A DNA stretch of 64,000 nt from Verrucomicrobiales bacterium (GTDB lineage: Bacteria; Verrucomicrobiota; Verrucomicrobiia; Verrucomicrobiales; DEV007), in the NCBI GenBank assembly GCA_029213195.1, contig JARGNI010000010.1, forward strand, positions 1 to 64,000, given 5' to 3'. Of the stretch, positions 1 to 64,000 are shown piece by piece. The notes below the pieces were generated by a model. It made no database searches, was not told the origin of the DNA, and saw only the letters and a list, made by a program, of their open reading frames with translations. Numbering within the stretch: the first letter of the stretch is position 1; each line of letters starts with the position of its first letter. Made by a program: the position numbers and the translations under genes.

Positions 1-193
1 TCTCTATCTCGGATGCGCACTGATCCTGCTCAGGCATTTATGAGATGGCTTCTACAAACACCGCCACCATGTTGAAAACTTCTTCCAGAGAATCAAAGAG
101 AAGCGTGCCATCGCCACCAGATACGAAAAACTCGCTACTCAATTCTTTCATCTTGTTACCTTGGCTTCTCTTTGCGACTGGCTCAGAATTTAG
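1..193 (+). pseudogene. IS5-family transposase, C-terminal remnant
   Basis: Reading from about 44 to the stop at 191-193 gives a typical C-terminal tail of an IS5-group DDE transposase. It has a YKHRHHVENFFQRIK block containing the catalytic Glu, then AIATRYEKLA and a final LCDWL. An in-frame TGA at 41-43 lies directly upstream and the bases before it do not continue the family convincingly, so the copy is broken as well as cut by the window edge. The sequence at about 196-212 reads TTTCGAACACACCCTA. Its reverse complement starts TAGGGTGTGTTC, which resembles an IS5/IS427-type terminal repeat next to a TA target; this end assignment is inference. The region is more AT-rich than its neighbours. 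Confidence 0.75.
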
Positions 194-349
194 TTTTTCG
201 AACACACCCTAAAAAATAATGCAGGGACGGGAGGCCAACACGACCGGCTCGGAATGCGATCCGAATCAATCCCAGCCCTGGAGAAGGCAGCGAGGACCTG
301 ACTCGCCGACCACTCGACTTGCTTCGCAACCACAACTTCGCCTTCGAGA

Positions 350-2035
350 ATGAGTTTCCTCGCTGCTGCTGCCGCTACCGAGCACGCGGAAGTCTGGACC
401 GTCCTGTTCCAGCTTGCGGCGCTCCTCGGTGCGGCATTGGTGCTGGGAATGCTCTTCGAGCGTTTTGGGCAATCCGCGATCCTCGGGTATCTCATCGCCG
501 GTATGCTCATGGGGCCGGGAGTCTTCGGAGTCATTTCCGCTGACTCGGGAGTTCCCGTGATCGCAGAGCTGGGTGTCTCCCTCCTCCTCTTTGCCATTGG
601 TCTCGAGTTTTCTGCGAGCCGGCTCATTCGCCTCGGGCCCGCTGCGGTCTACGGAGGATCGATCCAGGTCATCCTCACCCTGGTCCTGGTTTCCGGGGGA
701 TGCCTCTTGATGGGAATGGAGAAGAGAACGTCGGTCGCCATTGGTGCTGCCATAGCCCTGTCTTCCACTGCCTGTGTCCTTCGCGTTCTCTCCGATCGAG
801 CCGAGATCGATGCCGTCCATGGCCGGGTCGCCCTCGGGGTCCTCCTGCTTCAGGATGTTGCGGTCGTACCTCTCGTTCTTCTTGTAACCATGCTGGGAGG
901 TGGAGGATCCCTGACCGATGTCGGATGGGATCTGCTCAAGGCGGGAGGGCTCATCGTGGCTCTCGTCACAGGATTCCTGCTCCTTGCCAAGTTCGTCCTG
1001 CCCCCGCTGATGAGAGAACTGAGTCTCGCCAGGGACCGAGAGTTGCTCGTTCTCCTCTCTGTCGTCCTCGCCGTGGGATCGGCCCTGGCTGCTCACGCGC
1101 TCGAACTTTCCCCCGCGCTCGGGGCCTTTCTCGCTGGCATGATGCTGGCGGAATCCTCCTTCGCCACCCAGATCCGATCCGATATCGGGGGACTTCGCAT
1201 CATATTCATCACGCTCTTTTTTGCCTCTGTGGGTATGCTCGGGGATCCGTTGTGGATCTCGCAGAACTGGCTCCCGGTAACCGGAGTGACTCTTCTCATT
1301 CTTTTCGGGAAAGCGGCCGTCGTCACCGCGATTGCCCTACTCTTCCGCGTCCCCTTGCGTCACGCCATCGCCAGTGGAATCGTGCTCTCGCAGGTGGGTG
1401 AATTCGGAGTCGTAATCGCAGGGATCGGGAACTCGAGCGGCCTTGTCTCGGGCGATGCTTTTCGGCTCCTCGTTTCCTCCATTCTCGCGACCTTGTTCCT
1501 GACACCTCTTCTCATCCGCGCAGCCCTTCCACTGGGAGAGAAACTGGAGCGACGTCTGCGCCCTCATGCTCGCCCCCAGACCACGATTGAAGATGTCTTC
1601 ACCACCGAGAAAAAACTCGTCATGATCGTGGGGTTCGGCCCATCCGGCCAGCGTGTCGCGGAAGGACTGCGCGAAAACCCCGACGTAGAGATTCTCGTGG
1701 TCGATATGAATCAGCGGAATGTCGACCTGGCACGATCGATGAACTTCTCCGCCGTATTGGGAGATGCCACCAACCTCGATTTCCTCCTCCATCACGGCAT
1801 CCTGAAATCACGAGCCATGGTCATCACCCTACCCGATCATCGGACCTCGACCCGGATCGTAGAGTCGGTTCGGACACTCCACGAGACGGTCTCCATCATC
1901 GTCCGGGCACGATACCATTCCTTCGTCGATGAACTGGAGCGAGCTGGAGCCACGCTGGCGATCGATGAGGAATACCTCACCGGTCAGCAACTTCGTGAAG
2001 CGATGCTGGCGATTCTCGATCTCGAAGAGAACTGA
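350..2035 (+). CDS. Kef-type monovalent cation:proton antiporter
   Basis: This 561-residue inner-membrane protein belongs to the CPA2 family. About the first 390 residues are a run of hydrophobic helices of the Na/H exchanger fold. A cytoplasmic TrkA-N/RCK domain starts near residue 421 with the Rossmann nucleotide motif GFGPSG, followed by a VLGDATN segment typical of KefB/KefC. Such proteins exchange K+ or Na+ for H+ and are gated by NAD(H) or glutathione adducts on the RCK domain; which ion moves here cannot be read from sequence. The ATG at 350 gives a short hydrophilic lead before the first helix. It stands alone, with the next gene about 100 bases downstream. No kefF/kefG partner is nearby. 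Confidence 0.93.
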   Translation: MSFLAAAAATEHAEVWTVLFQLAALLGAALVLGMLFERFGQSAILGYLIAGMLMGPGVFGVISADSGVPVIAELGVSLLLFAIGLEFSASRLIRLGPAAVYGGSIQVILTLVLVSGGCLLMGMEKRTSVAIGAAIALSSTACVLRVLSDRAEIDAVHGRVALGVLLLQDVAVVPLVLLVTMLGGGGSLTDVGWDLLKAGGLIVALVTGFLLLAKFVLPPLMRELSLARDRELLVLLSVVLAVGSALAAHALELSPALGAFLAGMMLAESSFATQIRSDIGGLRIIFITLFFASVGMLGDPLWISQNWLPVTGVTLLILFGKAAVVTAIALLFRVPLRHAIASGIVLSQVGEFGVVIAGIGNSSGLVSGDAFRLLVSSILATLFLTPLLIRAALPLGEKLERRLRPHARPQTTIEDVFTTEKKLVMIVGFGPSGQRVAEGLRENPDVEILVVDMNQRNVDLARSMNFSAVLGDATNLDFLLHHGILKSRAMVITLPDHRTSTRIVESVRTLHETVSIIVRARYHSFVDELERAGATLAIDEEYLTGQQLREAMLAILDLEEN

Positions 2036-2138
2036 TCGCACGATTTCCTTTCCTGACGAAACTGTCAGATGAATTTATTTGTCAGTTCGTGGCGAGAGCG
2101 CTTGTTTCGGGATTGTTAATCAATTCACTTCCACCGAT

Positions 2139-2636
2139 ATGCTCTTTTATCTGCTGATCGTAGCCGCCGTTCTTGTTGTCCTTCTTCCTGCCCTCAACTT
2201 CCTGAGTTACCGCGTCATGGGTGGAATCATCCGAAACCGAAAGGAGAAATGGGATCTCAATATCTGTTGTGGCAAGACAGACGGGGGCGGAGTCAATGTC
2301 GATATCGTGAAGCACGCCGAGGTCCCCAACCTCATCGTGGTCGACAGCATCTACGAGCTTCCTTTCTCGTCGAATCAATTCGAGAATTGCCTCTGCTCTC
2401 ACACGATCGAGCACGTCGAAGACCCCGCCGCGTTTTACGAGGAGCTCCAGAGAGTTTCCCAGCAAGTCACACTCGTCGTCCCTCCCCTCTGGGATCTCAG
2501 CGCAGTCCTCAATGTCTTCGAACATCGCTGGCTTTTTCTCACTTTTCGCAAGGAGCACCATTCCCTCCCTCCCTATATCGTCCTTCCGTTTTCCCAATTC
2601 TTCCAGGAACGGCTCGGGCAGAAAATTCGAGCGTAA
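2139..2636 (+). CDS. membrane-anchored class I SAM methyltransferase-like protein
   Basis: A predicted 165-residue protein with one N-terminal membrane helix (FYLLIVAAVLVVLLPAL) and a cytosolic Rossmann-like domain. The segment LNICCGKTDGGGVNVDI fits a degenerate motif I. IYELPFSSNQFENCLCSHTIEHVED fits the post-I and HxxEH blocks of Methyltransf_11 proteins, in two stretches. I use the ATG at 2139; reading can be extended to a TTG at 2079 but that adds residues with no family character. The protein is short for a methyltransferase (usually 200-250 residues) and lacks a clear substrate-binding C-terminus, so a binding role without catalysis is possible. Substrate unknown. Confidence 0.7.
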   Translation: MLFYLLIVAAVLVVLLPALNFLSYRVMGGIIRNRKEKWDLNICCGKTDGGGVNVDIVKHAEVPNLIVVDSIYELPFSSNQFENCLCSHTIEHVEDPAAFYEELQRVSQQVTLVVPPLWDLSAVLNVFEHRWLFLTFRKEHHSLPPYIVLPFSQFFQERLGQKIRA

Positions 2637-2708
2637 TTTCGAATTCTCCCCCACTGGCGTTCCCCGCGTTCCGGGAGTAGAGTTGCCTGCCCAACCCTGC
2701 TTCCTTCT

Positions 2709-4145
2709 GTGAGTTCTCCCCCTCCCTCCAGCCCACGTGTCGCGATCCTGAATATCGTCGGATTGACCTCCCGGCATATCGGCCCCGACATGCCCTTCAT
2801 CTCGGAGTTCTGCCAAAGAGAGGGGCACTCGACGCTCACCGTCACTCCGACTCTCCCGGCTGTGACCTCGTCGATGCAGGCGACCTTTCTCACGGGAAAG
2901 AATCCGGGCGGGCATGGAATCGTAGGCAACATGTGGTACGACCGTTCCTATTCGGAACATCGTTGCTGGAAACAATCCAACCGACTTGTCGAAGGACGGA
3001 AACTCTGGGAGCACCTTCGCGACGAATTCGATCCAGAATACACCTGCGCCAAGGTCTTCTGGTGGAACAACATGTATTCCACGGCGGACTACCAGATCAC
3101 TCCACGGCCGATCTACTGTGCCGATGGCAAGAAGGTCTTCGATATCCAGACCTGGCCGATGGAGTTGCGAAAGAAGATCAAACGCAAGCTGGGCAAGTTT
3201 CCCTTCCCTTCTTTCTGGGGCCCGGCCGCAGGTCTCCCCTCGAGTCAATGGATCGCCAACTCGGCCAAGTGGTTCGAGGATCGCTTTTCCCCCAACCTCA
3301 ACCTCGTCTATCTGCCGCATCTCGACTACAACCTGCAACGGCACGGCCCCGAGGGCGCGACCATCAGTGAAGATCTTCATGAAATCGATGAGGTCGTTCG
3401 GGATTTGGTGACCGACCTGGAATCCAAGGGGGTCTCCGTAATTCTGATCAGCGAATACGGAATTACCCAGGTCGATCGTCCCATTCACCTGAACCGAATC
3501 TTCCGTGAAAAAGGTTGGCTCTCCTGGAGAAACGAACTGGGGCGCGAGGTGATCGACCTTGGCAACTGCCAGGCATTTGCCATCCCCGATCACCAAGTCG
3601 CCCACATCTATCTCAACGACCCGGCAATCCGTTCCGAAGTGATCGAAGCCCTCACGGAAGTCGAAGGCATTGACCAGGTTCTCTCCGATGACGAGATTGC
3701 GAAGGCGGGACTCGATCACGAGCGCACCGGAGATATCGTCGTGGTCTCCGACGAGCGGAGCTGGTTCACCTACTACTACTGGAAACACGATCGCAAGGCG
3801 CCGGATTTTGCCCGCTGTGTCGACATCCATCGCAAACCAGGCTACGACCCGGTCGAGCTCTTCCTCGACCCGAAAATCTGGTTCCCCAAGCTCAAGATCG
3901 CGGGTAAACTTCTGCGGAAGATCCTCGGTTTCCGGATGCTGATGGACGTCATCCCTCTCGACGCAGATCTCGTCAAGGGCTCCCATGGATGCATCCCCGA
4001 GAGCCCAGAGGATCACCCTCTCCTCATCGGCAAGTTCCCGGAGCAACCCAGGGAAGCGACCATCGCGGCGGAAGATGTCTATTCGGTACTTCTTGCTACC
4101 TGCCGACCGGATGACGAGAAAACGGAAGCCGATGCCGAAAATTGA
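2709..4145 (+). CDS. type I phosphodiesterase / nucleotide pyrophosphatase family protein
   Basis: A 478-residue protein of the alkaline phosphatase superfamily. The N-terminus VAILNIVGLTSRHIG, the SSMQATFLTGKNPGGHGI block with the presumed nucleophile, the LPHLDYNLQRHGP metal-ligand block and LISEYGITQVDRPIH follow the order seen in NPP-type enzymes, which hydrolyse phosphodiester or pyrophosphate bonds using two metal ions. The usual SDHGM ligand block is SEYGI here, so one metal site differs from textbook NPPs; I believe this is a subfamily trait rather than decay. Translation starts at a GTG. There is no signal peptide, so it should be cytoplasmic. It converges on the epimerase gene with a 33-base gap. 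Natural substrate unknown. Confidence 0.88.
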   Translation: MSSPPPSSPRVAILNIVGLTSRHIGPDMPFISEFCQREGHSTLTVTPTLPAVTSSMQATFLTGKNPGGHGIVGNMWYDRSYSEHRCWKQSNRLVEGRKLWEHLRDEFDPEYTCAKVFWWNNMYSTADYQITPRPIYCADGKKVFDIQTWPMELRKKIKRKLGKFPFPSFWGPAAGLPSSQWIANSAKWFEDRFSPNLNLVYLPHLDYNLQRHGPEGATISEDLHEIDEVVRDLVTDLESKGVSVILISEYGITQVDRPIHLNRIFREKGWLSWRNELGREVIDLGNCQAFAIPDHQVAHIYLNDPAIRSEVIEALTEVEGIDQVLSDDEIAKAGLDHERTGDIVVVSDERSWFTYYYWKHDRKAPDFARCVDIHRKPGYDPVELFLDPKIWFPKLKIAGKLLRKILGFRMLMDVIPLDADLVKGSHGCIPESPEDHPLLIGKFPEQPREATIAAEDVYSVLLATCRPDDEKTEADAEN

Positions 4146-4178
4146 GCCATTTCCCCGCAGGCCCGACGCCGAATCCAG

Positions 4179-4901
4179 TCACTTCTGGCCATAGTAGGCA
4201 CCTGCCCCGTGTTTCCGCAGGTAATGCTTGTCGAGAATGTAGTCGGGGATCCCATTGGCTTCCGCCTGGAGACGCCAGGTGCCCAGCCCCATTTCGGCAC
4301 AAACCTCGAGCGCAACCGAGTTCGTTACCGAATCCGTCGCACTTTTCCCCCAGGTGAACGGAGCATGGAATTTCTGAAAGCAGGCAGGCATCTCGAGGGG
4401 ATCGATCCCTTTCTCTCGAAACGTCTCGGCAATCGCCAGGCCCGTGTTCTCTTCGTAGGCCTCGGCCACTTCTTCCGGAGTCAGTTCCCGGACGACGGGA
4501 ACCGTTCCGTAAAAGTGATCCGCATGGGTAGTGCCCTGGCAGGGAAGTTCCACGCCAGCTTGCGAAAACATCGTCGCATGAACCGAATGGGTGTGGGTCA
4601 CTCCCCCGATCTTTTCAAATTCGCGATAGAGAACCGCATGGGTAGCGGTATCCGATGATGGTCGGAAGTCTCCCTCGACCACTCTTCCCTCCAGATCGAC
4701 GACGACGAGGCTCTCCGGGGTCAGCTTGTCGTAGGCGACGCCGCTCGGCTTGATGACAAACAATCCCGAATCGCGATCGATGCCAGAGACATTCCCCCAC
4801 GTCAACCTTACCAATCCCTCCGAAACCAGGAGCAGATTCGCTTTACAGACTTCCTCTCTCAGTTCTTCCAACATGCCCCAATCGAACGCGATCCGCGGCA
4901 T
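4179..4901 (-). CDS. araD: L-ribulose-5-phosphate 4-epimerase-like class II aldolase
   Basis: 240 residues, the normal length for AraD/UlaF/SgbE. Family blocks are in order: LTWGNVSGID, VIKPSGVAYDKLTPE, SSDTATHAVLYREF, GGVTHTHSVHATMF with the two zinc His, and TTHADHFYGTVPVVREL. The third zinc His lies in FQKFHAPFTWGKSA. The enzyme interconverts L-ribulose 5-phosphate and D-xylulose 5-phosphate, feeding pentoses or L-ascorbate/xylulose derivatives into the pentose phosphate pathway. The ATG at 4901 is used; a second Met at 4874 (MLEELREEV) matches where many family members begin and could be the true start. No sugar kinase or isomerase is adjacent, so the exact pentose route is unclear. Confidence 0.92.
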   Translation of the reverse strand: MPRIAFDWGMLEELREEVCKANLLLVSEGLVRLTWGNVSGIDRDSGLFVIKPSGVAYDKLTPESLVVVDLEGRVVEGDFRPSSDTATHAVLYREFEKIGGVTHTHSVHATMFSQAGVELPCQGTTHADHFYGTVPVVRELTPEEVAEAYEENTGLAIAETFREKGIDPLEMPACFQKFHAPFTWGKSATDSVTNSVALEVCAEMGLGTWRLQAEANGIPDYILDKHYLRKHGAGAYYGQK

Positions 4902-4979
4902 CTCGCAAGCGAGGATTCACGGCCGCGGGAATTTCCCGGAGGAAATGTCGTCTCATTGCGTCTAGACTAGGAGAATCCT

Positions 4980-5972
4980 ATGTGGCGCTGGACCCAGAAA
5001 CTCTTTTCGGCTCTCATTCCCTCCCTGCTCCTCCTCCTCTTTATCGTGGTGGTGAGCAGCTACATGAATCGGTGGGACAGCCTCGTTGCCATCACCCTGA
5101 TCCCCCTCTGGGCGTGGGCCGGGGTAGGAATGATCCTGAGCCTCCTGAGTTGGCTCGCTTTTCGGGGCGTCCCCTCGCTCGTAATTTTCTGCCTCTGGTT
5201 GGCTACGGGAATCGCCTTTTCAGAGGAAACCCACAGCCTCATCAAGGAACTGGTCAATACGATCGATCCGAAACCCCTTCCCGAAGATTCGCGCCTCTAT
5301 CGAGTGATCAATGTCAACGCTCTCGGAGCAAAAGAGGGCCTGGAGCAGATCAAGCAGCTCGAACCGGATCTTGTCGTTGTCCAGGAACCGCCCAAACAGC
5401 AAGTTCTGGATGAAATCGCTGAAACCTGGTTTTCGGGAGACTTCGGGGTCGTCTCGGACGGATCTGTGGCCATCGTAGCCCGAGGAGTCCTACTCGATTC
5501 TATCGTCGAAGAAAGTTCCGAAGCCATTCACGCCCGCATCCAGCTCGAAAACGACTTCCTCGTCGACGTCACCAGCATCATACTGTCCGATTGCCTTCCC
5601 AGTACCTCGCTCTGGAATCCCGGGACATGGGAGCGCCTGCGCCAGGCTCGCATTCACAATCGACGCACCCTGAGAACCAACCTGGGCGAAAATCAGATCA
5701 CACAGAATCGAATCGGTCGGATTATCGCCGGTGGATTTCAAACTCCTCCAGGTGACGATGTCTACCGCCCTCTCGAGAGCAATGAAATGGTCGACACCTT
5801 TCGCAAAGCCGGGGAGGGCTGGGGCAACACCTACCCTTCCGATTACCCCGTGCTTCGTCTCGATCAGATCTGGGTTTCGGAAAGCTTCGAAGTCGTGTCG
5901 ACCCACGCGATTCAAAATCGACATTCCGATCACCGAATTGTCATTTCCGAACTCGCGCTTCCCTCGCCTTAG
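4980..5972 (+). CDS. membrane protein with degenerate endonuclease/exonuclease/phosphatase fold
   Basis: A 330-residue protein with three predicted N-terminal membrane helices (to about residue 80), then a domain of the EEP (DNase I-like) superfamily. INVNALG and the LVVVQEPP strand correspond to the Asn and catalytic Glu blocks, and RLDQIWVS with NRHSDHRIV correspond to the C-terminal Asp-His block. The central GDFN catalytic motif reads GGFQT here, so the Asp and Asn that position the phosphate and general acid are both replaced. Catalysis is therefore doubtful; ligand binding is an alternative. An AGGAG sequence sits about 6 bases before the ATG. The gene is divergent from araD and convergent with the next gene. 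Confidence 0.78.
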   Translation: MWRWTQKLFSALIPSLLLLLFIVVVSSYMNRWDSLVAITLIPLWAWAGVGMILSLLSWLAFRGVPSLVIFCLWLATGIAFSEETHSLIKELVNTIDPKPLPEDSRLYRVINVNALGAKEGLEQIKQLEPDLVVVQEPPKQQVLDEIAETWFSGDFGVVSDGSVAIVARGVLLDSIVEESSEAIHARIQLENDFLVDVTSIILSDCLPSTSLWNPGTWERLRQARIHNRRTLRTNLGENQITQNRIGRIIAGGFQTPPGDDVYRPLESNEMVDTFRKAGEGWGNTYPSDYPVLRLDQIWVSESFEVVSTHAIQNRHSDHRIVISELALPSP

Positions 5973-6017
5973 AGTTCAGGGCCAATCAATGCCCATTCGC
6001 ACGGAGATTGCCACAGG

Positions 6018-7346
6018 TCACCGACCATCGGGCAAGGCCTTTACGATCAATGGTCGTGCCGACTTCCCTTTTCCCAATCGACTGTAGCTGCGGGAATACC
6101 AGCTCGACTCCAGTTCCTTCGTCGACATGATCTCAATCCCGGGAGGAGGCTGATTGGGATTTTTCACGATATACTGATCTCGATCGGCACGGTATCCGAC
6201 CACCAGCAGCGTATGTCCATTGCGCAGCACTTCGCCATTTTCCTCTCGAGTGATCGTGAAATCGATCACGACCGGCTGTCCGGCGTCCAGATGATCTCGA
6301 ATGTATTGGGTGCCTTCGGAAAATCCCTTCTCGTCGTGGGAAAACGTTTTCAGCTCCCAGGCCTGCCCCAGTTGCCTTGCGGCCTCGAGCAGGTCAGCCC
6401 AGTCGGTACCCGTGCCGATCGGACTTCTCGGGCAGAGACGCTTCACCGCATAGGGATTTGTATCCACACCAAGGTGTCTTGCGAACATCGCGATCGAGGT
6501 CGCTCCACAGTTATTCCAGCCCTGATAGAGGTGGGAGACTTCGACGAACGCGAAAGAGCCCTTTTCGGGTTTTTGAGCCCTCCACTCACTCAGTTCGAGA
6601 AGCGCGCCCCCTTGCCGACTTCCCGTCCTCTTTGCCAAACTCCAGGATTCTTTCGCGAGGTCTTGGCTCCCCTTTTTCCACAACAGCTCGCCGAGAAGAA
6701 GATTGGCATTGGCGTGCCCCCGAGGGGCGATTCTACGACAGAGTTCTTCCGCGCGCTTCGCGTCCTCCGGTATCCCTTCCCCTGCAGCAGAGAGCACCGC
6801 CAATCTCCAGATGGCATTTTCGTGCCCCACCTCTGCAGCCTGCCGCCAGGCTTCGATCGCTTGATGGTAGTTCTGCTCGACTCCCTGTCCGCTGAAATAG
6901 CTGTTCCCGAGGTTGAAGAATCCCTGGGCATGTCCCTCGGCTGCCGAGGCGGAAAAGTAGGCCGTCGCGATCGTCGAATTCTTCGGGACTCCCCACCCTC
7001 TCAGATACATAAAGCCAACATTGTCCAACCCCTCGGCATCCCCCTGATCAGCAGCCATACGATACCACTTCACAGCCTCGCGATGATTTCTTGGGACGCC
7101 CTTTCCATCCCGATATCGCATCCCAAGGGAAATCTGCGCCTTGCCATCGCCAGCCTTTGCGACATTCAACAGGTTCGCGATCTCAGGAGAAATCGGCTCT
7201 TGCGAGACTCCCGTCATCGACGAGGCCAGCAGGAGGAGCGCAAAAATGCGCCTTCCCGAGATGAAATGAATCCGGAAAAACATGTGACCCACGAAGCCTG
7301 GCAAAAACCAAGAGAGTCTAAAGGAAGAGTTATCTGAAGATTTCAC
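6018..7346 (-). CDS. Sel1-repeat protein with C-terminal C39-type cysteine peptidase domain
   Basis: A signal-like hydrophobic stretch (RIFALLLLASSMTGVSQ) is followed by four or five Sel1 (TPR-like) repeats at about residues 66-230, each with the A..G...A..NLG..Y..G.GV pattern. A papain-fold C39-like domain follows at about 265-430. The catalytic Cys lies in GWNNCGATS near residue 279, the His in NGHTLLVVGY near 377, and the Asn/Asp in YIVKNPN. It is probably exported and may cleave a peptide, or bind one through the repeats. Met22 (start 7283) gives a more conventional signal peptide than the first ATG. No bacteriocin transporter or Gly-Gly leader peptide is adjacent, so bacteriocin processing is not supported. 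Confidence 0.82.
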   Translation of the reverse strand: MKSSDNSSFRLSWFLPGFVGHMFFRIHFISGRRIFALLLLASSMTGVSQEPISPEIANLLNVAKAGDGKAQISLGMRYRDGKGVPRNHREAVKWYRMAADQGDAEGLDNVGFMYLRGWGVPKNSTIATAYFSASAAEGHAQGFFNLGNSYFSGQGVEQNYHQAIEAWRQAAEVGHENAIWRLAVLSAAGEGIPEDAKRAEELCRRIAPRGHANANLLLGELLWKKGSQDLAKESWSLAKRTGSRQGGALLELSEWRAQKPEKGSFAFVEVSHLYQGWNNCGATSIAMFARHLGVDTNPYAVKRLCPRSPIGTGTDWADLLEAARQLGQAWELKTFSHDEKGFSEGTQYIRDHLDAGQPVVIDFTITREENGEVLRNGHTLLVVGYRADRDQYIVKNPNQPPPGIEIMSTKELESSWYSRSYSRLGKGKSARPLIVKALPDGR

Positions 7347-7357
7347 GGCTCGATTGT

Positions 7358-7933
7358 CTACTCGCTGACCTCAAAAGCACAGCCTTCTTCTTCCCCAAGG
7401 AAACGAATGTTCACCTCGTAGCCCATGAATTCTCCCTCGACGGAAACATCTTCCATCGCTCCATACAGGGGATGGCGACGACCCACATCTTCGGTGTGAT
7501 CGTCCCACTTCTGGGGAAAGAGTCCCAGCAACCGCTTCCTCGTCTTCCACTCGAACTCTCGTGGATTCTGTGCATCGATAACCACCGGCTGAGGATCTCC
7601 CTTTGCCCCCCTCACCGAGAAAGAGGCATTCTTTGTCCCTGCAGGAAAGTAGTAAAGAAAGCAGAATTCCTTTTTTGAACGGTGCTTGGAAAGTGCAAGA
7701 ACGATCCCCGGGTGATCCCAGCTCCCGCTTCGTCCTTCCTTCCGATAGAAAGCCTCTACCTCCCATTCGCCCGGAGCGACCTGATCCAGGGCTTGTTGGT
7801 AACTCGCCCTATCCTGGAATGGGTCAGCAGGAAAACCGGGCGGGTCCGTTTCCACTCGAGAGCAGGAAAGGAGCGTACTCGCCAACGAAGCGAGAAGGAA
7901 AACCTGGGCCCATTCTCTTCTACTTTTCATCAC
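7358..7933 (-). CDS. putative lipoprotein, unknown function
   Basis: 191 residues with an N-terminal lipoprotein signal: basic start, hydrophobic core, then a lipobox STLLSC with Cys24. The mature part is hydrophilic with a GEWEVEAFYRKEG segment and no motif I recognise. It is the last gene of a compact reverse-strand set: its upstream neighbour, another small lipoprotein, ends two bases before this start, so the two are probably co-translated. Likely anchored in the inner or outer membrane. Function not assignable from sequence. Confidence 0.72.
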   Translation of the reverse strand: MMKSRREWAQVFLLASLASTLLSCSRVETDPPGFPADPFQDRASYQQALDQVAPGEWEVEAFYRKEGRSGSWDHPGIVLALSKHRSKKEFCFLYYFPAGTKNASFSVRGAKGDPQPVVIDAQNPREFEWKTRKRLLGLFPQKWDDHTEDVGRRHPLYGAMEDVSVEGEFMGYEVNIRFLGEEEGCAFEVSE

Positions 7934-7935
7934 TC

Positions 7936-8421
7936 TTATCTCTCTGGTTCAGCATTGGCTTTCTGGTATTCGATAAATTCCCAAGAATCAGGATCCCCAA
8001 AAAACCGCCATAGGATCAAACGACCGCCCTCTTCTGCAAAGCTCATCGAGTAGTTTGAAGAGAAACGCTCATCTTGGAAGCTCAAGACGAGAGTGTTCTC
8101 TTCGCCTTCCCCACCATGGCGTCTCGGCTGCCGCTTCAGCTCCCAGGCGCCTCTTGTCTCGACATATTCGAAGCTGGAAAAATCATCGAGAACGGAGCTG
8201 AAGACAAAGGAAGCGTCGGGAAGAAATTGGATCTGCACTTGATCGGGTCGATGCCCCGTCGAGGGGTAACGCTCCAGCAGGGACTCGAAGTGAGCGGTTG
8301 CCTCCCACGTTCCGACCACTTCCTTCTTCTCTACCACACGCTTCAAATGGCGATCCGGCAAATAGCAGGATGTCAGGAAAAGACAAAACGGAAGCCAAAT
8401 GTAGAGAGTCGACAGGTGCAT
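7936..8421 (-). CDS. putative lipoprotein, unknown function
   Basis: I start this 161-residue protein at the ATG at 8421, because that gives a clean lipoprotein signal (MHLSTLYIWLPFCLFLTSC); a longer reading to 8550 would bury the signal. The mature part begins with basic residues, then GTWEATAHFESLLERYPS, and has alternating beta-like segments (FVFSSVLDDF, TLVLSFQDERF, GRLILWRFFGDPDSWEFIEY). This is the layout of small lipocalin-like or DUF-type sensor lipoproteins that score a deviation from a template, but no family is certain. The start codon lies one base after the stop of the upstream small membrane protein, so coupling is likely. Confidence 0.68.
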   Translation of the reverse strand: MHLSTLYIWLPFCLFLTSCYLPDRHLKRVVEKKEVVGTWEATAHFESLLERYPSTGHRPDQVQIQFLPDASFVFSSVLDDFSSFEYVETRGAWELKRQPRRHGGEGEENTLVLSFQDERFSSNYSMSFAEEGGRLILWRFFGDPDSWEFIEYQKANAEPER

Positions 8422-8422
8422 C

Positions 8423-8647
8423 TCAGGGGCTTCGGAAAAGAAAAAACACGCTCGCCAGACTCGAACCGAAGCCGGCTCCGAACAGGAATCCGATGACCAC
8501 TCCGAGAATCCCGAAGTCGAAACAAAACCAAACAAGCAGCGCCCCGACATTGCCGCAGGCGATCGTGATCCAAAGGGGCACGAGAATCAGGTATTCCGAG
8601 ATCCGTTCCCACCATGAGGGGCTTTTCATCTGTTCAAAAGGTCTCAT
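8423..8647 (-). CDS. small membrane protein, unknown function
   Basis: A 74-residue protein with two hydrophobic segments (LILVPLWITIACGNVGALLVWFC in two stretches, and GILGVVIGFLFGAGFG). The second is glycine-rich, as in helix-packing membrane peptides. Its stop overlaps the translation start region of the lipoprotein at 7936-8421, which argues that it is a real gene heading the three-gene set 8647 to 7358. No family recognised. Confidence 0.55.
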   Translation of the reverse strand: MRPFEQMKSPSWWERISEYLILVPLWITIACGNVGALLVWFCFDFGILGVVIGFLFGAGFGSSLASVFFLFRSP

Positions 8648-8675
8648 GATTCCGTCAACGATTCGAGCATGGAAA

Positions 8676-9260
8676 TCACCAAAGCTCGGGACGCTGAAGC
8701 GCCTCTACACACTCCAGGTGAGCCGATTCGATCCCATCTCCTGGCTCTCCAATTACAAGCCCCAGCCACCCATGCGGTTGGCTCAAAGGGAACGGAGGCA
8801 CAAACCGCTGCGCCAACTCGTTGCGAAACCCGAACCGGCCATAATAGTCTGGGTCACCGTAGACGAAGACTCGCCCAGTCCCGAAGGCTTTCAGTCGTCT
8901 CAATCCTTCGCGAACGAGCACCGATCCAATCCCAGTTTTCTGAAATTTGGGAGTCACCGCCAACGGGGCAAGAATACTGCCAAAGCCATTTTTCATCCCC
9001 TTATATTGTATGCGGCTGAATGCGATATGACCGATAAGATCGCCCCTCCATTCGAAGACGAGCGCGAAGGTTTCAGACCGGGGCACGCCTGGCAGTAGAT
9101 CCCTCGCGAGCGAAGCCACCTCCCCGGCTTCTGCTTCGGTGAAGGCATCCAGGTAGATCCGATGAATGTCCTCCTTGTCAGAAGCGAGGGCCTCTCTGAC
9201 TTTCCCTTCCCGATGCAGAAGCTGCCTCATCGAACCTGGTTCGGGACGCTCAGGATTCAT
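8676..9260 (-). CDS. GNAT family N-acetyltransferase (YhbS-like)
   Basis: 194 residues with the acetyl-CoA binding fold. After an N-terminal helix (DKEDIHRIYLDAF) come the beta-4 strand GSILAPLAVTPKFQKTGIG, whose QKTGIG is the pyrophosphate-binding loop (Q/R-x-x-G-x-G/A), then SVLVREGLRRLK and VFVYGDPDYYGRFGF. The last block is diagnostic of the YhbS/COG3153 subgroup. The acceptor is unknown; small molecules or protein N-termini are usual. The gene sits 28 bases upstream of the small membrane/lipoprotein set and may be transcribed with it. A second Met (residue 11) is an alternative start. Confidence 0.88.
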   Translation of the reverse strand: MNPERPEPGSMRQLLHREGKVREALASDKEDIHRIYLDAFTEAEAGEVASLARDLLPGVPRSETFALVFEWRGDLIGHIAFSRIQYKGMKNGFGSILAPLAVTPKFQKTGIGSVLVREGLRRLKAFGTGRVFVYGDPDYYGRFGFRNELAQRFVPPFPLSQPHGWLGLVIGEPGDGIESAHLECVEALQRPELW

Positions 9261-9372
9261 AGGGAAAGCGCAAGGGGTGGGATTGCCAAATCACTGCTCA
9301 AGATGCGGCAACCGCTGCGAGGAGTCAAACAAACGGATCTTGCGAATCAGATTATCAATAATATCTTTATTT

Positions 9373-9807
9373 ATGGTTTTTATATTTCGAGCCCTATCTA
9401 TGAGCTTGCTCGTCGGAATTGTTGCGGGGTGCGCAAGTCGTCCCGCTTTCGAACGAACCGAGTTCATCACCCTGGAGGCGACGGGCTATTGCAAATGCCA
9501 GGAGTGTTGCGGCTGGAAGCGAAACCTCCTCATGCAACCGGTCTATGCTTCGGGACCCCAGAAAGGGGAACGCAAAAAGATCGGGGTCACCGCTTCCGGA
9601 ACCAAGGCCGAACCGGGGACGATTGCCGCTGACACGAACGTCTTTCCATTCGGCACCCGAATGAAGGTTCCTGGCTACGGCTGGGGCACCGTGGAGGATC
9701 GGGGAGGTGCCATCAAGGGAGGAAAAATCGACCTTTTCTTCAAGAGCCACAAGGAGGCACTCGAATGGGGACGCCAAACCATCACGGTTGAAGTCGAGCG
9801 TCCTTGA
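9373..9807 (+). CDS. 3D-domain lipoprotein
   Basis: About 144 residues. MVFIFRALSMSLLVGIVAGC gives a lipoprotein signal with lipobox VAGC. The rest is a 3D domain (named after three Asp; related to YuiC/YocH and the C-terminus of some resuscitation-promoting factors), with DTNVFPFGTRMKVPGYG, VEDRGGAIKGG and KIDLFF carrying the Asp residues. Proteins with this fold act on peptidoglycan and some are lytic transglycosylase-like. A YCKCQECC cysteine cluster precedes the domain. Reading can be extended upstream to 9166 but that part has no family signal. The region before 9373 is AT-rich, and TTGCGA (9340) with TATCTT (9362), spaced by 16, is a weak promoter candidate. The last 26 bases overlap the convergent next gene. 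Confidence 0.8.
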   Translation: MVFIFRALSMSLLVGIVAGCASRPAFERTEFITLEATGYCKCQECCGWKRNLLMQPVYASGPQKGERKKIGVTASGTKAEPGTIAADTNVFPFGTRMKVPGYGWGTVEDRGGAIKGGKIDLFFKSHKEALEWGRQTITVEVERP

Positions 9808-10279
9808 GCGCTTCCCTCTCGAAGTCTTTCCTCGGTGAGATCCAGCAACCGGCCTCGACCGAGTCGATCAAGTGTCTCACGCGGATTTCCTCGCATTCCT
9901 TTCGAGGGAGCAGGCGAGAGACTCCATATACGACCGCAATCGCACCGGAAAAGGCCAGACTCAGAACGATGCCATCCGGCCAGTCGGGAAGGGCTGCCAG
10001 AAAAGCGGTCGTCAAACCGGCGATCGCCATCATCCATGGCAACACGGGGAGAATGGGCAGTCCTTCCGGAGTAATCCAATCATGGCAGTCGAACCGGCTC
10101 AGATCGACGCCGTCCGACTCGATTCCCTCGAGCACATCGTAGACATCGTCGCCCACCACTCCGAGGTCGGACTCGAGCCTCGCATCGCAGCTCAGTTCCG
10201 ATCTCGGAATCCCACACTGTTCTTCAAGGAGCGCTGCGACCTTTTTCGCTGCCTTCGCCCGTGTGAAGAGAGTCCCCAT
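9782..10279 (-). CDS. DUF1493-like acyl-carrier-fold protein with membrane helices
   Basis: 165 residues. The first 70 resemble DUF1493, a relative of acyl carrier proteins: CGIPRSELSCDARLESDLG, then GDDVYDVLEGIESDGVDLSRFD. The Ser that carries phosphopantetheine in true ACPs is absent (VVGDD in place of the DSL-type motif), as in other DUF1493 members, so it is not expected to carry acyl groups. Two membrane helices follow (VLPWMMAIAGLTTAFLAAL and IVLSLAFSGAIAVVYGV), then a charged tail. It lies 48 bases after the cytochrome/WD40 gene on the same strand and could be the last gene of that operon. Confidence 0.6.
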   Translation of the reverse strand: MGTLFTRAKAAKKVAALLEEQCGIPRSELSCDARLESDLGVVGDDVYDVLEGIESDGVDLSRFDCHDWITPEGLPILPVLPWMMAIAGLTTAFLAALPDWPDGIVLSLAFSGAIAVVYGVSRLLPRKECEEIRVRHLIDSVEAGCWISPRKDFEREALKDARLQP

Positions 10280-10327
10280 GCGTTCGTCGAGAAATGAAAT
10301 CGCAGATCGAAGCGGCTCAGGATGTTT

Positions 10328-13090
10328 CTACTCGCCCTGAACGCGAATCCTCACGGTCTGGGAGGTCTGCTTGTCGTCTGCCGTGGTGCGAATGTGGAAC
10401 TCTCGAACCGTATTCGGAACCCACTTCGCGGCCGTGATGGAAAATCGCTGTTCGTTCTTCCCCACCGGGATCATGAGCCCATTGAGCCCGATGTTGTCGA
10501 CATAGACCCCATGCGGAAGATTTCGTCCGGAGTCCTCCTTTCCGAAATCGATCCGTTGCTTGAAGTCAGCCCTCTCCGCGACGACACGGGCAGAGATGGT
10601 CTCTCCCGGTGCGACGACGAATTCGAGAACGCCATCCTCGGAGACTACTCCGGATTTGCCATCGGGTTCCAACCGGACCTTCACCTTGGCGTCGGGGCCT
10701 TTCGCGAGGGTCCCGAGGTTCCCGATCGGCTTCCGGATTTCCTTTCCGTCGATATCGGCGATGGCGACCAGGGATACCCTCTTCGATTCTTCCTCGGAGA
10801 GCCCCGGAAAGGCTTCACTCGCTCGAATTGCGGTGAAGGCGCGATACTGACGAGGCTCGATGACGACTTCCGAGGGCATCTCGACGGATTCGGGCAGGCC
10901 GGAAACCTCGATTCGAATCGCACCGGAAAATCCATCGATTCGATTCGCCGTAAACATGATTTCCCGACCGCTCCCGGGACTGATCTTGGGATTCTTACCC
11001 GCGATCGAGACGCTGAAATCCGGCTTGGGCTCACGTGCGATCACCTCATACGAATACCCGGCTCCCCCGAATCCCCGGGTATCGGAGACCCTGACTCGAT
11101 ACACGCCGTCAGAGGGAGCAACAAAAGTCACTCGAGAGTCCTTCCCCAGCTTGCGTTGCGACTCATCGTCGTTCTCAAAATAGAGACGATAGACCGGAAG
11201 CCCATTGGGACTGGGCTCGCTTCCTGCCGGAAGCGCGCGAACGATGTAGGAAGGTTGGCCGAGGGGATGAGAGAGCGCTGTAGTCTCGAAATACCCATGT
11301 CGATTCCCAAACCCGGGATAAACGAGAAAACCCGAGTCGGGGCCTCGTGGGTAGTGCCAGAGCTTCACAACCTCGCCGTTGAGATAGAGGTATTCGTTGA
11401 GCTCCATCTCCCGCCAGTTGTGCACTCGAAAATCTCCCGAGGTCATCGAGTCTTTCCCCCGAAAGGTGAGCCAGGAATCGCGGACGGCCTGCAGCACGAC
11501 CCGCTCGACGGGATCTCCCTCGGCATCGAGAATGGCAAGGTGACTGTCGAGTGGTGACTTGTTCCGAGCCGCATGGGTTTCGAAGATCCAGGACTCCCCT
11601 TTCTTCGCCTGGAAGTAGTAGTCATCGCTCTCGCCCTCTTTCGCGATCTCTCCTTTCCGGCTTTCCCCTCGCTGGAGCATAGGCTTCCCAGCAAGGTCCA
11701 TTGGCGCCCCCTCACCGCCCCCATCCTTCTTTGCCGAAGGACCTGCCTCGCCCGTGACCTCATCGGCGGCCCGATCGAGACTTCGGGAGCGAAGTGTCCC
11801 ATCGAGCCCGCCCAGCAGGAAATCGGAGTGCGCCGGATGAAACGCGAGAGCGCCAACCACATCCTCCTGTTCCGGATAGACCTCCTCGAGCTCCAGTTGC
11901 GGCAGCCCCCATCGTTTCACCGCCCGATCCGCCGATGCGGTGAGGAGAGACTTGCCATCCTTCGAGAGCGCCATCTCGACAATGGCATCCTCGTGCCCGA
12001 ATCGAGCATGAACGACAGGATTGATTCTCGGAGCCTCCTTTGAAAGAAAACGCCACAACCGGATCCGGTTGTCCGCGCCGACTCCGACGATGAACTTCCC
12101 ATCAGGGGTGAAGTCGACCCCGAACTGCTCTCCCTGCGGCTGGTTCAGGGTATCCAGTCTCTCTCCCGTCTCGACATGCCAGATCTTGCAGGTCGAATCC
12201 CCACTGGCACTCGCGAGAACCTTTCCGTCGGGCGAAAAGGCAAGGTCGTAGACCGCTCCGTTGTGACTCGGAAACTGACGAAGATACTTCCCGCTGGATA
12301 CCTCCCAGAGCCGAATGACACGATCGTATCCCGCAGTCGCCAGGGTTTTCCCATCGGGAGAATACTCGGCGTCGAAGAGGATATCGCGATGGGCCTCCCC
12401 TCCGAATCGGGCAATCTCTTTTCCCGACTTCAGGTCGAAAACCACGGCCACGCCTCGAAGTCCGGAAACTCCGGTCGCGGCGACGAGACTGGCTCCATCC
12501 GGGGAAAAATGAACGGCGTTCACTTTGCCATCGCTCACCTTGAAAACGCGGATTTCCTTTCCGCTGCTCACCTCCTCAAGGGTGACCGAACCAAAACGCC
12601 CTACCGCCAGGTGTTTCCCATCAGGAGAATACTCCAAGGCCGTAACCGGCTCGTCGACCTCGTGTCGAGGCGCCAACTCCGGAACGGAGAGCGTGGAAAG
12701 CAATGAGAGATCTTTGTCAGGCTCCGGCCCCTTGGCGCCTTGTTCGATCCATCGTCTCAGGATCTCGATTTCCTCGGTCGATAGCTGAGGTTCCCGTTTC
12801 GGAGGCATGGCCGGCTTGGCTGTCTTCACGATCGTCTGAAGCAGATAGGAATTCTTCGGCTTTCCCGGAACGAGGATGGATTTCCCTTCCGTCTCTCCGC
12901 CTTCGAGGAGAGACGCGAAGGTCTCAACGGAGAACTCGCCTTCGTAGTCGCCTTCATTGTGACATCCGGCACAGTAGTCCCGCAACAAGGGGGCGACGTC
13001 TGTCTGATAGTCGATTCGGGATTCGGCAAAAAGCGGAAGGCACGCCGCCAGCGAGGTGAGCAGAAAACAGAGGGACACCGTCAATCTCAT
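10328..13090 (-). CDS. PSCyt1-type cytochrome c with WD40 repeats
   Basis: 920 residues. A signal peptide is followed by a planctomycete-type cytochrome c domain with heme motif CAGCH near residue 42 and the distal AMPPKREPQLSTEE segment carrying a likely Met ligand. About seven WD40 blades follow (residues about 145-440, e.g. HVETGE, FSPDGKVLASASGDSTCKI). After these come a PPC-like beta domain (GESDDYYFQAKKGESW) and further Ig-like repeats. Predicted periplasmic or surface electron-transfer protein with a protein-interaction propeller. Its start lies 12 bases after the DUF1549/1553 stop, completing the usual trio with DUF1501. The biochemical role of these trios is not established. Confidence 0.88.
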   Translation of the reverse strand: MRLTVSLCFLLTSLAACLPLFAESRIDYQTDVAPLLRDYCAGCHNEGDYEGEFSVETFASLLEGGETEGKSILVPGKPKNSYLLQTIVKTAKPAMPPKREPQLSTEEIEILRRWIEQGAKGPEPDKDLSLLSTLSVPELAPRHEVDEPVTALEYSPDGKHLAVGRFGSVTLEEVSSGKEIRVFKVSDGKVNAVHFSPDGASLVAATGVSGLRGVAVVFDLKSGKEIARFGGEAHRDILFDAEYSPDGKTLATAGYDRVIRLWEVSSGKYLRQFPSHNGAVYDLAFSPDGKVLASASGDSTCKIWHVETGERLDTLNQPQGEQFGVDFTPDGKFIVGVGADNRIRLWRFLSKEAPRINPVVHARFGHEDAIVEMALSKDGKSLLTASADRAVKRWGLPQLELEEVYPEQEDVVGALAFHPAHSDFLLGGLDGTLRSRSLDRAADEVTGEAGPSAKKDGGGEGAPMDLAGKPMLQRGESRKGEIAKEGESDDYYFQAKKGESWIFETHAARNKSPLDSHLAILDAEGDPVERVVLQAVRDSWLTFRGKDSMTSGDFRVHNWREMELNEYLYLNGEVVKLWHYPRGPDSGFLVYPGFGNRHGYFETTALSHPLGQPSYIVRALPAGSEPSPNGLPVYRLYFENDDESQRKLGKDSRVTFVAPSDGVYRVRVSDTRGFGGAGYSYEVIAREPKPDFSVSIAGKNPKISPGSGREIMFTANRIDGFSGAIRIEVSGLPESVEMPSEVVIEPRQYRAFTAIRASEAFPGLSEEESKRVSLVAIADIDGKEIRKPIGNLGTLAKGPDAKVKVRLEPDGKSGVVSEDGVLEFVVAPGETISARVVAERADFKQRIDFGKEDSGRNLPHGVYVDNIGLNGLMIPVGKNEQRFSITAAKWVPNTVREFHIRTTADDKQTSQTVRIRVQGE

Positions 13091-13102
13091 AGGTCGGGGA
13101 GG

Positions 13103-15592
13103 TCAGTGTTGGAAAAGAAATTCGCGGGAAGTCATGAGCGCCCAGAGAAGATCCTCCCAGGCCGCTCGTTTCTCCTCGGGAGTCGCCTCCTCGAGCAGGG
13201 CGAGGAGACCGCTCTTCTCGGAGTCGGTCGGAAACCGAGACAGCGTCGTAAGGTAGACTTCCTCGATCCGCTCTACATCGGTCAGTGACATCTTCTCCAG
13301 CCGCGCGAGGAGGCTCTTGGGATCGGCCAGCTTCTCATTGAGGGTGTCGCCATTGGCCAGGTGAAGCGCCTGAACCATACTCGGCTGGTTCGAACGCTCG
13401 CACTCACAGGTGATCTCCCGTTCGTTTCGGCCGAAGGTCTTGAGAAAGTAATTCAGCACCGCCGAGTCGTAGAGCTCGAGAGCGCGGGTCCCCATCTCAT
13501 AGTGCTCGGTCTTCTGCGTGCTGCCATCCTTGAGCACGATCTGGTTGAAGTTCGTCGGCACTTCGGTGACGTCAACGATGGCGTCGTAGAGAACCTCCGC
13601 CATGAGTCGCCGCGGAAGGTAGCGAGAAAGATACCGAGTATCGTCGCGGTTCTCGGAGAGCACTTCCCCACTCCGTTGGTAGGTTTCACTTTCGAGGATC
13701 AATTTCATGAGAGCCTTGAGATTGAAATCCTGCTCGACCAGGTAGGAAGAGAGATAGTTCAGAAGCGGCTCATTGCTGGCCGGATTCGAGGCACGAAGAT
13801 CGTCGACAGGATCGACGAGCCCCGTTCCGAAAAAAGCCGCCCAGACTCGATTGGTGATCGATCGAGTGAAGTAATGATTGTCTCCGCTGGTGAGCCAGTC
13901 CGCGAGCGCTTCGCGGCGGTCTTCAGGATCGGCAGGATCGATCGGCTCTCCATCCAGTGGCGCGGGCACCTGGGGCTTCCCGGTCCGTGGTTGCATGAGT
14001 TCTCCCCGTGGTTCGACATAGACGGTCCGAACCCCGTCCCCATTTCTCGGATCTCCGCCCCAGCCCTTGGCTCGCACTCGCGAGAAGAGATTGGCGAAGG
14101 CGTAGTATTGATCATTCGTCCATTTCTCGAGGGGATGGTCATGACACTTGGCGCAGTTGATCGAGAGACTGAGAAACGCCTGGCTGACATTTTCCGCCAT
14201 TGTCTCCGGATCCTGGTGCACGGCGTAGAAGTTGGTCGCCCCATTCTCCGTACTGATCCCCTTGGCCGTCACGACCTGGCGGGCCATTTCATCCCAGGGG
14301 AGGTTCTGCTCGACCCCAGACCGGATCCACTCGTAGTAGGACTTCACCGCATCGGGACGAAGGAGCTGCCCATTCACGAGAAAGACATCGGACCCGCGAT
14401 AGGTCCAGTAGTCCACGAATTCGGGACGCTCGAGCAGGGACTCGATCATCCGGCTCCGCTTTTCCGGATCCTCGTCCGACAAAAACGCCCGGGTTTCCTC
14501 CGCACTTGGCAGAGTCCCGATGGTATCGAGGAAAGCCCGCCGGATGAAATCGCCATCGCTGCTGCGGGGAGAAGGTTTCAGCTGCAACTGCTCGAGCTGC
14601 GTATAGACGAGCTCATCGATCTGATTCGCTCGCGGTGCTTCCGTGAAGGTGGAGGGAGTGAGGGTATGGGGAAAAGGTGAACGAAGTCGAGCGAGCGCGA
14701 CATTGCTGGAGAACAACGCGGAAACGGCGCCTTGTCCGTTCCCGACGATCTCGACGACACCGTCTTCATCCACAATCGCGACCGCTTCGTCGGCGGAGGC
14801 GAACTTGGCCCAATCGGTGACATCCATGCGGGTGCCATCCTTGTAATGCGCCGTAACCAGCAAAGGCTGACGTTGCCCTTTCTTCAGAATCGAAAGCTCC
14901 GGGGTGATCTCGATGCGATCGATGCCCGCCTCCTCATCATGAGGGCCAACGGCCCCCTCGGCGACCCATTCGGCCAGAATCCGATATTCGCGAGAGCGAA
15001 CGTCGAGCCGTTTTCCTCCTTTGTGAGGAGTCGCCATCGTCGGCTTGGTGAGGAGAAGGCTCCGCGATGGATCGGAAAGCTCGACCCGTCTCCCACGCGC
15101 CTCACGGGTGAGGGTGTAGAAATCAGCCGGCGGATCGTAGCCTCGCAGGCTCAGTCGAAATCCCCCCTTCCCCGCCACGGCCCCGTGGCAGGCTCCCATG
15201 TTGCAACCCTGGCGAGTCAAAACCGGGAGAACATGACGATTGAAGCTCCAACCGAAATCCTGTTCGAATCCGGTAACGGCGATATCTCGCTTCAACGACT
15301 TTCCACCCACCTGGACGGTGATCGTGGCACTACCGTTTCCTGAGGCAATGAGAACACCGTCTTCAATCCGGGCAACGGAAGGATCGCTGACCTGCCATTT
15401 TCCCGACTCGACAACTCCGCGAAAGGCCTCGCCCTCCCGCCTCATGACGAGAAGGTGTTGCCGAGCTTCCGGACCTTCGAGACGGATCGCTTCAGGAACG
15501 ATCAACACTTCGGTCGCCGGCTCGGCACCCACCTCACGGACCGCGACCAGGGCCAGGGTCCATCCGAAAAGAAAAAGTGGAAACCACTTCAT
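13103..15592 (-). CDS. DUF1549/DUF1553 (PSCyt2/PSD1) cytochrome-type protein
   Basis: 829 residues. A signal peptide (MKWFPLFLFGWTLALVAV) is followed by a BIG2-like bacterial Ig domain (about 30-110), then a CNMGACH cluster near residue 131 and a second BIG2-like segment. DUF1549 starts near 322 (IDELVYTQLEQLQLKPSP), includes CAKCHDHP near 480, and is followed by DUF1553 up to the C-terminus (MAEVLYDAIVDVTEVP, SREFLFQH). The first putative heme site has four residues between the cysteines (CX4CH) rather than two. The start codon overlaps the DUF1501 stop (ATGA), so the two are translationally coupled. Exported; partner of DUF1501. Confidence 0.9.
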   Translation of the reverse strand: MKWFPLFLFGWTLALVAVREVGAEPATEVLIVPEAIRLEGPEARQHLLVMRREGEAFRGVVESGKWQVSDPSVARIEDGVLIASGNGSATITVQVGGKSLKRDIAVTGFEQDFGWSFNRHVLPVLTRQGCNMGACHGAVAGKGGFRLSLRGYDPPADFYTLTREARGRRVELSDPSRSLLLTKPTMATPHKGGKRLDVRSREYRILAEWVAEGAVGPHDEEAGIDRIEITPELSILKKGQRQPLLVTAHYKDGTRMDVTDWAKFASADEAVAIVDEDGVVEIVGNGQGAVSALFSSNVALARLRSPFPHTLTPSTFTEAPRANQIDELVYTQLEQLQLKPSPRSSDGDFIRRAFLDTIGTLPSAEETRAFLSDEDPEKRSRMIESLLERPEFVDYWTYRGSDVFLVNGQLLRPDAVKSYYEWIRSGVEQNLPWDEMARQVVTAKGISTENGATNFYAVHQDPETMAENVSQAFLSLSINCAKCHDHPLEKWTNDQYYAFANLFSRVRAKGWGGDPRNGDGVRTVYVEPRGELMQPRTGKPQVPAPLDGEPIDPADPEDRREALADWLTSGDNHYFTRSITNRVWAAFFGTGLVDPVDDLRASNPASNEPLLNYLSSYLVEQDFNLKALMKLILESETYQRSGEVLSENRDDTRYLSRYLPRRLMAEVLYDAIVDVTEVPTNFNQIVLKDGSTQKTEHYEMGTRALELYDSAVLNYFLKTFGRNEREITCECERSNQPSMVQALHLANGDTLNEKLADPKSLLARLEKMSLTDVERIEEVYLTTLSRFPTDSEKSGLLALLEEATPEEKRAAWEDLLWALMTSREFLFQH

Positions 15593-16968
15593 GCGAACAA
15601 TTCCTTGATGGGTTCTCTTCCGAAATCGACGAGTGGGAAAGGACGTCCCGCAGGTCCCGGCAAATGGGTTTCAAGATCGAATCCCAGGGCGTGAAAAATC
15701 GTCGCCACGATATCTCCGGGCTCGACGGGACGCTCGGCGGGAAAGCCCCCGATCGGATCGCTTTTCCCGACGACCTCGCCTCCTTTGATCCCGCCTCCGG
15801 CAAATGAACAGGTAAAGCATTGAGGCCAGTGATCGCGCCCCCCGGCTGGATTCACTTTCGGCGTCCGACCGAATTCACTGAGGCCTGCCACGACCACATT
15901 GTCGAGCATGCCTCGCTGGTGGAGATCTTCGAGGAGCGCAGAGTAAGCCTGGTCATACATCGGAGCGACCTCGTCTTTCATCTGGGTCACCGAGATGAAC
16001 GGCTTCGAACCATGGATATCCCAGGAGAGTTCATTGAACACGGTCAGGAAAGTATTCACCGTGACGAAGCGTACTCCGTTCTCGATCAGTCGGCGCGAAA
16101 GAAGAAAGCACTGCCCGACTCGATTCATCCCATAGCGCTCCCGGACCTTCTTCGGCTCCTTGGACAAATCAAAGGCAGAGCGCGCCTGTTCACTGGTCAT
16201 GAGTCGGAAGGCGGAGTGAAAATTCTCATCGAGGAGACGGGCATCCTCACTTGCTTCGAAATCCTTCACCGTCTGATCCACGATGTCCCGCATCGCCTTG
16301 CGACGATCGAGACGAGACGCTCCGATCTGATCCGGAGGCAACAAATCAGGGACCCGAAAGTCCGGTTTCGAAGGGTCAGCCATCAGCGCAAAGGGATCCT
16401 GTGCTTTTCCGAGGAATCCACCGGCCTGACCGTTGGGAAGATTTCCCCCTCCCCGCCCCATCAATTCCGGAAGAACCACAAAGGGCGGCAAATCGTTCCG
16501 CGGAGGCATCAGGTAGCTCGCGACGGCTCCGGCATGCGGCGTCTCGACCCCACCCGTGAAACGGCGGCCCGTCTGCATGATCTGCCATCCCGCATCGTGG
16601 ACTGCAGCGCCTCCGTGATGGCAGGAACGAACCAGTGAAAACTTGTCCGCCACCTTGGCGTGCATAGGGAGAATCTCGGAGATGTCGATCGCCTCCGACT
16701 TCGTCCGGATCGGTTGGAAAGGACCTCGGATCTCGCTGGGAGCATCCGGCTTCATATCCCAGAGATCGATGTGACTCGGTCCACCGAGATTGAAGATCAT
16801 GATGCAACTCTTCGAGTCGTCGCCTTTGACATATCCCTGCTGCTTGGCGGAGAGATACTGAGGCAACGAGAGCCCGATGGGACCGAGAGCGCCAATCGAG
16901 AGAAAGTCCCTCCGCGATCGTTTTTTGCCACAAAGTGGGCCTGGGCCTTCCGCAAGAAAATCAAACAT
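15589..16968 (-). CDS. DUF1501 family protein with Tat signal
   Basis: 459 residues when started at the ATG at 16968, which places a twin-arginine signal (KKRSRRDFLSIGALGPIG) near the N-terminus. A longer reading to 17673 runs through the divergent regulator and is rejected. DUF1501 has an alkaline-phosphatase-superfamily-like core: IMIFNLGGPSHIDLWDMKP, SCHHGGAAVHDAGWQ, and FGRTPKVNPAGGRDHWP near the C-terminus with the metal-binding D-H block. Tat export suggests folding, perhaps with cofactor, in the cytoplasm. It is the first gene of the operon running to about 10328 or 9782. The molecular function of DUF1501 is not known. Confidence 0.92.
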   Translation of the reverse strand: MFDFLAEGPGPLCGKKRSRRDFLSIGALGPIGLSLPQYLSAKQQGYVKGDDSKSCIMIFNLGGPSHIDLWDMKPDAPSEIRGPFQPIRTKSEAIDISEILPMHAKVADKFSLVRSCHHGGAAVHDAGWQIMQTGRRFTGGVETPHAGAVASYLMPPRNDLPPFVVLPELMGRGGGNLPNGQAGGFLGKAQDPFALMADPSKPDFRVPDLLPPDQIGASRLDRRKAMRDIVDQTVKDFEASEDARLLDENFHSAFRLMTSEQARSAFDLSKEPKKVRERYGMNRVGQCFLLSRRLIENGVRFVTVNTFLTVFNELSWDIHGSKPFISVTQMKDEVAPMYDQAYSALLEDLHQRGMLDNVVVAGLSEFGRTPKVNPAGGRDHWPQCFTCSFAGGGIKGGEVVGKSDPIGGFPAERPVEPGDIVATIFHALGFDLETHLPGPAGRPFPLVDFGREPIKELFA

Positions 16969-17061
16969 GGTGAGTCGGGGGTGAACGTTTGCGGAATAAT
17001 CGTAGCAAAATCCAGGAAACCTGTCTTGTAGCGCGATCATTGTTTTTGGTAGGATCCGAAC

Positions 17062-17817
17062 ATGCTCAAAGAGGAAGCCATTCAGTTCCAGGACACGTTT
17101 TTCTCCCAGGTTCCAGGCCTCAGGGGACCGATCGAGCTCATGGCAGCGATTCCTTCCGTTTGCGTTTTTGTAAAGAATCTCGAGAGCCGCTACGTCTACA
17201 ACAATGCGTTTCATCGGATACGCTATGACCGGATTTCCGCCGAGGACCTTGTCGGAAAGCGGGCCCGCGATTTCTTCCCCGCCCTTCTTGGAGACGCCTA
17301 CGAAGCCAACGACCGGATCGTTTTTGAAACCGGAGAAACGATTCGAAACGAAGTCTGGCTCGTCCCCACGATTCGGGGCACCCCGGGATGGTTTCTCTCC
17401 AGCAAAGCCCCCCTCCACGATCCCTCGGGCAAGATCATCGGCTTGCTCGGCCTGATGTATCCCATCGATACCCCGCAGGATCAACAGGTCTACCTCGGAA
17501 GCCTGCACAAAGCGATCGAGTACATCGAAACCCATCTCATCGATGAACTTTCCGCCGAGAAACTGGCCGACGTCGCAGGCATGTCCGTTCCCCACTTCAA
17601 TCGAGTCTTCCGAAAAACCCTTCGGCTGTCCCCGATGGAGTATGTGCTCTCTCTTCGCGTGCAGGAAGCCCAACGCCTACTCGTCACCACCGATCTACCG
17701 CTCAGCGAGATCGCAACAACGGTAGGATTCTACGACCAGAGTCACTTTACCAAGAGGTTCCGGAAGGTCACCGGGATCACTCCTCGCCAATACCGGAAAG
17801 ACTTCCTGCACCGGTAA
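17062..17817 (+). CDS. PAS-domain AraC-family transcriptional regulator
   Basis: 251 residues. An N-terminal PAS domain (about 20-135; IPSVCVFVKNLESRYVYNN, LVGKRARDFFP, LHDPSGKIIGLLGL) is followed by two helix-turn-helix motifs of the AraC/XylS type (about 145-248; LADVAGMSVPHFNRVFRK and EIATTVGFYDQSHFTKRF, ending in ITPRQYRKDF). It is divergent from the DUF1501 operon, with only 93 bases between start codons, so it most likely regulates that operon from the shared intergenic region. The PAS ligand is unknown. Confidence 0.9.
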   Translation: MLKEEAIQFQDTFFSQVPGLRGPIELMAAIPSVCVFVKNLESRYVYNNAFHRIRYDRISAEDLVGKRARDFFPALLGDAYEANDRIVFETGETIRNEVWLVPTIRGTPGWFLSSKAPLHDPSGKIIGLLGLMYPIDTPQDQQVYLGSLHKAIEYIETHLIDELSAEKLADVAGMSVPHFNRVFRKTLRLSPMEYVLSLRVQEAQRLLVTTDLPLSEIATTVGFYDQSHFTKRFRKVTGITPRQYRKDFLHR

Positions 17818-17832
17818 TGCCGGATCGAGCTT

Positions 17833-18583
17833 TCACGAAGGGACCACGAGATCCTCATTCTTGTGAAGGCCCTGAATCGTCTTCTTGTAGACGTGCTCGT
17901 CTTTCCGAATCGTCCCGCGAGTCGTCGCCTCATTCACATACCCGCCTGCCAGGGCCACCGATTCCTGCCAGCTCATTCGAACCTCTCCCGATTCTGACTG
18001 GCAATAGAGCGCGTGATCGAACTCTGCCTCGGCATGGACTTTTCCGTCGTGGATATGAACCGTCGGAAAGACGATCTGCTCTCGATCGCGAGCCGGATAG
18101 GCGAACGCCATCGGGTGAACCTTTTGCTTGCCTGCTTTCAGTTTGAAAACGACGAAACCGTGATCCTGATACTGCGGAAGACTCTGCCAAACGGAAGACT
18201 CGATTCGGAACTGGCGATCGAGACGGTCGAAGTCTCGAATCCGAGGGACAAAGGAGGCGGCAAAACTGCCCACAGACTGCACTTCGAGAGCCGCTGATTC
18301 AGGCTCGTCTCCAAAAGGTGCGCTCAGCGTGACCCCTCTCGGGAAGGTCACAGGAAATGCGCGATCGAGTTTCTCGAACAACTTCGGCGCCAACTTCAGA
18401 TTGATGAACTTCACGCTTTCTTTCATCGCGATCTTCCTGGATCGGGATGGGGAGAATCATGGCCACATCTCGCTCGGTCTCGAGCGCCATCGAGTAGATG
18501 ACGACCTGGTTCCCCTGTGCCCCCATCCGGCAGAAGATCGAGGTATCCGAGACGCTCTTGACGTTTCCTGAGAAGCAACACAC
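17833..18583 (-). pseudogene. conserved hypothetical protein, split by a frameshift
   Basis: Two adjoining reverse-strand frames read as one protein. The upstream part, from a GTG at 18583 (VCCFSGNVKSVSDTSIFC, then QVVIYSMALETERDVAMILPIPIQ), stops making sense after about 18436. The downstream part (MKESVKFINLKLAPKLFEKL and onward to 17833) continues it in the +1 frame. I remember full-length relatives of about 260 residues that begin MCCFS and run unbroken through a VAM-LPLP block into an EDAV-F-NL block, but cannot name the family. One extra base near 18430-18440 explains the break; there is no homopolymer there. It could be a pseudogene, a sequencing error, or re-initiation at the ATG at 18426. 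Confidence 0.6.
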
Positions 18584-18708
18584 GACCAAGAAGATCTCAA
18601 ATTCTGTCCCGAAAGTAAATCGTTCTTTCCGATCAAAAGACCATCCCGCCGACAAACCCTGCAATCCCTGATTGCTCTGGGCTCAATCCCCGGTATCCTC
18701 GGAATCCT

Positions 18709-19461
18709 GTGACGATTCCCTACGATGTAACCTGGCTGGCAATTGCGATTGCCTGTCTCGGCGCTTTCAGTCTTGGCATTTCCAAAACCGGATTTCCTGG
18801 CTTGGCCATCGTGAATGTGCTCATCATCGCGGAGATCTTCGGAGCCAAGAACAGCGTCGGGATCATTCTGCCACTCCTCGTCGTCTGTGACATCGTCGTG
18901 CTCCCCCTCTTCTGGAAGCACGCCACCTGGAAGATGATCTGGCCGCTGGTTCCCGTGACCTTTGCCGCCATCATAGGGGCCTGGTTTCTGCTCGACGCCA
19001 TCAACGACCTAACCGCGAGACGGGTCATCGGCGGCATCATCCTCCTCATGCTGGTGTTGCAGTTGATCCGTGAATTCAAGAAGGAGTTCCTCGAACATCT
19101 TCCCGACTCTCGGATTTTTCGATGGATCAGCTGCGGCTTGATCGGGGTTTCCACGATGCTGGCGAACGCAGCGGGGCCGGTGTATTCGATCTACGCCCTG
19201 GTCCACAAGATGCCAAAAATGTTGTTCCTCGGGGTTGGGGCACGCTTTTTCCTCCTCGTGAATCTTTTCAAAATGCCTTTTCTCGGCCAACTCGACTTGA
19301 TCAACCCCGAGTCTCTCCGACTCAACCTCTGGCTCCTGCCAGCCCTCCTCATCGGAATCTTCCTGGGAAGAAAAGTCATCCACTACGTCCCGCAACGCAC
19401 CTTCGAGATTCTGCTCTATGCCTTCTCGGCCATTGCGGGACTGCGCATGCTCTTTTTTTAG
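18709..19461 (+). CDS. TauE/SafE family sulfite/anion exporter
   Basis: 250-residue integral membrane protein with about eight hydrophobic helices and the family landmarks GISKTGFPGLAIVNV near residue 25 and GVSTMLANAAGPVYSIY near residue 145, the two pseudo-symmetric halves of TauE/SafE. Family members export sulfite, sulfoacetate or related organosulfur anions. Given the sulfatases elsewhere in the window a role in sulfur-anion efflux is plausible but not shown. Start codon is GTG. Monocistronic, about 195 bases before clpB. Confidence 0.87.
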   Translation: MTIPYDVTWLAIAIACLGAFSLGISKTGFPGLAIVNVLIIAEIFGAKNSVGIILPLLVVCDIVVLPLFWKHATWKMIWPLVPVTFAAIIGAWFLLDAINDLTARRVIGGIILLMLVLQLIREFKKEFLEHLPDSRIFRWISCGLIGVSTMLANAAGPVYSIYALVHKMPKMLFLGVGARFFLLVNLFKMPFLGQLDLINPESLRLNLWLLPALLIGIFLGRKVIHYVPQRTFEILLYAFSAIAGLRMLFF

Positions 19462-19656
19462 AGGGATCGCTCGTCATGAATTCCCCCCTGTGGTCTGAAT
19501 GAAAATCTTTTTCCGCTCATTTTGAACAAAAAGCTGCAATGGGAATCAAAAATAGCGAAATAGACAATTCAGGCCGGCCTCGAAACAACGAAAGCTGAGC
19601 CTTCAACCCCCTACCCTCTACAATATTTTAGGAACCGTTTTCCCACACGACCGCTT

Positions 19657-22236
19657 ATGAATCCGAATCAATTCACTCTCAAGCTACAAGAAGCTTTCCA
19701 GGCTGCCCAGACGCTTGCGAACAATCAATCGCAAGCGGAACTCAGCAGCATTCACCTGATCTCTGCCCTCCTCGATCAACCGGAGGGCGTGGTGGTCCCC
19801 ATTCTCTCCAAAGTCGGAGCCGACCCAGCAGCGTTGCGGAACGGAGTCGCCAGCTTGATGGACAAACTGCCCAGTGTGCAAGGCAATGCCGGGCAGCAGG
19901 TCTACATGAGCTCCGATCTCCGTGCCGTCATGAATACCGCCGAGAAGGTCCGCGGCGAAATGAAGGACGAATACACCAGCGTGGAGCACGTCCTCATCGC
20001 CATCCTCCGGGAAGGACACTCCGATCTGAAGACGCTCCTTTCTCAGAACGGGGTCACCGAAAAGACCCTTACAGAAGCGATCGAGTCCGTCCGCGGAAGT
20101 CAGCGGGTCACCGACCAGGATCCCGAGGGCAAATACCAGTCCCTCGAAAAATACGGGACTGACCTCACCGAAATCGCCCGAAAGGGGAAAATCGATCCCA
20201 TCATTGGACGAGATGAAGAAATCCGCCGAGTCATGCAGATCCTTTCTCGCCGGACCAAGAACAATCCCGTTCTCATCGGTGAACCCGGTGTCGGGAAGAC
20301 AGCCATCGCTGAAGGCCTCGCCCGCCGCATCGTCAGCGGTGATGTTCCCGAGTCGCTCAAGAACAAGCGCCTCATCGTGCTCGACATCGGATCGATGATC
20401 GCCGGGGCCAAGTATCGCGGAGAATTCGAAGACCGCCTCAAGGCCTTTCTCAAGGAAGTCACCGAGAGCGAGGGAGAGATCATCCTCTTCATCGACGAGC
20501 TCCACACGATCGTCGGAGCCGGCGCCAGCGAAGGTGCCGTCGATGCCTCGAACCTGCTCAAACCCCAATTGGCCCGTGGCGAGCTCCGCACCATCGGAGC
20601 GACGACGCTCGACGAATATCGGAAATACATCGAAAAAGACGCGGCGCTCGAACGCCGTTTCCAGCCCGTCTTGGTAGACGAGCCCAGTGCCGAAGACACC
20701 ATTGCGATCCTGCGTGGAATCAAAGAGCGCTACGAAGTGCATCATGGCGTCCGCATCAAGGATGCAGCAATTGTCGCCGCAGCCACTCTCAGCGATCGCT
20801 ACATCTCCGATCGATTTCTTCCGGACAAGGCCGTCGACCTCATCGACGAAGCCGCGTCTCGTCTCAAGATCGAGCTCGACAGCCTTCCCACGGAAATCGA
20901 TCAGCTCGAACGACAATCCATGCAGCTCGAAATGGAGCGCCAGGCTCTCGAGAAAGAAAAAGATGACGCGAGCAAGGATCGGCTGGAGAAGGTCGAGAAG
21001 GAAATCGCCGACCTCAATGAGAAAGCCGACGGTCTCAAGGCCCAATGGCATAATGAAAAGTCGGTTATCGACCAGACCAATGTCGTCCAGGAAGAGTTGG
21101 AGCAACTCAAGCTCGAACTCGAACAGGCCCAGCGCGAGGGCAACCTCGGCCGAGCCAGCGAGATTCAATACGGCCTCCTTCCCGACAAGGAAGAAGCTCT
21201 CAACGAAGCGAAGAAAGAGCTCGAAAAAATGCAGAGCACTTCTCGACTCCTCAAGGAAGAGGTCACCGAAGAAGACATCGCCGAAGTCGTCAGCTCCTGG
21301 ACCAACATCCCGGTGTCACGACTGCAGGAAGGCGAGCGCTCCAAGCTCGTGCAGATGGAAGATCGTCTCGGCGACCGCGTCATCGGACAACGACAGGCCA
21401 TCACCGCGGTCTCGAATGCCGTCCGCCGTGCCCGCGCGGGTCTGCAGGATGAGAATCGCCCCATCGGATCCTTTCTCTTTCTCGGTCCCACCGGGGTCGG
21501 AAAGACGGAGCTGTCTCGCTCGCTCGCAGAGTTCCTCTTCGACGACGATCACGCCATGGTGCGCATCGACATGAGCGAATACATGGAGAAACACGCCGTT
21601 GCCCGGCTCATCGGAGCACCTCCCGGCTACGTCGGCTACGAGGAGGGCGGTCAGCTCTCCGAGACGGTTCGGCGGAAACCCTACTCCGTCGTCCTCTTCG
21701 ACGAGGTCGAGAAAGCCCATCCCGACGTCTTCAATGTCCTTCTCCAGGTCCTCGACGATGGTCGCATCACCGATGGGCAGGGACGCACCGTGGATTTCCG
21801 AAATACCGTCATCATTATGACGAGCAATATCGGCTCGGAGTATATCATGACTGAAGAGAACCCGGAACAGCGCGAGGCTCTCGTGACCGAGGCCCTGCGA
21901 GGTCACTTTCGTCCCGAGTTCCTGAACCGGATCGACGAGACCATCATCTTCGATCGACTTTCCGAAGAAGACATCCAGGAGATCGTCAAGATCCAGCTCA
22001 AGCGAGTCGTAAAACGGCTCGAAGCGCAGGGACTTGCCCTGGAACTCTCCGACGACGCCCTCGCCCAGGTCGCCATCGAAGGATACGATCCCGCCTATGG
22101 GGCCCGTCCCCTCAAGCGGGTCATCCAGAATCGCATCCTCGACCCACTCAGTCTCGACCTGCTCGAAGGCAACTTCAAAGACGGAGACACGATTCGGGTC
22201 GGAGTCGAAGGAGGGAAATTCGTGTTCTCATCGTAG
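19657..22236 (+). CDS. clpB: ATP-dependent disaggregase ClpB
   Basis: 859 residues, matching the usual 850-870. Clp_N repeats are at 1-145. AAA+ domain 1 has Walker A GEPGVGKT near 208 and Walker [16 protein letters not shown] long coiled-coil middle domain spans about 410-525 (rich in EKE/QLE heptads). AAA+ domain 2 has Walker A GPTGVGKT near 610, the pore loop GYVGYEEGG, and the C-terminal D2-small domain. ClpB threads aggregated proteins through its hexameric pore with DnaK. The 195-base upstream gap contains TACAAT about 35 bases before the ATG as a possible -10 element; I see no CIRCE element and no convincing sigma-32 promoter, so heat-shock control is unresolved. A strong terminator follows. 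Confidence 0.97.
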
Positions 22237-22273
22237 GACCGACTGGCCTGAAAGAGCCCCTACCCTAAACTTC

Positions 22274-22313
22274 AGGCACCCTGAGTTTCGCAACTTGGGG
22301 TGCCTTTTTCTTT
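22274..22313 (+). terminator. rho-independent terminator of clpB
   Basis: Inverted repeat with left arm starting AGGCACCC (22274) and right arm ending GGGTGCCT (22305). The outer 8 pairs are perfect and the stem extends to about 14 pairs with two G-U wobbles around a TCGC loop. It is followed by TTTTTCTTT. It lies 37 bases after the clpB stop and separates clpB from the MoxR operon. Confidence 0.92.
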
Positions 22314-22335
22314 CGGATAACTTAATTTTCAACCA

Positions 22336-22370
22336 GCTCGAAAGAGCTAGCCCTTTCGAGCCGAGGCTCG
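22336..22370. promoter_or_regulatory. overlapping inverted repeats in the moxR leader
   Basis: GCTCGAAAG (22336-22344) and CTTTCGAGC (22353-22361) form a perfect 9-base inverted repeat spaced by 8. The right arm overlaps a second palindrome, CGAGCC-GA-GGCTCG (22357-22370). In RNA the two hairpins would be mutually exclusive; in DNA either could be a dimer operator. Located about 115 bases before the proposed moxR start, between the clpB terminator and the operon. Function is inferred from position only. Confidence 0.45.
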
Positions 22371-22483
22371 TGCACAATCGCGCGAAAATCAGTGTCGACA
22401 GTGGAAACTGATCGGCCTTATGGTCAGAGCAGAATTTGAGGGCTGCAAATCGGCTCTCCTCCCTCTACTCATACCCAATCATC

Positions 22484-23524
22484 ATGGCAGAATCGGCAAC
22501 GCAACAGGAAGCGGATCTTGGCAGCTCGGACAAGGCGGTCATCGAAGAACTCAAACAGGCCTACGAGGCCATGAAAGAACAACTCGACCTGGTCATCGTC
22601 GGTCAGCACGATGTCATCGAGCAGCTTCTCATTTCCATTTTCTGCCGATCGCATGCCCTTCTCGTGGGTGTCCCCGGCCTGGCGAAAACTCTCCTCGTCT
22701 CGACTCTTTCGGACGTCCTTGATCTGAGTTTCAAGCGGATCCAGTTCACCCCGGACCTCATGCCCGCCGACATCACCGGCACCGAGGTTCTCGAGGAAGA
22801 CATGAGCACCGGAAAGCGAATCTTCAAATTCGTCAAAGGTCCGATCTTTGCCAACATGATCCTCGCGGATGAGATCAACCGAACTCCTCCCAAGACCCAG
22901 GCAGCGCTCCTCGAGGCGATGCAGGAGCATCACGTTACCATTGGCGACGAGACTTACCCTCTCCCCGAGCCTTTTTTCGTCCTCGCGACCCAGAACCCGA
23001 TCGAACAGGAAGGAACCTATCCCCTGCCCGAGGCACAACTCGACCGTTTCATGTTCAACATCCGGGTCAACTACCCCGAGGTCGCCGAGGAAGAGGCGAT
23101 CATCAAGCGAGTCACCGGAACCTACAAAGCGAAGATCGAGAAGCAACTCACTGGCGAGTCCGTCATGAAACTCCAGCAAGTCGTCCGCCGGGTTCCCGTC
23201 GCCGACCACGTCGTTTCCTACGCCGCTCAGATCGCTCGGGCCTCTCGCCCGAAGATGGAGGACGCTCCCGATTTTGTTCGTGAAATGGTATCCTGGGGTG
23301 CCGGTCCTCGTGCCGGGATCAACCTCATCCTCGCGGCCAAGGCTCGCGCCATTCTCCAAGGTCGCTACCACACGACCACGGCCGATGTCCGTGCCGTCGC
23401 ACTGCCCGTGCTCCGTCACCGGATTCTCACCACCTTCAATGCGGAAGCCGCAGGAGTGACCTCCGACGAGATCGTCAACATGCTCGTCGAGAAGTTCCAG
23501 CCCAGTGCCGATCTCGAAGTGTAG
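22484..23524 (+). CDS. MoxR family AAA+ ATPase
   Basis: 346 residues from the ATG at 22484 ([11 protein letters not shown]); a TTG 48 bases upstream is less likely. The AAA_3 core has Walker A GVPGLAKT near residue 62, [10 protein letters not shown], Walker [13 protein letters not shown] near 127, sensor [21 protein letters not shown], and an AAA lid domain (about 245-335). MoxR ATPases act as chaperones for VWA-domain partners, inserting metals or cofactors or remodelling complexes, and are nearly always followed by a DUF58 and VWA genes, as here. First gene of the 18-kb operon. Confidence 0.96.
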
Positions 23525-23575
23525 AACCTGTTTTTTCTTCTCCTCATTTCACGCCCGGTCAGCCCCTCTGACTCC

Positions 23576-24508
23576 ATGCCGGAAGCCAACTCACCCTCCT
23601 TCACCGAACTCCTTCCCAACGAGATCATCCAGATGATCGGGCGGCTCGAGTTCCTTGCCCGTTCTGCCAAGGAGGGAACCATCAACGGACGGCACACCAG
23701 TCCCCACAAGGGGTTCTCGGTCGAGTTCGCCGAGCACCGTCAGTATGTCTCGGGAGACGACCTGAGAAATCTCGACTGGCGAGTCTACGGGAAAAGCGAT
23801 CGCTATTACATCAAGCAGTTCATCGAGGAGACCAACATGAGGGTCACCATCCTCGTGGACGCATCCGGCTCGATGGCCTACTCGGGAGAAGAAGCCACCT
23901 CCATAGCGGGAAAAGAGAGCATCTCGAAGTTCGACTACGCTCGCTATCTCGCCTCGGCTCTCAGCTACCTGCTGATTCGCCAGCAGGATGCCGTCGGCCT
24001 CGTCACCTTCGCCGACGGGATTCGCAAATACCTTCGCCCGGCGGCCAAGCCCAGCCAGGTACGCTCGATCCTGGAGGAACTCGCCAATACCGAGCCAGGG
24101 GAAGACACCCGCTGCGCCGACACCTTCCACGAAATCGCTGAGCGGATTCCCTCTCGGGGTCTGGTCATCGTGATCAGCGATCTCTTCGACGATGCCGAAG
24201 CGATCAAGAACGCGCTTCATCATTTCCGTTTCAAGAACCACGAACTCGTCGTCTTTCACCTTATGGCCGAAGAGGAGATTACCTTCCCCTTCGACAAGTT
24301 CGATGACTTCAAATGCCTCGAAGTGGAGGGCCGTCGTCTCAACATCGATCCGTCGACGATTCGCGCGTCCTATCTTGACCGGGTCAAGGAACACCTCAAG
24401 TCGATCGAGCTCTCCTGCGGCCAGATGGAAGCCGACTACGTTCCGATCAATACCAAGACCCCTGTGCCCGAGGCACTGTTCTCGTATTTCTCGCAACGCA
24501 AGACCTGA
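23576..24508 (+). CDS. DUF58 domain protein
   Basis: 310 residues with the DUF58 signature GDDLRNLDWRVYGKSD near residue 63 and a VWA-like Rossmann fold with the MIDAS start VDASGSM near 97. The strand VIVISDLFDD near 200 follows. DUF58 proteins are the standard MoxR partner; with BatA/BatB-type VWA membrane proteins they form envelope-associated complexes linked to stress tolerance. No membrane helix, so probably cytoplasmic. It starts 51 bases after moxR and ends 21 bases before the next start. Confidence 0.93.
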   Translation: MPEANSPSFTELLPNEIIQMIGRLEFLARSAKEGTINGRHTSPHKGFSVEFAEHRQYVSGDDLRNLDWRVYGKSDRYYIKQFIEETNMRVTILVDASGSMAYSGEEATSIAGKESISKFDYARYLASALSYLLIRQQDAVGLVTFADGIRKYLRPAAKPSQVRSILEELANTEPGEDTRCADTFHEIAERIPSRGLVIVISDLFDDAEAIKNALHHFRFKNHELVVFHLMAEEEITFPFDKFDDFKCLEVEGRRLNIDPSTIRASYLDRVKEHLKSIELSCGQMEADYVPINTKTPVPEALFSYFSQRKT

Positions 24509-24529
24509 TCGCCAGCCCCTCTTCGTCCC

Positions 24530-27500
24530 GTGCTTTTTCTCAATACCATCCTGCTTCTTGGTGCTCTTGGAATCTCGATCCCGATCGTGATCCACCTCCT
24601 GAACCGACGCTCCAGCCGCATCGTCGACTGGGGAGCGATGAACTTCCTCCTCGAATCACTCGCGATTCGGAATCGTCGCATCCAGCTGGAAGAAGCCCTG
24701 CTGATGGCGTGCCGCTGTCTCCTCGTAGGCTTGCTCGCCCTGGCACTCGCACGTCCTTTTATACCGCCCGGATCCTCCATCCCGTGGATCGTGATCCTCC
24801 CTCTCCTCCTGATCGCCATCGTGGGGATCGGAGTCGCTGTCGTCCTTCACGACGAACCCAAGTGGCGACGTTGGGTCGGAGGGATTTCGGTGGGACTCCT
24901 ACTCCTCTGCGTCGCTCTCGTTGCCTTCGAGAAATACCTGAATCTTTCCCGCTTCACTCCGGGCGCACGCCAGGACATCGCGATCATCATCGATGGCTCG
25001 ACCTCCATGTCGGTCGCCCAGTCGGGAGAGCGAAATTTTGACCGGGCCGTGGAGGAAGTGAGAACTCTCATCAAGCGGGCTCCCCGTGGTCACGCTTTCA
25101 GCCTCATCCTCGGTGGCCCCTCTCCGACAGGGGTCGTCCTCGATCCGACCACCGACCGTGCCGAGCTCGAAGCGGCACTGGACGACCTTGACCCGATCGA
25201 TGGCGCGATGGCAACCTACCAGGCTTTTACCCTTGCCTCGCTGAGCCTTGCCCGAGGAGACAACCCTGCCAAGCAGATTGTCATCCTGACCGATGAACAG
25301 AACATGGGGTGGGAAATCGGCCAGAGTGGAAGATGGAACTATCTCCGCGATGCCTTCCGCAACCTACCTTCAGAGCCGCAGCTCATGCTGCGCAAGCTTC
25401 CACTTCCGGCTTACCTGCGAAACGTCGCCGTCACCGACGTGACCTTCTCCCGGGATATCGTCGGGATCGATCGTCCCGTCGAGATCCAGGTCACAGTGGA
25501 AAACACCGGGAACGAAGCCGTGACCCCAGAAGCGCTCCTTCTCACCGTGGACGACGGTCGCGACTACCGCGACCAATCACTGGGCCAGTTGCAGCCTGGC
25601 GAACAGCAAACCGTGAAGTTCGCACATCAGTTTACCGAACCTGGAGCCCACTCCGTCGCGGCCACGCTCGAGGTCACCGACGACATCGATTCGGACAACA
25701 CGGGCTACTATGCGACGACCGTGGCCGACGAGCTCAAGGTCCTCATCGTCGATGGCCGCCCCTCGGCTCGTCCCTTTGACCGAGCGTCCGCCTTCGCCGC
25801 AGTCGCCCTCGCCCCGTCCGCCCTGACCCTGGACCCCTCCCTCGATGCGAATACGCCGGGAGTCAGCGATCCGGCTTCCGACGACTTCAACATGGAGTAT
25901 GACCCGACGCTCGACCCGATCCGGTTTCTCGTCGAGCCCCAGGTCATCGATGCCCCCTCGATCGGGACGATTCCCGACTTCGGCATGTTCGATGTCGTCA
26001 TCCTCGGCGACGTCCCCCGACTCCCCTCCTCCACAGCAGAATCGCTGATCGACTTTGCCCGGAATGGTGGAGGTCTCCTTGTCACGGCAGGGAACAAGGT
26101 CCAGGCCGACTTCTACAATGAATGGGTGGACGAGGAGGACGCCTCCTTTCTTCCCGCCCGACTCTCCGATCAGCCCGAGATCGCACCGGGACCCGAGGGA
26201 TTTTCGCCGTCCGCCCAGACCCTGACACATCCCGCTCTCGCAAAAGTCGCCGATCCGACGAAAAGCGATTTTTCCTCCGCCTTCTTCTCCAGCTACCGAA
26301 AGCAGGAAGTCCCCGAGGAACTCCAGCAACAGACCTCGGTAGGCGGCCGGTTCAACAATGGCGACATCCTTCTCTCTTCCCGGGAATACGGGCAGGGTCA
26401 GGTCGTCCTCACCAGTATCCCTCTCGACCTTTCGGCCGGCAATCTCGTGACCCGCCAGGCTTTTCTCCCCTTCCTCCACGAACTCGTCTATCACCTCGCC
26501 GACCCGGCGGCCTACCAGCTGAATCTCGATCCAGGTTGGGAGATCAGCATCGGGCTTTCCGGGAGGAAAGGCCGCCCCATCGGGCAGGGACTGACCGGCT
26601 CGTATTACGCCTCGCACAATGCAGATGCCCCCGCCCATGTCCGCAACGATCCCGCAATCCAGTTTCGATGGATCGATGGGAATCCCGCGCCTGGCATCCC
26701 GGCCGACAATTTCAAGGTCGAGTGGAAAGGCAGCCTCCAGGTCCCTGAGACGGACCGCTATGCTTTCTCGGTCGATGTCGATGACCGCTTCCAGTTCTGG
26801 CTCGACGGACGGCAGGTCGGCGATTTCCGTGAACCGGGAGGAAAGAAGAACTTCAGCGGCAAACTCGAACGCGGAAAGTGGTATGACTTTCGAGCCGTCT
26901 ACTACGAGGATTCCGGAAATGCCCACGCCGTTCTTTCCTGGGAAGCGGATTCGGTGCCGCGTTCTCCCATTCCCCCCCAGTATTTCCGGACCTTCGCTCC
27001 GAAGAATGAGATTGTGCCCGGTCGCGAATCTCAGCTGACCTCCTACGAGGTTTCCGGCCCAGGCGGCAAGATGCGTACTGCTCAACTTTCCTCGACAGGA
27101 TCAGGTTCGGTCATCAAGCTCCAGGGAGAAATTTCATCCGGCCTCTATCGACTCTCCGTTCCGGAAGATCAGGTCCCTTTCTATGCCGACTTTCTGCGTC
27201 CGGAGAGCCAGGAGATTCCTTTCACCGTTCGCCGCGATGCCAAGGAGAGCTATCTCGTCCAACTGACCGAATCCGATTACCAGTTCCTCGAGAACTTCGT
27301 CACCCTGTCTCAACCACAAACCCTGGAAGAGCTGATCGGGTTTCTCAACGGCAATCAGTTCGGACAGGAGTTGTGGAAGTATCTTGCGATGGGTGCCTTC
27401 CTCTTCCTCCTCATCGAAGTGGCGCTCTCCCGCTGGATCGCCCACAGCCGGCGGATGGGCGAAGAGATTTCCATCCAGTTCGAATCCAAAGACACGCCCA

Positions 27501-27544
27501 GCACCGCTTTCCGTGATCAACTCGTCAAGATGGGGAAAGCCTGA
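24530..27544 (+). CDS. BatA-like VWA membrane protein with embedded PA14 domain
   Basis: 1004 residues, GTG start. The N-terminus is the BatA membrane domain (PIVIHLLNRRSSRIVDWGAM, then RIQLEEALLMACRCLLVGLL), with further helices to about residue 140. A VWA domain at about 148-290 has MIDAS residues in IIDGSTSMSV, followed by a CARDB-like Ig segment. A GATase-like strand, FDVVILGDVPRLPSS, lies near 485. An insert at about 680-825 reads as a PA14 domain (LTGSYYASHN, VEWKGSLQVPETDRYAF, FQFWLDG, AVLSWEAD), a carbohydrate-binding beta barrel. A C-terminal helix (YLAMGAFLFLLIEVALS) closes the periplasmic part. The PA14 insertion is unusual and suggests glycan recognition by the complex. Confidence 0.88.
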   Translation: MLFLNTILLLGALGISIPIVIHLLNRRSSRIVDWGAMNFLLESLAIRNRRIQLEEALLMACRCLLVGLLALALARPFIPPGSSIPWIVILPLLLIAIVGIGVAVVLHDEPKWRRWVGGISVGLLLLCVALVAFEKYLNLSRFTPGARQDIAIIIDGSTSMSVAQSGERNFDRAVEEVRTLIKRAPRGHAFSLILGGPSPTGVVLDPTTDRAELEAALDDLDPIDGAMATYQAFTLASLSLARGDNPAKQIVILTDEQNMGWEIGQSGRWNYLRDAFRNLPSEPQLMLRKLPLPAYLRNVAVTDVTFSRDIVGIDRPVEIQVTVENTGNEAVTPEALLLTVDDGRDYRDQSLGQLQPGEQQTVKFAHQFTEPGAHSVAATLEVTDDIDSDNTGYYATTVADELKVLIVDGRPSARPFDRASAFAAVALAPSALTLDPSLDANTPGVSDPASDDFNMEYDPTLDPIRFLVEPQVIDAPSIGTIPDFGMFDVVILGDVPRLPSSTAESLIDFARNGGGLLVTAGNKVQADFYNEWVDEEDASFLPARLSDQPEIAPGPEGFSPSAQTLTHPALAKVADPTKSDFSSAFFSSYRKQEVPEELQQQTSVGGRFNNGDILLSSREYGQGQVVLTSIPLDLSAGNLVTRQAFLPFLHELVYHLADPAAYQLNLDPGWEISIGLSGRKGRPIGQGLTGSYYASHNADAPAHVRNDPAIQFRWIDGNPAPGIPADNFKVEWKGSLQVPETDRYAFSVDVDDRFQFWLDGRQVGDFREPGGKKNFSGKLERGKWYDFRAVYYEDSGNAHAVLSWEADSVPRSPIPPQYFRTFAPKNEIVPGRESQLTSYEVSGPGGKMRTAQLSSTGSGSVIKLQGEISSGLYRLSVPEDQVPFYADFLRPESQEIPFTVRRDAKESYLVQLTESDYQFLENFVTLSQPQTLEELIGFLNGNQFGQELWKYLAMGAFLFLLIEVALSRWIAHSRRMGEEISIQFESKDTPSTAFRDQLVKMGKA

Positions 27545-27583
27545 GCCCTGCCCTCCTATTCAATTCAACCCACTCCTTTTCTC

Positions 27584-30500
27584 GTGAATCCCGAAGACTT
27601 CAGCCGTGATGACCTCCTCCCCAACCTGAGCCCCATCGTGGCTGGAATTGGCTGTCTCGTCGCCCTGGTTCTCTGGATCCTCCGGTTGCGCGCTCCAGGT
27701 CGACTTCCGGCGCTCGGGCCCGCCTGGCACCTTATCGGGTTCGTGGTCGCGGCAGCGGCATTTTGGTTGGCCTTTCAGTGCAGCGGTCAGTTCATCTCGT
27801 ATGCAACCAGTTGGCCTCTCTGGGCTCTCGCAGTTGCAGGCGCCTTCGCTGCTGAAATCATCGTTCTCCTCTACGGGTTTGAGAAGACGTTGGTCCGCCC
27901 GGTCCGAGGCCGCTGGCTTCTCGGTCTTCGTCTCACCGCGCTACTGGTGCTCATCTTGATCCTGGCACAGCCTGTCCTGTCCTTTCTCGAGTCTCGCGAG
28001 ATCGAACGGGAGATCGCGATCCTCGTTGACGAATCCGACTCCATGCTTCTGGCTGATCAGCGGCTCTCCGCGACGGAGATCCTGGACCGAGCCGAACTTC
28101 TCGAAGTCGAAGCCGCCCAGAACCGGCCTCCCCTGGGAGATGTCCGAATCCTGACCGAAAACCTGGAGCAGCAACTCAGTGCTGAAATTTCAGCCCTCTC
28201 CTCCGCCCCCAGTCTCCAGGCCGGTTTGGAGGGGCGTGCCGAACAGCTTCCCGAGACCTTCGAATCTCTGCGGGAAACCAACACTGCACTGCGGAACCAT
28301 CTCGACCAGATCACCCTCGATAAACTGCCCGGAGACGTTCGGAACCGAGTCGAGGATTACAAGAAGCGTACCCGCGACGGGCTCCCCCGCATCTTCACTA
28401 CGGCGGAAGAATCGGCGAACAAGGGAAATGCCAACGAACTGAGTCGACAGCTCCAGGTGGCCCGGGAAGAAATTCGGGCCATTCTCGAGACTCTCCCCAC
28501 TACCCTGGCCAAAGCCGACGAAGCCTTCTACCAGGGGCTCGGAGAAGATGTCCGAAACGAGGTCAATCTCGCCGCTGCAACACCCCGCCTCGAATTGGCT
28601 CGTGAGATTCTCAATGCTTCCGTTTCCCCGCAGACTCAGGAGGGTGAGGTCGCAGACCCAACCCTGTCATCGGAGGAGGGGCTGCCTCTTTGGGAGGCCC
28701 TCCAAGAGAATTACAACCTTCGTCTTTTCCGCTTTGACCGGGAGATCACCCAGATGCCCTCCCCCGAAGAAGGGGAATGGGCGGGAGAAATCGGATCGGT
28801 CCCCACTCGTGCGCAAACCGACCTCACGGGAGCACTCGAATACATCATCGAGAACACCGCCCCCGAGTCTCTCGCCGGCGTTCTGCTTCTCAGTGACGGA
28901 CGTCACAACGGAGGGCTTCTTCCCGAGGACAGCCTGCGACAGCTCGCGGTCCAGAACACTCCCCTCTCTGCCGTCCCGATCGGAGGGAAAACCGGTCCCG
29001 TCGACATCTCGCTCTTGAACCTGCGCGCTCCCGAATCGATCTACCTCGACGATCGCGTCGTGGTCTCCGCCGAGGCCAAGCTGGATGGGATGTTAGGGAA
29101 GAAAGTGAAGGCCGAACTGGTTTCCAACGAGGAAGTGGTCGACACCATCGAGATCGACGTGACCGATGTAAACTTTCGCACCGAGATCCGATTTGTGCAC
29201 CGGCCCGAGGAGAAAGGCATTCTCGACTACAAGATCCGACTCGAACCCGACGAGCGGGAGATCTTCCAGAACAACAACGAGTGGGACTTCAAGATCGCCG
29301 TCACCGATGACCGCACCAATGTCCTCCTCGTCGACAGCTATCCCCGCTGGGAGTTCCGCTACCTTCGCAACCTCTTCTATGGACGCGACAAGTCGGTCCA
29401 CTTGCAATACGTGCTCCTGAATCCCGATGAGATCCATCGTGGACGGCGTCCACAGCCCACAGCCGCGAGCGCGACCCGGAAGTTCGGCGAAGCCACCGCC
29501 ACGATGCTTCCGCAGACCTCCGAAGAATGGCAGCTCTTCGATGTCATCATCCTGGGAGACATTGCTCCGGGTGCCCTCACCCTCCGTGACTGGAATGCGA
29601 TCGAGGAAGCCGTGAACCGTCGCGGCGCACTCCTTGTCTGTGTCGCCGGCGCACGCCATATGCCGCATGGCTTCGAGAATGAGACCCTGCAGTCGCTTCT
29701 CCCCATCACCTACACCCCGACGGGCACGGTCCAACTCGATTCTCCGGAAAAGGCGTATCACATCGAACTGACGTCCGCCGGTCAGAGTCACTCGGTGACC
29801 TCCCAATCGACGAGTCGATCTCTCAACCAGGAAAGGTGGGCCGGATTCCAAAAGATGCGGTGGCGCTTTCAGCCGGATGGAGTCAAGGAAACCGCCGAAG
29901 TCCTCGCCTATGCCCGCCCCGAAGGTGCCCCGGCGATTTATGAAACCGTCACCCCGGACGGCTCGCCTGGCTCGGTCGAGGCCGCGATCGAGCGACTCGC
30001 CAATCGTAAGGAACTGGAGCGGGAGAACGCGCTCATTTCGACGATCCGTGCCGGGCTCGGCAAGGTTCTCATGCTCAACTTCGATGAAACCTGGCGTTTC
30101 CGCTACGGCGTCGGTGATACCTACCACCATCGTTTCTGGGGACAGGTGACACGCTGGGGAGCAGGAGACAATCTTCGTTCGGGCAATGAATTGGTTCGTC
30201 TCGGCTCCGATCGTCTCAGCTACACTCCGAACGACTCGATCGAGGTCACGGCAAAGATCCTCGATGCGGAACGGCGTCCCATCATGGATGCGGACGTCGA
30301 CGTGGAGATCTGGAGAAACGACGAGCGAATCGGCACTCAAAAAATGAGCTATCGTTCCGAGTCCTCCGGCATCTACGAAACGAGCCTGGGCGGACTGAGC
30401 GAGGAGGGCGAATATGAACTCCGACTCGTCGGAGACGACGTGGAGAAATCGCTGCAGGATTCTCCGGATGCAGAAGAATTCGTCTCGACCGAACTGCTCG

Positions 30501-30760
30501 TGGTCACGACTCGGAACCCCGTCGAGCTTGCAGAATTGACCTCCGATCGCGAATTTCTCAAGCGAGCCACCTCCCTGACCGGGGGCGAGATGGTCGAACT
30601 CGGCAATCTCGATGCCCTGCTCACCTCCTTTGGTGCTCCCAAGGAGACCCTGACCGAGCGACGAAACATCACACTCTGGGACACCTGGCCCCTTCTCCTG
30701 ACTTTTCTTGGCGTATTAACCACCGAATGGATCCTGCGCCGACGCAGTGGTCTTGTTTGA
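27584..30760 (+). CDS. large VWA-type membrane protein
   Basis: 1058 residues, GTG start. Three N-terminal helices (to about 130) precede a VWA domain with a MIDAS-like DESDSM near 147. The VWA fold appears interrupted by a helical insert (about 180-340) and resumes at VLLLSDGRHNGG near 431. The downstream half has Ig-like segments, VLLVDSYPRWEFRYLRNLFY near 583 and DVIILGDIAPGALT near 650, which match the GATase-like domain of this protein class, and a final helix WPLLLTFLGVLTTEWILRR. It parallels the preceding BatA-like protein without the PA14 part. Probably the second VWA partner of MoxR/DUF58, exposed to the periplasm. Confidence 0.83.
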   Translation: MNPEDFSRDDLLPNLSPIVAGIGCLVALVLWILRLRAPGRLPALGPAWHLIGFVVAAAAFWLAFQCSGQFISYATSWPLWALAVAGAFAAEIIVLLYGFEKTLVRPVRGRWLLGLRLTALLVLILILAQPVLSFLESREIEREIAILVDESDSMLLADQRLSATEILDRAELLEVEAAQNRPPLGDVRILTENLEQQLSAEISALSSAPSLQAGLEGRAEQLPETFESLRETNTALRNHLDQITLDKLPGDVRNRVEDYKKRTRDGLPRIFTTAEESANKGNANELSRQLQVAREEIRAILETLPTTLAKADEAFYQGLGEDVRNEVNLAAATPRLELAREILNASVSPQTQEGEVADPTLSSEEGLPLWEALQENYNLRLFRFDREITQMPSPEEGEWAGEIGSVPTRAQTDLTGALEYIIENTAPESLAGVLLLSDGRHNGGLLPEDSLRQLAVQNTPLSAVPIGGKTGPVDISLLNLRAPESIYLDDRVVVSAEAKLDGMLGKKVKAELVSNEEVVDTIEIDVTDVNFRTEIRFVHRPEEKGILDYKIRLEPDEREIFQNNNEWDFKIAVTDDRTNVLLVDSYPRWEFRYLRNLFYGRDKSVHLQYVLLNPDEIHRGRRPQPTAASATRKFGEATATMLPQTSEEWQLFDVIILGDIAPGALTLRDWNAIEEAVNRRGALLVCVAGARHMPHGFENETLQSLLPITYTPTGTVQLDSPEKAYHIELTSAGQSHSVTSQSTSRSLNQERWAGFQKMRWRFQPDGVKETAEVLAYARPEGAPAIYETVTPDGSPGSVEAAIERLANRKELERENALISTIRAGLGKVLMLNFDETWRFRYGVGDTYHHRFWGQVTRWGAGDNLRSGNELVRLGSDRLSYTPNDSIEVTAKILDAERRPIMDADVDVEIWRNDERIGTQKMSYRSESSGIYETSLGGLSEEGEYELRLVGDDVEKSLQDSPDAEEFVSTELLVVTTRNPVELAELTSDREFLKRATSLTGGEMVELGNLDALLTSFGAPKETLTERRNITLWDTWPLLLTFLGVLTTEWILRRRSGLV

Positions 30761-30784
30761 TCCTTCCCCTCACCCCATCCTATC

Positions 30785-33700
30785 ATGAGCACTCTTGAAG
30801 CTGCCTTTGGTCAACTCCCCGAGCCGATCCTGAACAAGCTCGACTCGATGATTCGTCGAGTCCGGCGACTGCTTTTCCTCCGAGGTCTCTTTGCGACCCT
30901 GGCGGTGGCGCTGGCCTGCCTCCTCACCATCATGCTGATCGATGCCTCGGTGACCCTGTTCTCCAGTGCCTCGCGCTGGGCCTTGAGTCTCGTAGGATTG
31001 GCGATCACAGCAGCCGCTGCCTGGAAGTTTCTCGTTCGCCCGCTATCGAAAAAGTTCACCCTGACCCACATGGCTCGAATTCTCGAGATCCGTCATCCGG
31101 AGCTGCAGGAAAGGATCTCGACTGCGGTCGAACTTCTCTCCTCGGACGATCCCGATTCGATCAAAGGATCCGAAGAGCTCATCTCGGCGGTTGTCGACTC
31201 GGCGGTGGATGATGTCCAGGCCGTCGATCCGAACACGGAATTCAATCCGACGAAGACCCGCAAATTTCGCAACGTCTCCATCGCCTTCGCGGTTGTCCTG
31301 CTGCTCTCACTCGTCATCTGGCCGAAGCAGTCCTGGACCCTGTTGGCTCGCGCTTTTGCTCCCTTTCTCGATATCGGAAACGCCTATGCCGATTCGCTCG
31401 TGGTCGATCCGGGAGATATTCGCATCGCCCAGGGAGAACCCGTCAGCATCGAGGTTTCAGTGAAACACAAGCGCCTTCGCCGCGCCGAGATTCGCCGGAT
31501 CATGCCGGATGGAACGGAGTCGGTGGAGCGAATGACCCTGATCGGAGAAGACGCCGACGGGACCAAGCGATTTTCGACCACCTTCCCCAGTGTCGAACTC
31601 GGTTTCGACTACCGGATCCGAGCCGGATCCGCCCTGACCCGCTACTATGATGTCGAAGCCGTCGCCCCTCCGATGGTCGAAAACCTCAAAATCGCCTACG
31701 ACTATCCGGATTACACCGGTCTGGAATCGAGAGAAATCGACTCGGAGACGGGAGAGATTCGTGCCGTGGCCAACACGCGCGTCACCGTGGAGGCGAACGT
31801 AAACAAACCGGTTCAAACCTCGCAACTTCTCATCAATGAATCCACCGATCTCGGGGTACCCGAAGTCGAAGGCAATCTCCTTCGCTGGTATTTCGAACTC
31901 AAACCGAACATGAAGGGCAACTGGCAACTCGACCTGACCGATCTCGACGGATTCCGGAACCCCGCCACGACCTACCCTCTCGAAGCACTTCCTGACAAGG
32001 CCCCCACAGTGCAGTTGACCCAACCGGTCTTGCGTGAAATGAAGCTTAAGCCAACCGAGAGACTGCAACTTCATGCCGAAGTGACAGAGGACTTCGGGGT
32101 TCAAGATGTGGCCTTGCTCGTGATCCCCCAGGGGTCCACGCAACCGATCGAGATCAAGCAACCTGCTGCAACCCCGGCAAACGGGCCCAACCAGTATCAT
32201 GGCGCCGGTCTGCTCGACCTCGCGGCCCTTTCCTTGAAGCCGGAACAAAGAAAAATTTCCGTCCAGATGCAGGTTCGCGACAATCGCCCCACCGACTACG
32301 ACGGCCCCGGCATTGGACTCAGCGAGATGATCTATATCGAGATCGATCGCAGTGCCAAGTCGCTCGCCGACCAAGCGATCGAGGCGCAGAAAAAGGAGGT
32401 CAAGGAAGCGCTCAAGAAGGCCAAGCAGGAACTGGAGAAAGCCCGCGACGACATCCGCCGCACCGAAGATGCCCTCAAGCGCGACGACGAAGTTTCTCGC
32501 GAGGCACGCGAGCGCTTGGAAGAATTCTCCGAACACACGGAGAAAGCTCGCGATGAGCTGGACAAGGTCGCCACCGCCCTCGACGAAAGCCTCCTCGCAG
32601 AACAGGCAGAGAAGGCCGACGAGATCGCGAATGAAACGATCGCGGAAGCTCGGGAAAAAGCCGATCTTGTTCCCGTCCTCGATGAAAAATCCGAGCGGAT
32701 CGAGGAAGCTCGTGCCGCCCGCGAGAAGATTGAGGAGGCAATCAAGCAGGTCGATGAGATCGCCAAGGAAATGGACAAAGCCGAGGATGACTACGAGATG
32801 ATCTCGGAGCTCAATGATCTTTCCAACAAGCAGCAGGAACTGGCGATGAACGCTGAACAAATGGCTCAGGAAGCGCAGGCCAAGGCAGAGTCGCAGGATC
32901 CCGAAACCCAGCAGGAATCTTCGCAGCAGCCGGAGATGAGCCCGGAAGAGAAGCGAAAGCTGGCCGAGTTCCAGCAGAAGCAGGAGCAACTGCAGAAGGA
33001 ATTGGGAGAAATGCTCAAGGAAAACGCAGCCGCCCTGTCTGAAGTTCTCGAAGAACAGAAAGCCGATGCGCAGCAAATGGCGGAGAAGGCAGCGGAATTG
33101 GCGGAGCAGCAGAACGAGCTCCGCGAAATGAGCAAAAAAGCAATCGAAGCCGACGCCAACCAGGAAGAAGTTCTCCGAGAGCAGCTTCTCGCCTTTCTCG
33201 AGAAGGAGCAGTCCGAACTCGCCAACGACGCGGCAGCTGAAGCTCAAGCAGCCCAGCAGGAGGCGCAGCAATCCGAGCAATCCACGGAGAGCGCAGCAGA
33301 GCCTTCGAACTCCGCCGAGTCACCATCCACCGAACAGCCGAATACAGAGTCTAGTGAAACCAGCCCCTCGGAGTCCGATCCCTCGGGAGCGGAACCCACA
33401 GGTGCGGAACCCGAAGCGGGTGAAGCTTCCGGCAAGGAAGAGAGCTCCACCGAGCCACAGATGGCGTCGACAGAATCGAGCGAATCCCAAACCGAAGCTG
33501 GTTCCGAAGCGGCAGAGATGGCTCAGTCCGATCCCGCGGCAAGCGAATCCTCGCCGACGGAAGACAGTCCTTCCGAGAATGGGGAATCCCAGTCCGCCCC
33601 TACCCCAGAGCAGGCTCTCGCAGACCAGCTCGCCGAAGCCGCCGAGCAGGCGTCGGAGGCGGCACAGTCTCTCGGAGAAGAGAATCTCGAAGCCGCCTCC

Positions 33701-34909
33701 GAGGCCGCCTCGGAAGCCAGCGAATCACTCGCCGAAGCCGCCAGCCAGTCCGAGTCCGGAGAAATGAGCGAGGCCGGCGAAGCCGCCTCGGAATCCGCGG
33801 CATCGGAAGAGGGCTCGGCAGAGGCCAGCAGCCCGGAGATGGCTCAGAATGGGGAAGCTTCCGACCCCGCGTCCCCGGCAAGCGCCGAAAGTGGTTCCGA
33901 AGAAGCTGGATCACAAGAAAGCGGATCTGAAGCCGCCGGGGAGCCAAGTAACTCTGAGATGGCGGAGAGCCCGGCCTCGGGAACCACTCCCCAGGAGCTT
34001 GCCGAACGTCAGCAGGCGCTCGCGGAACAGATCGAGGCCGTGAAGAACGGCGATCTCCAGGAAGCCCTCGCGCAAATCGAAGCCCAATTGAGCGAGGAAG
34101 CTTCCGAACTGCAGGCCGCAGCGGATGCCCTCGAGGAAAACATGGAGAACCTTTCGCAAAACAGCGCCAAGTCCGGAGCCGACCGTGCTGAGCAAGCGCT
34201 CTCGCGTGGCTCCCAGAAAGCCAGCGATGCCGCGAACCAACTTGCCCAGGCCCAGCAGCAGCAGTCTCAGGCGGAAGCTCAGTCCCAGGTTCCGGAGGGC
34301 GAACTCTCGCAGGGAGCCGAGCAATCGATGAGTCGCGGATTGGTCGAGCAGGAGAAAACCGCCAACTACCTCGAACAAGCAGCCGAAGCGCTGCAGGCCA
34401 CCTCGGAGGCTATTGGGCAGACGCAGGAGGGACTCGAACCCTCGGACATGGACCAGCGGATTGCCGACAGTTCTGATCTCGCCAATGGCTTTGACGAGAT
34501 GTCCGAATCGGCTCAATCCCAATCAGCCCAGGAAGCGGCCCAGCAGTCCCAGGAGGCCGCGGAGGCGATGCAGCAGCTCGCCCAGGCCGCGATGGAGAAA
34601 CTCGGCATGCCGGGAACCCCTTCCCAGGACACCCCTCCCGGACCACCAATGCCACCTCAGCAAATGACGGGCGACCCGACTTCGGAGAGTCTCAACGAAA
34701 CGGGACTCAAAGCGGCCGACGCAAATGGATCGGGAATCCCCCCCGAGCTCGAGCAGTTGGGGATCAGCGTCGAGGACTGGGCCAAGTTCCGGGGAGCCCT
34801 GGTCGGTGGCAGCGCCACGGCCATCGAGACCGAACTACCTGCCGAGTATCGCGAGCTCGTGGGACGGTATTTTCAAGTCATCGCGAAAGAAGCTGGCAAG
34901 AAGAAATGA
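30785..34909 (+). CDS. giant DUF4175-like coiled-coil membrane protein
   Basis: 1374 residues. Two N-terminal helices (about 30-85) and a third near 165 (FAVVLLLSLVIWP) are followed by a periplasmic Ig-like region to about 515. A long coiled coil spans about 525-820 (EAQKKEVKEALKKAKQELEK and similar heptads, rich in Glu, Lys, Ala and Gln). A low-complexity linker at about 820-1060 is made almost wholly of Ser, Glu, Ala, Pro and Gly with SE and EA repeats. A second Ala/Gln-rich helical part runs to about 1265, and a short C-terminal domain ends IELPAEYRELVGRYFQV. Similar proteins follow MoxR-VWA genes in planctomycetes and Verrucomicrobia. A structural role spanning the periplasm is likely. 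The stop overlaps the next start (ATGA). Confidence 0.82.
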   Translation: MSTLEAAFGQLPEPILNKLDSMIRRVRRLLFLRGLFATLAVALACLLTIMLIDASVTLFSSASRWALSLVGLAITAAAAWKFLVRPLSKKFTLTHMARILEIRHPELQERISTAVELLSSDDPDSIKGSEELISAVVDSAVDDVQAVDPNTEFNPTKTRKFRNVSIAFAVVLLLSLVIWPKQSWTLLARAFAPFLDIGNAYADSLVVDPGDIRIAQGEPVSIEVSVKHKRLRRAEIRRIMPDGTESVERMTLIGEDADGTKRFSTTFPSVELGFDYRIRAGSALTRYYDVEAVAPPMVENLKIAYDYPDYTGLESREIDSETGEIRAVANTRVTVEANVNKPVQTSQLLINESTDLGVPEVEGNLLRWYFELKPNMKGNWQLDLTDLDGFRNPATTYPLEALPDKAPTVQLTQPVLREMKLKPTERLQLHAEVTEDFGVQDVALLVIPQGSTQPIEIKQPAATPANGPNQYHGAGLLDLAALSLKPEQRKISVQMQVRDNRPTDYDGPGIGLSEMIYIEIDRSAKSLADQAIEAQKKEVKEALKKAKQELEKARDDIRRTEDALKRDDEVSREARERLEEFSEHTEKARDELDKVATALDESLLAEQAEKADEIANETIAEAREKADLVPVLDEKSERIEEARAAREKIEEAIKQVDEIAKEMDKAEDDYEMISELNDLSNKQQELAMNAEQMAQEAQAKAESQDPETQQESSQQPEMSPEEKRKLAEFQQKQEQLQKELGEMLKENAAALSEVLEEQKADAQQMAEKAAELAEQQNELREMSKKAIEADANQEEVLREQLLAFLEKEQSELANDAAAEAQAAQQEAQQSEQSTESAAEPSNSAESPSTEQPNTESSETSPSESDPSGAEPTGAEPEAGEASGKEESSTEPQMASTESSESQTEAGSEAAEMAQSDPAASESSPTEDSPSENGESQSAPTPEQALADQLAEAAEQASEAAQSLGEENLEAASEAASEASESLAEAASQSESGEMSEAGEAASESAASEEGSAEASSPEMAQNGEASDPASPASAESGSEEAGSQESGSEAAGEPSNSEMAESPASGTTPQELAERQQALAEQIEAVKNGDLQEALAQIEAQLSEEASELQAAADALEENMENLSQNSAKSGADRAEQALSRGSQKASDAANQLAQAQQQQSQAEAQSQVPEGELSQGAEQSMSRGLVEQEKTANYLEQAAEALQATSEAIGQTQEGLEPSDMDQRIADSSDLANGFDEMSESAQSQSAQEAAQQSQEAAEAMQQLAQAAMEKLGMPGTPSQDTPPGPPMPPQQMTGDPTSESLNETGLKAADANGSGIPPELEQLGISVEDWAKFRGALVGGSATAIETELPAEYRELVGRYFQVIAKEAGKKK

Positions 34910-35967
34910 AGCATCTCTCCCTCCTCCTCGCGCTAAGCCTGGTAGCGGTTTCCACCAGCCCTGCCAGCGACGGGCTTTCCAATACGGTTTTTCAGAAACA
35001 CCGCCCTGCCGTCGAAGCGGCAGTGGATCGGGCTCTCAGCTATCTCGCCGTCAATCAATCGACCGACGGAACCTTCAGCGACTCCTATGGGCAATCAGTC
35101 GGAGTCGTCTCGCTGGTCGGCATGGCCTTTCTCTCAGCAGGGCATACTCCCGACTATGGGGAGTATGCGGTCAACCTCGAGCGGTGTCTCAACTACGTGC
35201 TCGACAGCCAGCGATCGAATGGTCTCCTCGACAAAGGGGACTCCGGACACGGACTCATGTATGCCCACACCATCGCGACGCTTTTTTTGTCCGAGTGCAG
35301 CGGGATGGTTTCTCCCAAGATGCAGGAAAAGCTCGAACCCGTCCTCGCCAAAGCGACCCGTCTCATCCTCGATGCGCAGGCGGTGAAAAAGAACGAGAAG
35401 AACCAGGGGGGCTGGCGCTACAAGCCCGACTCCCGCGATTCCGATCTTTCCTGCTCCGGTTGGGCGCTCATGGCCCTCCGATCCGCGAAGCTCAACGGGG
35501 CCAATGTGCCCGATGAAGCCATCGAAGAAGCCGTCGGCTATGTCTTCAAAAACCACGACAAGGAGCAGGGGCGATTCGGATACACCGACCCTTGGGGACA
35601 CTCGGAAACCCTGACGGGCTGCGGACTGCTTTGTCTCGAGCTCTGCGGATATCACGGCACCGAATCGACCTACCGTTCTGGAGAATTCATCCTGAAACAC
35701 CGCCAGCAGATCGTCGGGAATGCCCACGAGTACTACGCCAACTACTACAACGCACAGGGTATGTTCCAACTCGGGGGGCGCTATTGGGAGCAGTATGCGG
35801 ACTGGATGTATGCGGAGTACGTTCCGAAGCAGCAATCCAATGGATCCTGGTCCAATGGGCGCAATGGTGGCACCTACGGCACATCGATGATGATTCTTTC
35901 CTTCACCGTCCCCTATCGCCAGCTCCCCATTTATCAGCGGGATGAAACCGTTGACGAGCTGCCCTGA
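34906..35967 (+). CDS. exported terpene-cyclase-fold (squalene/prenyltransferase repeat) protein
   Basis: 353 residues with a signal peptide (MKHLSLLLALSLVAVSTSPA) and an alpha/alpha toroid built from repeats such as ALSYLAVNQSTDGTFSDSYG, GGWRYKPDSRDSDLSCSGWA and VPKQQSNGSWSNGRNGGTYG. Real squalene-hopene cyclases are cytoplasmic, about 630 residues, and have an aspartate-rich DXDD motif; this protein is exported, half that length and has DSDLS at the corresponding place, so cyclase activity is unlikely. Such small exported homologues regularly close MoxR/VWA operons in this superphylum, probably as binding modules. Coupled by ATGA overlap to the coiled-coil protein. Confidence 0.84.
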   Translation: MKHLSLLLALSLVAVSTSPASDGLSNTVFQKHRPAVEAAVDRALSYLAVNQSTDGTFSDSYGQSVGVVSLVGMAFLSAGHTPDYGEYAVNLERCLNYVLDSQRSNGLLDKGDSGHGLMYAHTIATLFLSECSGMVSPKMQEKLEPVLAKATRLILDAQAVKKNEKNQGGWRYKPDSRDSDLSCSGWALMALRSAKLNGANVPDEAIEEAVGYVFKNHDKEQGRFGYTDPWGHSETLTGCGLLCLELCGYHGTESTYRSGEFILKHRQQIVGNAHEYYANYYNAQGMFQLGGRYWEQYADWMYAEYVPKQQSNGSWSNGRNGGTYGTSMMILSFTVPYRQLPIYQRDETVDELP

Positions 35968-35984
35968 ATCGCGTTCGTTCCGCC

Positions 35985-36611
35985 ATGAAATTTCGTTGGC
36001 TGGGGAGGATCAGCTACTCCGAAGGCCTCGGCCTCCAGCAGGATCTGGTAGACGCACACCTCGCCGGAACCGGTGAGGACACGATCCTGCTTCTGGAACA
36101 CGACCCGGTCTACACAATCGGTCGGACCCGCGACCGGACCAGTCTTCGCGATCCCGACTCGCTCCCCTTTCCCGTGATTGAAACCAATCGAGGGGGGCAG
36201 GCGACCTTCCATGGGCCGGGACAACTGGTCGGCTACCTCATTCTCGACCTCACGCGCTACGGGAAAGACCTCCATTTCTATCTCCGCGAAATCGAGAGCT
36301 TCCTCATTGATTTCGTGGCAGATTTTGGTATCAATTCGCATCGGCGGGATGGCCTCACCGGAGTCTGGACGGAAGACCGGAAAATGGCTTCCATTGGCGT
36401 AGGAGTTCGAAAATGGATTTCGATGCATGGATTCGGCCTGAATGTCACCTCCGATCTCTCTGGTTATGAAGCAATTACGCCCTGCGGCATCAGTGATGTC
36501 AAAATGACATCCCTCTCTTTGGAGACCGGAAGCGATATCTCAGTCGAAGAAGCGGCGCAAAAGATCCCGTCTTTCATCTCCGCCTCGCTGGAGAAACTGC
36601 ACTCTGTGTAA
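35985..36611 (+). CDS. lipB: lipoyl(octanoyl) transferase
   Basis: 208 residues, the usual LipB length. Signatures are HDPVYTIGR, RGGQATFHGPGQLVGY (substrate-binding loop), the catalytic Lys in KMASIGV with WISMHGFGLNV, and the catalytic Cys in ITPCGISD. LipB moves octanoate from acyl carrier protein to lipoyl domains of 2-oxoacid dehydrogenases and GcvH, before LipA adds sulfur. It begins 17 bases after the previous stop, so it is carried inside the operon although its housekeeping role does not obviously relate to it. lipA is not in the window. Confidence 0.95.
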   Translation: MKFRWLGRISYSEGLGLQQDLVDAHLAGTGEDTILLLEHDPVYTIGRTRDRTSLRDPDSLPFPVIETNRGGQATFHGPGQLVGYLILDLTRYGKDLHFYLREIESFLIDFVADFGINSHRRDGLTGVWTEDRKMASIGVGVRKWISMHGFGLNVTSDLSGYEAITPCGISDVKMTSLSLETGSDISVEEAAQKIPSFISASLEKLHSV

Positions 36612-36636
36612 CCCCTCGCCCCCTCTCGAACGCTTC

Positions 36637-38556
36637 ATGTATCTGATCGCCGTCAATTTGGAGAATCCCCGCGAGATGTCGGTTGCCAAGGCATCCGAAG
36701 ACCGCGCGATTCGCCTCGGTCGACGCCCCATGACGGAAGAAGGCGAAGAGGTCGACGTCCTGCGAATCACCTGGAATGACCGACTCGTGAGCAGAAACCA
36801 TTGCGAAGCGGTCCGGGAAGGTGACCGCCTCTCTCTCTCCCGGCTTCCGGCTCTTGCTGGCCGCTCGACTCCCAACGCGCTCTATTCGATGAAGCCGCCC
36901 CTGGAGCGGGAGGTGATCGCAGAACCGGTTTCCCTCTCTCTCGGCGATGCCGCGGTCATCGGAGCGAAAGGAACCACCGCGTTGCTTTGGCTTCGTGAAT
37001 TGGGTGAACTGGAGCCCGCTTTGGAGGCCTATCATCAAGCCGAAAAGGGAGAAGAAAAACCCTTTGAAGACGCCACTTTCTCGAACCAGAACTACGACGA
37101 GGTCGCCCAACTCGACGAATACAGTCTCCGCCTGCAGCTCAAGCTCCTTCAGAAAGAACTTCCCGAGCAGGTCCTGACGGGCTGGACCAATGACACCGAC
37201 CTCTTCACCCGGGCCTCCATCTTCCTCGAGAATGCTCTCCCCGGCCAGAAAGGAGTCAGCGCCGTCTTTCTCGGGTTGGAAGCGACGAAAGAAGGGATTG
37301 GCTACGAAATCGAGAGTCCCGATCCGACGGCTCGCGCGGACTTCCGGCCCAGCCGCACCCTTCTCTCACAGATCGATCCCAGGAATCCCGAGCCACGAAA
37401 GATCCATATCTGGTCCTCCCGAGAGCACCATACTGTTTTCCGGGCCGAGAGCCTGGGAGACCAGGTCGACTGGGTCATCGTCATCCCGGTGGCCCGACTC
37501 GATGAAAAAGCAGACATATCTCGAGACTCGGAAGGACGTCCCCTCTTTCTCTACGTCGAAACCCGGCAAGCGTCAGAAACCGCCGCAGCCTCCTTTGTCC
37601 CCTTTCTTCGCCTGATCAGTTCCCTTGTCGCGAGCCTCCTCTCGGCACGAGAAGAACAGAAGCTCCAGGACCAGATGGCGGCTTATTTCTCTCCCGGTCT
37701 CCGGAGACTGATGCAACGACAGGACCAATCCGTCCTCGAGCCTGCCATGGTCGACTGCACCGTGATGTTCGCCGACCGGCGCGGCCACTCTCGGATGCTC
37801 GAGGTCGCGAAGAGCGATGAGGAGATCCTCGATCGACTCGACGAAAACCAGAAGGTCGTGGGACTGATCACGGAGGAGGTTTTCCGCAGCAACGGGGTCG
37901 TGACGGACTTTGCTGGCGACGGAGCCCTTGGGCTCTGGGGCTGGCCCAACCTCGGAAAAGACGAAGACACCCATGCCCTCGAGGCCGTCGAAGCCGCCGA
38001 GGCCATCATCCACCGGCTTGCCGATCGGGTCATCTACGAGGAAGAACAGGCCAGGGATATGGCGGCGGTCCGAATCGGAATCAGCACCGGTCGAATCGCA
38101 GTCGGAAAAACCGGTCCCGCTCAGCAATGGCACATCAGTGTTTTTGGAAGCGTCGCCAACCTGGGGGCCCGACTCGAGCGCATTGCCAAGGAATTCAGAA
38201 TCCCCGTCCTCGTATCGGATGACACATTTCACCGGGTATCGCGGGTCAAAAGCGACCGCCGCTTTCGGAAACTCTGCCTGATCCGGCCGGCAGGATTCGA
38301 GGAAAGCTACCCCATCTACGAACTCGTCCTCCCGAAATCGGTCGGAGGCTCCGGAATCACCGAAGAAGATACCAAGGTCTACGAAGAGGCCCTCCAATGC
38401 GTCATTGATCGCCGCTGGGATGAGGCGATTGACTTCCTCGATCAGCTCCCTCACGATGATCCCCCCTCCGCCTGGCTCCGGGAGAAGGCCGTTCACTTCC
38501 GCGAGAATCCTCCCGGAGAATCATGGGGAGGAGAAATCTCCAGTATCAGCAAATAA
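36637..38556 (+). CDS. FHA-domain class III nucleotide cyclase
   Basis: 639 residues. An N-terminal FHA-like domain (about 1-120; AIRLGRRP and VSRNHCEAV, the phosphothreonine-binding loop region) is followed by a GAF-like sensory region (about 165-335) and a class III cyclase domain (about 365-545). Both metal-binding Asp are kept (VMFADRRGHSRM and FAGDGALGLWGWP), as are the transition-state Asn and Arg (NLGARLE). The usual GDTVN stretch that selects the purine reads GSVAN, so ATP versus GTP preference is uncertain. A C-terminal extension carries short repeats (YEEALQCVIDRRWDEAIDFL). It is followed 7 bases later by a Ser/Thr kinase that could supply the phosphothreonine the FHA domain reads. 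Confidence 0.9.
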   Translation: MYLIAVNLENPREMSVAKASEDRAIRLGRRPMTEEGEEVDVLRITWNDRLVSRNHCEAVREGDRLSLSRLPALAGRSTPNALYSMKPPLEREVIAEPVSLSLGDAAVIGAKGTTALLWLRELGELEPALEAYHQAEKGEEKPFEDATFSNQNYDEVAQLDEYSLRLQLKLLQKELPEQVLTGWTNDTDLFTRASIFLENALPGQKGVSAVFLGLEATKEGIGYEIESPDPTARADFRPSRTLLSQIDPRNPEPRKIHIWSSREHHTVFRAESLGDQVDWVIVIPVARLDEKADISRDSEGRPLFLYVETRQASETAAASFVPFLRLISSLVASLLSAREEQKLQDQMAAYFSPGLRRLMQRQDQSVLEPAMVDCTVMFADRRGHSRMLEVAKSDEEILDRLDENQKVVGLITEEVFRSNGVVTDFAGDGALGLWGWPNLGKDEDTHALEAVEAAEAIIHRLADRVIYEEEQARDMAAVRIGISTGRIAVGKTGPAQQWHISVFGSVANLGARLERIAKEFRIPVLVSDDTFHRVSRVKSDRRFRKLCLIRPAGFEESYPIYELVLPKSVGGSGITEEDTKVYEEALQCVIDRRWDEAIDFLDQLPHDDPPSAWLREKAVHFRENPPGESWGGEISSISK

Positions 38557-38563
38557 TCCTGCC

Positions 38564-40747
38564 TTGCCCGAAGAAGAGAACATCAAGATCAAGGACTACA
38601 AAATCCATTCGCCTCCCCTGGGGGAAGGGGCGTTCGGACGAGTCTTTCGTGCGACTTACCGCGGGATATCCGACCGGGCCTTGAAGATCTTTCGTCCGGG
38701 AGCTGTCGATCTCTCGACCATGGCCAGAGAGCTTGAAAAGCTCTCTCAAGTTGCTGAACACCAAGGAATTGTAACCCTCCATGACTTCGACCTTCTCAAT
38801 GATCCCCCCTACTACGCGATGGGGTTGCATGCAGACAGCAGCGCGGATGGAGAATGGGAAACGCGGACCTTGGAGAAACTCTGCGGCGAAGTCGACCACC
38901 GCGAGGGGTGGCGCTTGATTCGGGACATCGCCGATGCCCTTTCCTACCTCCACCAACACCAAATCGTCCACTGCGACATCAAGCCGTCGAATATCCTGCT
39001 GACTGACGAGAACCCCTATCACACCAAGATCTGTGATTTTGGCCAGAGTCGAGGTCTCGCCGCCGAAGGATTCGAGCCCGTGGGAACACCTCTCTACGCC
39101 AGCCCAGAACAACTCCGGGACCCTCGGGATTCGGCCGAAGGAAAAGGATTTCGTTGGGATGTCTACAGTTTCGGGGTCCTCAGCTTCAAGCTTTTCACCG
39201 GCAAACTCCCCCGACTCCAGGAACTTTCCGATGCGGAGAGAAAGAGCTACGATCCCGACGCGACAGTCCGCGAAACCAGTCTCGAAGCGACCCTGGCGGA
39301 GACCGGAAATGCCATCGACGGCGAACAGCTCGCAACGATGACGGAAGCGGTCGAGGAAATCCAGTGGCCCGCCGATCTCTATATTCCCAGTGATCGCAAA
39401 GAGCTCATCGAGCAATGCCTCAACCTCGACCCCAACCAGCGGCCCGCCGATATGCGAGAGGTTTGGATACGCATCCAGCAACTCGATCAGCAGGCCGTAG
39501 TGAAGCGAGCGCGAAGACTCAACACCATCTTTGCCACGCTGCTTGTGGTAGCGATCTGGGCTTCCGGTTTCGCCTTTGTCCAGGCGCAGAAAGCCAAGAA
39601 AGCGACCGAGGCGGCCATGGAGGCGAAAGAGGAATCCGAACAGAGTGCCGGGGCTGCTGTCGACCTCATGCGACTCTTCGTGAGCGAACTCAACAAGGGG
39701 GATATTTCCGGTGTGGGAGCTGACCGCCTCTACTCCATTGTTGCCGAAAACGCCTCCACATTCCTCGAGAATCGTTACAAGGACCGAACCGCCTCCACCC
39801 GCATTCTGCGCTTCTCGGCGCAAACGGCCTCCTTGAGAGGAAGACAGGCTCTCGATCGCGGAGAACTCGAAGAGGCGCTGCAGGATTTCACGCGTGCTTA
39901 CGAAATTCGCTCCGAGTTGGCGAATGATCCCAATGCAGCTCCCGAACTCCCCATGCTGGCCTCCCGCGATCTCATGGAGATCGGGAAAATCCACGAACTG
40001 GAGAGCAACTATACCGAAGCGGTCATCGCTTACTCGAGAGCTCTCGAATGGCGAAGTCAGAAAGGAGAATCCGAAGGAGGTTTCTCACCGGTTCATATTC
40101 GTGAGATCTCAGCGACTTACAAAGCCCTCGCGAGGGTGCACTTCATGAGCGGCGACACCCGCTCTTCTCTCGAGTCGCTGGAAGAGATTCTCGTGATTTT
40201 GAATTCCCGAATGGGCGACGCCGCCCCAATCGACCTGGCAAACTACACGATAGAGACCGTTCGCGTCTTGGAACTCAAGGGCTCGATCGAATATCGCTCC
40301 GAGGATCTCGTGGGAGCCACGAAGACCTACCAGGAGATCATGCGAATGACCCAGGACTTGGAAGAGGCTCCTCCCAGCCTCGTGGAAGAAGCCAGGGTCA
40401 GCTACGTGGCTGCCGTCAACTCACTCGGGCAGATTCAACACGACCAGGAACAGTTCGAGGCGGCGCTGGTGCTGTTTCGTGAAGAAATCAAGCTGCGCGA
40501 GGAAACGACGCGCAACCGCCCCTACGATGGTGAGGAACGGGTCGCTCTTGCCAGTGCCTACGCCATGGCTTCCGAATGTCTCGACCTCGAAAATGAGACC
40601 TCTCGATCTCTCGCGATCTTCTATCTCGAACAGAGCATTTCCCTGATCGGCTCCCTGCCCTCGCAGATCCGAAATCGCCCCGAAGTCCAGGCTCTCGTTC
40701 TGCAATACAACGACCGCCTTTCGAGGGTTCTCGAAATGGACGAGTAG
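38564..40747 (+). CDS. Ser/Thr protein kinase with membrane helix and TPR tail
   Basis: 727 residues, read from a TTG at 38564 (LPEEENIKIKDYK) because earlier ATGs in frame lie deep inside the cyclase gene. The Hanks-type kinase domain spans about 8-300: Gly loop GEGAFGRVF, Lys in ALKIF, catalytic loop IVHCDIKPSN and DFG in ICDFGQSRGL. The catalytic loop has HCD, not HRD, making it a non-RD kinase. A single membrane helix (TIFATLLVVAIWASGFAFV) lies near 330. The periplasmic part, to the end, is helical with TPR-like repeats (LEEALQDFTRAYEIRSELA). Last gene of the operon and a likely phospho-sensor linked to the FHA-cyclase. Confidence 0.9.
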   Translation: MPEEENIKIKDYKIHSPPLGEGAFGRVFRATYRGISDRALKIFRPGAVDLSTMARELEKLSQVAEHQGIVTLHDFDLLNDPPYYAMGLHADSSADGEWETRTLEKLCGEVDHREGWRLIRDIADALSYLHQHQIVHCDIKPSNILLTDENPYHTKICDFGQSRGLAAEGFEPVGTPLYASPEQLRDPRDSAEGKGFRWDVYSFGVLSFKLFTGKLPRLQELSDAERKSYDPDATVRETSLEATLAETGNAIDGEQLATMTEAVEEIQWPADLYIPSDRKELIEQCLNLDPNQRPADMREVWIRIQQLDQQAVVKRARRLNTIFATLLVVAIWASGFAFVQAQKAKKATEAAMEAKEESEQSAGAAVDLMRLFVSELNKGDISGVGADRLYSIVAENASTFLENRYKDRTASTRILRFSAQTASLRGRQALDRGELEEALQDFTRAYEIRSELANDPNAAPELPMLASRDLMEIGKIHELESNYTEAVIAYSRALEWRSQKGESEGGFSPVHIREISATYKALARVHFMSGDTRSSLESLEEILVILNSRMGDAAPIDLANYTIETVRVLELKGSIEYRSEDLVGATKTYQEIMRMTQDLEEAPPSLVEEARVSYVAAVNSLGQIQHDQEQFEAALVLFREEIKLREETTRNRPYDGEERVALASAYAMASECLDLENETSRSLAIFYLEQSISLIGSLPSQIRNRPEVQALVLQYNDRLSRVLEMDE

Positions 40748-40825
40748 CCTCTCGCTCGATTCGAACACGAGTTGACCTCCGGCTCAAATGGCGCCGCTTT
40801 AAGGGTGATGGTTGTTAACCCAACA

Positions 40826-40890
40826 GTCGGAAGATTGGCATCTTCCGCTACAAGTCCCTGACGTAGCGGGATTCGCAAGAATTCCGAACG
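40826..40890. repeat. pair of back-to-back REP-like GTAG hairpins
   Basis: On the minus strand (40851 to 40826) GTAG is followed by arms CGGAAGAT and ATCTTCCG around GCCA, a perfect 8-bp stem. On the plus strand (40863 to 40890) GTAG is followed by CGGGATTC and GAATTCCG around GCAA, 8 bp with one G-U pair. The two heads face away from each other with 11 bases between. GTAG plus hairpin is the hallmark of REP sequences mobilised by RAYT proteins. They lie in the 315-base gap after the kinase gene; nothing else was recognised there. Confidence 0.7.
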
Positions 40891-41062
40891 CTTCGAAAAT
40901 GTTCCATAAGCCAGCTAAAGCAGTGCCATTCACCGCTGGCTCGGGATTCATAACAAGAACCCCAACCTTGGATTTCCGTAGGAAGACCCGCGGAAAACTC
41001 GGCTTCCTTCCGGCTTTCCTCGGAGCAGTATGGCCCCGGGAAGGCCTTCGAGCTGATGAAGA

Positions 41063-42487
41063 CTAATCGCCGTAGGACTGCTCGACGCGGTCCGCGACGT
41101 CGCGATAATCGTAGTCGACTGCGTAGATCTGCTTCAGGCACTCGAGATAGCGATCCTTGTCGTCCATCTTTTCGTAGAGAAGAGCGAGGTTGTAGAGCAA
41201 CTCCTTCTTGGTGTCGTCCATGACCTGGATCTCCTTGATCGCCTCCTCATACTGCGTCGCGGCAAGGTCGCTCATGTTCATGTGGTCGTAGCACTGTCCC
41301 AGCATGTTCATGACCTTGATCCGAAGATTGGGGCTTCGCTTGGCCTGCTGAAGGTGCTTGATCGCCTCGCGATACTCACCCGCCTTGTAGAGACGACCTC
41401 CCAGCTCGAACCGAAGTTCGTTGTCGGTCGGATTGCGATCGACCCGCTCCTGGGACTCGGCAATCAATTGATCCATCTGGCCTTTCTCAGCTTCCTGAAG
41501 CTGCTTCCGATATTGCTCGATCTCAGGATGATCCGGATTCTCATCGACGAACTTCTTCAGCTCGGTGAGGTGGGCGGCATTGACCGTCTCCCGAATGTCG
41601 GCCACTTTTTTCTCCAGCGCCGGGTCGTTGCTGCTGAGGTGATACGCCCATTCGTAAAACTGCAACGCCATGGGAAAGTCTTCCAACTCCTCGTAGGTGG
41701 CAGCGAGACGCTTGCTGACATCGAGATTGTTTTGATCGGCCGCGTATTCGGCAGCCAGCTGCTCGGCTTGTGCCTGGAGCATTTCGGGAGTCATCGCGGC
41801 GCGCCCCTTGCTCTCCAGGTCAGCCGCCGCATCCTTGTCCTTGAGAAGGTCTCGCCAATCCCCTTCGGAATCCCATTTCTGCGAGGCGATCGACCCCTTC
41901 GCAGTGGCGTCCTTGTATTTCTTTCCGGCCGCGAGATCGGTGCGGTCCTTGTCGACGATCTTTCCGAAAGTCACCGCAGCCTCCTCGTACATCTCCTGCT
42001 CCATGTAGAAGTCGCCGAGCTTGTGATAGAACTTGATGTTTTCAGGGTCTCCTTCAATGACCGTCTCAAGCGCGAAGCCTCCCGTCGTCGGAAGTCCGGC
42101 CGCCACGGCGGCATCGTAAAAGAGCTCGTTGCCCTGGGCGTTGTAGGGATCTTTCGCGAGGACCTCTTTCTCCAGAGCGGCCATAACGCCGAGCGGGTCC
42201 TTTTTCACCTGGCTCTGCATCTTCATGACCTTGAGTGCATCTCCCCCAAGTTTCATTCCACGCTTGCCTTCTTTCTCTTTGATCGCAGCGAGGCGCAGGC
42301 GTTTCCGACCGTCAAGGAATCCCGGCTCCTTCTGGAGAATGGCCTGCATCAGGCTGATGGCGTAGCTCCAGTTTCGAAGTTCCATCGCGCTCTCGGCCTT
42401 TAAATAGAGCTTCTGGAGATTCGGCGCCAACTCACTCTGTTTCACGTTATCCCTTGGTCCGGTCTCGTTTCCCTCTGATTCTGACAT
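41063..42487 (-). CDS. TPR-repeat protein
   Basis: 474 residues, largely helical and charged, with tetratricopeptide repeats through most of its length: MELRNWSYAISLMQAILQKE near residue 35, a block of Lys-rich linker, MEQEMYEEAAVTFGKIVDKD near 160, EELEDFPMALQFYEWAYHLS near 275, LYKAGEYREAIKHLQQAKRS near 375 and YNLALLYEKMDDKDRYLECL near the end. No signal peptide or membrane helix, so probably cytoplasmic and acting as a scaffold. It is convergent with the kinase, separated by the REP pair, and is transcribed alone. Homologues occur widely in Verrucomicrobia; I know of no assigned function. Confidence 0.85.
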   Translation of the reverse strand: MSESEGNETGPRDNVKQSELAPNLQKLYLKAESAMELRNWSYAISLMQAILQKEPGFLDGRKRLRLAAIKEKEGKRGMKLGGDALKVMKMQSQVKKDPLGVMAALEKEVLAKDPYNAQGNELFYDAAVAAGLPTTGGFALETVIEGDPENIKFYHKLGDFYMEQEMYEEAAVTFGKIVDKDRTDLAAGKKYKDATAKGSIASQKWDSEGDWRDLLKDKDAAADLESKGRAAMTPEMLQAQAEQLAAEYAADQNNLDVSKRLAATYEELEDFPMALQFYEWAYHLSSNDPALEKKVADIRETVNAAHLTELKKFVDENPDHPEIEQYRKQLQEAEKGQMDQLIAESQERVDRNPTDNELRFELGGRLYKAGEYREAIKHLQQAKRSPNLRIKVMNMLGQCYDHMNMSDLAATQYEEAIKEIQVMDDTKKELLYNLALLYEKMDDKDRYLECLKQIYAVDYDYRDVADRVEQSYGD

Positions 42488-42716
42488 AATCTGTATCGCT
42501 GAAATGGTTTTGCACGCTCGTCACCGATCGGAAGAGCTTCCCCCTCAGTTCAACTGGGGGAAACTGATCGTATCATGAAAAGCAGGGCCTGATCTAGCGA
42601 ATCTTCCCAAACGGGACAAGAAAAAACACCGAATCAGCTTCACTCATCCCTCATCTCAGGCGAGATGCTCAAGGACCTGACTTGCCAGAAGGTGGGTTTC
42701 CCGCTTACAGTTCCCC

Positions 42717-43229
42717 ATGATCCGGCCGATTCTCTTTTGTCTCACCCTGCTCGTTCTCCCGTCGTGGACCGAGGCAGGAGGGAAAAAAACCCAGAACTCG
42801 ATCATTTCGTTTCATCTCGAGGCGGACCAGACGGACAATCCCAAGTTCATTGTTCCAGCAAAACTCGGGAGTGAACATCGGCAGTATTTTTTCCAGAAAG
42901 TTCCCACCTTCAACGACAAGGATGTCGCCTGGTTCTATCCCTTTCTTTCGGAGGATGGCGTCAGCTATGGCGTAGCCTTCAAATTGAAAGAACATGCTGC
43001 CGTCGAACTCAAGGCCGTGACCTTGACCAACCAGGGAAAACTGCTGGGGCTTCGTTGCGCTGATGCGCCCCTGCAGGCCGTCTTGATTGATCGCCCTCTC
43101 GATGATGGTGTCGTCGTGGTCTGGAAGGGGCTTCAGCAGCGACACTTGAAGGACTTCAAAAAGAAGTTTCCTCATGTCGACGACGTACAGCAGAACACGG
43201 GTCCCGAGTTTGCGCTGCCGGGGAGGTAG
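42717..43229 (+). CDS. small secreted protein, unknown function
   Basis: 170 residues with a signal peptide (MIRPILFCLTLLVLPSWTEA). The mature domain has beta-rich segments: NSIISFHLEADQTDNPKFI, FFQKVPTFNDKDVAWFYPFL, GVAFKLKEHAAVELKAVTL and PLQAVLIDRPLDDGVVVVWK. No recognised family. It precedes the M23 peptidase by 110 bases on the same strand; a palindrome in that gap suggests the peptidase has its own promoter. Confidence 0.7.
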   Translation: MIRPILFCLTLLVLPSWTEAGGKKTQNSIISFHLEADQTDNPKFIVPAKLGSEHRQYFFQKVPTFNDKDVAWFYPFLSEDGVSYGVAFKLKEHAAVELKAVTLTNQGKLLGLRCADAPLQAVLIDRPLDDGVVVVWKGLQQRHLKDFKKKFPHVDDVQQNTGPEFALPGR

Positions 43230-43296
43230 TCTCCAGGGGGAATCCCACCTCGTCACCAGTGAGCCCCGCAAACGTCAGGGTGGTGATTGGATTCTC

Positions 43297-43314
43297 ACTT
43301 AACTTGTGTTAAGT
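43297..43314. promoter_or_regulatory. palindromic operator-like site before M23 peptidase gene
   Basis: ACTTAAC-TTGT-GTTAAGT, a perfect 7-base inverted repeat with a 4-base centre, ending 25 bases before the ATG of the peptidase gene. It is AT-rich in GC-rich surroundings and has no T tract, so a dimeric repressor or activator site is more likely than a terminator. The regulator is unknown. Confidence 0.45.
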
Positions 43315-43339
43315 AAACTCTGGAATTCCCATCGATCCC

Positions 43340-44365
43340 ATGAAAGCACTCGCCTTCACCCTGATCCTCCTCTCCTCGTTCACCGCATGGGGGAACCCGC
43401 TCGGTCTGGTTCTGCCCACGGAGAACGACGCCATCTTTTCGGATGATCCATCCCAGTTCTACATGTACACCGATCGGAACTTCGAAGGGGTTCGTTCCAA
43501 GCCCTGGCAGGGTGGCACCTACGGATTCTCCCGAAACCAGAAAAGGACCAGCATCGGAATCGTCTACACCCGATTCCACGAAGGGGTAGACATCCGTCCC
43601 GTGCGGAGAGACAGCTCCGGAAATCCCCTCGACGATGTCCGTTCCATTGCCAACGGGACCGTGGTCTATGTGAACGACTCATCGACCGCGAGCAACTACG
43701 GCAAATACATGGTCGTCCATCACGACTGGGGATATGGCCCCTTCTTCTCACTCTATGCCCACCTCAGCAGCTCTCTAGCAAAACGGGGAGAACGAGTTCG
43801 GGCGGGACAACCCATCGCCAAGATGGGATACACCGGTGCCGGCCTCAATCGGGAACGCGCACACGTGCATGTCGAGCTCAACATGATCTTGAGCGACCGT
43901 TTCCCAAAGTGGTATGAGCGCCATTTCACAAGCCCAAATCACCACAGTATTTTCAACGGATTCAATCTCGTTGGAATGGACATCGCAGCCCTCTTCAAGG
44001 CTCATCGTGCCAATCCCAATCTCACCATCCCTGAGTTTCTCGCTTCCACCGCCGAGGTTCACTACAAGGTGTTGGTTCCCGGAAAAGCGAAACTCGACTT
44101 TCTCCGGCGCTATCCTTTCCTCGGTCGTGATCTAAATTCAGTCGCCTTTCCGAAAAGCTGGGAATTCTCCTTTGCCGCGACCGGAGTCCCCCTCGCGGTG
44201 CGCCCCAGCGATCAGAAGCTCGATTATCCCATCGTGACCTACGTGAAACCTTCCCAGATCGACCACCGCGACATCACCGTGGGCCGCATCATGGGCACTG
44301 GCTCAAGCGCAAAACTGACGCCCAGCGGATCGCGCTACGTCCAGCTGATCTCGGACTCGTTCTGA
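43340..44365 (+). CDS. M23 family (LytM-type) metallopeptidase
   Basis: 341 residues with a signal peptide (MKALAFTLILLSSFTAWG). The peptidase domain lies at about 75-195 with zinc ligands in RFHEGVDIRP (HxxxD near residue 82) and AHVHVELNM (HxH near 176), plus GYGPFFSLYAHLS and GQPIAKMGYTG, the complete LytM set. It should therefore be an active peptidoglycan endopeptidase, unlike degenerate EnvC/NlpD activators. The C-terminal 150 residues form an uncharacterised domain (HYKVLVPGKAKLDFLRRYPF). Convergent with mnmA. Confidence 0.91.
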   Translation: MKALAFTLILLSSFTAWGNPLGLVLPTENDAIFSDDPSQFYMYTDRNFEGVRSKPWQGGTYGFSRNQKRTSIGIVYTRFHEGVDIRPVRRDSSGNPLDDVRSIANGTVVYVNDSSTASNYGKYMVVHHDWGYGPFFSLYAHLSSSLAKRGERVRAGQPIAKMGYTGAGLNRERAHVHVELNMILSDRFPKWYERHFTSPNHHSIFNGFNLVGMDIAALFKAHRANPNLTIPEFLASTAEVHYKVLVPGKAKLDFLRRYPFLGRDLNSVAFPKSWEFSFAATGVPLAVRPSDQKLDYPIVTYVKPSQIDHRDITVGRIMGTGSSAKLTPSGSRYVQLISDSF

Positions 44366-44414
44366 GCCGAGCCGGGACGTTCCGTAAAACGTAGGAACAG
44401 ACGAGTGGGACGGT

Positions 44415-45491
<1,077 letters not shown>

Positions 45492-45545
45492 ATCCTTATC
45501 CCTCTATTCCCTGCCCAAGACGATTTCGCCGGCGATTCCTGACGA

Positions 45546-47042
45546 TTACGCAGCTTCGACCCGGCCGGTCGCCAGGTGCATGATAGACTCTTCACTGAGT
45601 TCGTTCCGGAGCAGTTCCCCAGAAAGGGCTCCCTCGTGCATGACGAGCCCCCGATCGGCCATCCCGATGACCTCCTCCAATTCGCTGGAAACGAACAGGA
45701 TCGCTACTCCCTCTCGCGCGAGCTCCTCCATCAGGGCGTAAATTTCCTGTTTCGCCCCGATATCGATGCCACGGGTCGGCTCATCCAGGAGGAGCACCTT
45801 CGGTTTCATCGCCAGCCATTTGCCCAGCACCACTTTCTGCTGATTTCCTCCTGACAAAAACCGAACGATCTGGCGAGACGATGGCGTCTTGATCTTCATT
45901 TTTTCCGTCATCTCGGCAGAAATCTCATCTTCTGCCCTGAAGTTGAGAAAACCGGCCTTCGCGTCACGTCCCACCGAAGCGAGACTGACATTGTCTCCTA
46001 CCGCCATATCGAGGACGAGGCCTTTTCCTTTCCTGTCCTCGGGGACGAGGGCGATCCCCGACTCGATCGCCGTCTCTGGAGACGTAACCAAGATCCCTTT
46101 TCCTTCTACCTCGATGGAACCGGAAAGAGCTGGAGTGACTCCGAACAAGGTTTCCAGCAATTCGGAACGACCAGCTCCAACCAGCCCTGCCATTCCCACG
46201 ATCTCGCCCGCCTTCACCTCGAAAGAGATTTCGTGTCCGGGATGGGCAGGGCTTCGCAAATTCTTCACCGAAAGCACGGACTCCCCCGCAGCGTGAGGCT
46301 CATGGGCGTAGAATCGGGACAGGTCCCGCCCCACCATGAGACTGACCATGGCGTCGTGGGTGATCTTCTCTCCCGACAACTCCCCGGCATTCTCCCCGTC
46401 CCGCAGGACGACGACACGATCGGCGAGCTCAATCACTTCGCCCAACCGGTGAGAAATATAGACAATGCTGACCCCGGACTCTCGAAGCCCTTTGACGACT
46501 TCAAAAAGTCGATCGGTCTCCTTCTGCGAAAGACTCGAGGTCGGCTCATCCATGATCAGGATCTTCGCGTCGGTCGAAAGAGCCTTGGCAATCTCCACGA
46601 GCTGCTGCTTGCCGATTGGCAGCTCGGAAACGAGCGTCTCCGGAGACACTTCCAGGCCTACGCGTTCCAGATAGCCAGCGGCTTTGCGAGCGATCTCCTC
46701 CTCATCGATGAGGCCCCTTCGAAGCGGTTCCTGACCGAGAAAGATATTTGCACCCACCGACAGGTTCGTCGCCAGATTCAATTCCTGGTGAATCAGGGCG
46801 ATCCCCAGTTTCAACCCTTCTTCGACCGATCCAATTTCAACTTCCTTGCCTGCAACTCGGATGACGCCTTCGTCGGGTCCCTGGACACCTGCAAGGATCT
46901 TCATCAACGTGCTCTTGCCTGCACCATTTTCACCGAGGACGGCCACCACTTCACTCTCCCCGAGCGCCAAGTCGACCTCGTGGAGTGCTCGGACTCCGGG
47001 AAAACGTTTCCCGATCCCCGTGACTTCCAGAACATGATTCAT
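45546..47042 (-). CDS. sugar ABC transporter ATP-binding protein (RbsA/MglA type)
   Basis: 498 residues with two fused ATPase halves. The first has Walker [10 protein letters not shown] near 37, the signature-like [15 protein letters not shown], and Walker [13 protein letters not shown]. The second has the degenerate Walker [11 protein letters not shown] near 288, signature [16 protein letters not shown], and Walker [15 protein letters not shown]. This layout is specific to the CUT2 ribose/galactose/xylose importers. Neither the permease (RbsC) nor the periplasmic binding protein is adjacent on this strand within the window, so the substrate is unknown and the partners must be encoded elsewhere. 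Divergent from the nuclease gene. Confidence 0.93.
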
Positions 47043-47199
47043 GCACTCACGCTAGCGAACGCCCCAAATACTTCCACCCTTTTCCCTCCGAAATCGTGGA
47101 TGAACAGGAGCCAATGCCATACGTAACAGCGAAATTCTTTGCGTCTTCTTCCCAGGCATCCTCATCGAGCCTCTTGTGCCGGAAAATCACGACTGGAAC

Positions 47200-47213
47200 T
47201 GTTCAGCAGAACA
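47200..47213. promoter_or_regulatory. LexA (SOS) box, Verrucomicrobia type
   Basis: TGTTC-AGCA-GAACA is an exact match to TGTTC-N4-GAACA, the LexA motif I recall as described for Verrucomicrobia. It ends 15 bases before the GTG start of the repair nuclease gene. A further TGTTC half-site begins at 47219. TATGTT at 47217 and TGGAAC at 47194 are spaced as weak -10/-35 elements with the box between them, the expected place for a repressor. This predicts DNA-damage induction of the gene below. Confidence 0.75.
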
Positions 47214-47228
47214 TGCTATGTTCCTCGC

Positions 47229-49406
47229 GTGATTTCGCCTGCCCTGCCCCAGCTTTCCAGCCGGTACTACCTCGAACACTTCGAGGAAATGGTCCGTTTC
47301 GTGGAGGAGCATTACGCGCATGTCCTTGAGCCCCCCCACCAGGAGTTTCTCGAGAAGTTCGGAGAGCTCTCCCGCGACGCTCGTTGTCTCTATGTCCGAA
47401 TGGCGAATCGGAAGGGGCGTCTCTTCCGTCGCGATACGTTGCGCTACGACGAGATTGGCGAACCTGAAACAGCCGAACGAGTCCTCGGAGTAGCGAACTT
47501 CATTCGCCCCCCTTCGGAAGAGGATATCGTCCCACTCCTGCAGTGGCAGTCATGCACGATCCTCACGCAATGGATCCGGACTTCCTCCCTCATCCCGGAT
47601 CTCGAGCGATGGTCGGCCATTCGAAAAAAAGACCTCGTTCAACATGTCCGGGAAAACCTGACTTTCGAACAATTGACGGAGTATCTCGACCCGAACGAAT
47701 TCCTTGTTCAGGAAAAAAGCGAAGAGCTCGACTACCTTCTCTTTCTCTATTTTGGCCGTCCCGAGGACAACCTGACGGCTTTCGCGTTGCGGGATCTTGG
47801 AGTCATGGGGCGTTCGCGTTTTCGCACTCGCTTCGAAGCCCGATTCTCAAATCGGAAGGAATCCCGGACTTCCTATCGCTATGAGAAAATTCTGCGAGAG
47901 CTCGACAAGCCATCCCCCGAAATCCTTCACGCCCTTCTCGAAGAAGTCGACGATTGGCTCGAGGCTGGCGATCCGGAGTCTCGAATTCTTCGAGACCGTT
48001 GCCTTCATCGATTGGGACGGGGATTGGAACGCCGGGGCGAGGAGGCCGACGCTCTCGAAGTCTACCGAAGAAGCCGCCAGTTTCCCGCCACCGAGCGCGC
48101 AGCACGACTTCTCGTTTCCCTGGGACACAGGGGAGAGGCGGAAGACCTGCTTCGGGAGCTGATCGAGTCTCCCTCTTGTGATGAAGAACTCCTCTTCGCA
48201 GAAGATTTCCTCGCCCGGAAATTCGGGACCCGACGGATCGGCCGGCTCACCCACCTCCTGCGTTCCGCGGAAACGATCGTCCTCGATGAAACGATGCGCG
48301 GTCAACCGGAAGCCGGCGCAATTTCTCACTACGAACGAGAAGGCATCGCCGCCTTCCACGTCGAGAATGCGATCTGGCGACAGCTCTTCGGTCTTCTCTT
48401 CTGGGACCTCCTTTTTGGTGAAAACGCCGCCCTCCACAACGATTTCGATCGAAAACCGCGAGGACTGGATTCCGGAGAGTTTTTCCTCAAGAACCAGGAG
48501 GAAATCGAAGCTCGCCTGGCAGAGCTGGACGCGCCCGAGAAAGTGACTTCTCGCCTCGCTGCGACTTGGGACGAATGGGCAGACACCCCGAATGCGATCC
48601 TGTCCTGGTATCCGGAGCTCTTTCGTCTCGTGCAGGAATTGATCCAACGGGCACCGTCGCGAAGCCTGGCCCAGGTCATCGAGCCCATGACCCGACAATT
48701 TCGGACTTATCGGGCCGGATTCCCGGATCTCATGCTCATCGAGAACGGCGGAGTCCGCTTTGTCGAGATCAAGGCGGAAGGAGACCAGATCCAGCGTCAC
48801 CAACTCGCACAGATCGAGCGGCTCAATGAGGCTGGGCTCCCTGTTACGGTGGTGAAAGCCCACTGGGCCTGTGATCCCGACCAGGAGTATGTCGTCGTCG
48901 ATGTCGAAACGACCGGTGGCAATCCGCGCTGGAGCCGCGTGACCGAGATCGGAGCGGTCCGAGTCAAGGGAGACGAGATCCTCGAAGAATGGAGTTCATT
49001 GGTGAATCCCGGCATGAAGATTCCGAAACGCATCGTCGAACTCACGGGTATCACGGATGAGATGGTCGCGGAAGCCCCTGCCTTCGAGGAGATCGCCGAA
49101 GAATTTCTCGATTTCGTCGGTCACCGGGTCTTTGTCGGTCACCGAGTCAAATTCGACCATGGGTTTCTGCGTGCCGAGTGCGAGCGAGCCGGATACGAAC
49201 TCCACTGCCCCACTCTTTGCACCGTCGTCTCGATGCGGCGCTATTTCCCCGGACTTCCTTCCTACGGTCTCGCAAAGCTTTCGGAGCACTTCGAGGTGCC
49301 TCTCGAGAATCATCATCGCGCCCTGGATGATGCGAGAGCTACGGCTCACCTCCTGATGATCCTGAATCAGAAGAGAGTCGAGAAGGCAGCCGCTGCGGTG
49401 CTGTAG
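47229..49406 (+). CDS. FAN1-like VRR-NUC nuclease fused to DnaQ-type 3'-5' exonuclease
   Basis: 725 residues from the GTG at 47229; upstream reading adds unrelated residues. The first 460 match bacterial FAN1: LYVRMANRKGRLFRRDTLRY near 55, a helical SAP/TPR region (EADALEVYRRSRQFPA), and YPELFRLVQELIQRAP. VRR-NUC follows at about 470-545, with the PD-(D/E)XK residues in GFPDLMLI and RFVEIKAEGDQIQRHQ. Near 553 a complete DEDDh exonuclease domain begins: DVETTGG (ExoI), VGHRVKFDHGFL (ExoII) and HHRALDDARAT (ExoIII). FAN1 incises structured DNA such as interstrand crosslinks and flaps; the exonuclease would resect or proofread the products. Bacterial FAN1 is normally about 550 residues without this addition. 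The upstream LexA box supports a DNA-damage role. Confidence 0.88.
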   Translation: MISPALPQLSSRYYLEHFEEMVRFVEEHYAHVLEPPHQEFLEKFGELSRDARCLYVRMANRKGRLFRRDTLRYDEIGEPETAERVLGVANFIRPPSEEDIVPLLQWQSCTILTQWIRTSSLIPDLERWSAIRKKDLVQHVRENLTFEQLTEYLDPNEFLVQEKSEELDYLLFLYFGRPEDNLTAFALRDLGVMGRSRFRTRFEARFSNRKESRTSYRYEKILRELDKPSPEILHALLEEVDDWLEAGDPESRILRDRCLHRLGRGLERRGEEADALEVYRRSRQFPATERAARLLVSLGHRGEAEDLLRELIESPSCDEELLFAEDFLARKFGTRRIGRLTHLLRSAETIVLDETMRGQPEAGAISHYEREGIAAFHVENAIWRQLFGLLFWDLLFGENAALHNDFDRKPRGLDSGEFFLKNQEEIEARLAELDAPEKVTSRLAATWDEWADTPNAILSWYPELFRLVQELIQRAPSRSLAQVIEPMTRQFRTYRAGFPDLMLIENGGVRFVEIKAEGDQIQRHQLAQIERLNEAGLPVTVVKAHWACDPDQEYVVVDVETTGGNPRWSRVTEIGAVRVKGDEILEEWSSLVNPGMKIPKRIVELTGITDEMVAEAPAFEEIAEEFLDFVGHRVFVGHRVKFDHGFLRAECERAGYELHCPTLCTVVSMRRYFPGLPSYGLAKLSEHFEVPLENHHRALDDARATAHLLMILNQKRVEKAAAAVL

Positions 49407-49481
49407 CCGGGCTCTGCAAGCCCGGAAGGCGCTGGCAGTTTCCAACGCCGCTTCCTTCGCGAGGTCGGAGACCTCACCTAC
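49403..49481. repeat. REP pair (BIME-like) between convergent genes
   Basis: Plus strand: GTAG (49403) followed by arms CCGGGCT and AGCCCGG (49407-49425). Minus strand: GTAG (49481 to 49478) followed by GAGGTC and GACCTC. The heads point towards each other and the middle contains GGAAGGCG with its near-complement CGCCGCTTCC, so the whole unit can fold as a cruciform. It fills the gap between the nuclease and sulfatase genes; the TAG stop of the nuclease gene is part of the left GTAG head. Confidence 0.72.
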
Positions 49482-49487
49482 AGGTCT

Positions 49488-50891
49488 CTAGAGCCGCTCC
49501 TCCATGATTTCGCGGAGACGCCCGGCGACATCCGGGTTCTCCTTGGCGATATTCTTCGTCTCCCCTTCCTCTGAATCATGATCGTACAACTCGAGATCGC
49601 CGTTCCGGTGTACGATGAGACGATATCGATCGGTCCGGATCGTTTGATTGCCTCGGTGGTAGCCATAGGCAGGACGGCTCACACCGTCGCCCCGATCGAG
49701 AAAGCTTCGCAACGAACGCCCCGGGAGCGGCTCGTCGGGATTCGGCAATCCAGCAAGATCCACCAAAGTAGGGAACAAATCGAGAGTCTCGACAATCGTA
49801 TCTACGGCCGTATTGCGTTTGCCAGCACCAGGCGCGGAAATGATCAGCGGAGCCCGCAGGGACTCCTCATACAAGGTGTGTTTCCCCCAGACAGCGTGTT
49901 CTCCCAAGTGCCAGCCATGGTCTCCCCACAAAACTACGATCGTGTTGTCACGGATCCCCAGTTCATCGAGCTTCGCGAGCAGCTTGCCGACCTGGGCGTC
50001 GGCGTAGGTGACGCAGGCGGCATAGTGCTTGCGAACCTCTTCGGCAAATTCGGCATCCTCGTTGGGATTCCGTCCCCACCGTTGATACTTCATGAACTCG
50101 CCCGATCCATGCCAGGTCGTTTTCCCTTCCGGTTTGTCCGGGTGGGGAACGGCCGGCAGCGTGACGTCGAGATAGGGCTCCAGATACTTCTTCGGAGCTC
50201 CAAACGGCAAATGAGGACGCAGGATCCCAGCAGCGAGGAAGAAGGGCTTGTCCTTCGCCGCCTTTCCCAGGGTCTCCAGTTCTTCGAGGGCGACTTCGAT
50301 ACTCGGCCCATCCGGGTAGATACTGTCATCCCCCTCTTCTGCCTGAAACAGAGCCATATCCTTGGCAATTTTACGAATTTCTCCGTATGCCAAACCATGC
50401 ATCCAACCTCGTGGACGTTTCCACTGTCCTGCCGGCAAGAGACTGCGATCCCAGGAATCTGGCATCTCCGGAATCATGGGATCATCCCAGTCGGGACCAC
50501 CCTTTCCTCCCGGATGATGCGACACCTTTCCGACAGCCACGGTCGTGTATCCGTTTTCTCGAAACCACGCGGGGAGGCTGGGCGCGACGCTCTCCGGATC
50601 TTTCGCCAATTGCTTAGCCCGTTTGAACAGGGCATCGTTACCGGCCGCTCCGTAGCGCCCCGTCAGGAGGGTATTTCGGGAGGCTCCACAAGTCGGCGCC
50701 TGGACATAGTGACGCTTGAAAAGGGTCCCACGAGCGGCAAGCCCATCGATGTGGGGCGACAAAATGTAGTCGACGCCATAGCATCCCAGTTCCGGTCGAA
50801 GATCGTCGACACAGATCAGGAGAACGTTGGGCCGGTCTGCCCCGAAAGTCGTCGTAGCCAGGACCAGAAAAGCGAAGAGAAAACGTTTCAT
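49488..50891 (-). CDS. secreted arylsulfatase-family (iduronate-2-sulfatase-like) enzyme
   Basis: 467 residues from the ATG at 50891 (a GTG six bases upstream is possible). A signal peptide ([18 protein letters not shown]) precedes the sulfatase core: [19 protein letters not shown] with two calcium-binding Asp, and the formylglycine site [15 protein letters not shown] (Cys type, C-x-A-x-R). [20 protein letters not shown] supplies the second metal block. The overall pattern fits the S1 group related to iduronate-2-sulfatase. It needs a formylglycine-generating enzyme, not seen here. Substrate probably a sulfated polysaccharide fragment; divergent from the SMP-30 gene. Confidence 0.92.
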
Positions 50892-51003
50892 TCCCACTGC
50901 CTACACCGGGAAGCCTCCGCCTGTCAGCCCCTTTCCGGTCCCCGATCACGGATTTTCTCCATCCTCTGGTTGAATCATGCAAAAGCGAGGACAAGGTGCC
51001 CCC

Positions 51004-51855
51004 ATGGTCGAAACGATTGGAAAAAGGATTTCACGCTGGGGCGAAGGCCCGGTTTGGTACGACGATGTTCTCTGGTATGTCGACATCGAAGGACACGAAA
51101 TCTGCTCCCTGAATCCGAAAACGGGAGAAGAGAATTCCTGGGAAGTCGGCGAACGAGTCGGGTTTGCAATTCCTCGAGCCAAGGGAGGTATCCTCATGGG
51201 CGGAGACAATGGACTCGCCTTCTTCGATCTCGATACCGGGGAAAAAACTCCCCTCATCGATCCCGAACCCGAAAAGAAACCCGACAACCGATTCAACGAT
51301 GGCAAATGCGACCCCCAGGGACGCCTCTGGGCCGGAACCATCAGCACGGTGAAGAAGGAAGGCGATGCCACCCTCTATCGCCTCGATACGGAAAAGGAGC
51401 TGACCGTCCAGTTTCCCAACGTTACCAACTCCAACGGCCTCTGCTGGACCAAGGACGGCAGCGCCATGTTCTACATCGATACCCCGAGTAAGAAGATCCG
51501 ACGCTTCGATTTCGACGGCGCAACCGGTGAGATCTCCAATGAAAGCATCGCCGTTGATACCGTGGCCTGGGAAGGCTCTCCTGACGGAATGACGATCGAT
51601 GAAAATGACCATCTCTGGGTCGCCTTTTGCCGGGGAAGCGCCGTTCGTTGTTTCGATCCGGAATCTGCGGAGTTGCTGGACACAATAGAGATTCCTGTGA
51701 CCGGTCCCACCTCGTGTATTTTTGGCGGAGACGACCTCTCGACGCTCTACATCACCTCCGGAAAATTTCCCAATCTCGAAGAGGAAGGTGCCGGTGCTGT
51801 CTACGCCTGCACTCCCGGCGTGCGGGGAAGACCTTCCGTGCCCTACGCGGGCTGA
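51004..51855 (+). CDS. SMP-30/gluconolactonase family protein
   Basis: 283 residues of a six-bladed beta-propeller. GEGPVWYDDVLWYVDIEG provides the metal-binding Glu. DNRFNDGKCDPQGRLWAG, NVTNSNGLCWTKDGSAMFY and GSPDGMTIDENDHLWVA carry the Asn and Asp ligands of the single divalent metal. Members hydrolyse sugar lactones such as gluconolactone or related acids. An ATG at 50977 is in frame, but the purine-rich stretch before 51004 favours the later start. No signal peptide; cytoplasmic. It sits between a sulfatase and an SDR, a set that fits oxidative sugar catabolism. Confidence 0.9.
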   Translation: MVETIGKRISRWGEGPVWYDDVLWYVDIEGHEICSLNPKTGEENSWEVGERVGFAIPRAKGGILMGGDNGLAFFDLDTGEKTPLIDPEPEKKPDNRFNDGKCDPQGRLWAGTISTVKKEGDATLYRLDTEKELTVQFPNVTNSNGLCWTKDGSAMFYIDTPSKKIRRFDFDGATGEISNESIAVDTVAWEGSPDGMTIDENDHLWVAFCRGSAVRCFDPESAELLDTIEIPVTGPTSCIFGGDDLSTLYITSGKFPNLEEEGAGAVYACTPGVRGRPSVPYAG

Positions 51856-51870
51856 TTCCCCCCAGGGCCC

Positions 51871-52665
51871 TCACCCGATGGTCGACTCATCCTTGGGAGG
51901 ATTTCTTCCAAAAGCGGGATACTGCTCGAGATCCACCACCTGTCCGCTGACCGGTCCGCTCTCGCGCGACAACCAATAGACCGCCGCGGCGGCGATTTCG
52001 TCGGGGTGCAGGATTCTTCCCGCGGGTGCGAAGACCTCCGGGAGATCGGCGTCCCAGTCTTCCTGCAGGCCTTGCTCCCGTTTCCGGAGAGCTTCATTCT
52101 CTGTCAGCACCCATCCAGGATTGATCTGGTTGACCCGGATGCCGTATTCTCGATGGAGGGTATCGCCGAGATTCCGAGTCAGGGTCATCAGCGCTCCCTT
52201 GGACACGGAGTAGGCCATCAGGTTCGGCTCACCCGAGTAGGCATTGACGCTTCCGATGTTCAACACGCTCCCCTTGGATGCCCGAAGCTCGCTCAAGGCC
52301 GCTCGAATGACCTCGTAGGGAGCGAGCGTGTTGACGTCGAGAACACGAGAAAATCGATCGCGATCCGTGTCACCAATGTTCCCGGTAGCGACCCAGGCCG
52401 CATTGTTGACCACGGCATCGAGCTTTCCCCATCTCTCTACCGCGATCGCCACAAGAGTCAGGGCACAATCCGGCTCAAGGAGATCCTGGATGTGCAAGGC
52501 AGCCGAGTCTTCTCCCAATTCGGAAACCAGTTCCTCGCCCAGATCCTTCTCCAACCCATGAACGACGACTCGTGCACCTTCCTCGACGAAACGTTTCGCC
52601 ATCGCTCTCCCGATCCCAGTGCAACTTCCCGTCACCACGACGACCTCATCCATCATTCGTTTCAT
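51871..52665 (-). CDS. short-chain dehydrogenase/reductase
   Basis: 264 residues from the ATG at 52665 (MKRMMDEVVVVTG). NAD(P)-binding TGSCTGIG, NNAAWV, and the catalytic Ser and YxxxK (NIGSVNAYSG, AYSVSKGAL) are all present. INPGWVLTENE and the C-terminal SGQVVDLEQYPAFG follow the classical SDR fold. The acidic or basic residue that selects NAD or NADP is not clear (VVVHGLEKD). Substrate unknown; sugar or sugar-acid oxidation fits the SMP-30 neighbour, with which it converges (15-base gap). Divergent from the DUF1552 gene. Confidence 0.92.
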   Translation of the reverse strand: MKRMMDEVVVVTGSCTGIGRAMAKRFVEEGARVVVHGLEKDLGEELVSELGEDSAALHIQDLLEPDCALTLVAIAVERWGKLDAVVNNAAWVATGNIGDTDRDRFSRVLDVNTLAPYEVIRAALSELRASKGSVLNIGSVNAYSGEPNLMAYSVSKGALMTLTRNLGDTLHREYGIRVNQINPGWVLTENEALRKREQGLQEDWDADLPEVFAPAGRILHPDEIAAAAVYWLSRESGPVSGQVVDLEQYPAFGRNPPKDESTIG

Positions 52666-52807
52666 GCCGGGAGTATACACAAACGAATCAAGGAAGAACA
52701 AAATTCTGGGAAAAGCCCTCCGGAATCGCCCTGGACGCAGACGGGGAACACGTTTACACGCCAGTGCCATCCTTTGCAGGACGCAAGATTTGCATGGAAG
52801 CTGCCCT

Positions 52808-54088
52808 ATGGCTGAGAAACTCGATCGACGTTCTTTTTTCCTCCGCTCCGTGGGCGCGAGTCTGGCACTGCCGGGACTCCCTTCGCTGATGGCCAACTCC
52901 CAGACTGCAGCGGGGGTTGGTCATGCCCGCAAGGGGATTGGAACGAAGCGCTTCGTCGCCGTGGGCAACCTGCTTGGATATCAGCAGAAGCACTTCTTTC
53001 CGGAAACCCCGGGCAAGGGCTACGAGACGACCCGACTTCTCAAGCCCCTCGAAGCCAATCGCGAGCACATGACCGTGTATCGCGGCCTTGATCATGGAGT
53101 CAAAGGCGGACACTTTGCGGTGCATTCCTTCCTTTCGGGAGTGCTCAATTCCGAGGCCCAGAATCGCCCGGACGGAAATGTCAGCCTCGACCAGTTTCTC
53201 GCCGAGGAGATCGGGATGCACACTCGCTTCCCCTCGCTCACGGTAGGATCCGAAGGAGGAATCCACGGTGGATGTCAACTCGCCTGGACGAAGTCGGGAG
53301 TCCGCGTGCCCCCGATCACCGGACCCGCAGATCTCTTCGAGAAGCTTTTTGTCAGTGATTCCCCCGAGCGTCAGAAACAACGGATCGAGGAAAATCGCAT
53401 CCAATCCTCCATCCTCGATTCGGTGCGCGAGGATGCGAATCGACTCTCGAAGCGGGTCAACAGTGAAGACCGTGACAAGCTGGACGAGTATTTCACCTCC
53501 ATCCGAGACGTTGAGAAGCGGCTCCAGTTGAGGGAACGATGGGCCCACCAGCCCAAGCCCAAGGCTCCCTTCGAAAAGCCTGCCAACACCAACACGGTGG
53601 AGGACCTGCCTCTGCTCTACGAACTGATCGCCCTCGCGCTCCAGACCGACTCGACTCGCATCGCGACCCTGGAAATTGGTGGCTGCTTCCTCCCCCAGCA
53701 TCTCGGGATCGACAAGAAGTCCTATCATGGACTCTCCCACCACGGGAACGATGAGGAAAACATCAAGCATCTCCTCACCCTGGAAACCTATCAAATCACC
53801 GAGTTCGCGAAATTCCTCACTCGACTCGCTTCAATGAAGGACGGAGAAAAGTCCCTGCTCGATTCCACCTCCGTGATCTTTGGCAGCGGAATCGGAAACG
53901 CGGCCTCCCACAAGAACTCCGATCTCCCCGTCATCGTCGCCGGAGGTGGCTATTCGCATGGTGAGTTCAAGCGAGTCAATACCAAGCCGCATCACAAGAT
54001 CCCTCTCTGCAACCTCTACGTCGACATCGCCCAGAAACTCGGGGTCGAGACAGAGCGTTTTGGCACCAGCACGGGAACGTTCTCCTGA
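52808..54088 (+). CDS. DUF1552 family protein
   Basis: 426 residues. The Tat-like N-terminus MAEKLDRRSFFLRSVGASLA is followed by the DUF1552 core: RLLKPLEANREHMTVYRGLD, HSFLSGVLNSEA, DEYFTSIRDVEKRLQLRE, SHHGNDEENIKHL and SVIFGSGIGNAASHKNSDLP, ending in LCNLYVDIAQKLGV. Like DUF1501 this resembles an alkaline-phosphatase-fold hydrolase but its function is unknown. It pairs with the DUF1592-type cytochrome that follows 46 bases later and with the sulfatase after that, as one operon of three. Confidence 0.9.
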   Translation: MAEKLDRRSFFLRSVGASLALPGLPSLMANSQTAAGVGHARKGIGTKRFVAVGNLLGYQQKHFFPETPGKGYETTRLLKPLEANREHMTVYRGLDHGVKGGHFAVHSFLSGVLNSEAQNRPDGNVSLDQFLAEEIGMHTRFPSLTVGSEGGIHGGCQLAWTKSGVRVPPITGPADLFEKLFVSDSPERQKQRIEENRIQSSILDSVREDANRLSKRVNSEDRDKLDEYFTSIRDVEKRLQLRERWAHQPKPKAPFEKPANTNTVEDLPLLYELIALALQTDSTRIATLEIGGCFLPQHLGIDKKSYHGLSHHGNDEENIKHLLTLETYQITEFAKFLTRLASMKDGEKSLLDSTSVIFGSGIGNAASHKNSDLPVIVAGGGYSHGEFKRVNTKPHHKIPLCNLYVDIAQKLGVETERFGTSTGTFS

Positions 54089-54134
54089 TCCCCGGCCATT
54101 ACCGGATCGCTTTCCGGAAACCCATTCTCTCCCG

Positions 54135-56630
54135 ATGCGAAGGCTCGTTCTCCCTCTTTTTGCAGGGTGTTTTCTGCTCCCCAGTTCTCCGGGAGACGCC
54201 AGCGAGAGCGAACGGGAGAAGGTCCTTTTCGACTTCGTCGGGAAATACTGTCTCGAGTGTCACGATACCGATGTCCAGAAAGGCGAACGCGAGTTCGAAA
54301 CCTTCAATTTCCCACTGGAGAATGTAGCCGATCTCATCACCGCCGATGAAATCATCGATCAGGTGACTCTGAAGGAGATGCCGCCGAAGGATGCGGATCA
54401 ACCTACCGACGAGGAACGCATCGCCGTGATTCGTGCCTTGCGGGAAACCATTGCCGCGACGCGGGACAAATTCGAGAGCACCGGCGGACGAACCGTGATG
54501 CGACGGCTCTCGCATCGGGAGTATGAGAACACACTGGAAGACCTCTTCGGACGTCGCGTCGACACGCTCGGCCTGACTGCTGATTTTCCGAAAGAGCGAA
54601 CCAGCGAACATGTCGACACGATCGGTGAGGCCCTCGTCACCTCGGGATTTCTCCTCGATCAATATTTTGCCGCCGCGCATCGGCTCGTCGAATCCCGTCT
54701 TGGGAAAGACGCGATGGAGCCGAAGAACTGGCACTTCACGGAAAACTTTGTTCAATACGAAGAGCTCACCGGCTCTCACCGCTCTGCTTTGAAGTTCCAA
54801 TACCTCTGCCTCTACGAGCAGCCCAATACCGACACTCGCCAGGGTGGCTATGGCCATATCGAGGACTTTCTCGAAGGAGTTCCCGTCTCCGGACTCTACG
54901 AAATCAAGACCCTCGCCCAGGCCAAGCATCGAGACACGCACTACGATCCAAAGATCTTCCAGATCGACTTCTCCGAACCCTTCCAGCTCGCCGTCGTTCC
55001 CGGCGATGTCACGAAAGGCCACATTCACTACCCCCAGGCGATCGAACCCATCCTCGCGCAGACCCTCGTTCCCGACGAAAAGCCGGAGTGGCTCACCTTC
55101 CGCGTCTGGCTCGAAGCCGGACAGACCCCCCGATTCATTTTTCCCAACGGCCCCTACGAGTCGAGGGCTTCGGTGATCCAGATCAACAAGCGCTACAAGG
55201 ACGAGTTCGAGGCCGAGATCCCCGGCTCGCTCGTCGGTCGGGCGCACATCCTGCGCGAAGGCGCCCTGCCCCACATCCGCATCGGCGAGATCAAGATCAC
55301 CGGCCCCCTTCCCGAGAAAGGAGGCTCCGCCGAAGAGATCGCCGTCTTCGGCAAGGACGGCTTCCAGGCCGAGAAAGCTCTGAATCAGCTCTACGCCTTC
55401 GGAGAGCGCGCCTACCGCCGACCACTCACTCAAGAGGACCGCGAAAGAATTCAGCGAACCTACGACAAGCGGATCTCGGAGGAGGCTTCGCCTCGACAAG
55501 CCGCTCTCGATACCATCAAGATGATTCTCTGTTCCCCTTCCTTTCTCTATCTCACCGAGATCACTCCCGAAGAGGAGAAATGGCTCCGCCCCTATGATCT
55601 CGCTTCTCGTCTCTCCTATGCGCTCTGGGCCGCGCCCCCCGATCAGGATCTCCTGGCCAAGGCTGCGGATTCGTCGATTTTGAAGCCGGATGTTCTCGCG
55701 GAGGAAGCGAAACGCCTGCTCAAGGATCCTCGGTCGACCGACTTCATCGACGGCTTTCTCGACAGCTGGTTGAATCTTCGTGACATCGGGAACCTCCCGC
55801 CTCCACGACAGGCGGCCCGCAGCTACTACGCGGAGGATCTCCCGACCTCGATGAAGAAAGAAGCCCACCTCTTCTTTCGTTATCTTCTCGAGAACAACCG
55901 ACCCGTCACCGAATTCCTCGATTCCGATTACACCTTTGTCGACAAGAAACTGGCCAAGCTCTATGCGCTTCCAGAGAAGGACACGCTTCGTCTCGCCGAT
56001 GGATTCCAGAAAGTGAGCCTGAAGGAGAATTCCCGGAGAGGCGGGATTCTCGGCATGGCGGGCGTCCTCACCGTCAGCGCCAATGGGGTGGAAACCTCTC
56101 CCGTCACTCGCGGCGTCTTCATTTCCGAGAACGTCCTCGGAATGCCACCGCCTCCCCCACCGGATGAAGTGCCCGCCATCGATGCCGACACCACGGCAGG
56201 AAAGACGATCCGGGAGAAACTGGCCCTGCACTCCTCCGACAAGACCTGTGCCGAATGCCATCGCAAGATCGATCCCCTGGGCTTCAGTCTCGAGAAGTTC
56301 GACCCGATCGGTCGGTGGAGAACCACCTATCCCAAGCCCGCGGGGAAATCCAAAGCCCCCGCCCAGTCGATCGATTCCTCGGGAGAACTGCCTTCTGGAG
56401 AAACCTTCTCCGGATTCGACGAGTTCAAGCAAGTCCTGAAGTCGACCCGGAAAGACGTCTTTGCCCGGAACCTCATCGCCAAGTTGCTGACCTACTCCAC
56501 AGGACGCCACCTCGAAGCCGTTGACGAATATGTCGTCGACGATATCCTCGCGACCGTGAAAGCCGAAAACTACGGGTTGAAGACTCTCCTCATCGAATCG
56601 GTTTCCAGCGATATCTTCCGGGCTCGCTAG
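54135..56630 (+). CDS. DUF1592/DUF1588/DUF1585 cytochrome-type protein
   Basis: 831 residues from the ATG at 54135; a reading to 53880 overlaps the previous gene and is rejected. A signal peptide (MRRLVLPLFAGCFLLPSSPG) is followed by a PSCyt1-like heme motif CLECH (about residue 38) with KEMPPKDADQP. DUF1587 comes next (MRRLSHREYENTLEDLFG, near 115), then a long beta region with DUF1595/DUF1592 (RLSYALWAAPPDQDLLAKA). DUF1588/DUF1585 at the C-terminus carry a second CAECHRKIDPLGF motif near 705. Predicted periplasmic two-heme protein passing electrons for the DUF1552 partner. The exact reaction is unknown. Confidence 0.9.
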   Translation: MRRLVLPLFAGCFLLPSSPGDASESEREKVLFDFVGKYCLECHDTDVQKGEREFETFNFPLENVADLITADEIIDQVTLKEMPPKDADQPTDEERIAVIRALRETIAATRDKFESTGGRTVMRRLSHREYENTLEDLFGRRVDTLGLTADFPKERTSEHVDTIGEALVTSGFLLDQYFAAAHRLVESRLGKDAMEPKNWHFTENFVQYEELTGSHRSALKFQYLCLYEQPNTDTRQGGYGHIEDFLEGVPVSGLYEIKTLAQAKHRDTHYDPKIFQIDFSEPFQLAVVPGDVTKGHIHYPQAIEPILAQTLVPDEKPEWLTFRVWLEAGQTPRFIFPNGPYESRASVIQINKRYKDEFEAEIPGSLVGRAHILREGALPHIRIGEIKITGPLPEKGGSAEEIAVFGKDGFQAEKALNQLYAFGERAYRRPLTQEDRERIQRTYDKRISEEASPRQAALDTIKMILCSPSFLYLTEITPEEEKWLRPYDLASRLSYALWAAPPDQDLLAKAADSSILKPDVLAEEAKRLLKDPRSTDFIDGFLDSWLNLRDIGNLPPPRQAARSYYAEDLPTSMKKEAHLFFRYLLENNRPVTEFLDSDYTFVDKKLAKLYALPEKDTLRLADGFQKVSLKENSRRGGILGMAGVLTVSANGVETSPVTRGVFISENVLGMPPPPPPDEVPAIDADTTAGKTIREKLALHSSDKTCAECHRKIDPLGFSLEKFDPIGRWRTTYPKPAGKSKAPAQSIDSSGELPSGETFSGFDEFKQVLKSTRKDVFARNLIAKLLTYSTGRHLEAVDEYVVDDILATVKAENYGLKTLLIESVSSDIFRAR

Positions 56631-56663
56631 AGCTTCTTTTCTTCCACCCAACCCTCTTTGCTC

Positions 56664-58106
56664 ATGCACCGACCCCTGTTTCGTGTCCTTCTTCTCCTTT
56701 GTTCCCTCGGGGGGATCGCCGTCTCAGCCGAAGAGAGAATGAATGTTCTCCTGGTCACGGCGGACGACCTCGGTCTTCAGTTGTCCTGCTACGGAGATCC
56801 CTACATCAAGACTCCCCACCTCGACCAGTTGGCGACCGAAGGCGTCCTCTACCGCACCGCCTATGTCACCCAGGCGAGCTGCAGTTCTTCCCGTTCGTCC
56901 ATGTTCTCCGGAATGTATCCACACGCGACCGGACAGATCGGGCTGGCAAACGGAGGGTTTGTTCTCGCTCCCGAGGAAGTCGGCAAGAATCTCCCCGCCT
57001 ACCTCAAGCCAGCGGGCTACCGCACCGGAATCCTCGGGAAACTGCATGTCGCTCCCGAGAAGAGTTTTCCATTCGATTATCGCCCCAAAGCCGGCAATAC
57101 CCGAGATGTCCGGGAGGTCGCCAAGAACGCGGCGGCGTTTTTCAACGAAGAGAACCCGGATCCGTTCTTTCTCATGGTGAACTACTCCGACCCTCACTTC
57201 TACAAGGATCCCAAAACGCAGCGCCCCATTTTCCCGTCCGTTTGGAAAGGCATCCCCAAGAACCCGATCGCAAAGGACACCGTTCCGGGATGGGACTTCC
57301 AGGGCTTTGACGAGCCCAGCGCAAGGGAGCGAACCTCCAACTACTACAACACGATCAAGCGACTCGACGCTGGGGTCGGAATGCTGCTCAAGGCGCTCGA
57401 AGACTCGGGGCACGCGGACAATACCCTCGTCATTTTCCTTGGGGACCACGGTCCTCCTTTCAGCCGAGGAAAAACGACCTGCTACGAGTCCGGACTGCGA
57501 GTCCCCTTCCTCGTTCGCTGGCCGGGAGTCTCGGAGGCCGGACTGGAGAGCGCTGCTCTCGTCTCTGGCGTCGATATCGTCCCCACGATTCTCGATGCGA
57601 CCAAAATTGAGTATCCTCGGAAGTTTCACGGAGTGAGCCTCCGTCCGACCGCAACCACCTCCGAGCCACCTGCGGGATGGCGCACCCACCTCGCGGGGGA
57701 ATTCCACTACCACGGGTTTCAGCCCTTTTTCCCTCGCCGTGCCATCCGCGACGAGCGTTTCAAGCTCATCCACAACCTGATCGCTGGAGAAGCCAAACCG
57801 GTGGGGCGAGTCGATGGCGATCCCAACAATCGCTTTGCCGATACCGACAAGTATCGAGACACTCCAGCCGGAAAAGCCTTTCAGCGCTATCTCGATCCCC
57901 CCGAGTGGGAACTCTACGATCTCGAAGCGGACCCGATCGAATTCTACAATCTTGCCGACGATCCCCAGCACGCTGAAACCTTGGCGGAGCTCCAGTCAGC
58001 ACTCCGGAAATGGCAGGAGGAAACGGACGATCCACTCCTCACCTCGGAAGGATTCGCCCGCTTCCGCAAGTGGGGAGAACAGGCCGAAGCGCGAGCGAAG
58101 CGGTAG
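56664..58106 (+). CDS. secreted sulfatase (sulfamidase-like subgroup)
   Basis: 480 residues from the ATG at 56664. A signal peptide (MHRPLFRVLLLLCSLGGIAV) precedes NVLLVTADDLGLQLSCYGDP with the metal Asp pair, the formylglycine site ASCSSSRSSMFSGMYPH (C-x-S-x-R instead of the common C-x-P-x-R), and VIFLGDHGPPFSRGKTTCYE with the second metal site. The last block resembles heparan N-sulfatase relatives. It lies 33 bases after the cytochrome and is likely co-transcribed with the DUF1552-DUF1592 pair, tying that module to a sulfated substrate. Confidence 0.9.
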   Translation: MHRPLFRVLLLLCSLGGIAVSAEERMNVLLVTADDLGLQLSCYGDPYIKTPHLDQLATEGVLYRTAYVTQASCSSSRSSMFSGMYPHATGQIGLANGGFVLAPEEVGKNLPAYLKPAGYRTGILGKLHVAPEKSFPFDYRPKAGNTRDVREVAKNAAAFFNEENPDPFFLMVNYSDPHFYKDPKTQRPIFPSVWKGIPKNPIAKDTVPGWDFQGFDEPSARERTSNYYNTIKRLDAGVGMLLKALEDSGHADNTLVIFLGDHGPPFSRGKTTCYESGLRVPFLVRWPGVSEAGLESAALVSGVDIVPTILDATKIEYPRKFHGVSLRPTATTSEPPAGWRTHLAGEFHYHGFQPFFPRRAIRDERFKLIHNLIAGEAKPVGRVDGDPNNRFADTDKYRDTPAGKAFQRYLDPPEWELYDLEADPIEFYNLADDPQHAETLAELQSALRKWQEETDDPLLTSEGFARFRKWGEQAEARAKR

Positions 58107-58121
58107 ATCACCACTCGCCGG

Positions 58122-58541
58122 TCACAGCAGGCGAATCGTAGCTGGGTAGCGATAGGCTTCGCCGTAATTCACTCGGACCGCACCGAGGATGGTGAGGATG
58201 ATATCACCTACGACGAGGGCTATGATCATCGGGATCGCAATGACCAACCCCACGATAGTGACCGCCAGCAACCCCGCGAGAATGGCGTAGAGCGTCATCG
58301 AGATCTGGAAATTGAGACTCTCGATCGCCTGGCTGCGGACAAACTCACTGTCATCCCTTTTGATCAGCCACACCACCAAGGGCGCAAGGATGTGCCCAAA
58401 AGGGATTCCCACCCAGCCTGCTACCGATGCGAGATGGGCTCCGATCGCCCAGTTTCGCTCGGAACGGGTGGGGATCCGCTCATCCATCGCGTTCGATGTC
58501 AAACTGGTGATCGGTGGCGGGGCTTGGGGGTCTTCGTTCAT
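58122..58541 (-). CDS. DUF4870 (Tic20-like) membrane protein
   Basis: 139 residues. A Pro-rich cytoplasmic N-terminus is followed by the DUF4870 pattern ERNWAIGAHLASVAGWVGIP, PLVVWLIKRDDSEFVRSQAI and ESLNFQIS, then two more helices. DUF4870 proteins share a four-helix core with Tic20 and are of unknown function. I use the ATG at 58541; the longer reading to 58622 lacks membrane or family features. Convergent with the sulfatase and divergent from the next cytochrome gene. Confidence 0.82.
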   Translation of the reverse strand: MNEDPQAPPPITSLTSNAMDERIPTRSERNWAIGAHLASVAGWVGIPFGHILAPLVVWLIKRDDSEFVRSQAIESLNFQISMTLYAILAGLLAVTIVGLVIAIPMIIALVVGDIILTILGAVRVNYGEAYRYPATIRLL

Positions 58542-58664
58542 GACAGAATCATCTTGAAGCAGTTTCCGGCTCCACGCTGCTACAATTCGAGGAAAGGATT
58601 GGAACCACCCGATCCAGCGCAATCAAGCATCTTTCCGAATACACGAAATCCGGGATCTTCTCAC

Positions 58665-61229
58665 GTGAACCGACTGTCTCAGCTTTTTCTACTCTGCTGC
58701 ATTTTTTCTACCTGGCCTCCTTGTCTCTCGGCTCGAGAGGAATACGCCACCGTGCCAAAAGCACATGACAAGATCCTCGTGAAATACTGCTTCGAGTGTC
58801 ACGACTCTCTCTCGGAAAAAGGAGGCATCGATCTCGAGTCAATCTCCTACACCCTCGCCTCCGTCGAGTCAGCCGAGACCTGGCAGAAGGTCCTGAATGT
58901 TCTCAATTCCGGAGAAATGCCGCCGGAGGACCAGCCCCAACTTTCCGACGAAGAGAAAATCGCACTTCTCCGCGATCTTTCCGATCAAATGGTCCTGGCC
59001 CGGGAGCTCCTGAGCGATACGGGGGGGATTACCACGATGCGACGCCTCAATCGTCGGGAGTATGAGAACACGATCGAGTCCCTTCTCGGTGTCCGGATCG
59101 AAGCCGAAGACCTGCCCGACGACAGCAATTCGGGCGGCTTCGACACCAATGGAGCCTCCCTCTTTTTCTCTGCCGACCAGTTCGAGCAATACCTGGAACT
59201 GGGACGGAAAGCGCTCGACGAGGCCTTTCTTTTTGGGAAGAAGCCACCCAAGCCGATCCGAATCGAGATCCAACCCGAAAAAGGGACGAACCAATTCATT
59301 CAGCGAGTGTCGGGCACGATCAAGGCCAACTGGGAGAAAGCCCAGGCCTGGCGCAACTCGGACGGAAGCAAACCACCCAGCGAGTTCGGTCTGCTCGACG
59401 AGTTCGATGTTCGTTTTCGCGAGCGTCTCTACAATCAGCAATACGCGAGCTACAAACGGTATCTCGACGATCCCCGCTCGAAGACTGAGGTTCTGCTTCA
59501 ACCCTTCTTCGACCGAACCAACGCGATCACCGTCAACATCCCGAAGAACGCTCCTCACGGCAACTTCTCCATCGAGATCTTTGCCTCTCCATTGAAAGGA
59601 GCGACCCGAAAAGACACCTACCTCGAGTACGGATTTCCGGGAGCTCGTGGAGGTGAGATCGCAAGACTGGGCTACGAGCGGGTGGCGAGCACTGCCGAGA
59701 AAGTCATTCCCCTCACCATCGAGGTGCCGATTACCAAGGGTGGCCCACGCAGCATCGTGATCCGCCATCGCCAGCACAACAATCGGGATTTCTCTCGATC
59801 GGTCTTTCTTCGATCCCAGCAAAAGACCGGTGTCGGTCCGTCGCCCAAGCTCGCGATCGACCGCGTCGTTCTGAGCGGCCCTCGCCACGAAACCTGGCCT
59901 CCCCTAGCCGTGTCGGAGGTCTTCTTCAAGGGGGTGTGGTGGGAACAACCGGACCAGGACGCCTACGCCCGCGAAATCATCGAGCGCTTCGCGACGCGAG
60001 CCTTTCGGACTCGCAAGCCGGATGCCGAGTTTCTCGTTCGCCTTCACAGGCTCTACCTTGGCGAGAGGGAGTCGGGGAAGAAATTCTATGAAGCAATCCG
60101 TGAACCTCTCGCCCTGGTGCTCGCCTCGCCCGGTTTCCTCTACCTCGCCGAACCCGTCGAGAAAAAGAATGAAGGCAAGAGAGAACTCCTCAGCAATGAG
60201 GAACTGGCAGTCCGGCTCAGCTATCTTCTCTGGTCTGCTCCACCCGATCAGAAATTGATGCAGGATGCTCGCGCAGGTCGCCTCCAGCAAAAAGGTGTCC
60301 TCCGAGCTCACGCAGAACGTCTCCTCGACGACCGTCGCTCCAACGAATTCATTTCCTCGATCGCTCATCAATGGCTTCATATGGAACGGCTCGACTTCTT
60401 TCAGTTCAATTTTCGCACCTTCCCCGAGTTTGATGACAGTGTGAAGGAATCGGCACGCGCGGAGGTGTATGAAACGATCCGGCACATCCTCGAGAAGAGG
60501 CTCCCCACCCGTGACCTCCTCGATCCCGGCTACGTCGTGGTGAACGATCTCCTCGCCGACTACTACGGACTTCCTCCGGTAGAGGGTGCGGCCTATCAAC
60601 CGGTGAAACTCCCAGCACGATCTCCCCGCGGCGGGCTGCTCGGGATGGCTGCGATCCATGCGATGGGCTCGGATGGCAATCACTCTTCGCTGGTCGAACG
60701 TGGGACCTGGGTGATGCGATACCTCCTGAACGATCCTCCTCCCCCGGCTCCACCCAACGTTCCGCAGCTCAGCCGGGTTCGAGGAAAGCTCCTTTCCCCT
60801 CGGGAAGAGCTCACCGCTCACATGGAAGAAGCTCAGTGCGCCCAGTGTCATCAGCGCATCGACCCGATTGGCTACGGGATGGAGAACTTCGACCCCGCAG
60901 GGCAATGGCGAGAGGTGCTCGTCCTCCAGAAGAAGCAGGGCCGGAAAACGATCAAGAAGGAGATCCCGGTGGATCCCAGCGGAACGCTTCCCGATGGAAC
61001 TGCCTTCACCGACTTCTACGGTCTCCGGAAAGAAGTGGCCCAGCATGGAGAAGCATTTACGAGCGGTTTCACGGAAGCTCTTATCGAGTATGGTCTAGGG
61101 CGTCCTTATGGCTTCTCCGACGAGAGCCTTCGCGAACGATTGCTCAAACGCGCCAATGCCAAGGACGGCTCCATGCGCGAACTTATCCTGGCCTTCATCG
61201 AATCCGAACCCTTTCACTACAAGAAATGA
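58665..61229 (+). CDS. DUF1592/DUF1588/DUF1585 cytochrome-type protein, second copy
   Basis: 854 residues from a GTG at 58665, which places the signal peptide (VNRLSQLFLLCCIFSTW) at the N-terminus; a reading to 58392 is antisense to the DUF4870 gene. Heme motif CFECH lies near residue 43 with GEMPPEDQPQ. DUF1587 (MRRLNRREYENTIESLLG), DUF1592/1595 (VRLSYLLWSAPPDQKLM) and C-terminal CAQCHQRIDPIGY near 725 follow, in the same order as the copy at 54135. The two copies are clearly diverged paralogs. It is coupled by ATGA to the DUF1552 gene that follows, so here the cytochrome comes first. Confidence 0.9.
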   Translation: MNRLSQLFLLCCIFSTWPPCLSAREEYATVPKAHDKILVKYCFECHDSLSEKGGIDLESISYTLASVESAETWQKVLNVLNSGEMPPEDQPQLSDEEKIALLRDLSDQMVLARELLSDTGGITTMRRLNRREYENTIESLLGVRIEAEDLPDDSNSGGFDTNGASLFFSADQFEQYLELGRKALDEAFLFGKKPPKPIRIEIQPEKGTNQFIQRVSGTIKANWEKAQAWRNSDGSKPPSEFGLLDEFDVRFRERLYNQQYASYKRYLDDPRSKTEVLLQPFFDRTNAITVNIPKNAPHGNFSIEIFASPLKGATRKDTYLEYGFPGARGGEIARLGYERVASTAEKVIPLTIEVPITKGGPRSIVIRHRQHNNRDFSRSVFLRSQQKTGVGPSPKLAIDRVVLSGPRHETWPPLAVSEVFFKGVWWEQPDQDAYAREIIERFATRAFRTRKPDAEFLVRLHRLYLGERESGKKFYEAIREPLALVLASPGFLYLAEPVEKKNEGKRELLSNEELAVRLSYLLWSAPPDQKLMQDARAGRLQQKGVLRAHAERLLDDRRSNEFISSIAHQWLHMERLDFFQFNFRTFPEFDDSVKESARAEVYETIRHILEKRLPTRDLLDPGYVVVNDLLADYYGLPPVEGAAYQPVKLPARSPRGGLLGMAAIHAMGSDGNHSSLVERGTWVMRYLLNDPPPPAPPNVPQLSRVRGKLLSPREELTAHMEEAQCAQCHQRIDPIGYGMENFDPAGQWREVLVLQKKQGRKTIKKEIPVDPSGTLPDGTAFTDFYGLRKEVAQHGEAFTSGFTEALIEYGLGRPYGFSDESLRERLLKRANAKDGSMRELILAFIESEPFHYKK

Positions 61230-62530
61230 ACCCCAAGCTCCCCACCCTCCAGCGCCGCGGATTTCTTCGAAGCAGCTCGGCTCTGATCGCGCTGCCTTTT
61301 CTTGATTCCCTCGGATTTCGATCGTTCGCCAAGGCCGCCAGCGCTCCGACTCCACCCAAACGGTTCGTCTTTCTGGGGATGGGCTTCGGGGTGACCAAGG
61401 AGAGCTGGTATCCCAAGAAGACGGATACGGGAAGTGACTACTCGCTTCCCGAGGGACTCGCTCCCCTGGCAAAACACCGCAAGGACCTCACCATCATCCA
61501 GAATCTGGCCAACCAGTACAACAACGAGGCCCATTGGGGCAGCACTTTCTGGCTCACTGGCGCGAACCGCTACGCGGAACCCGGGCAGAGTTTCCACAAC
61601 ACAATCTCGGTCGACCAGGTCGCTGCCGAACAGTTGGGAACGGACACTCGATTCTCCTCCGTTCAGTTGGGATACAAGGGCGGCGACAATTCCGGCCATG
61701 GCCCCGGACTTTCACTCTCCTGGAATCGACAGGGCAAACCACTCTCGGCACTGACAACACCGGTGGCAACCTTCCACCGAATGTTCTCTGATGATTCGAC
61801 TCCACTCGAACAGCGTCAGGCAGACCTACTCAAACAGAAAAGCATCCTCGACACCGTCTTCCAGGATGCGAAGTCGACCCGCCGAGGTCTTACCAAAGTG
61901 GATCAGGACAAGCTCGACGAGTATCTTCAGTCCATTCGAGAGATCGAGCAGCGACTGGCGAAGGAGAAAGAATGGCTCGAAGTTCCCAAGCGAATCCCCG
62001 ATCCCGCGCCCATCGAGCCTGACAAATCACTCCAGGGAGTCGAGGAGGTGAAGATGATGTATGACCTCATCGTCGCAGCTCTCCAGGTTGATACCTCACG
62101 GGTATTTTCCTATCGCCAACCCCTCGATACCTTGATCCGAAGCATGGGCGCGACCATCACGGCTCACAACATGAGTCACTATGAACCCGGCACTCGCATG
62201 GAGGTCTCGAAACAGCGAGACCAGAAACAATCCGAGTTGTTTGCCCATTTCCTCGATCGATTGAAGGGCGTCAAGGAATCGGATGGCAGCAGCCTTTTCG
62301 ATCACACCACGGTGACTCTTGGAAGCAACATTCACTCCATCCACTACCTGACCAACTGTCCGACGATCGTTGCCGGAGGCGGAGCCGGGATTCAACACGG
62401 AAGGCACATCGTCACTCCCGAAAAAACGCCCCTCTGCAATCTCTGGCTCAGTCTTCTCCAGGGATCCGGGCTCGAGGCGGAAACGCATGGGGATTCTACG
62501 GCAACGCTACCTCAGTTGTTCGAGGTGTAG
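61226..62530 (+). CDS. DUF1552 family protein, second copy
   Basis: 434 residues. The Tat-like signal LQRRGFLRSSSALIALPFLD is followed by the family core: FVFLGMGFGVTKESWYP, LPEGLAPLAKHRKDLTIIQN, HWGSTFWLTGANRYAEPGQS, DEYLQSIREIEQRLAKE, and SLFDHTTVTLGSNIHSIHYL near the C-terminus. The ATG overlaps the previous stop. Unlike the first module, it has no sulfatase partner downstream; the 250-base gap after it holds a GTAG hairpin and an extra hairpin only. Confidence 0.9.
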   Translation: MNPKLPTLQRRGFLRSSSALIALPFLDSLGFRSFAKAASAPTPPKRFVFLGMGFGVTKESWYPKKTDTGSDYSLPEGLAPLAKHRKDLTIIQNLANQYNNEAHWGSTFWLTGANRYAEPGQSFHNTISVDQVAAEQLGTDTRFSSVQLGYKGGDNSGHGPGLSLSWNRQGKPLSALTTPVATFHRMFSDDSTPLEQRQADLLKQKSILDTVFQDAKSTRRGLTKVDQDKLDEYLQSIREIEQRLAKEKEWLEVPKRIPDPAPIEPDKSLQGVEEVKMMYDLIVAALQVDTSRVFSYRQPLDTLIRSMGATITAHNMSHYEPGTRMEVSKQRDQKQSELFAHFLDRLKGVKESDGSSLFDHTTVTLGSNIHSIHYLTNCPTIVAGGGAGIQHGRHIVTPEKTPLCNLWLSLLQGSGLEAETHGDSTATLPQLFEV

Positions 62531-62571
62531 GGATCTTCCAGAGTTCGATCGAAGCGAGGCCAGAGAAAGAC

Positions 62572-62591
62572 GGACAACGAGGACGTTGTCC
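62572..62591. repeat. perfect hairpin, possible degenerate REP
   Basis: GGACAACG and CGTTGTCC form a perfect 8-bp stem around AGGA. Same stem and loop size as the GTAG hairpins in this window but without the GTAG head. Not followed by a T tract on either strand, so an intrinsic terminator is unlikely. It may be a decayed partner of the REP at 62690. Confidence 0.4.
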
Positions 62592-62689
62592 CTCCATTTG
62601 TTCCCCAGGCAATCGATCCTTGCACAGTTTTCCACGAAGGGAGATTGGGCTTGTGATCGCCGCTTCCGTATTCCTCCACGTGCGCGTAA

Positions 62690-62716
62690 GTAGCGGAGCC
62701 TGCAAGGGCTCCGACC
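62690..62716 (+). repeat. REP-like GTAG hairpin
   Basis: GTAG followed by arms CGGAGCCT and GGGCTCCG around GCAA, then ACC. Stem of 8 with one G-U pair. Same subfamily as the pair at 40826-40890 (GTAG-CGG-N5-GCMA-N5-CCG-A). Located between the convergent DUF1552 genes; the rest of this roughly 250-base gap holds only the hairpin at 62572. Confidence 0.7.
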
Positions 62717-62779
62717 ATCGCGCTGCCTGACCTCAACGTTTCGGAATTTTTACAAATCCCCCTACCAGGACAGCAACAA

Positions 62780-64000
62780 TCAAGATCCTTTCACCCCCGA
62801 AACTTCGCCGGAACTGTCGGCAAATCGATCCATCTCCAGCCCCATCATGCGGGCCTGGGTCAGCCAGAGATTGGCGAGTGGTGTTCCCTCGGCCATGTTG
62901 ATGTGCTGCCCCGTCTGAGTGACACGACCGCCACCGGCCATGATGATGGGCAGGTCGTTGTATTGATGGGTGGAACCATCCCCGAGTCCGGACCCGTAGG
63001 TGAACAAGGTATTGTCGAGCAGCGTCGTTCCATCCGCCTCCTCCATCTGGTTCATTCGCCCTAACAGGTAGGCGAACTGCTCCATGTGAAACCGGTCCAC
63101 CTCGAGGAGTTGGTCGATCATCTTGGTCTGGTTGTGAGACATCCCATGGTGGCTCAACGGTTTGTCGGAAATCTCTTCAAACAGGTAAGGGGTATCCCAT
63201 CGCTCCGGACCGACCATGAACGTCGCTACATTCGTGAGCCCGGTCTGCAAGGCGACCACCATGAGATCGCCCATCAAGCGGATGTATTCCCCCCTAGGCA
63301 AATAGGCCTCGGGCGGCTCCTCGAAGTCGACTTGAGCGAGTTCCGCTTTCATCTTTTCGAGGCGATCCATCTGCATTTCGATGGCACGGATAGACTCGAA
63401 ATATTCATCAAACTTCTGGCCATCGACATATCCCAGGTCCTTCTGCAATGACTTGGCATCCTCGAGAACGAGGTCGGTCACATCGCGATAGCGATCGATC
63501 TCCCCGGTTGAGAAGAGACGGCGATACATCTTTCTCGGATCTCGAATCGAGGGCGCGAGATGTCCCGTGCCATACCAGGAAATATTGTCGAAATAGATCG
63601 ATTCCTTGTTGTCCTTGTGACTGTTGCAACTGAACTCCAGCGTCCGAAACGGAGTCTTCTGCCCGACATGATCAGCCACGAGATGATCCAGCGTCCGGTC
63701 CAGCGGCCAGGCTGTCCCCTCGATCGTGTAGGGCTCGGCGCTGCTGAGATAACAAGAGGCACACTGCGCATGCACATCGGTTCCCTGCTGAAAGGTTCGA
63801 TCCATTCCCGTAATCAGATTGATCTGGTCCTTGAAATCCGCGAGGGGCTGCAAGGTCGGAGTCAAATTCTCAAGTGGCTTGACGAAAGGATTCGGGTCCT
63901 GCTTGTCGAGCGACTTCATGACGTTCCCCAGGTTCCCCTTCGGAATAATGGAATTTGCTTCACCGGGAAAGAATCCTCGTCGAACGACTCCGATCGGAAC
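62780..64000 (-). CDS. DUF1552 family protein, third copy (5' end cut by window)
   Basis: Only the last roughly 406 residues are in the window; the coding frame stays open to position 64000 (reading VPIGVVRRGFFPGEANSIIP at the edge). ENLTPTLQPLADFKDQINLI, CASCYLSSAEPYTIEGTAWP, DEYFESIRAIEMQMDRLEK, SHHGMSHNQTKMIDQLLEV and TLFTYGSGLGDGSTHQYNDL are standard DUF1552 blocks. A Met at 63919 is in frame but lies inside the conserved core, so it is not the start. It converges on the second copy; a cytochrome partner probably lies beyond the window. Confidence 0.9.
   Translation of the reverse strand, partial: VPIGVVRRGFFPGEANSIIPKGNLGNVMKSLDKQDPNPFVKPLENLTPTLQPLADFKDQINLITGMDRTFQQGTDVHAQCASCYLSSAEPYTIEGTAWPLDRTLDHLVADHVGQKTPFRTLEFSCNSHKDNKESIYFDNISWYGTGHLAPSIRDPRKMYRRLFSTGEIDRYRDVTDLVLEDAKSLQKDLGYVDGQKFDEYFESIRAIEMQMDRLEKMKAELAQVDFEEPPEAYLPRGEYIRLMGDLMVVALQTGLTNVATFMVGPERWDTPYLFEEISDKPLSHHGMSHNQTKMIDQLLEVDRFHMEQFAYLLGRMNQMEEADGTTLLDNTLFTYGSGLGDGSTHQYNDLPIIMAGGGRVTQTGQHINMAEGTPLANLWLTQARMMGLEMDRFADSSGEVSGVKGS

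Follow-up and report, generated by a model that had tools for sequence, protein, structure and literature searches.

The window, a stretch of 64,000 nucleotides from a Verrucomicrobiales bacterium, carries on its forward strand a gene that joins a FAN1-like nuclease to a DEDDh exonuclease, with a predicted LexA operator just ahead of its start codon (Table 1). FAN1_HTH, VRR_NUC and RNase_T all score over the Pfam curated cut-offs in the encoded protein. The VRR-NUC active site is composed of D500, E513 and K515, and the catalytic residues of the DEDDh domain are D558, E560, D643, H696 and D701. The sequence-only reading of this DNA had described a FAN1-like N-terminus followed by a VRR-NUC site and a complete DEDDh exonuclease in one protein. 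Its motifs, reading frame and upstream box are all present where it placed them; the two nuclease assignments agree with the Pfam matches, and the FAN1 character of the N-terminus is borne out by FAN1_HTH and by an alignment of the whole body to the FAN1 of Pseudomonas aeruginosa (PaFAN1).

Table 1. Features of the fusion gene and of the region directly upstream (window positions; residues are those of the encoded protein)
Feature	Positions	Strand	Description
Possible promoter	47193..47222	+	CTGGAA, 18 nt spacer containing the box, TATGTT (-10 like, TGC before it); read by eye
LexA operator TGTTC-AGCA-GAACA (predicted)	47200..47213	.	Exact palindrome; 15 bp upstream of the GTG start
FAN1-DEDDh fusion gene	47229..49406	+	GTG start, 725 aa plus stop; single open frame
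FAN1 HTH domain (PF21315, FAN1_HTH)	47265..47504	+	Residues 13-92; Pfam E 4.9e-24, 84.5 bits against a cut-off of 27
TPR-like stretch	47997..48116	+	Residues 257-296; TPR_14 23.2 bits, slightly below the cut-off of 23.5
VRR-NUC PD-(D/E)XK nuclease (VRR_NUC)	48537..48866	+	Residues 437-546; E 1e-15, 58.3 bits against 23.8
Junction W546 to D558	48864..48902	+	13 residues; aligned relatives without insertion or deletion
DEDDh 3'-5' exonuclease domain (RNase_T)	48891..49352	+	Residues 555-708; E 5.3e-38, 131.6 bits against 24

With phmmer, residues 3-549 of the fusion align with residues 13-558 of PaFAN1 (4r89) at E 4e-29, and the exonuclease begins where PaFAN1 (559 aa) stops. A profile built from 21 family members improves the PaFAN1 match to E 7.1e-71, and human FAN1 is matched too. 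Regarding the exonuclease half, the best NCBIfam models are DEDD exonucleases of the PRK07883 type, all far under their whole-protein cut-offs, and DinG- and PolC-type DEDDh models are likewise among the top-scoring ones. The half scores 82.9 bits with TIGR01406, the equivalog of DNA polymerase III epsilon (DnaQ proper), whose cut-off is 222.7. Enzymes of the DEDDh fold work in the 3'-5' direction, and the PRK07883 group presumably contains DEDDh-GIY-YIG proteins. Over the exonuclease domain the fusion shares 46% identity with two RNase_T plus GIY-YIG proteins, one from a Bacteroidia MAG (L002) and one from a viral contig (L169). An AlphaFold model made from two rows (the window protein and L001, the latter from a Verrucomicrobiales MAG) has a mean pLDDT of 41.5, too poor to use.

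The open reading frame as called mechanically begins ahead of the box, at TTG 47139. This start was rejected because the frame opens only past the box in seven of the 15 exact-box loci. GTG 47229, 15 nt past the box, is almost certainly the real start of the gene: the window's genus has 15 exact-box loci, its own among them, and in all of these the first start codon in frame lies 15-20 nt past the box. We infer that a leaderless mRNA would start near this GTG. A search of 47040-47300 for the sigma-70 consensus came up empty; CTGGAA stands one base ahead of the box in 13 of the 15 aligned loci, and GTGGAA in the remaining two.

On its other side the region adjoins a divergent sugar-ABC-transporter gene (45546-47042) with no evident functional link to the fusion. 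This neighbour, 70-76% identical, is found at 15 of 27 other Verrucomicrobiota loci, L131/L001 among them (partially at L126). That the box serves the transporter gene instead is less likely, because its distance to the fusion start is constant at 15-20 nt and because L131, L117 and L134 have the neighbour without a box.

Conservation and distribution of the fused form

We aligned 58 fused proteins (own included) from Verrucomicrobiota, Alphaproteobacteria and Gammaproteobacteria. The three VRR-NUC residues D500, E513 and K515 and the DEDDh residues D558, D643 and H696 are present in every one, E560 in 57, and D701 in at least 97% of them, being invariant in the 21 rows of alignment A1. Equivalents of the three VRR-NUC residues also occur in six of six unfused FAN1 proteins. 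All three domains were recovered by Pfam in each of the 21 members scanned, which were picked from the 58 for spread. The one protein that departs at E560, L146 of genome G1169, reads DIGTSG in the DEDDh motif, with glycine for the catalytic glutamate, and its near-identical companion L147 retains the glutamate; L146 is perhaps a natural exonuclease-dead copy.

From H545 to V557 the junction spans 13 residues in every one of the 58 fused proteins, free of insertions and deletions; its residues Q552 and Y554 hardly vary. An assembly join or a frameshift between the domains, which the sequence-only reading had named as one of three outcomes that would undo its proposal, none of which occurred, is excluded because the 58 proteins share this junction of constant length. 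The alignment of 58 includes L167, whose match runs from residue 157 only and which was omitted from the box count and from the FAN1 tree. Among the rows, L142 and L145 both come from a single genome as separate copies, and three pairs are near copies (L043/L044, L146/L147 and L130/L132); four loci below the FAN1_HTH cut-off (L066, L067, L068, of which L168 is a wider region, and L191) were dropped.

In a quick tree of the FAN1 part, the 57 fused rows form one clade against six unfused ones (SH-aLRT 99), and the alpha and gamma members nest among Verrucomicrobiota. A tree of the exonuclease gives the same broad clades with weak support and long-branch warnings, and the outside row L002 falls inside the family. 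We read the two trees as pointing to one fusion event, then inheritance with some transfer between phyla.

Genome samples were searched for the extent of the family. FAN1_HTH scores over its cut-off in 27 of 219 genomes of the window's order, own included, with all frames between 719 and 833 aa, and all 27 genes found are fused (exonuclease motif checked); the window's genus supplies 23 of these carriers (own included), against eight listed non-carriers. By the same measure there are six carriers among the 198 genomes of G1122's family (seven loci, frames of 728-756 aa) and 17 among the 109 of G536's order (15 frames of 713-755 aa, two others ended by contig ends). Counting complete frames, the fused protein is the only FAN1 form in these three samples. 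A gamma sample of 293 genomes held 12 genes over the FAN1_HTH cut-off, ten of them unfused (frames of 539-577 aa) and two fused. Genome samples of two classes gave 10 of 369 genomes at E 1e-40 for the Gammaproteobacteria (the class of L011's genome, Methylovulum), where four matches extend into the exonuclease and six are of FAN1 length only, and 3 of 385 at E 1e-30 for the Alphaproteobacteria (that of L006's genome, Aurantimonas), with four loci, all fused. Bacterial FAN1 had been expected to end after VRR-NUC; the short form is indeed commoner in the gamma sample, while in the window's order every FAN1 found is fused. Likewise, the FAN1-DnaQ fusion suggested from the window alone is present as described, though as a member of a conserved family and not as something unique. 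Genome G1122 has two full-length fusion genes (L142 and L145), each with an Alpha-type LexA operator.

Predicted LexA operators at the fusion genes and in the genome

The box ahead of the fusion gene has the form TGTTC-N4-GAACA, taken here as the LexA motif of Verrucomicrobia. It is the sole exact match in the window, where sites with up to one mismatch number two, no more than chance (mean 1.70).

Operators were counted in the 150 nt upstream of the relatives, using each clade's own LexA motif, and compared with shuffles and two control patterns. The exact motif is found at 15 of 27 loci in Verrucomicrobiota (shuffle mean 0.01), while eight of 11 alpha loci have GAAC-N7-GAAC or its complement (0.07) and seven of 20 gamma loci have exact CTGT-N8-ACAG (0.04), rising to 16 of the 20 when a single base of a half-site is relaxed (0.12). 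Matches of the three exact motifs across clades are all zero, and the two control patterns likewise gave zero. For the operators of Alpha and E. coli type we followed PMC3091678 and PMC9578287, and the use of CTGT-N8-ACAG as core of the E. coli type was our choice. The gamma rows are not independent, since 17 of the 20 come from one order, and the 20 include L148 and L160, whose frames are broken off by contig ends after 496 and 476 aa; their fusion is unproven and they stand outside the alignment. L121, with 48 nt of upstream sequence, was left out of the 27.

Within the window's genus 22 loci, the window's own among them, have 80 nt or more of sequence upstream; the exact box occurs at 15 of these, and at 17 with at most one mismatch. 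The 15 exact boxes have eight different spacers; half-sites kept while the spacer varies are as expected for a binding site, here a putative one. At the five other Verrucomicrobiota loci, outside the genus, no box is exact and three have one mismatch. Seven of the 27 have no box even with one mismatch (L117, L134, L131, L137, L135, L127 and L140). No operator was found within 150 nt at three of the 11 alpha loci (L143, L144 and L165, the last having one at -199), nor a relaxed one at four of the 20 gamma loci, or three (L148, L150 and L151) if any one mismatch is allowed. A chance box at the fusion gene is ruled out by the clade-matched operators together with the 15-20 nt spacing in the genus.

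Predicted SOS control is not peculiar to the fused form, because two of 12 unfused gamma FAN1 genes (L052 and L182) have an exact CTGT-N8-ACAG; these 12 have at least 80 nt upstream, with 150-170 nt examined. In the unfused set, L051/L184 has under 80 nt upstream, and L186 and L187 repeat L053 and L050. Such control may be older than the fusion, or common to fused and unfused FAN1. Among the alpha loci, a gene for an SOS-response-associated peptidase of the SRAP type lies directly upstream of the fusion in Bradyrhizobium L036 (3167-3916) and in L145, and a partial match to such a peptidase (94 aa) lies upstream in L142; a neighbour of this kind would fit a repair role.

In the 5.9 Mb genome the exact motif occurs six times and its reversed control twice. 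As a count that excess is modest; more telling are the positions of the sites and the relatives. The genome has one LexA match (TIGR00498, 145 bits), whose gene bears the same motif 9 bp before its likely ATG and 12 bp before the model match. The sequence-only reading had proposed a scan for the motif beside lexA and recA: for lexA this is what we find, but within 1.5 kb of recA there is no box with fewer than two mismatches. An exact box also lies where a radical-SAM repair gene of UDG-linked type begins (C109:71299, L033; TIGR03916, 563 bits), and UDG-based repair has been reported under SOS control in Verrucomicrobia (PMC8565304). Two more, 49 bp apart, occur at an integron integrase (C58:73394-73456, L031 and L032; TIGR02249, 320 bits), one overlapping the start of the longest frame and the other just upstream, and integron recombination is likely to be SOS-controlled in this genome. 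Another exact box (C36:30231, L030), 112 bp ahead of the longest frame for a membrane protein with an HDIG domain, may be chance or a real target. The operators predicted in relatives are stronger evidence for SOS control than the sites of this genome. The claim of a LexA-type box immediately upstream of the fusion is thereby upheld in a wider form, the box being exact, shared with lexA and recurrent in relatives. On the sequence evidence FAN1-DEDDh is an old, patchily distributed, SOS-linked family and not a one-off.

Proposed function and comparison with known systems

The fusion is very probably an SOS-linked dual repair nuclease. A good case can also be made for the fuller reading, that the fusion belongs to a conserved family of double nucleases which repair DNA under LexA control, with the mechanism proposed here. 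DNA damage would relieve LexA through its cleavage, and the fusion enzyme would be made. Its FAN1 part would bind a blocked fork or a 5' flap and incise the strand within the duplex, a few nucleotides in, which is what FAN1 is known to do: such proteins, that of Pseudomonas included, cut 5' flaps at this place and then act as 5'-3' exonucleases (PMC4103454, PMC9635880). The fixed DEDDh domain would trim the adjacent 3' end in the opposite direction, and both activities together would leave, around the crosslink or blocked fork, an open gap to be filled or used in recombination. With FAN1 and DEDDh joined in a fixed frame, a blocked site could be worked on from either side by a single protein. 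This coupled role in gap opening or crosslink unhooking is put forward tentatively, at somewhat less than even chances. Equally tentative is its strongest form, a bidirectional crosslink-repair machine with a FAN1 cutter on the 5' side and a DEDDh trimmer on the 3' side in fixed geometry, which might serve an SOS-induced crosslink or fork-gap pathway rewired in each lineage to its own LexA dialect (the Verrucomicrobiales genus and relatives, Bradyrhizobium-like Alphaproteobacteria and some Gammaproteobacteria). The substrate of the DEDDh domain could also be RNA rather than DNA.

The alternative that survives best, though we consider it unlikely, gives the DEDDh domain the task of proofreading, or of cleaning 3' ends, in error-prone SOS synthesis or when forks restart, with FAN1 mainly targeting it to branched DNA and crosslinks not the chief substrate. 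SOS control suits damage tolerance as well as crosslink repair, and the models that score best with the exonuclease, of PRK07883, DinG and PolC type, speak for this role; however, the retention of the VRR-NUC residues in 58 of 58 proteins argues that the nuclease half is more than a targeting module. Much less probable still is an anti-phage or anti-plasmid nuclease in place of a repair enzyme. The patchy distribution (3 of 387 genomes in the sample of the window's phylum at E 1e-60, own included) would favour it, as would plasmid carriage. Full-length relatives occur in five of 72,556 plasmid records, two from Bradyrhizobium, both typed as conjugative, and three from Pseudoalteromonas; three of the five copies are annotated, each as an 'exonuclease domain-containing protein' and one with a reading frame shorter than the full one, and in two records the matched region is unannotated. 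The fusion is also hit by PADLOC candidate-defence models, but only within its DEDDh domain. No match covering 80% of the protein was found in 50,697 phage records, and pattern-based scans of viral contigs found no full-length fusion. LexA operators upstream of the genes also count against a defence role, and the 23 carriers against eight non-carriers in the window's genus, with the ABC-transporter neighbour at 15 of 27 other Verrucomicrobiota loci, indicate a stable chromosomal place. That the protein is an ordinary FAN1 with a decorative C-terminal domain that adds nothing has very little to commend it, for while FAN1 proteins by themselves possess 5'-3' exonuclease activity (PMC4103454) and L146 has lost a catalytic glutamate, D558, E560, D643 and H696 are kept jointly in 57 of 58 proteins and the junction never varies in length.

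FAN1 and DEDDh enzymes are themselves known, and the FAN1-DEDDh family is undescribed as far as our literature searches reach. In openly readable papers other than preprints, none was found that names VRR-NUC together with DnaQ, or VRR_NUC together with RNase_T. FAN1 with the SOS response and LexA gave a single match, in which FAN1 appears only in the reference list, and VRR-NUC with SOS and LexA gave two. FAN1, VRR-NUC, exonuclease domain and bacterial together gave one match, which concerns polinton-like viruses of a dinoflagellate.

Among described proteins, the VRR-NUC type VI effectors share with the fusion a VRR-NUC structure-specific nuclease, but they are secreted and have a PAAR-like domain, and a FAN1 body or DEDDh domain is absent from their description in the available text of PMC9635880. 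DinG with an N-terminal DEDDh exonuclease (8zef; PMC12345164) is similar in that a DEDDh domain is attached to a DNA repair enzyme; its partner is a helicase, and its exonuclease is N-terminal, unlike that of the fusion. Similar in its exonuclease half is the DEDDh-GIY-YIG protein of Bacteroidetes (COG0847 GIY-YIG exonuclease), reported under SOS motifs in PMC8565304; PRK07883-type models score best with the exonuclease of the fusion. There the partner is GIY-YIG instead of VRR-NUC and the exonuclease comes first, so that the order is reversed. The parallel suggests that a DEDDh domain with another nuclease under LexA is a recurring design. For the FAN1 half the counterpart is PaFAN1 (PDB 4r89 / 5y7g), which resembles the fusion in the end-to-end alignment and in the VRR-NUC catalytic residues, but its chain of 559 residues is matched up to residue 558, whereas the fusion continues directly into the DEDDh exonuclease. 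Human FAN1 is a nuclease of crosslink repair and repeat stability, and PaFAN1, the bacterial form whose structure has been solved, is of the short type. The fusion would be a second bacterial form of FAN1, to which an exonuclease of opposite polarity has been added and which appears tied to SOS in three groups by three different LexA operators. The family thus offers a tractable test of the bacterial role of FAN1, and of 3' trimming as part of unhooking.
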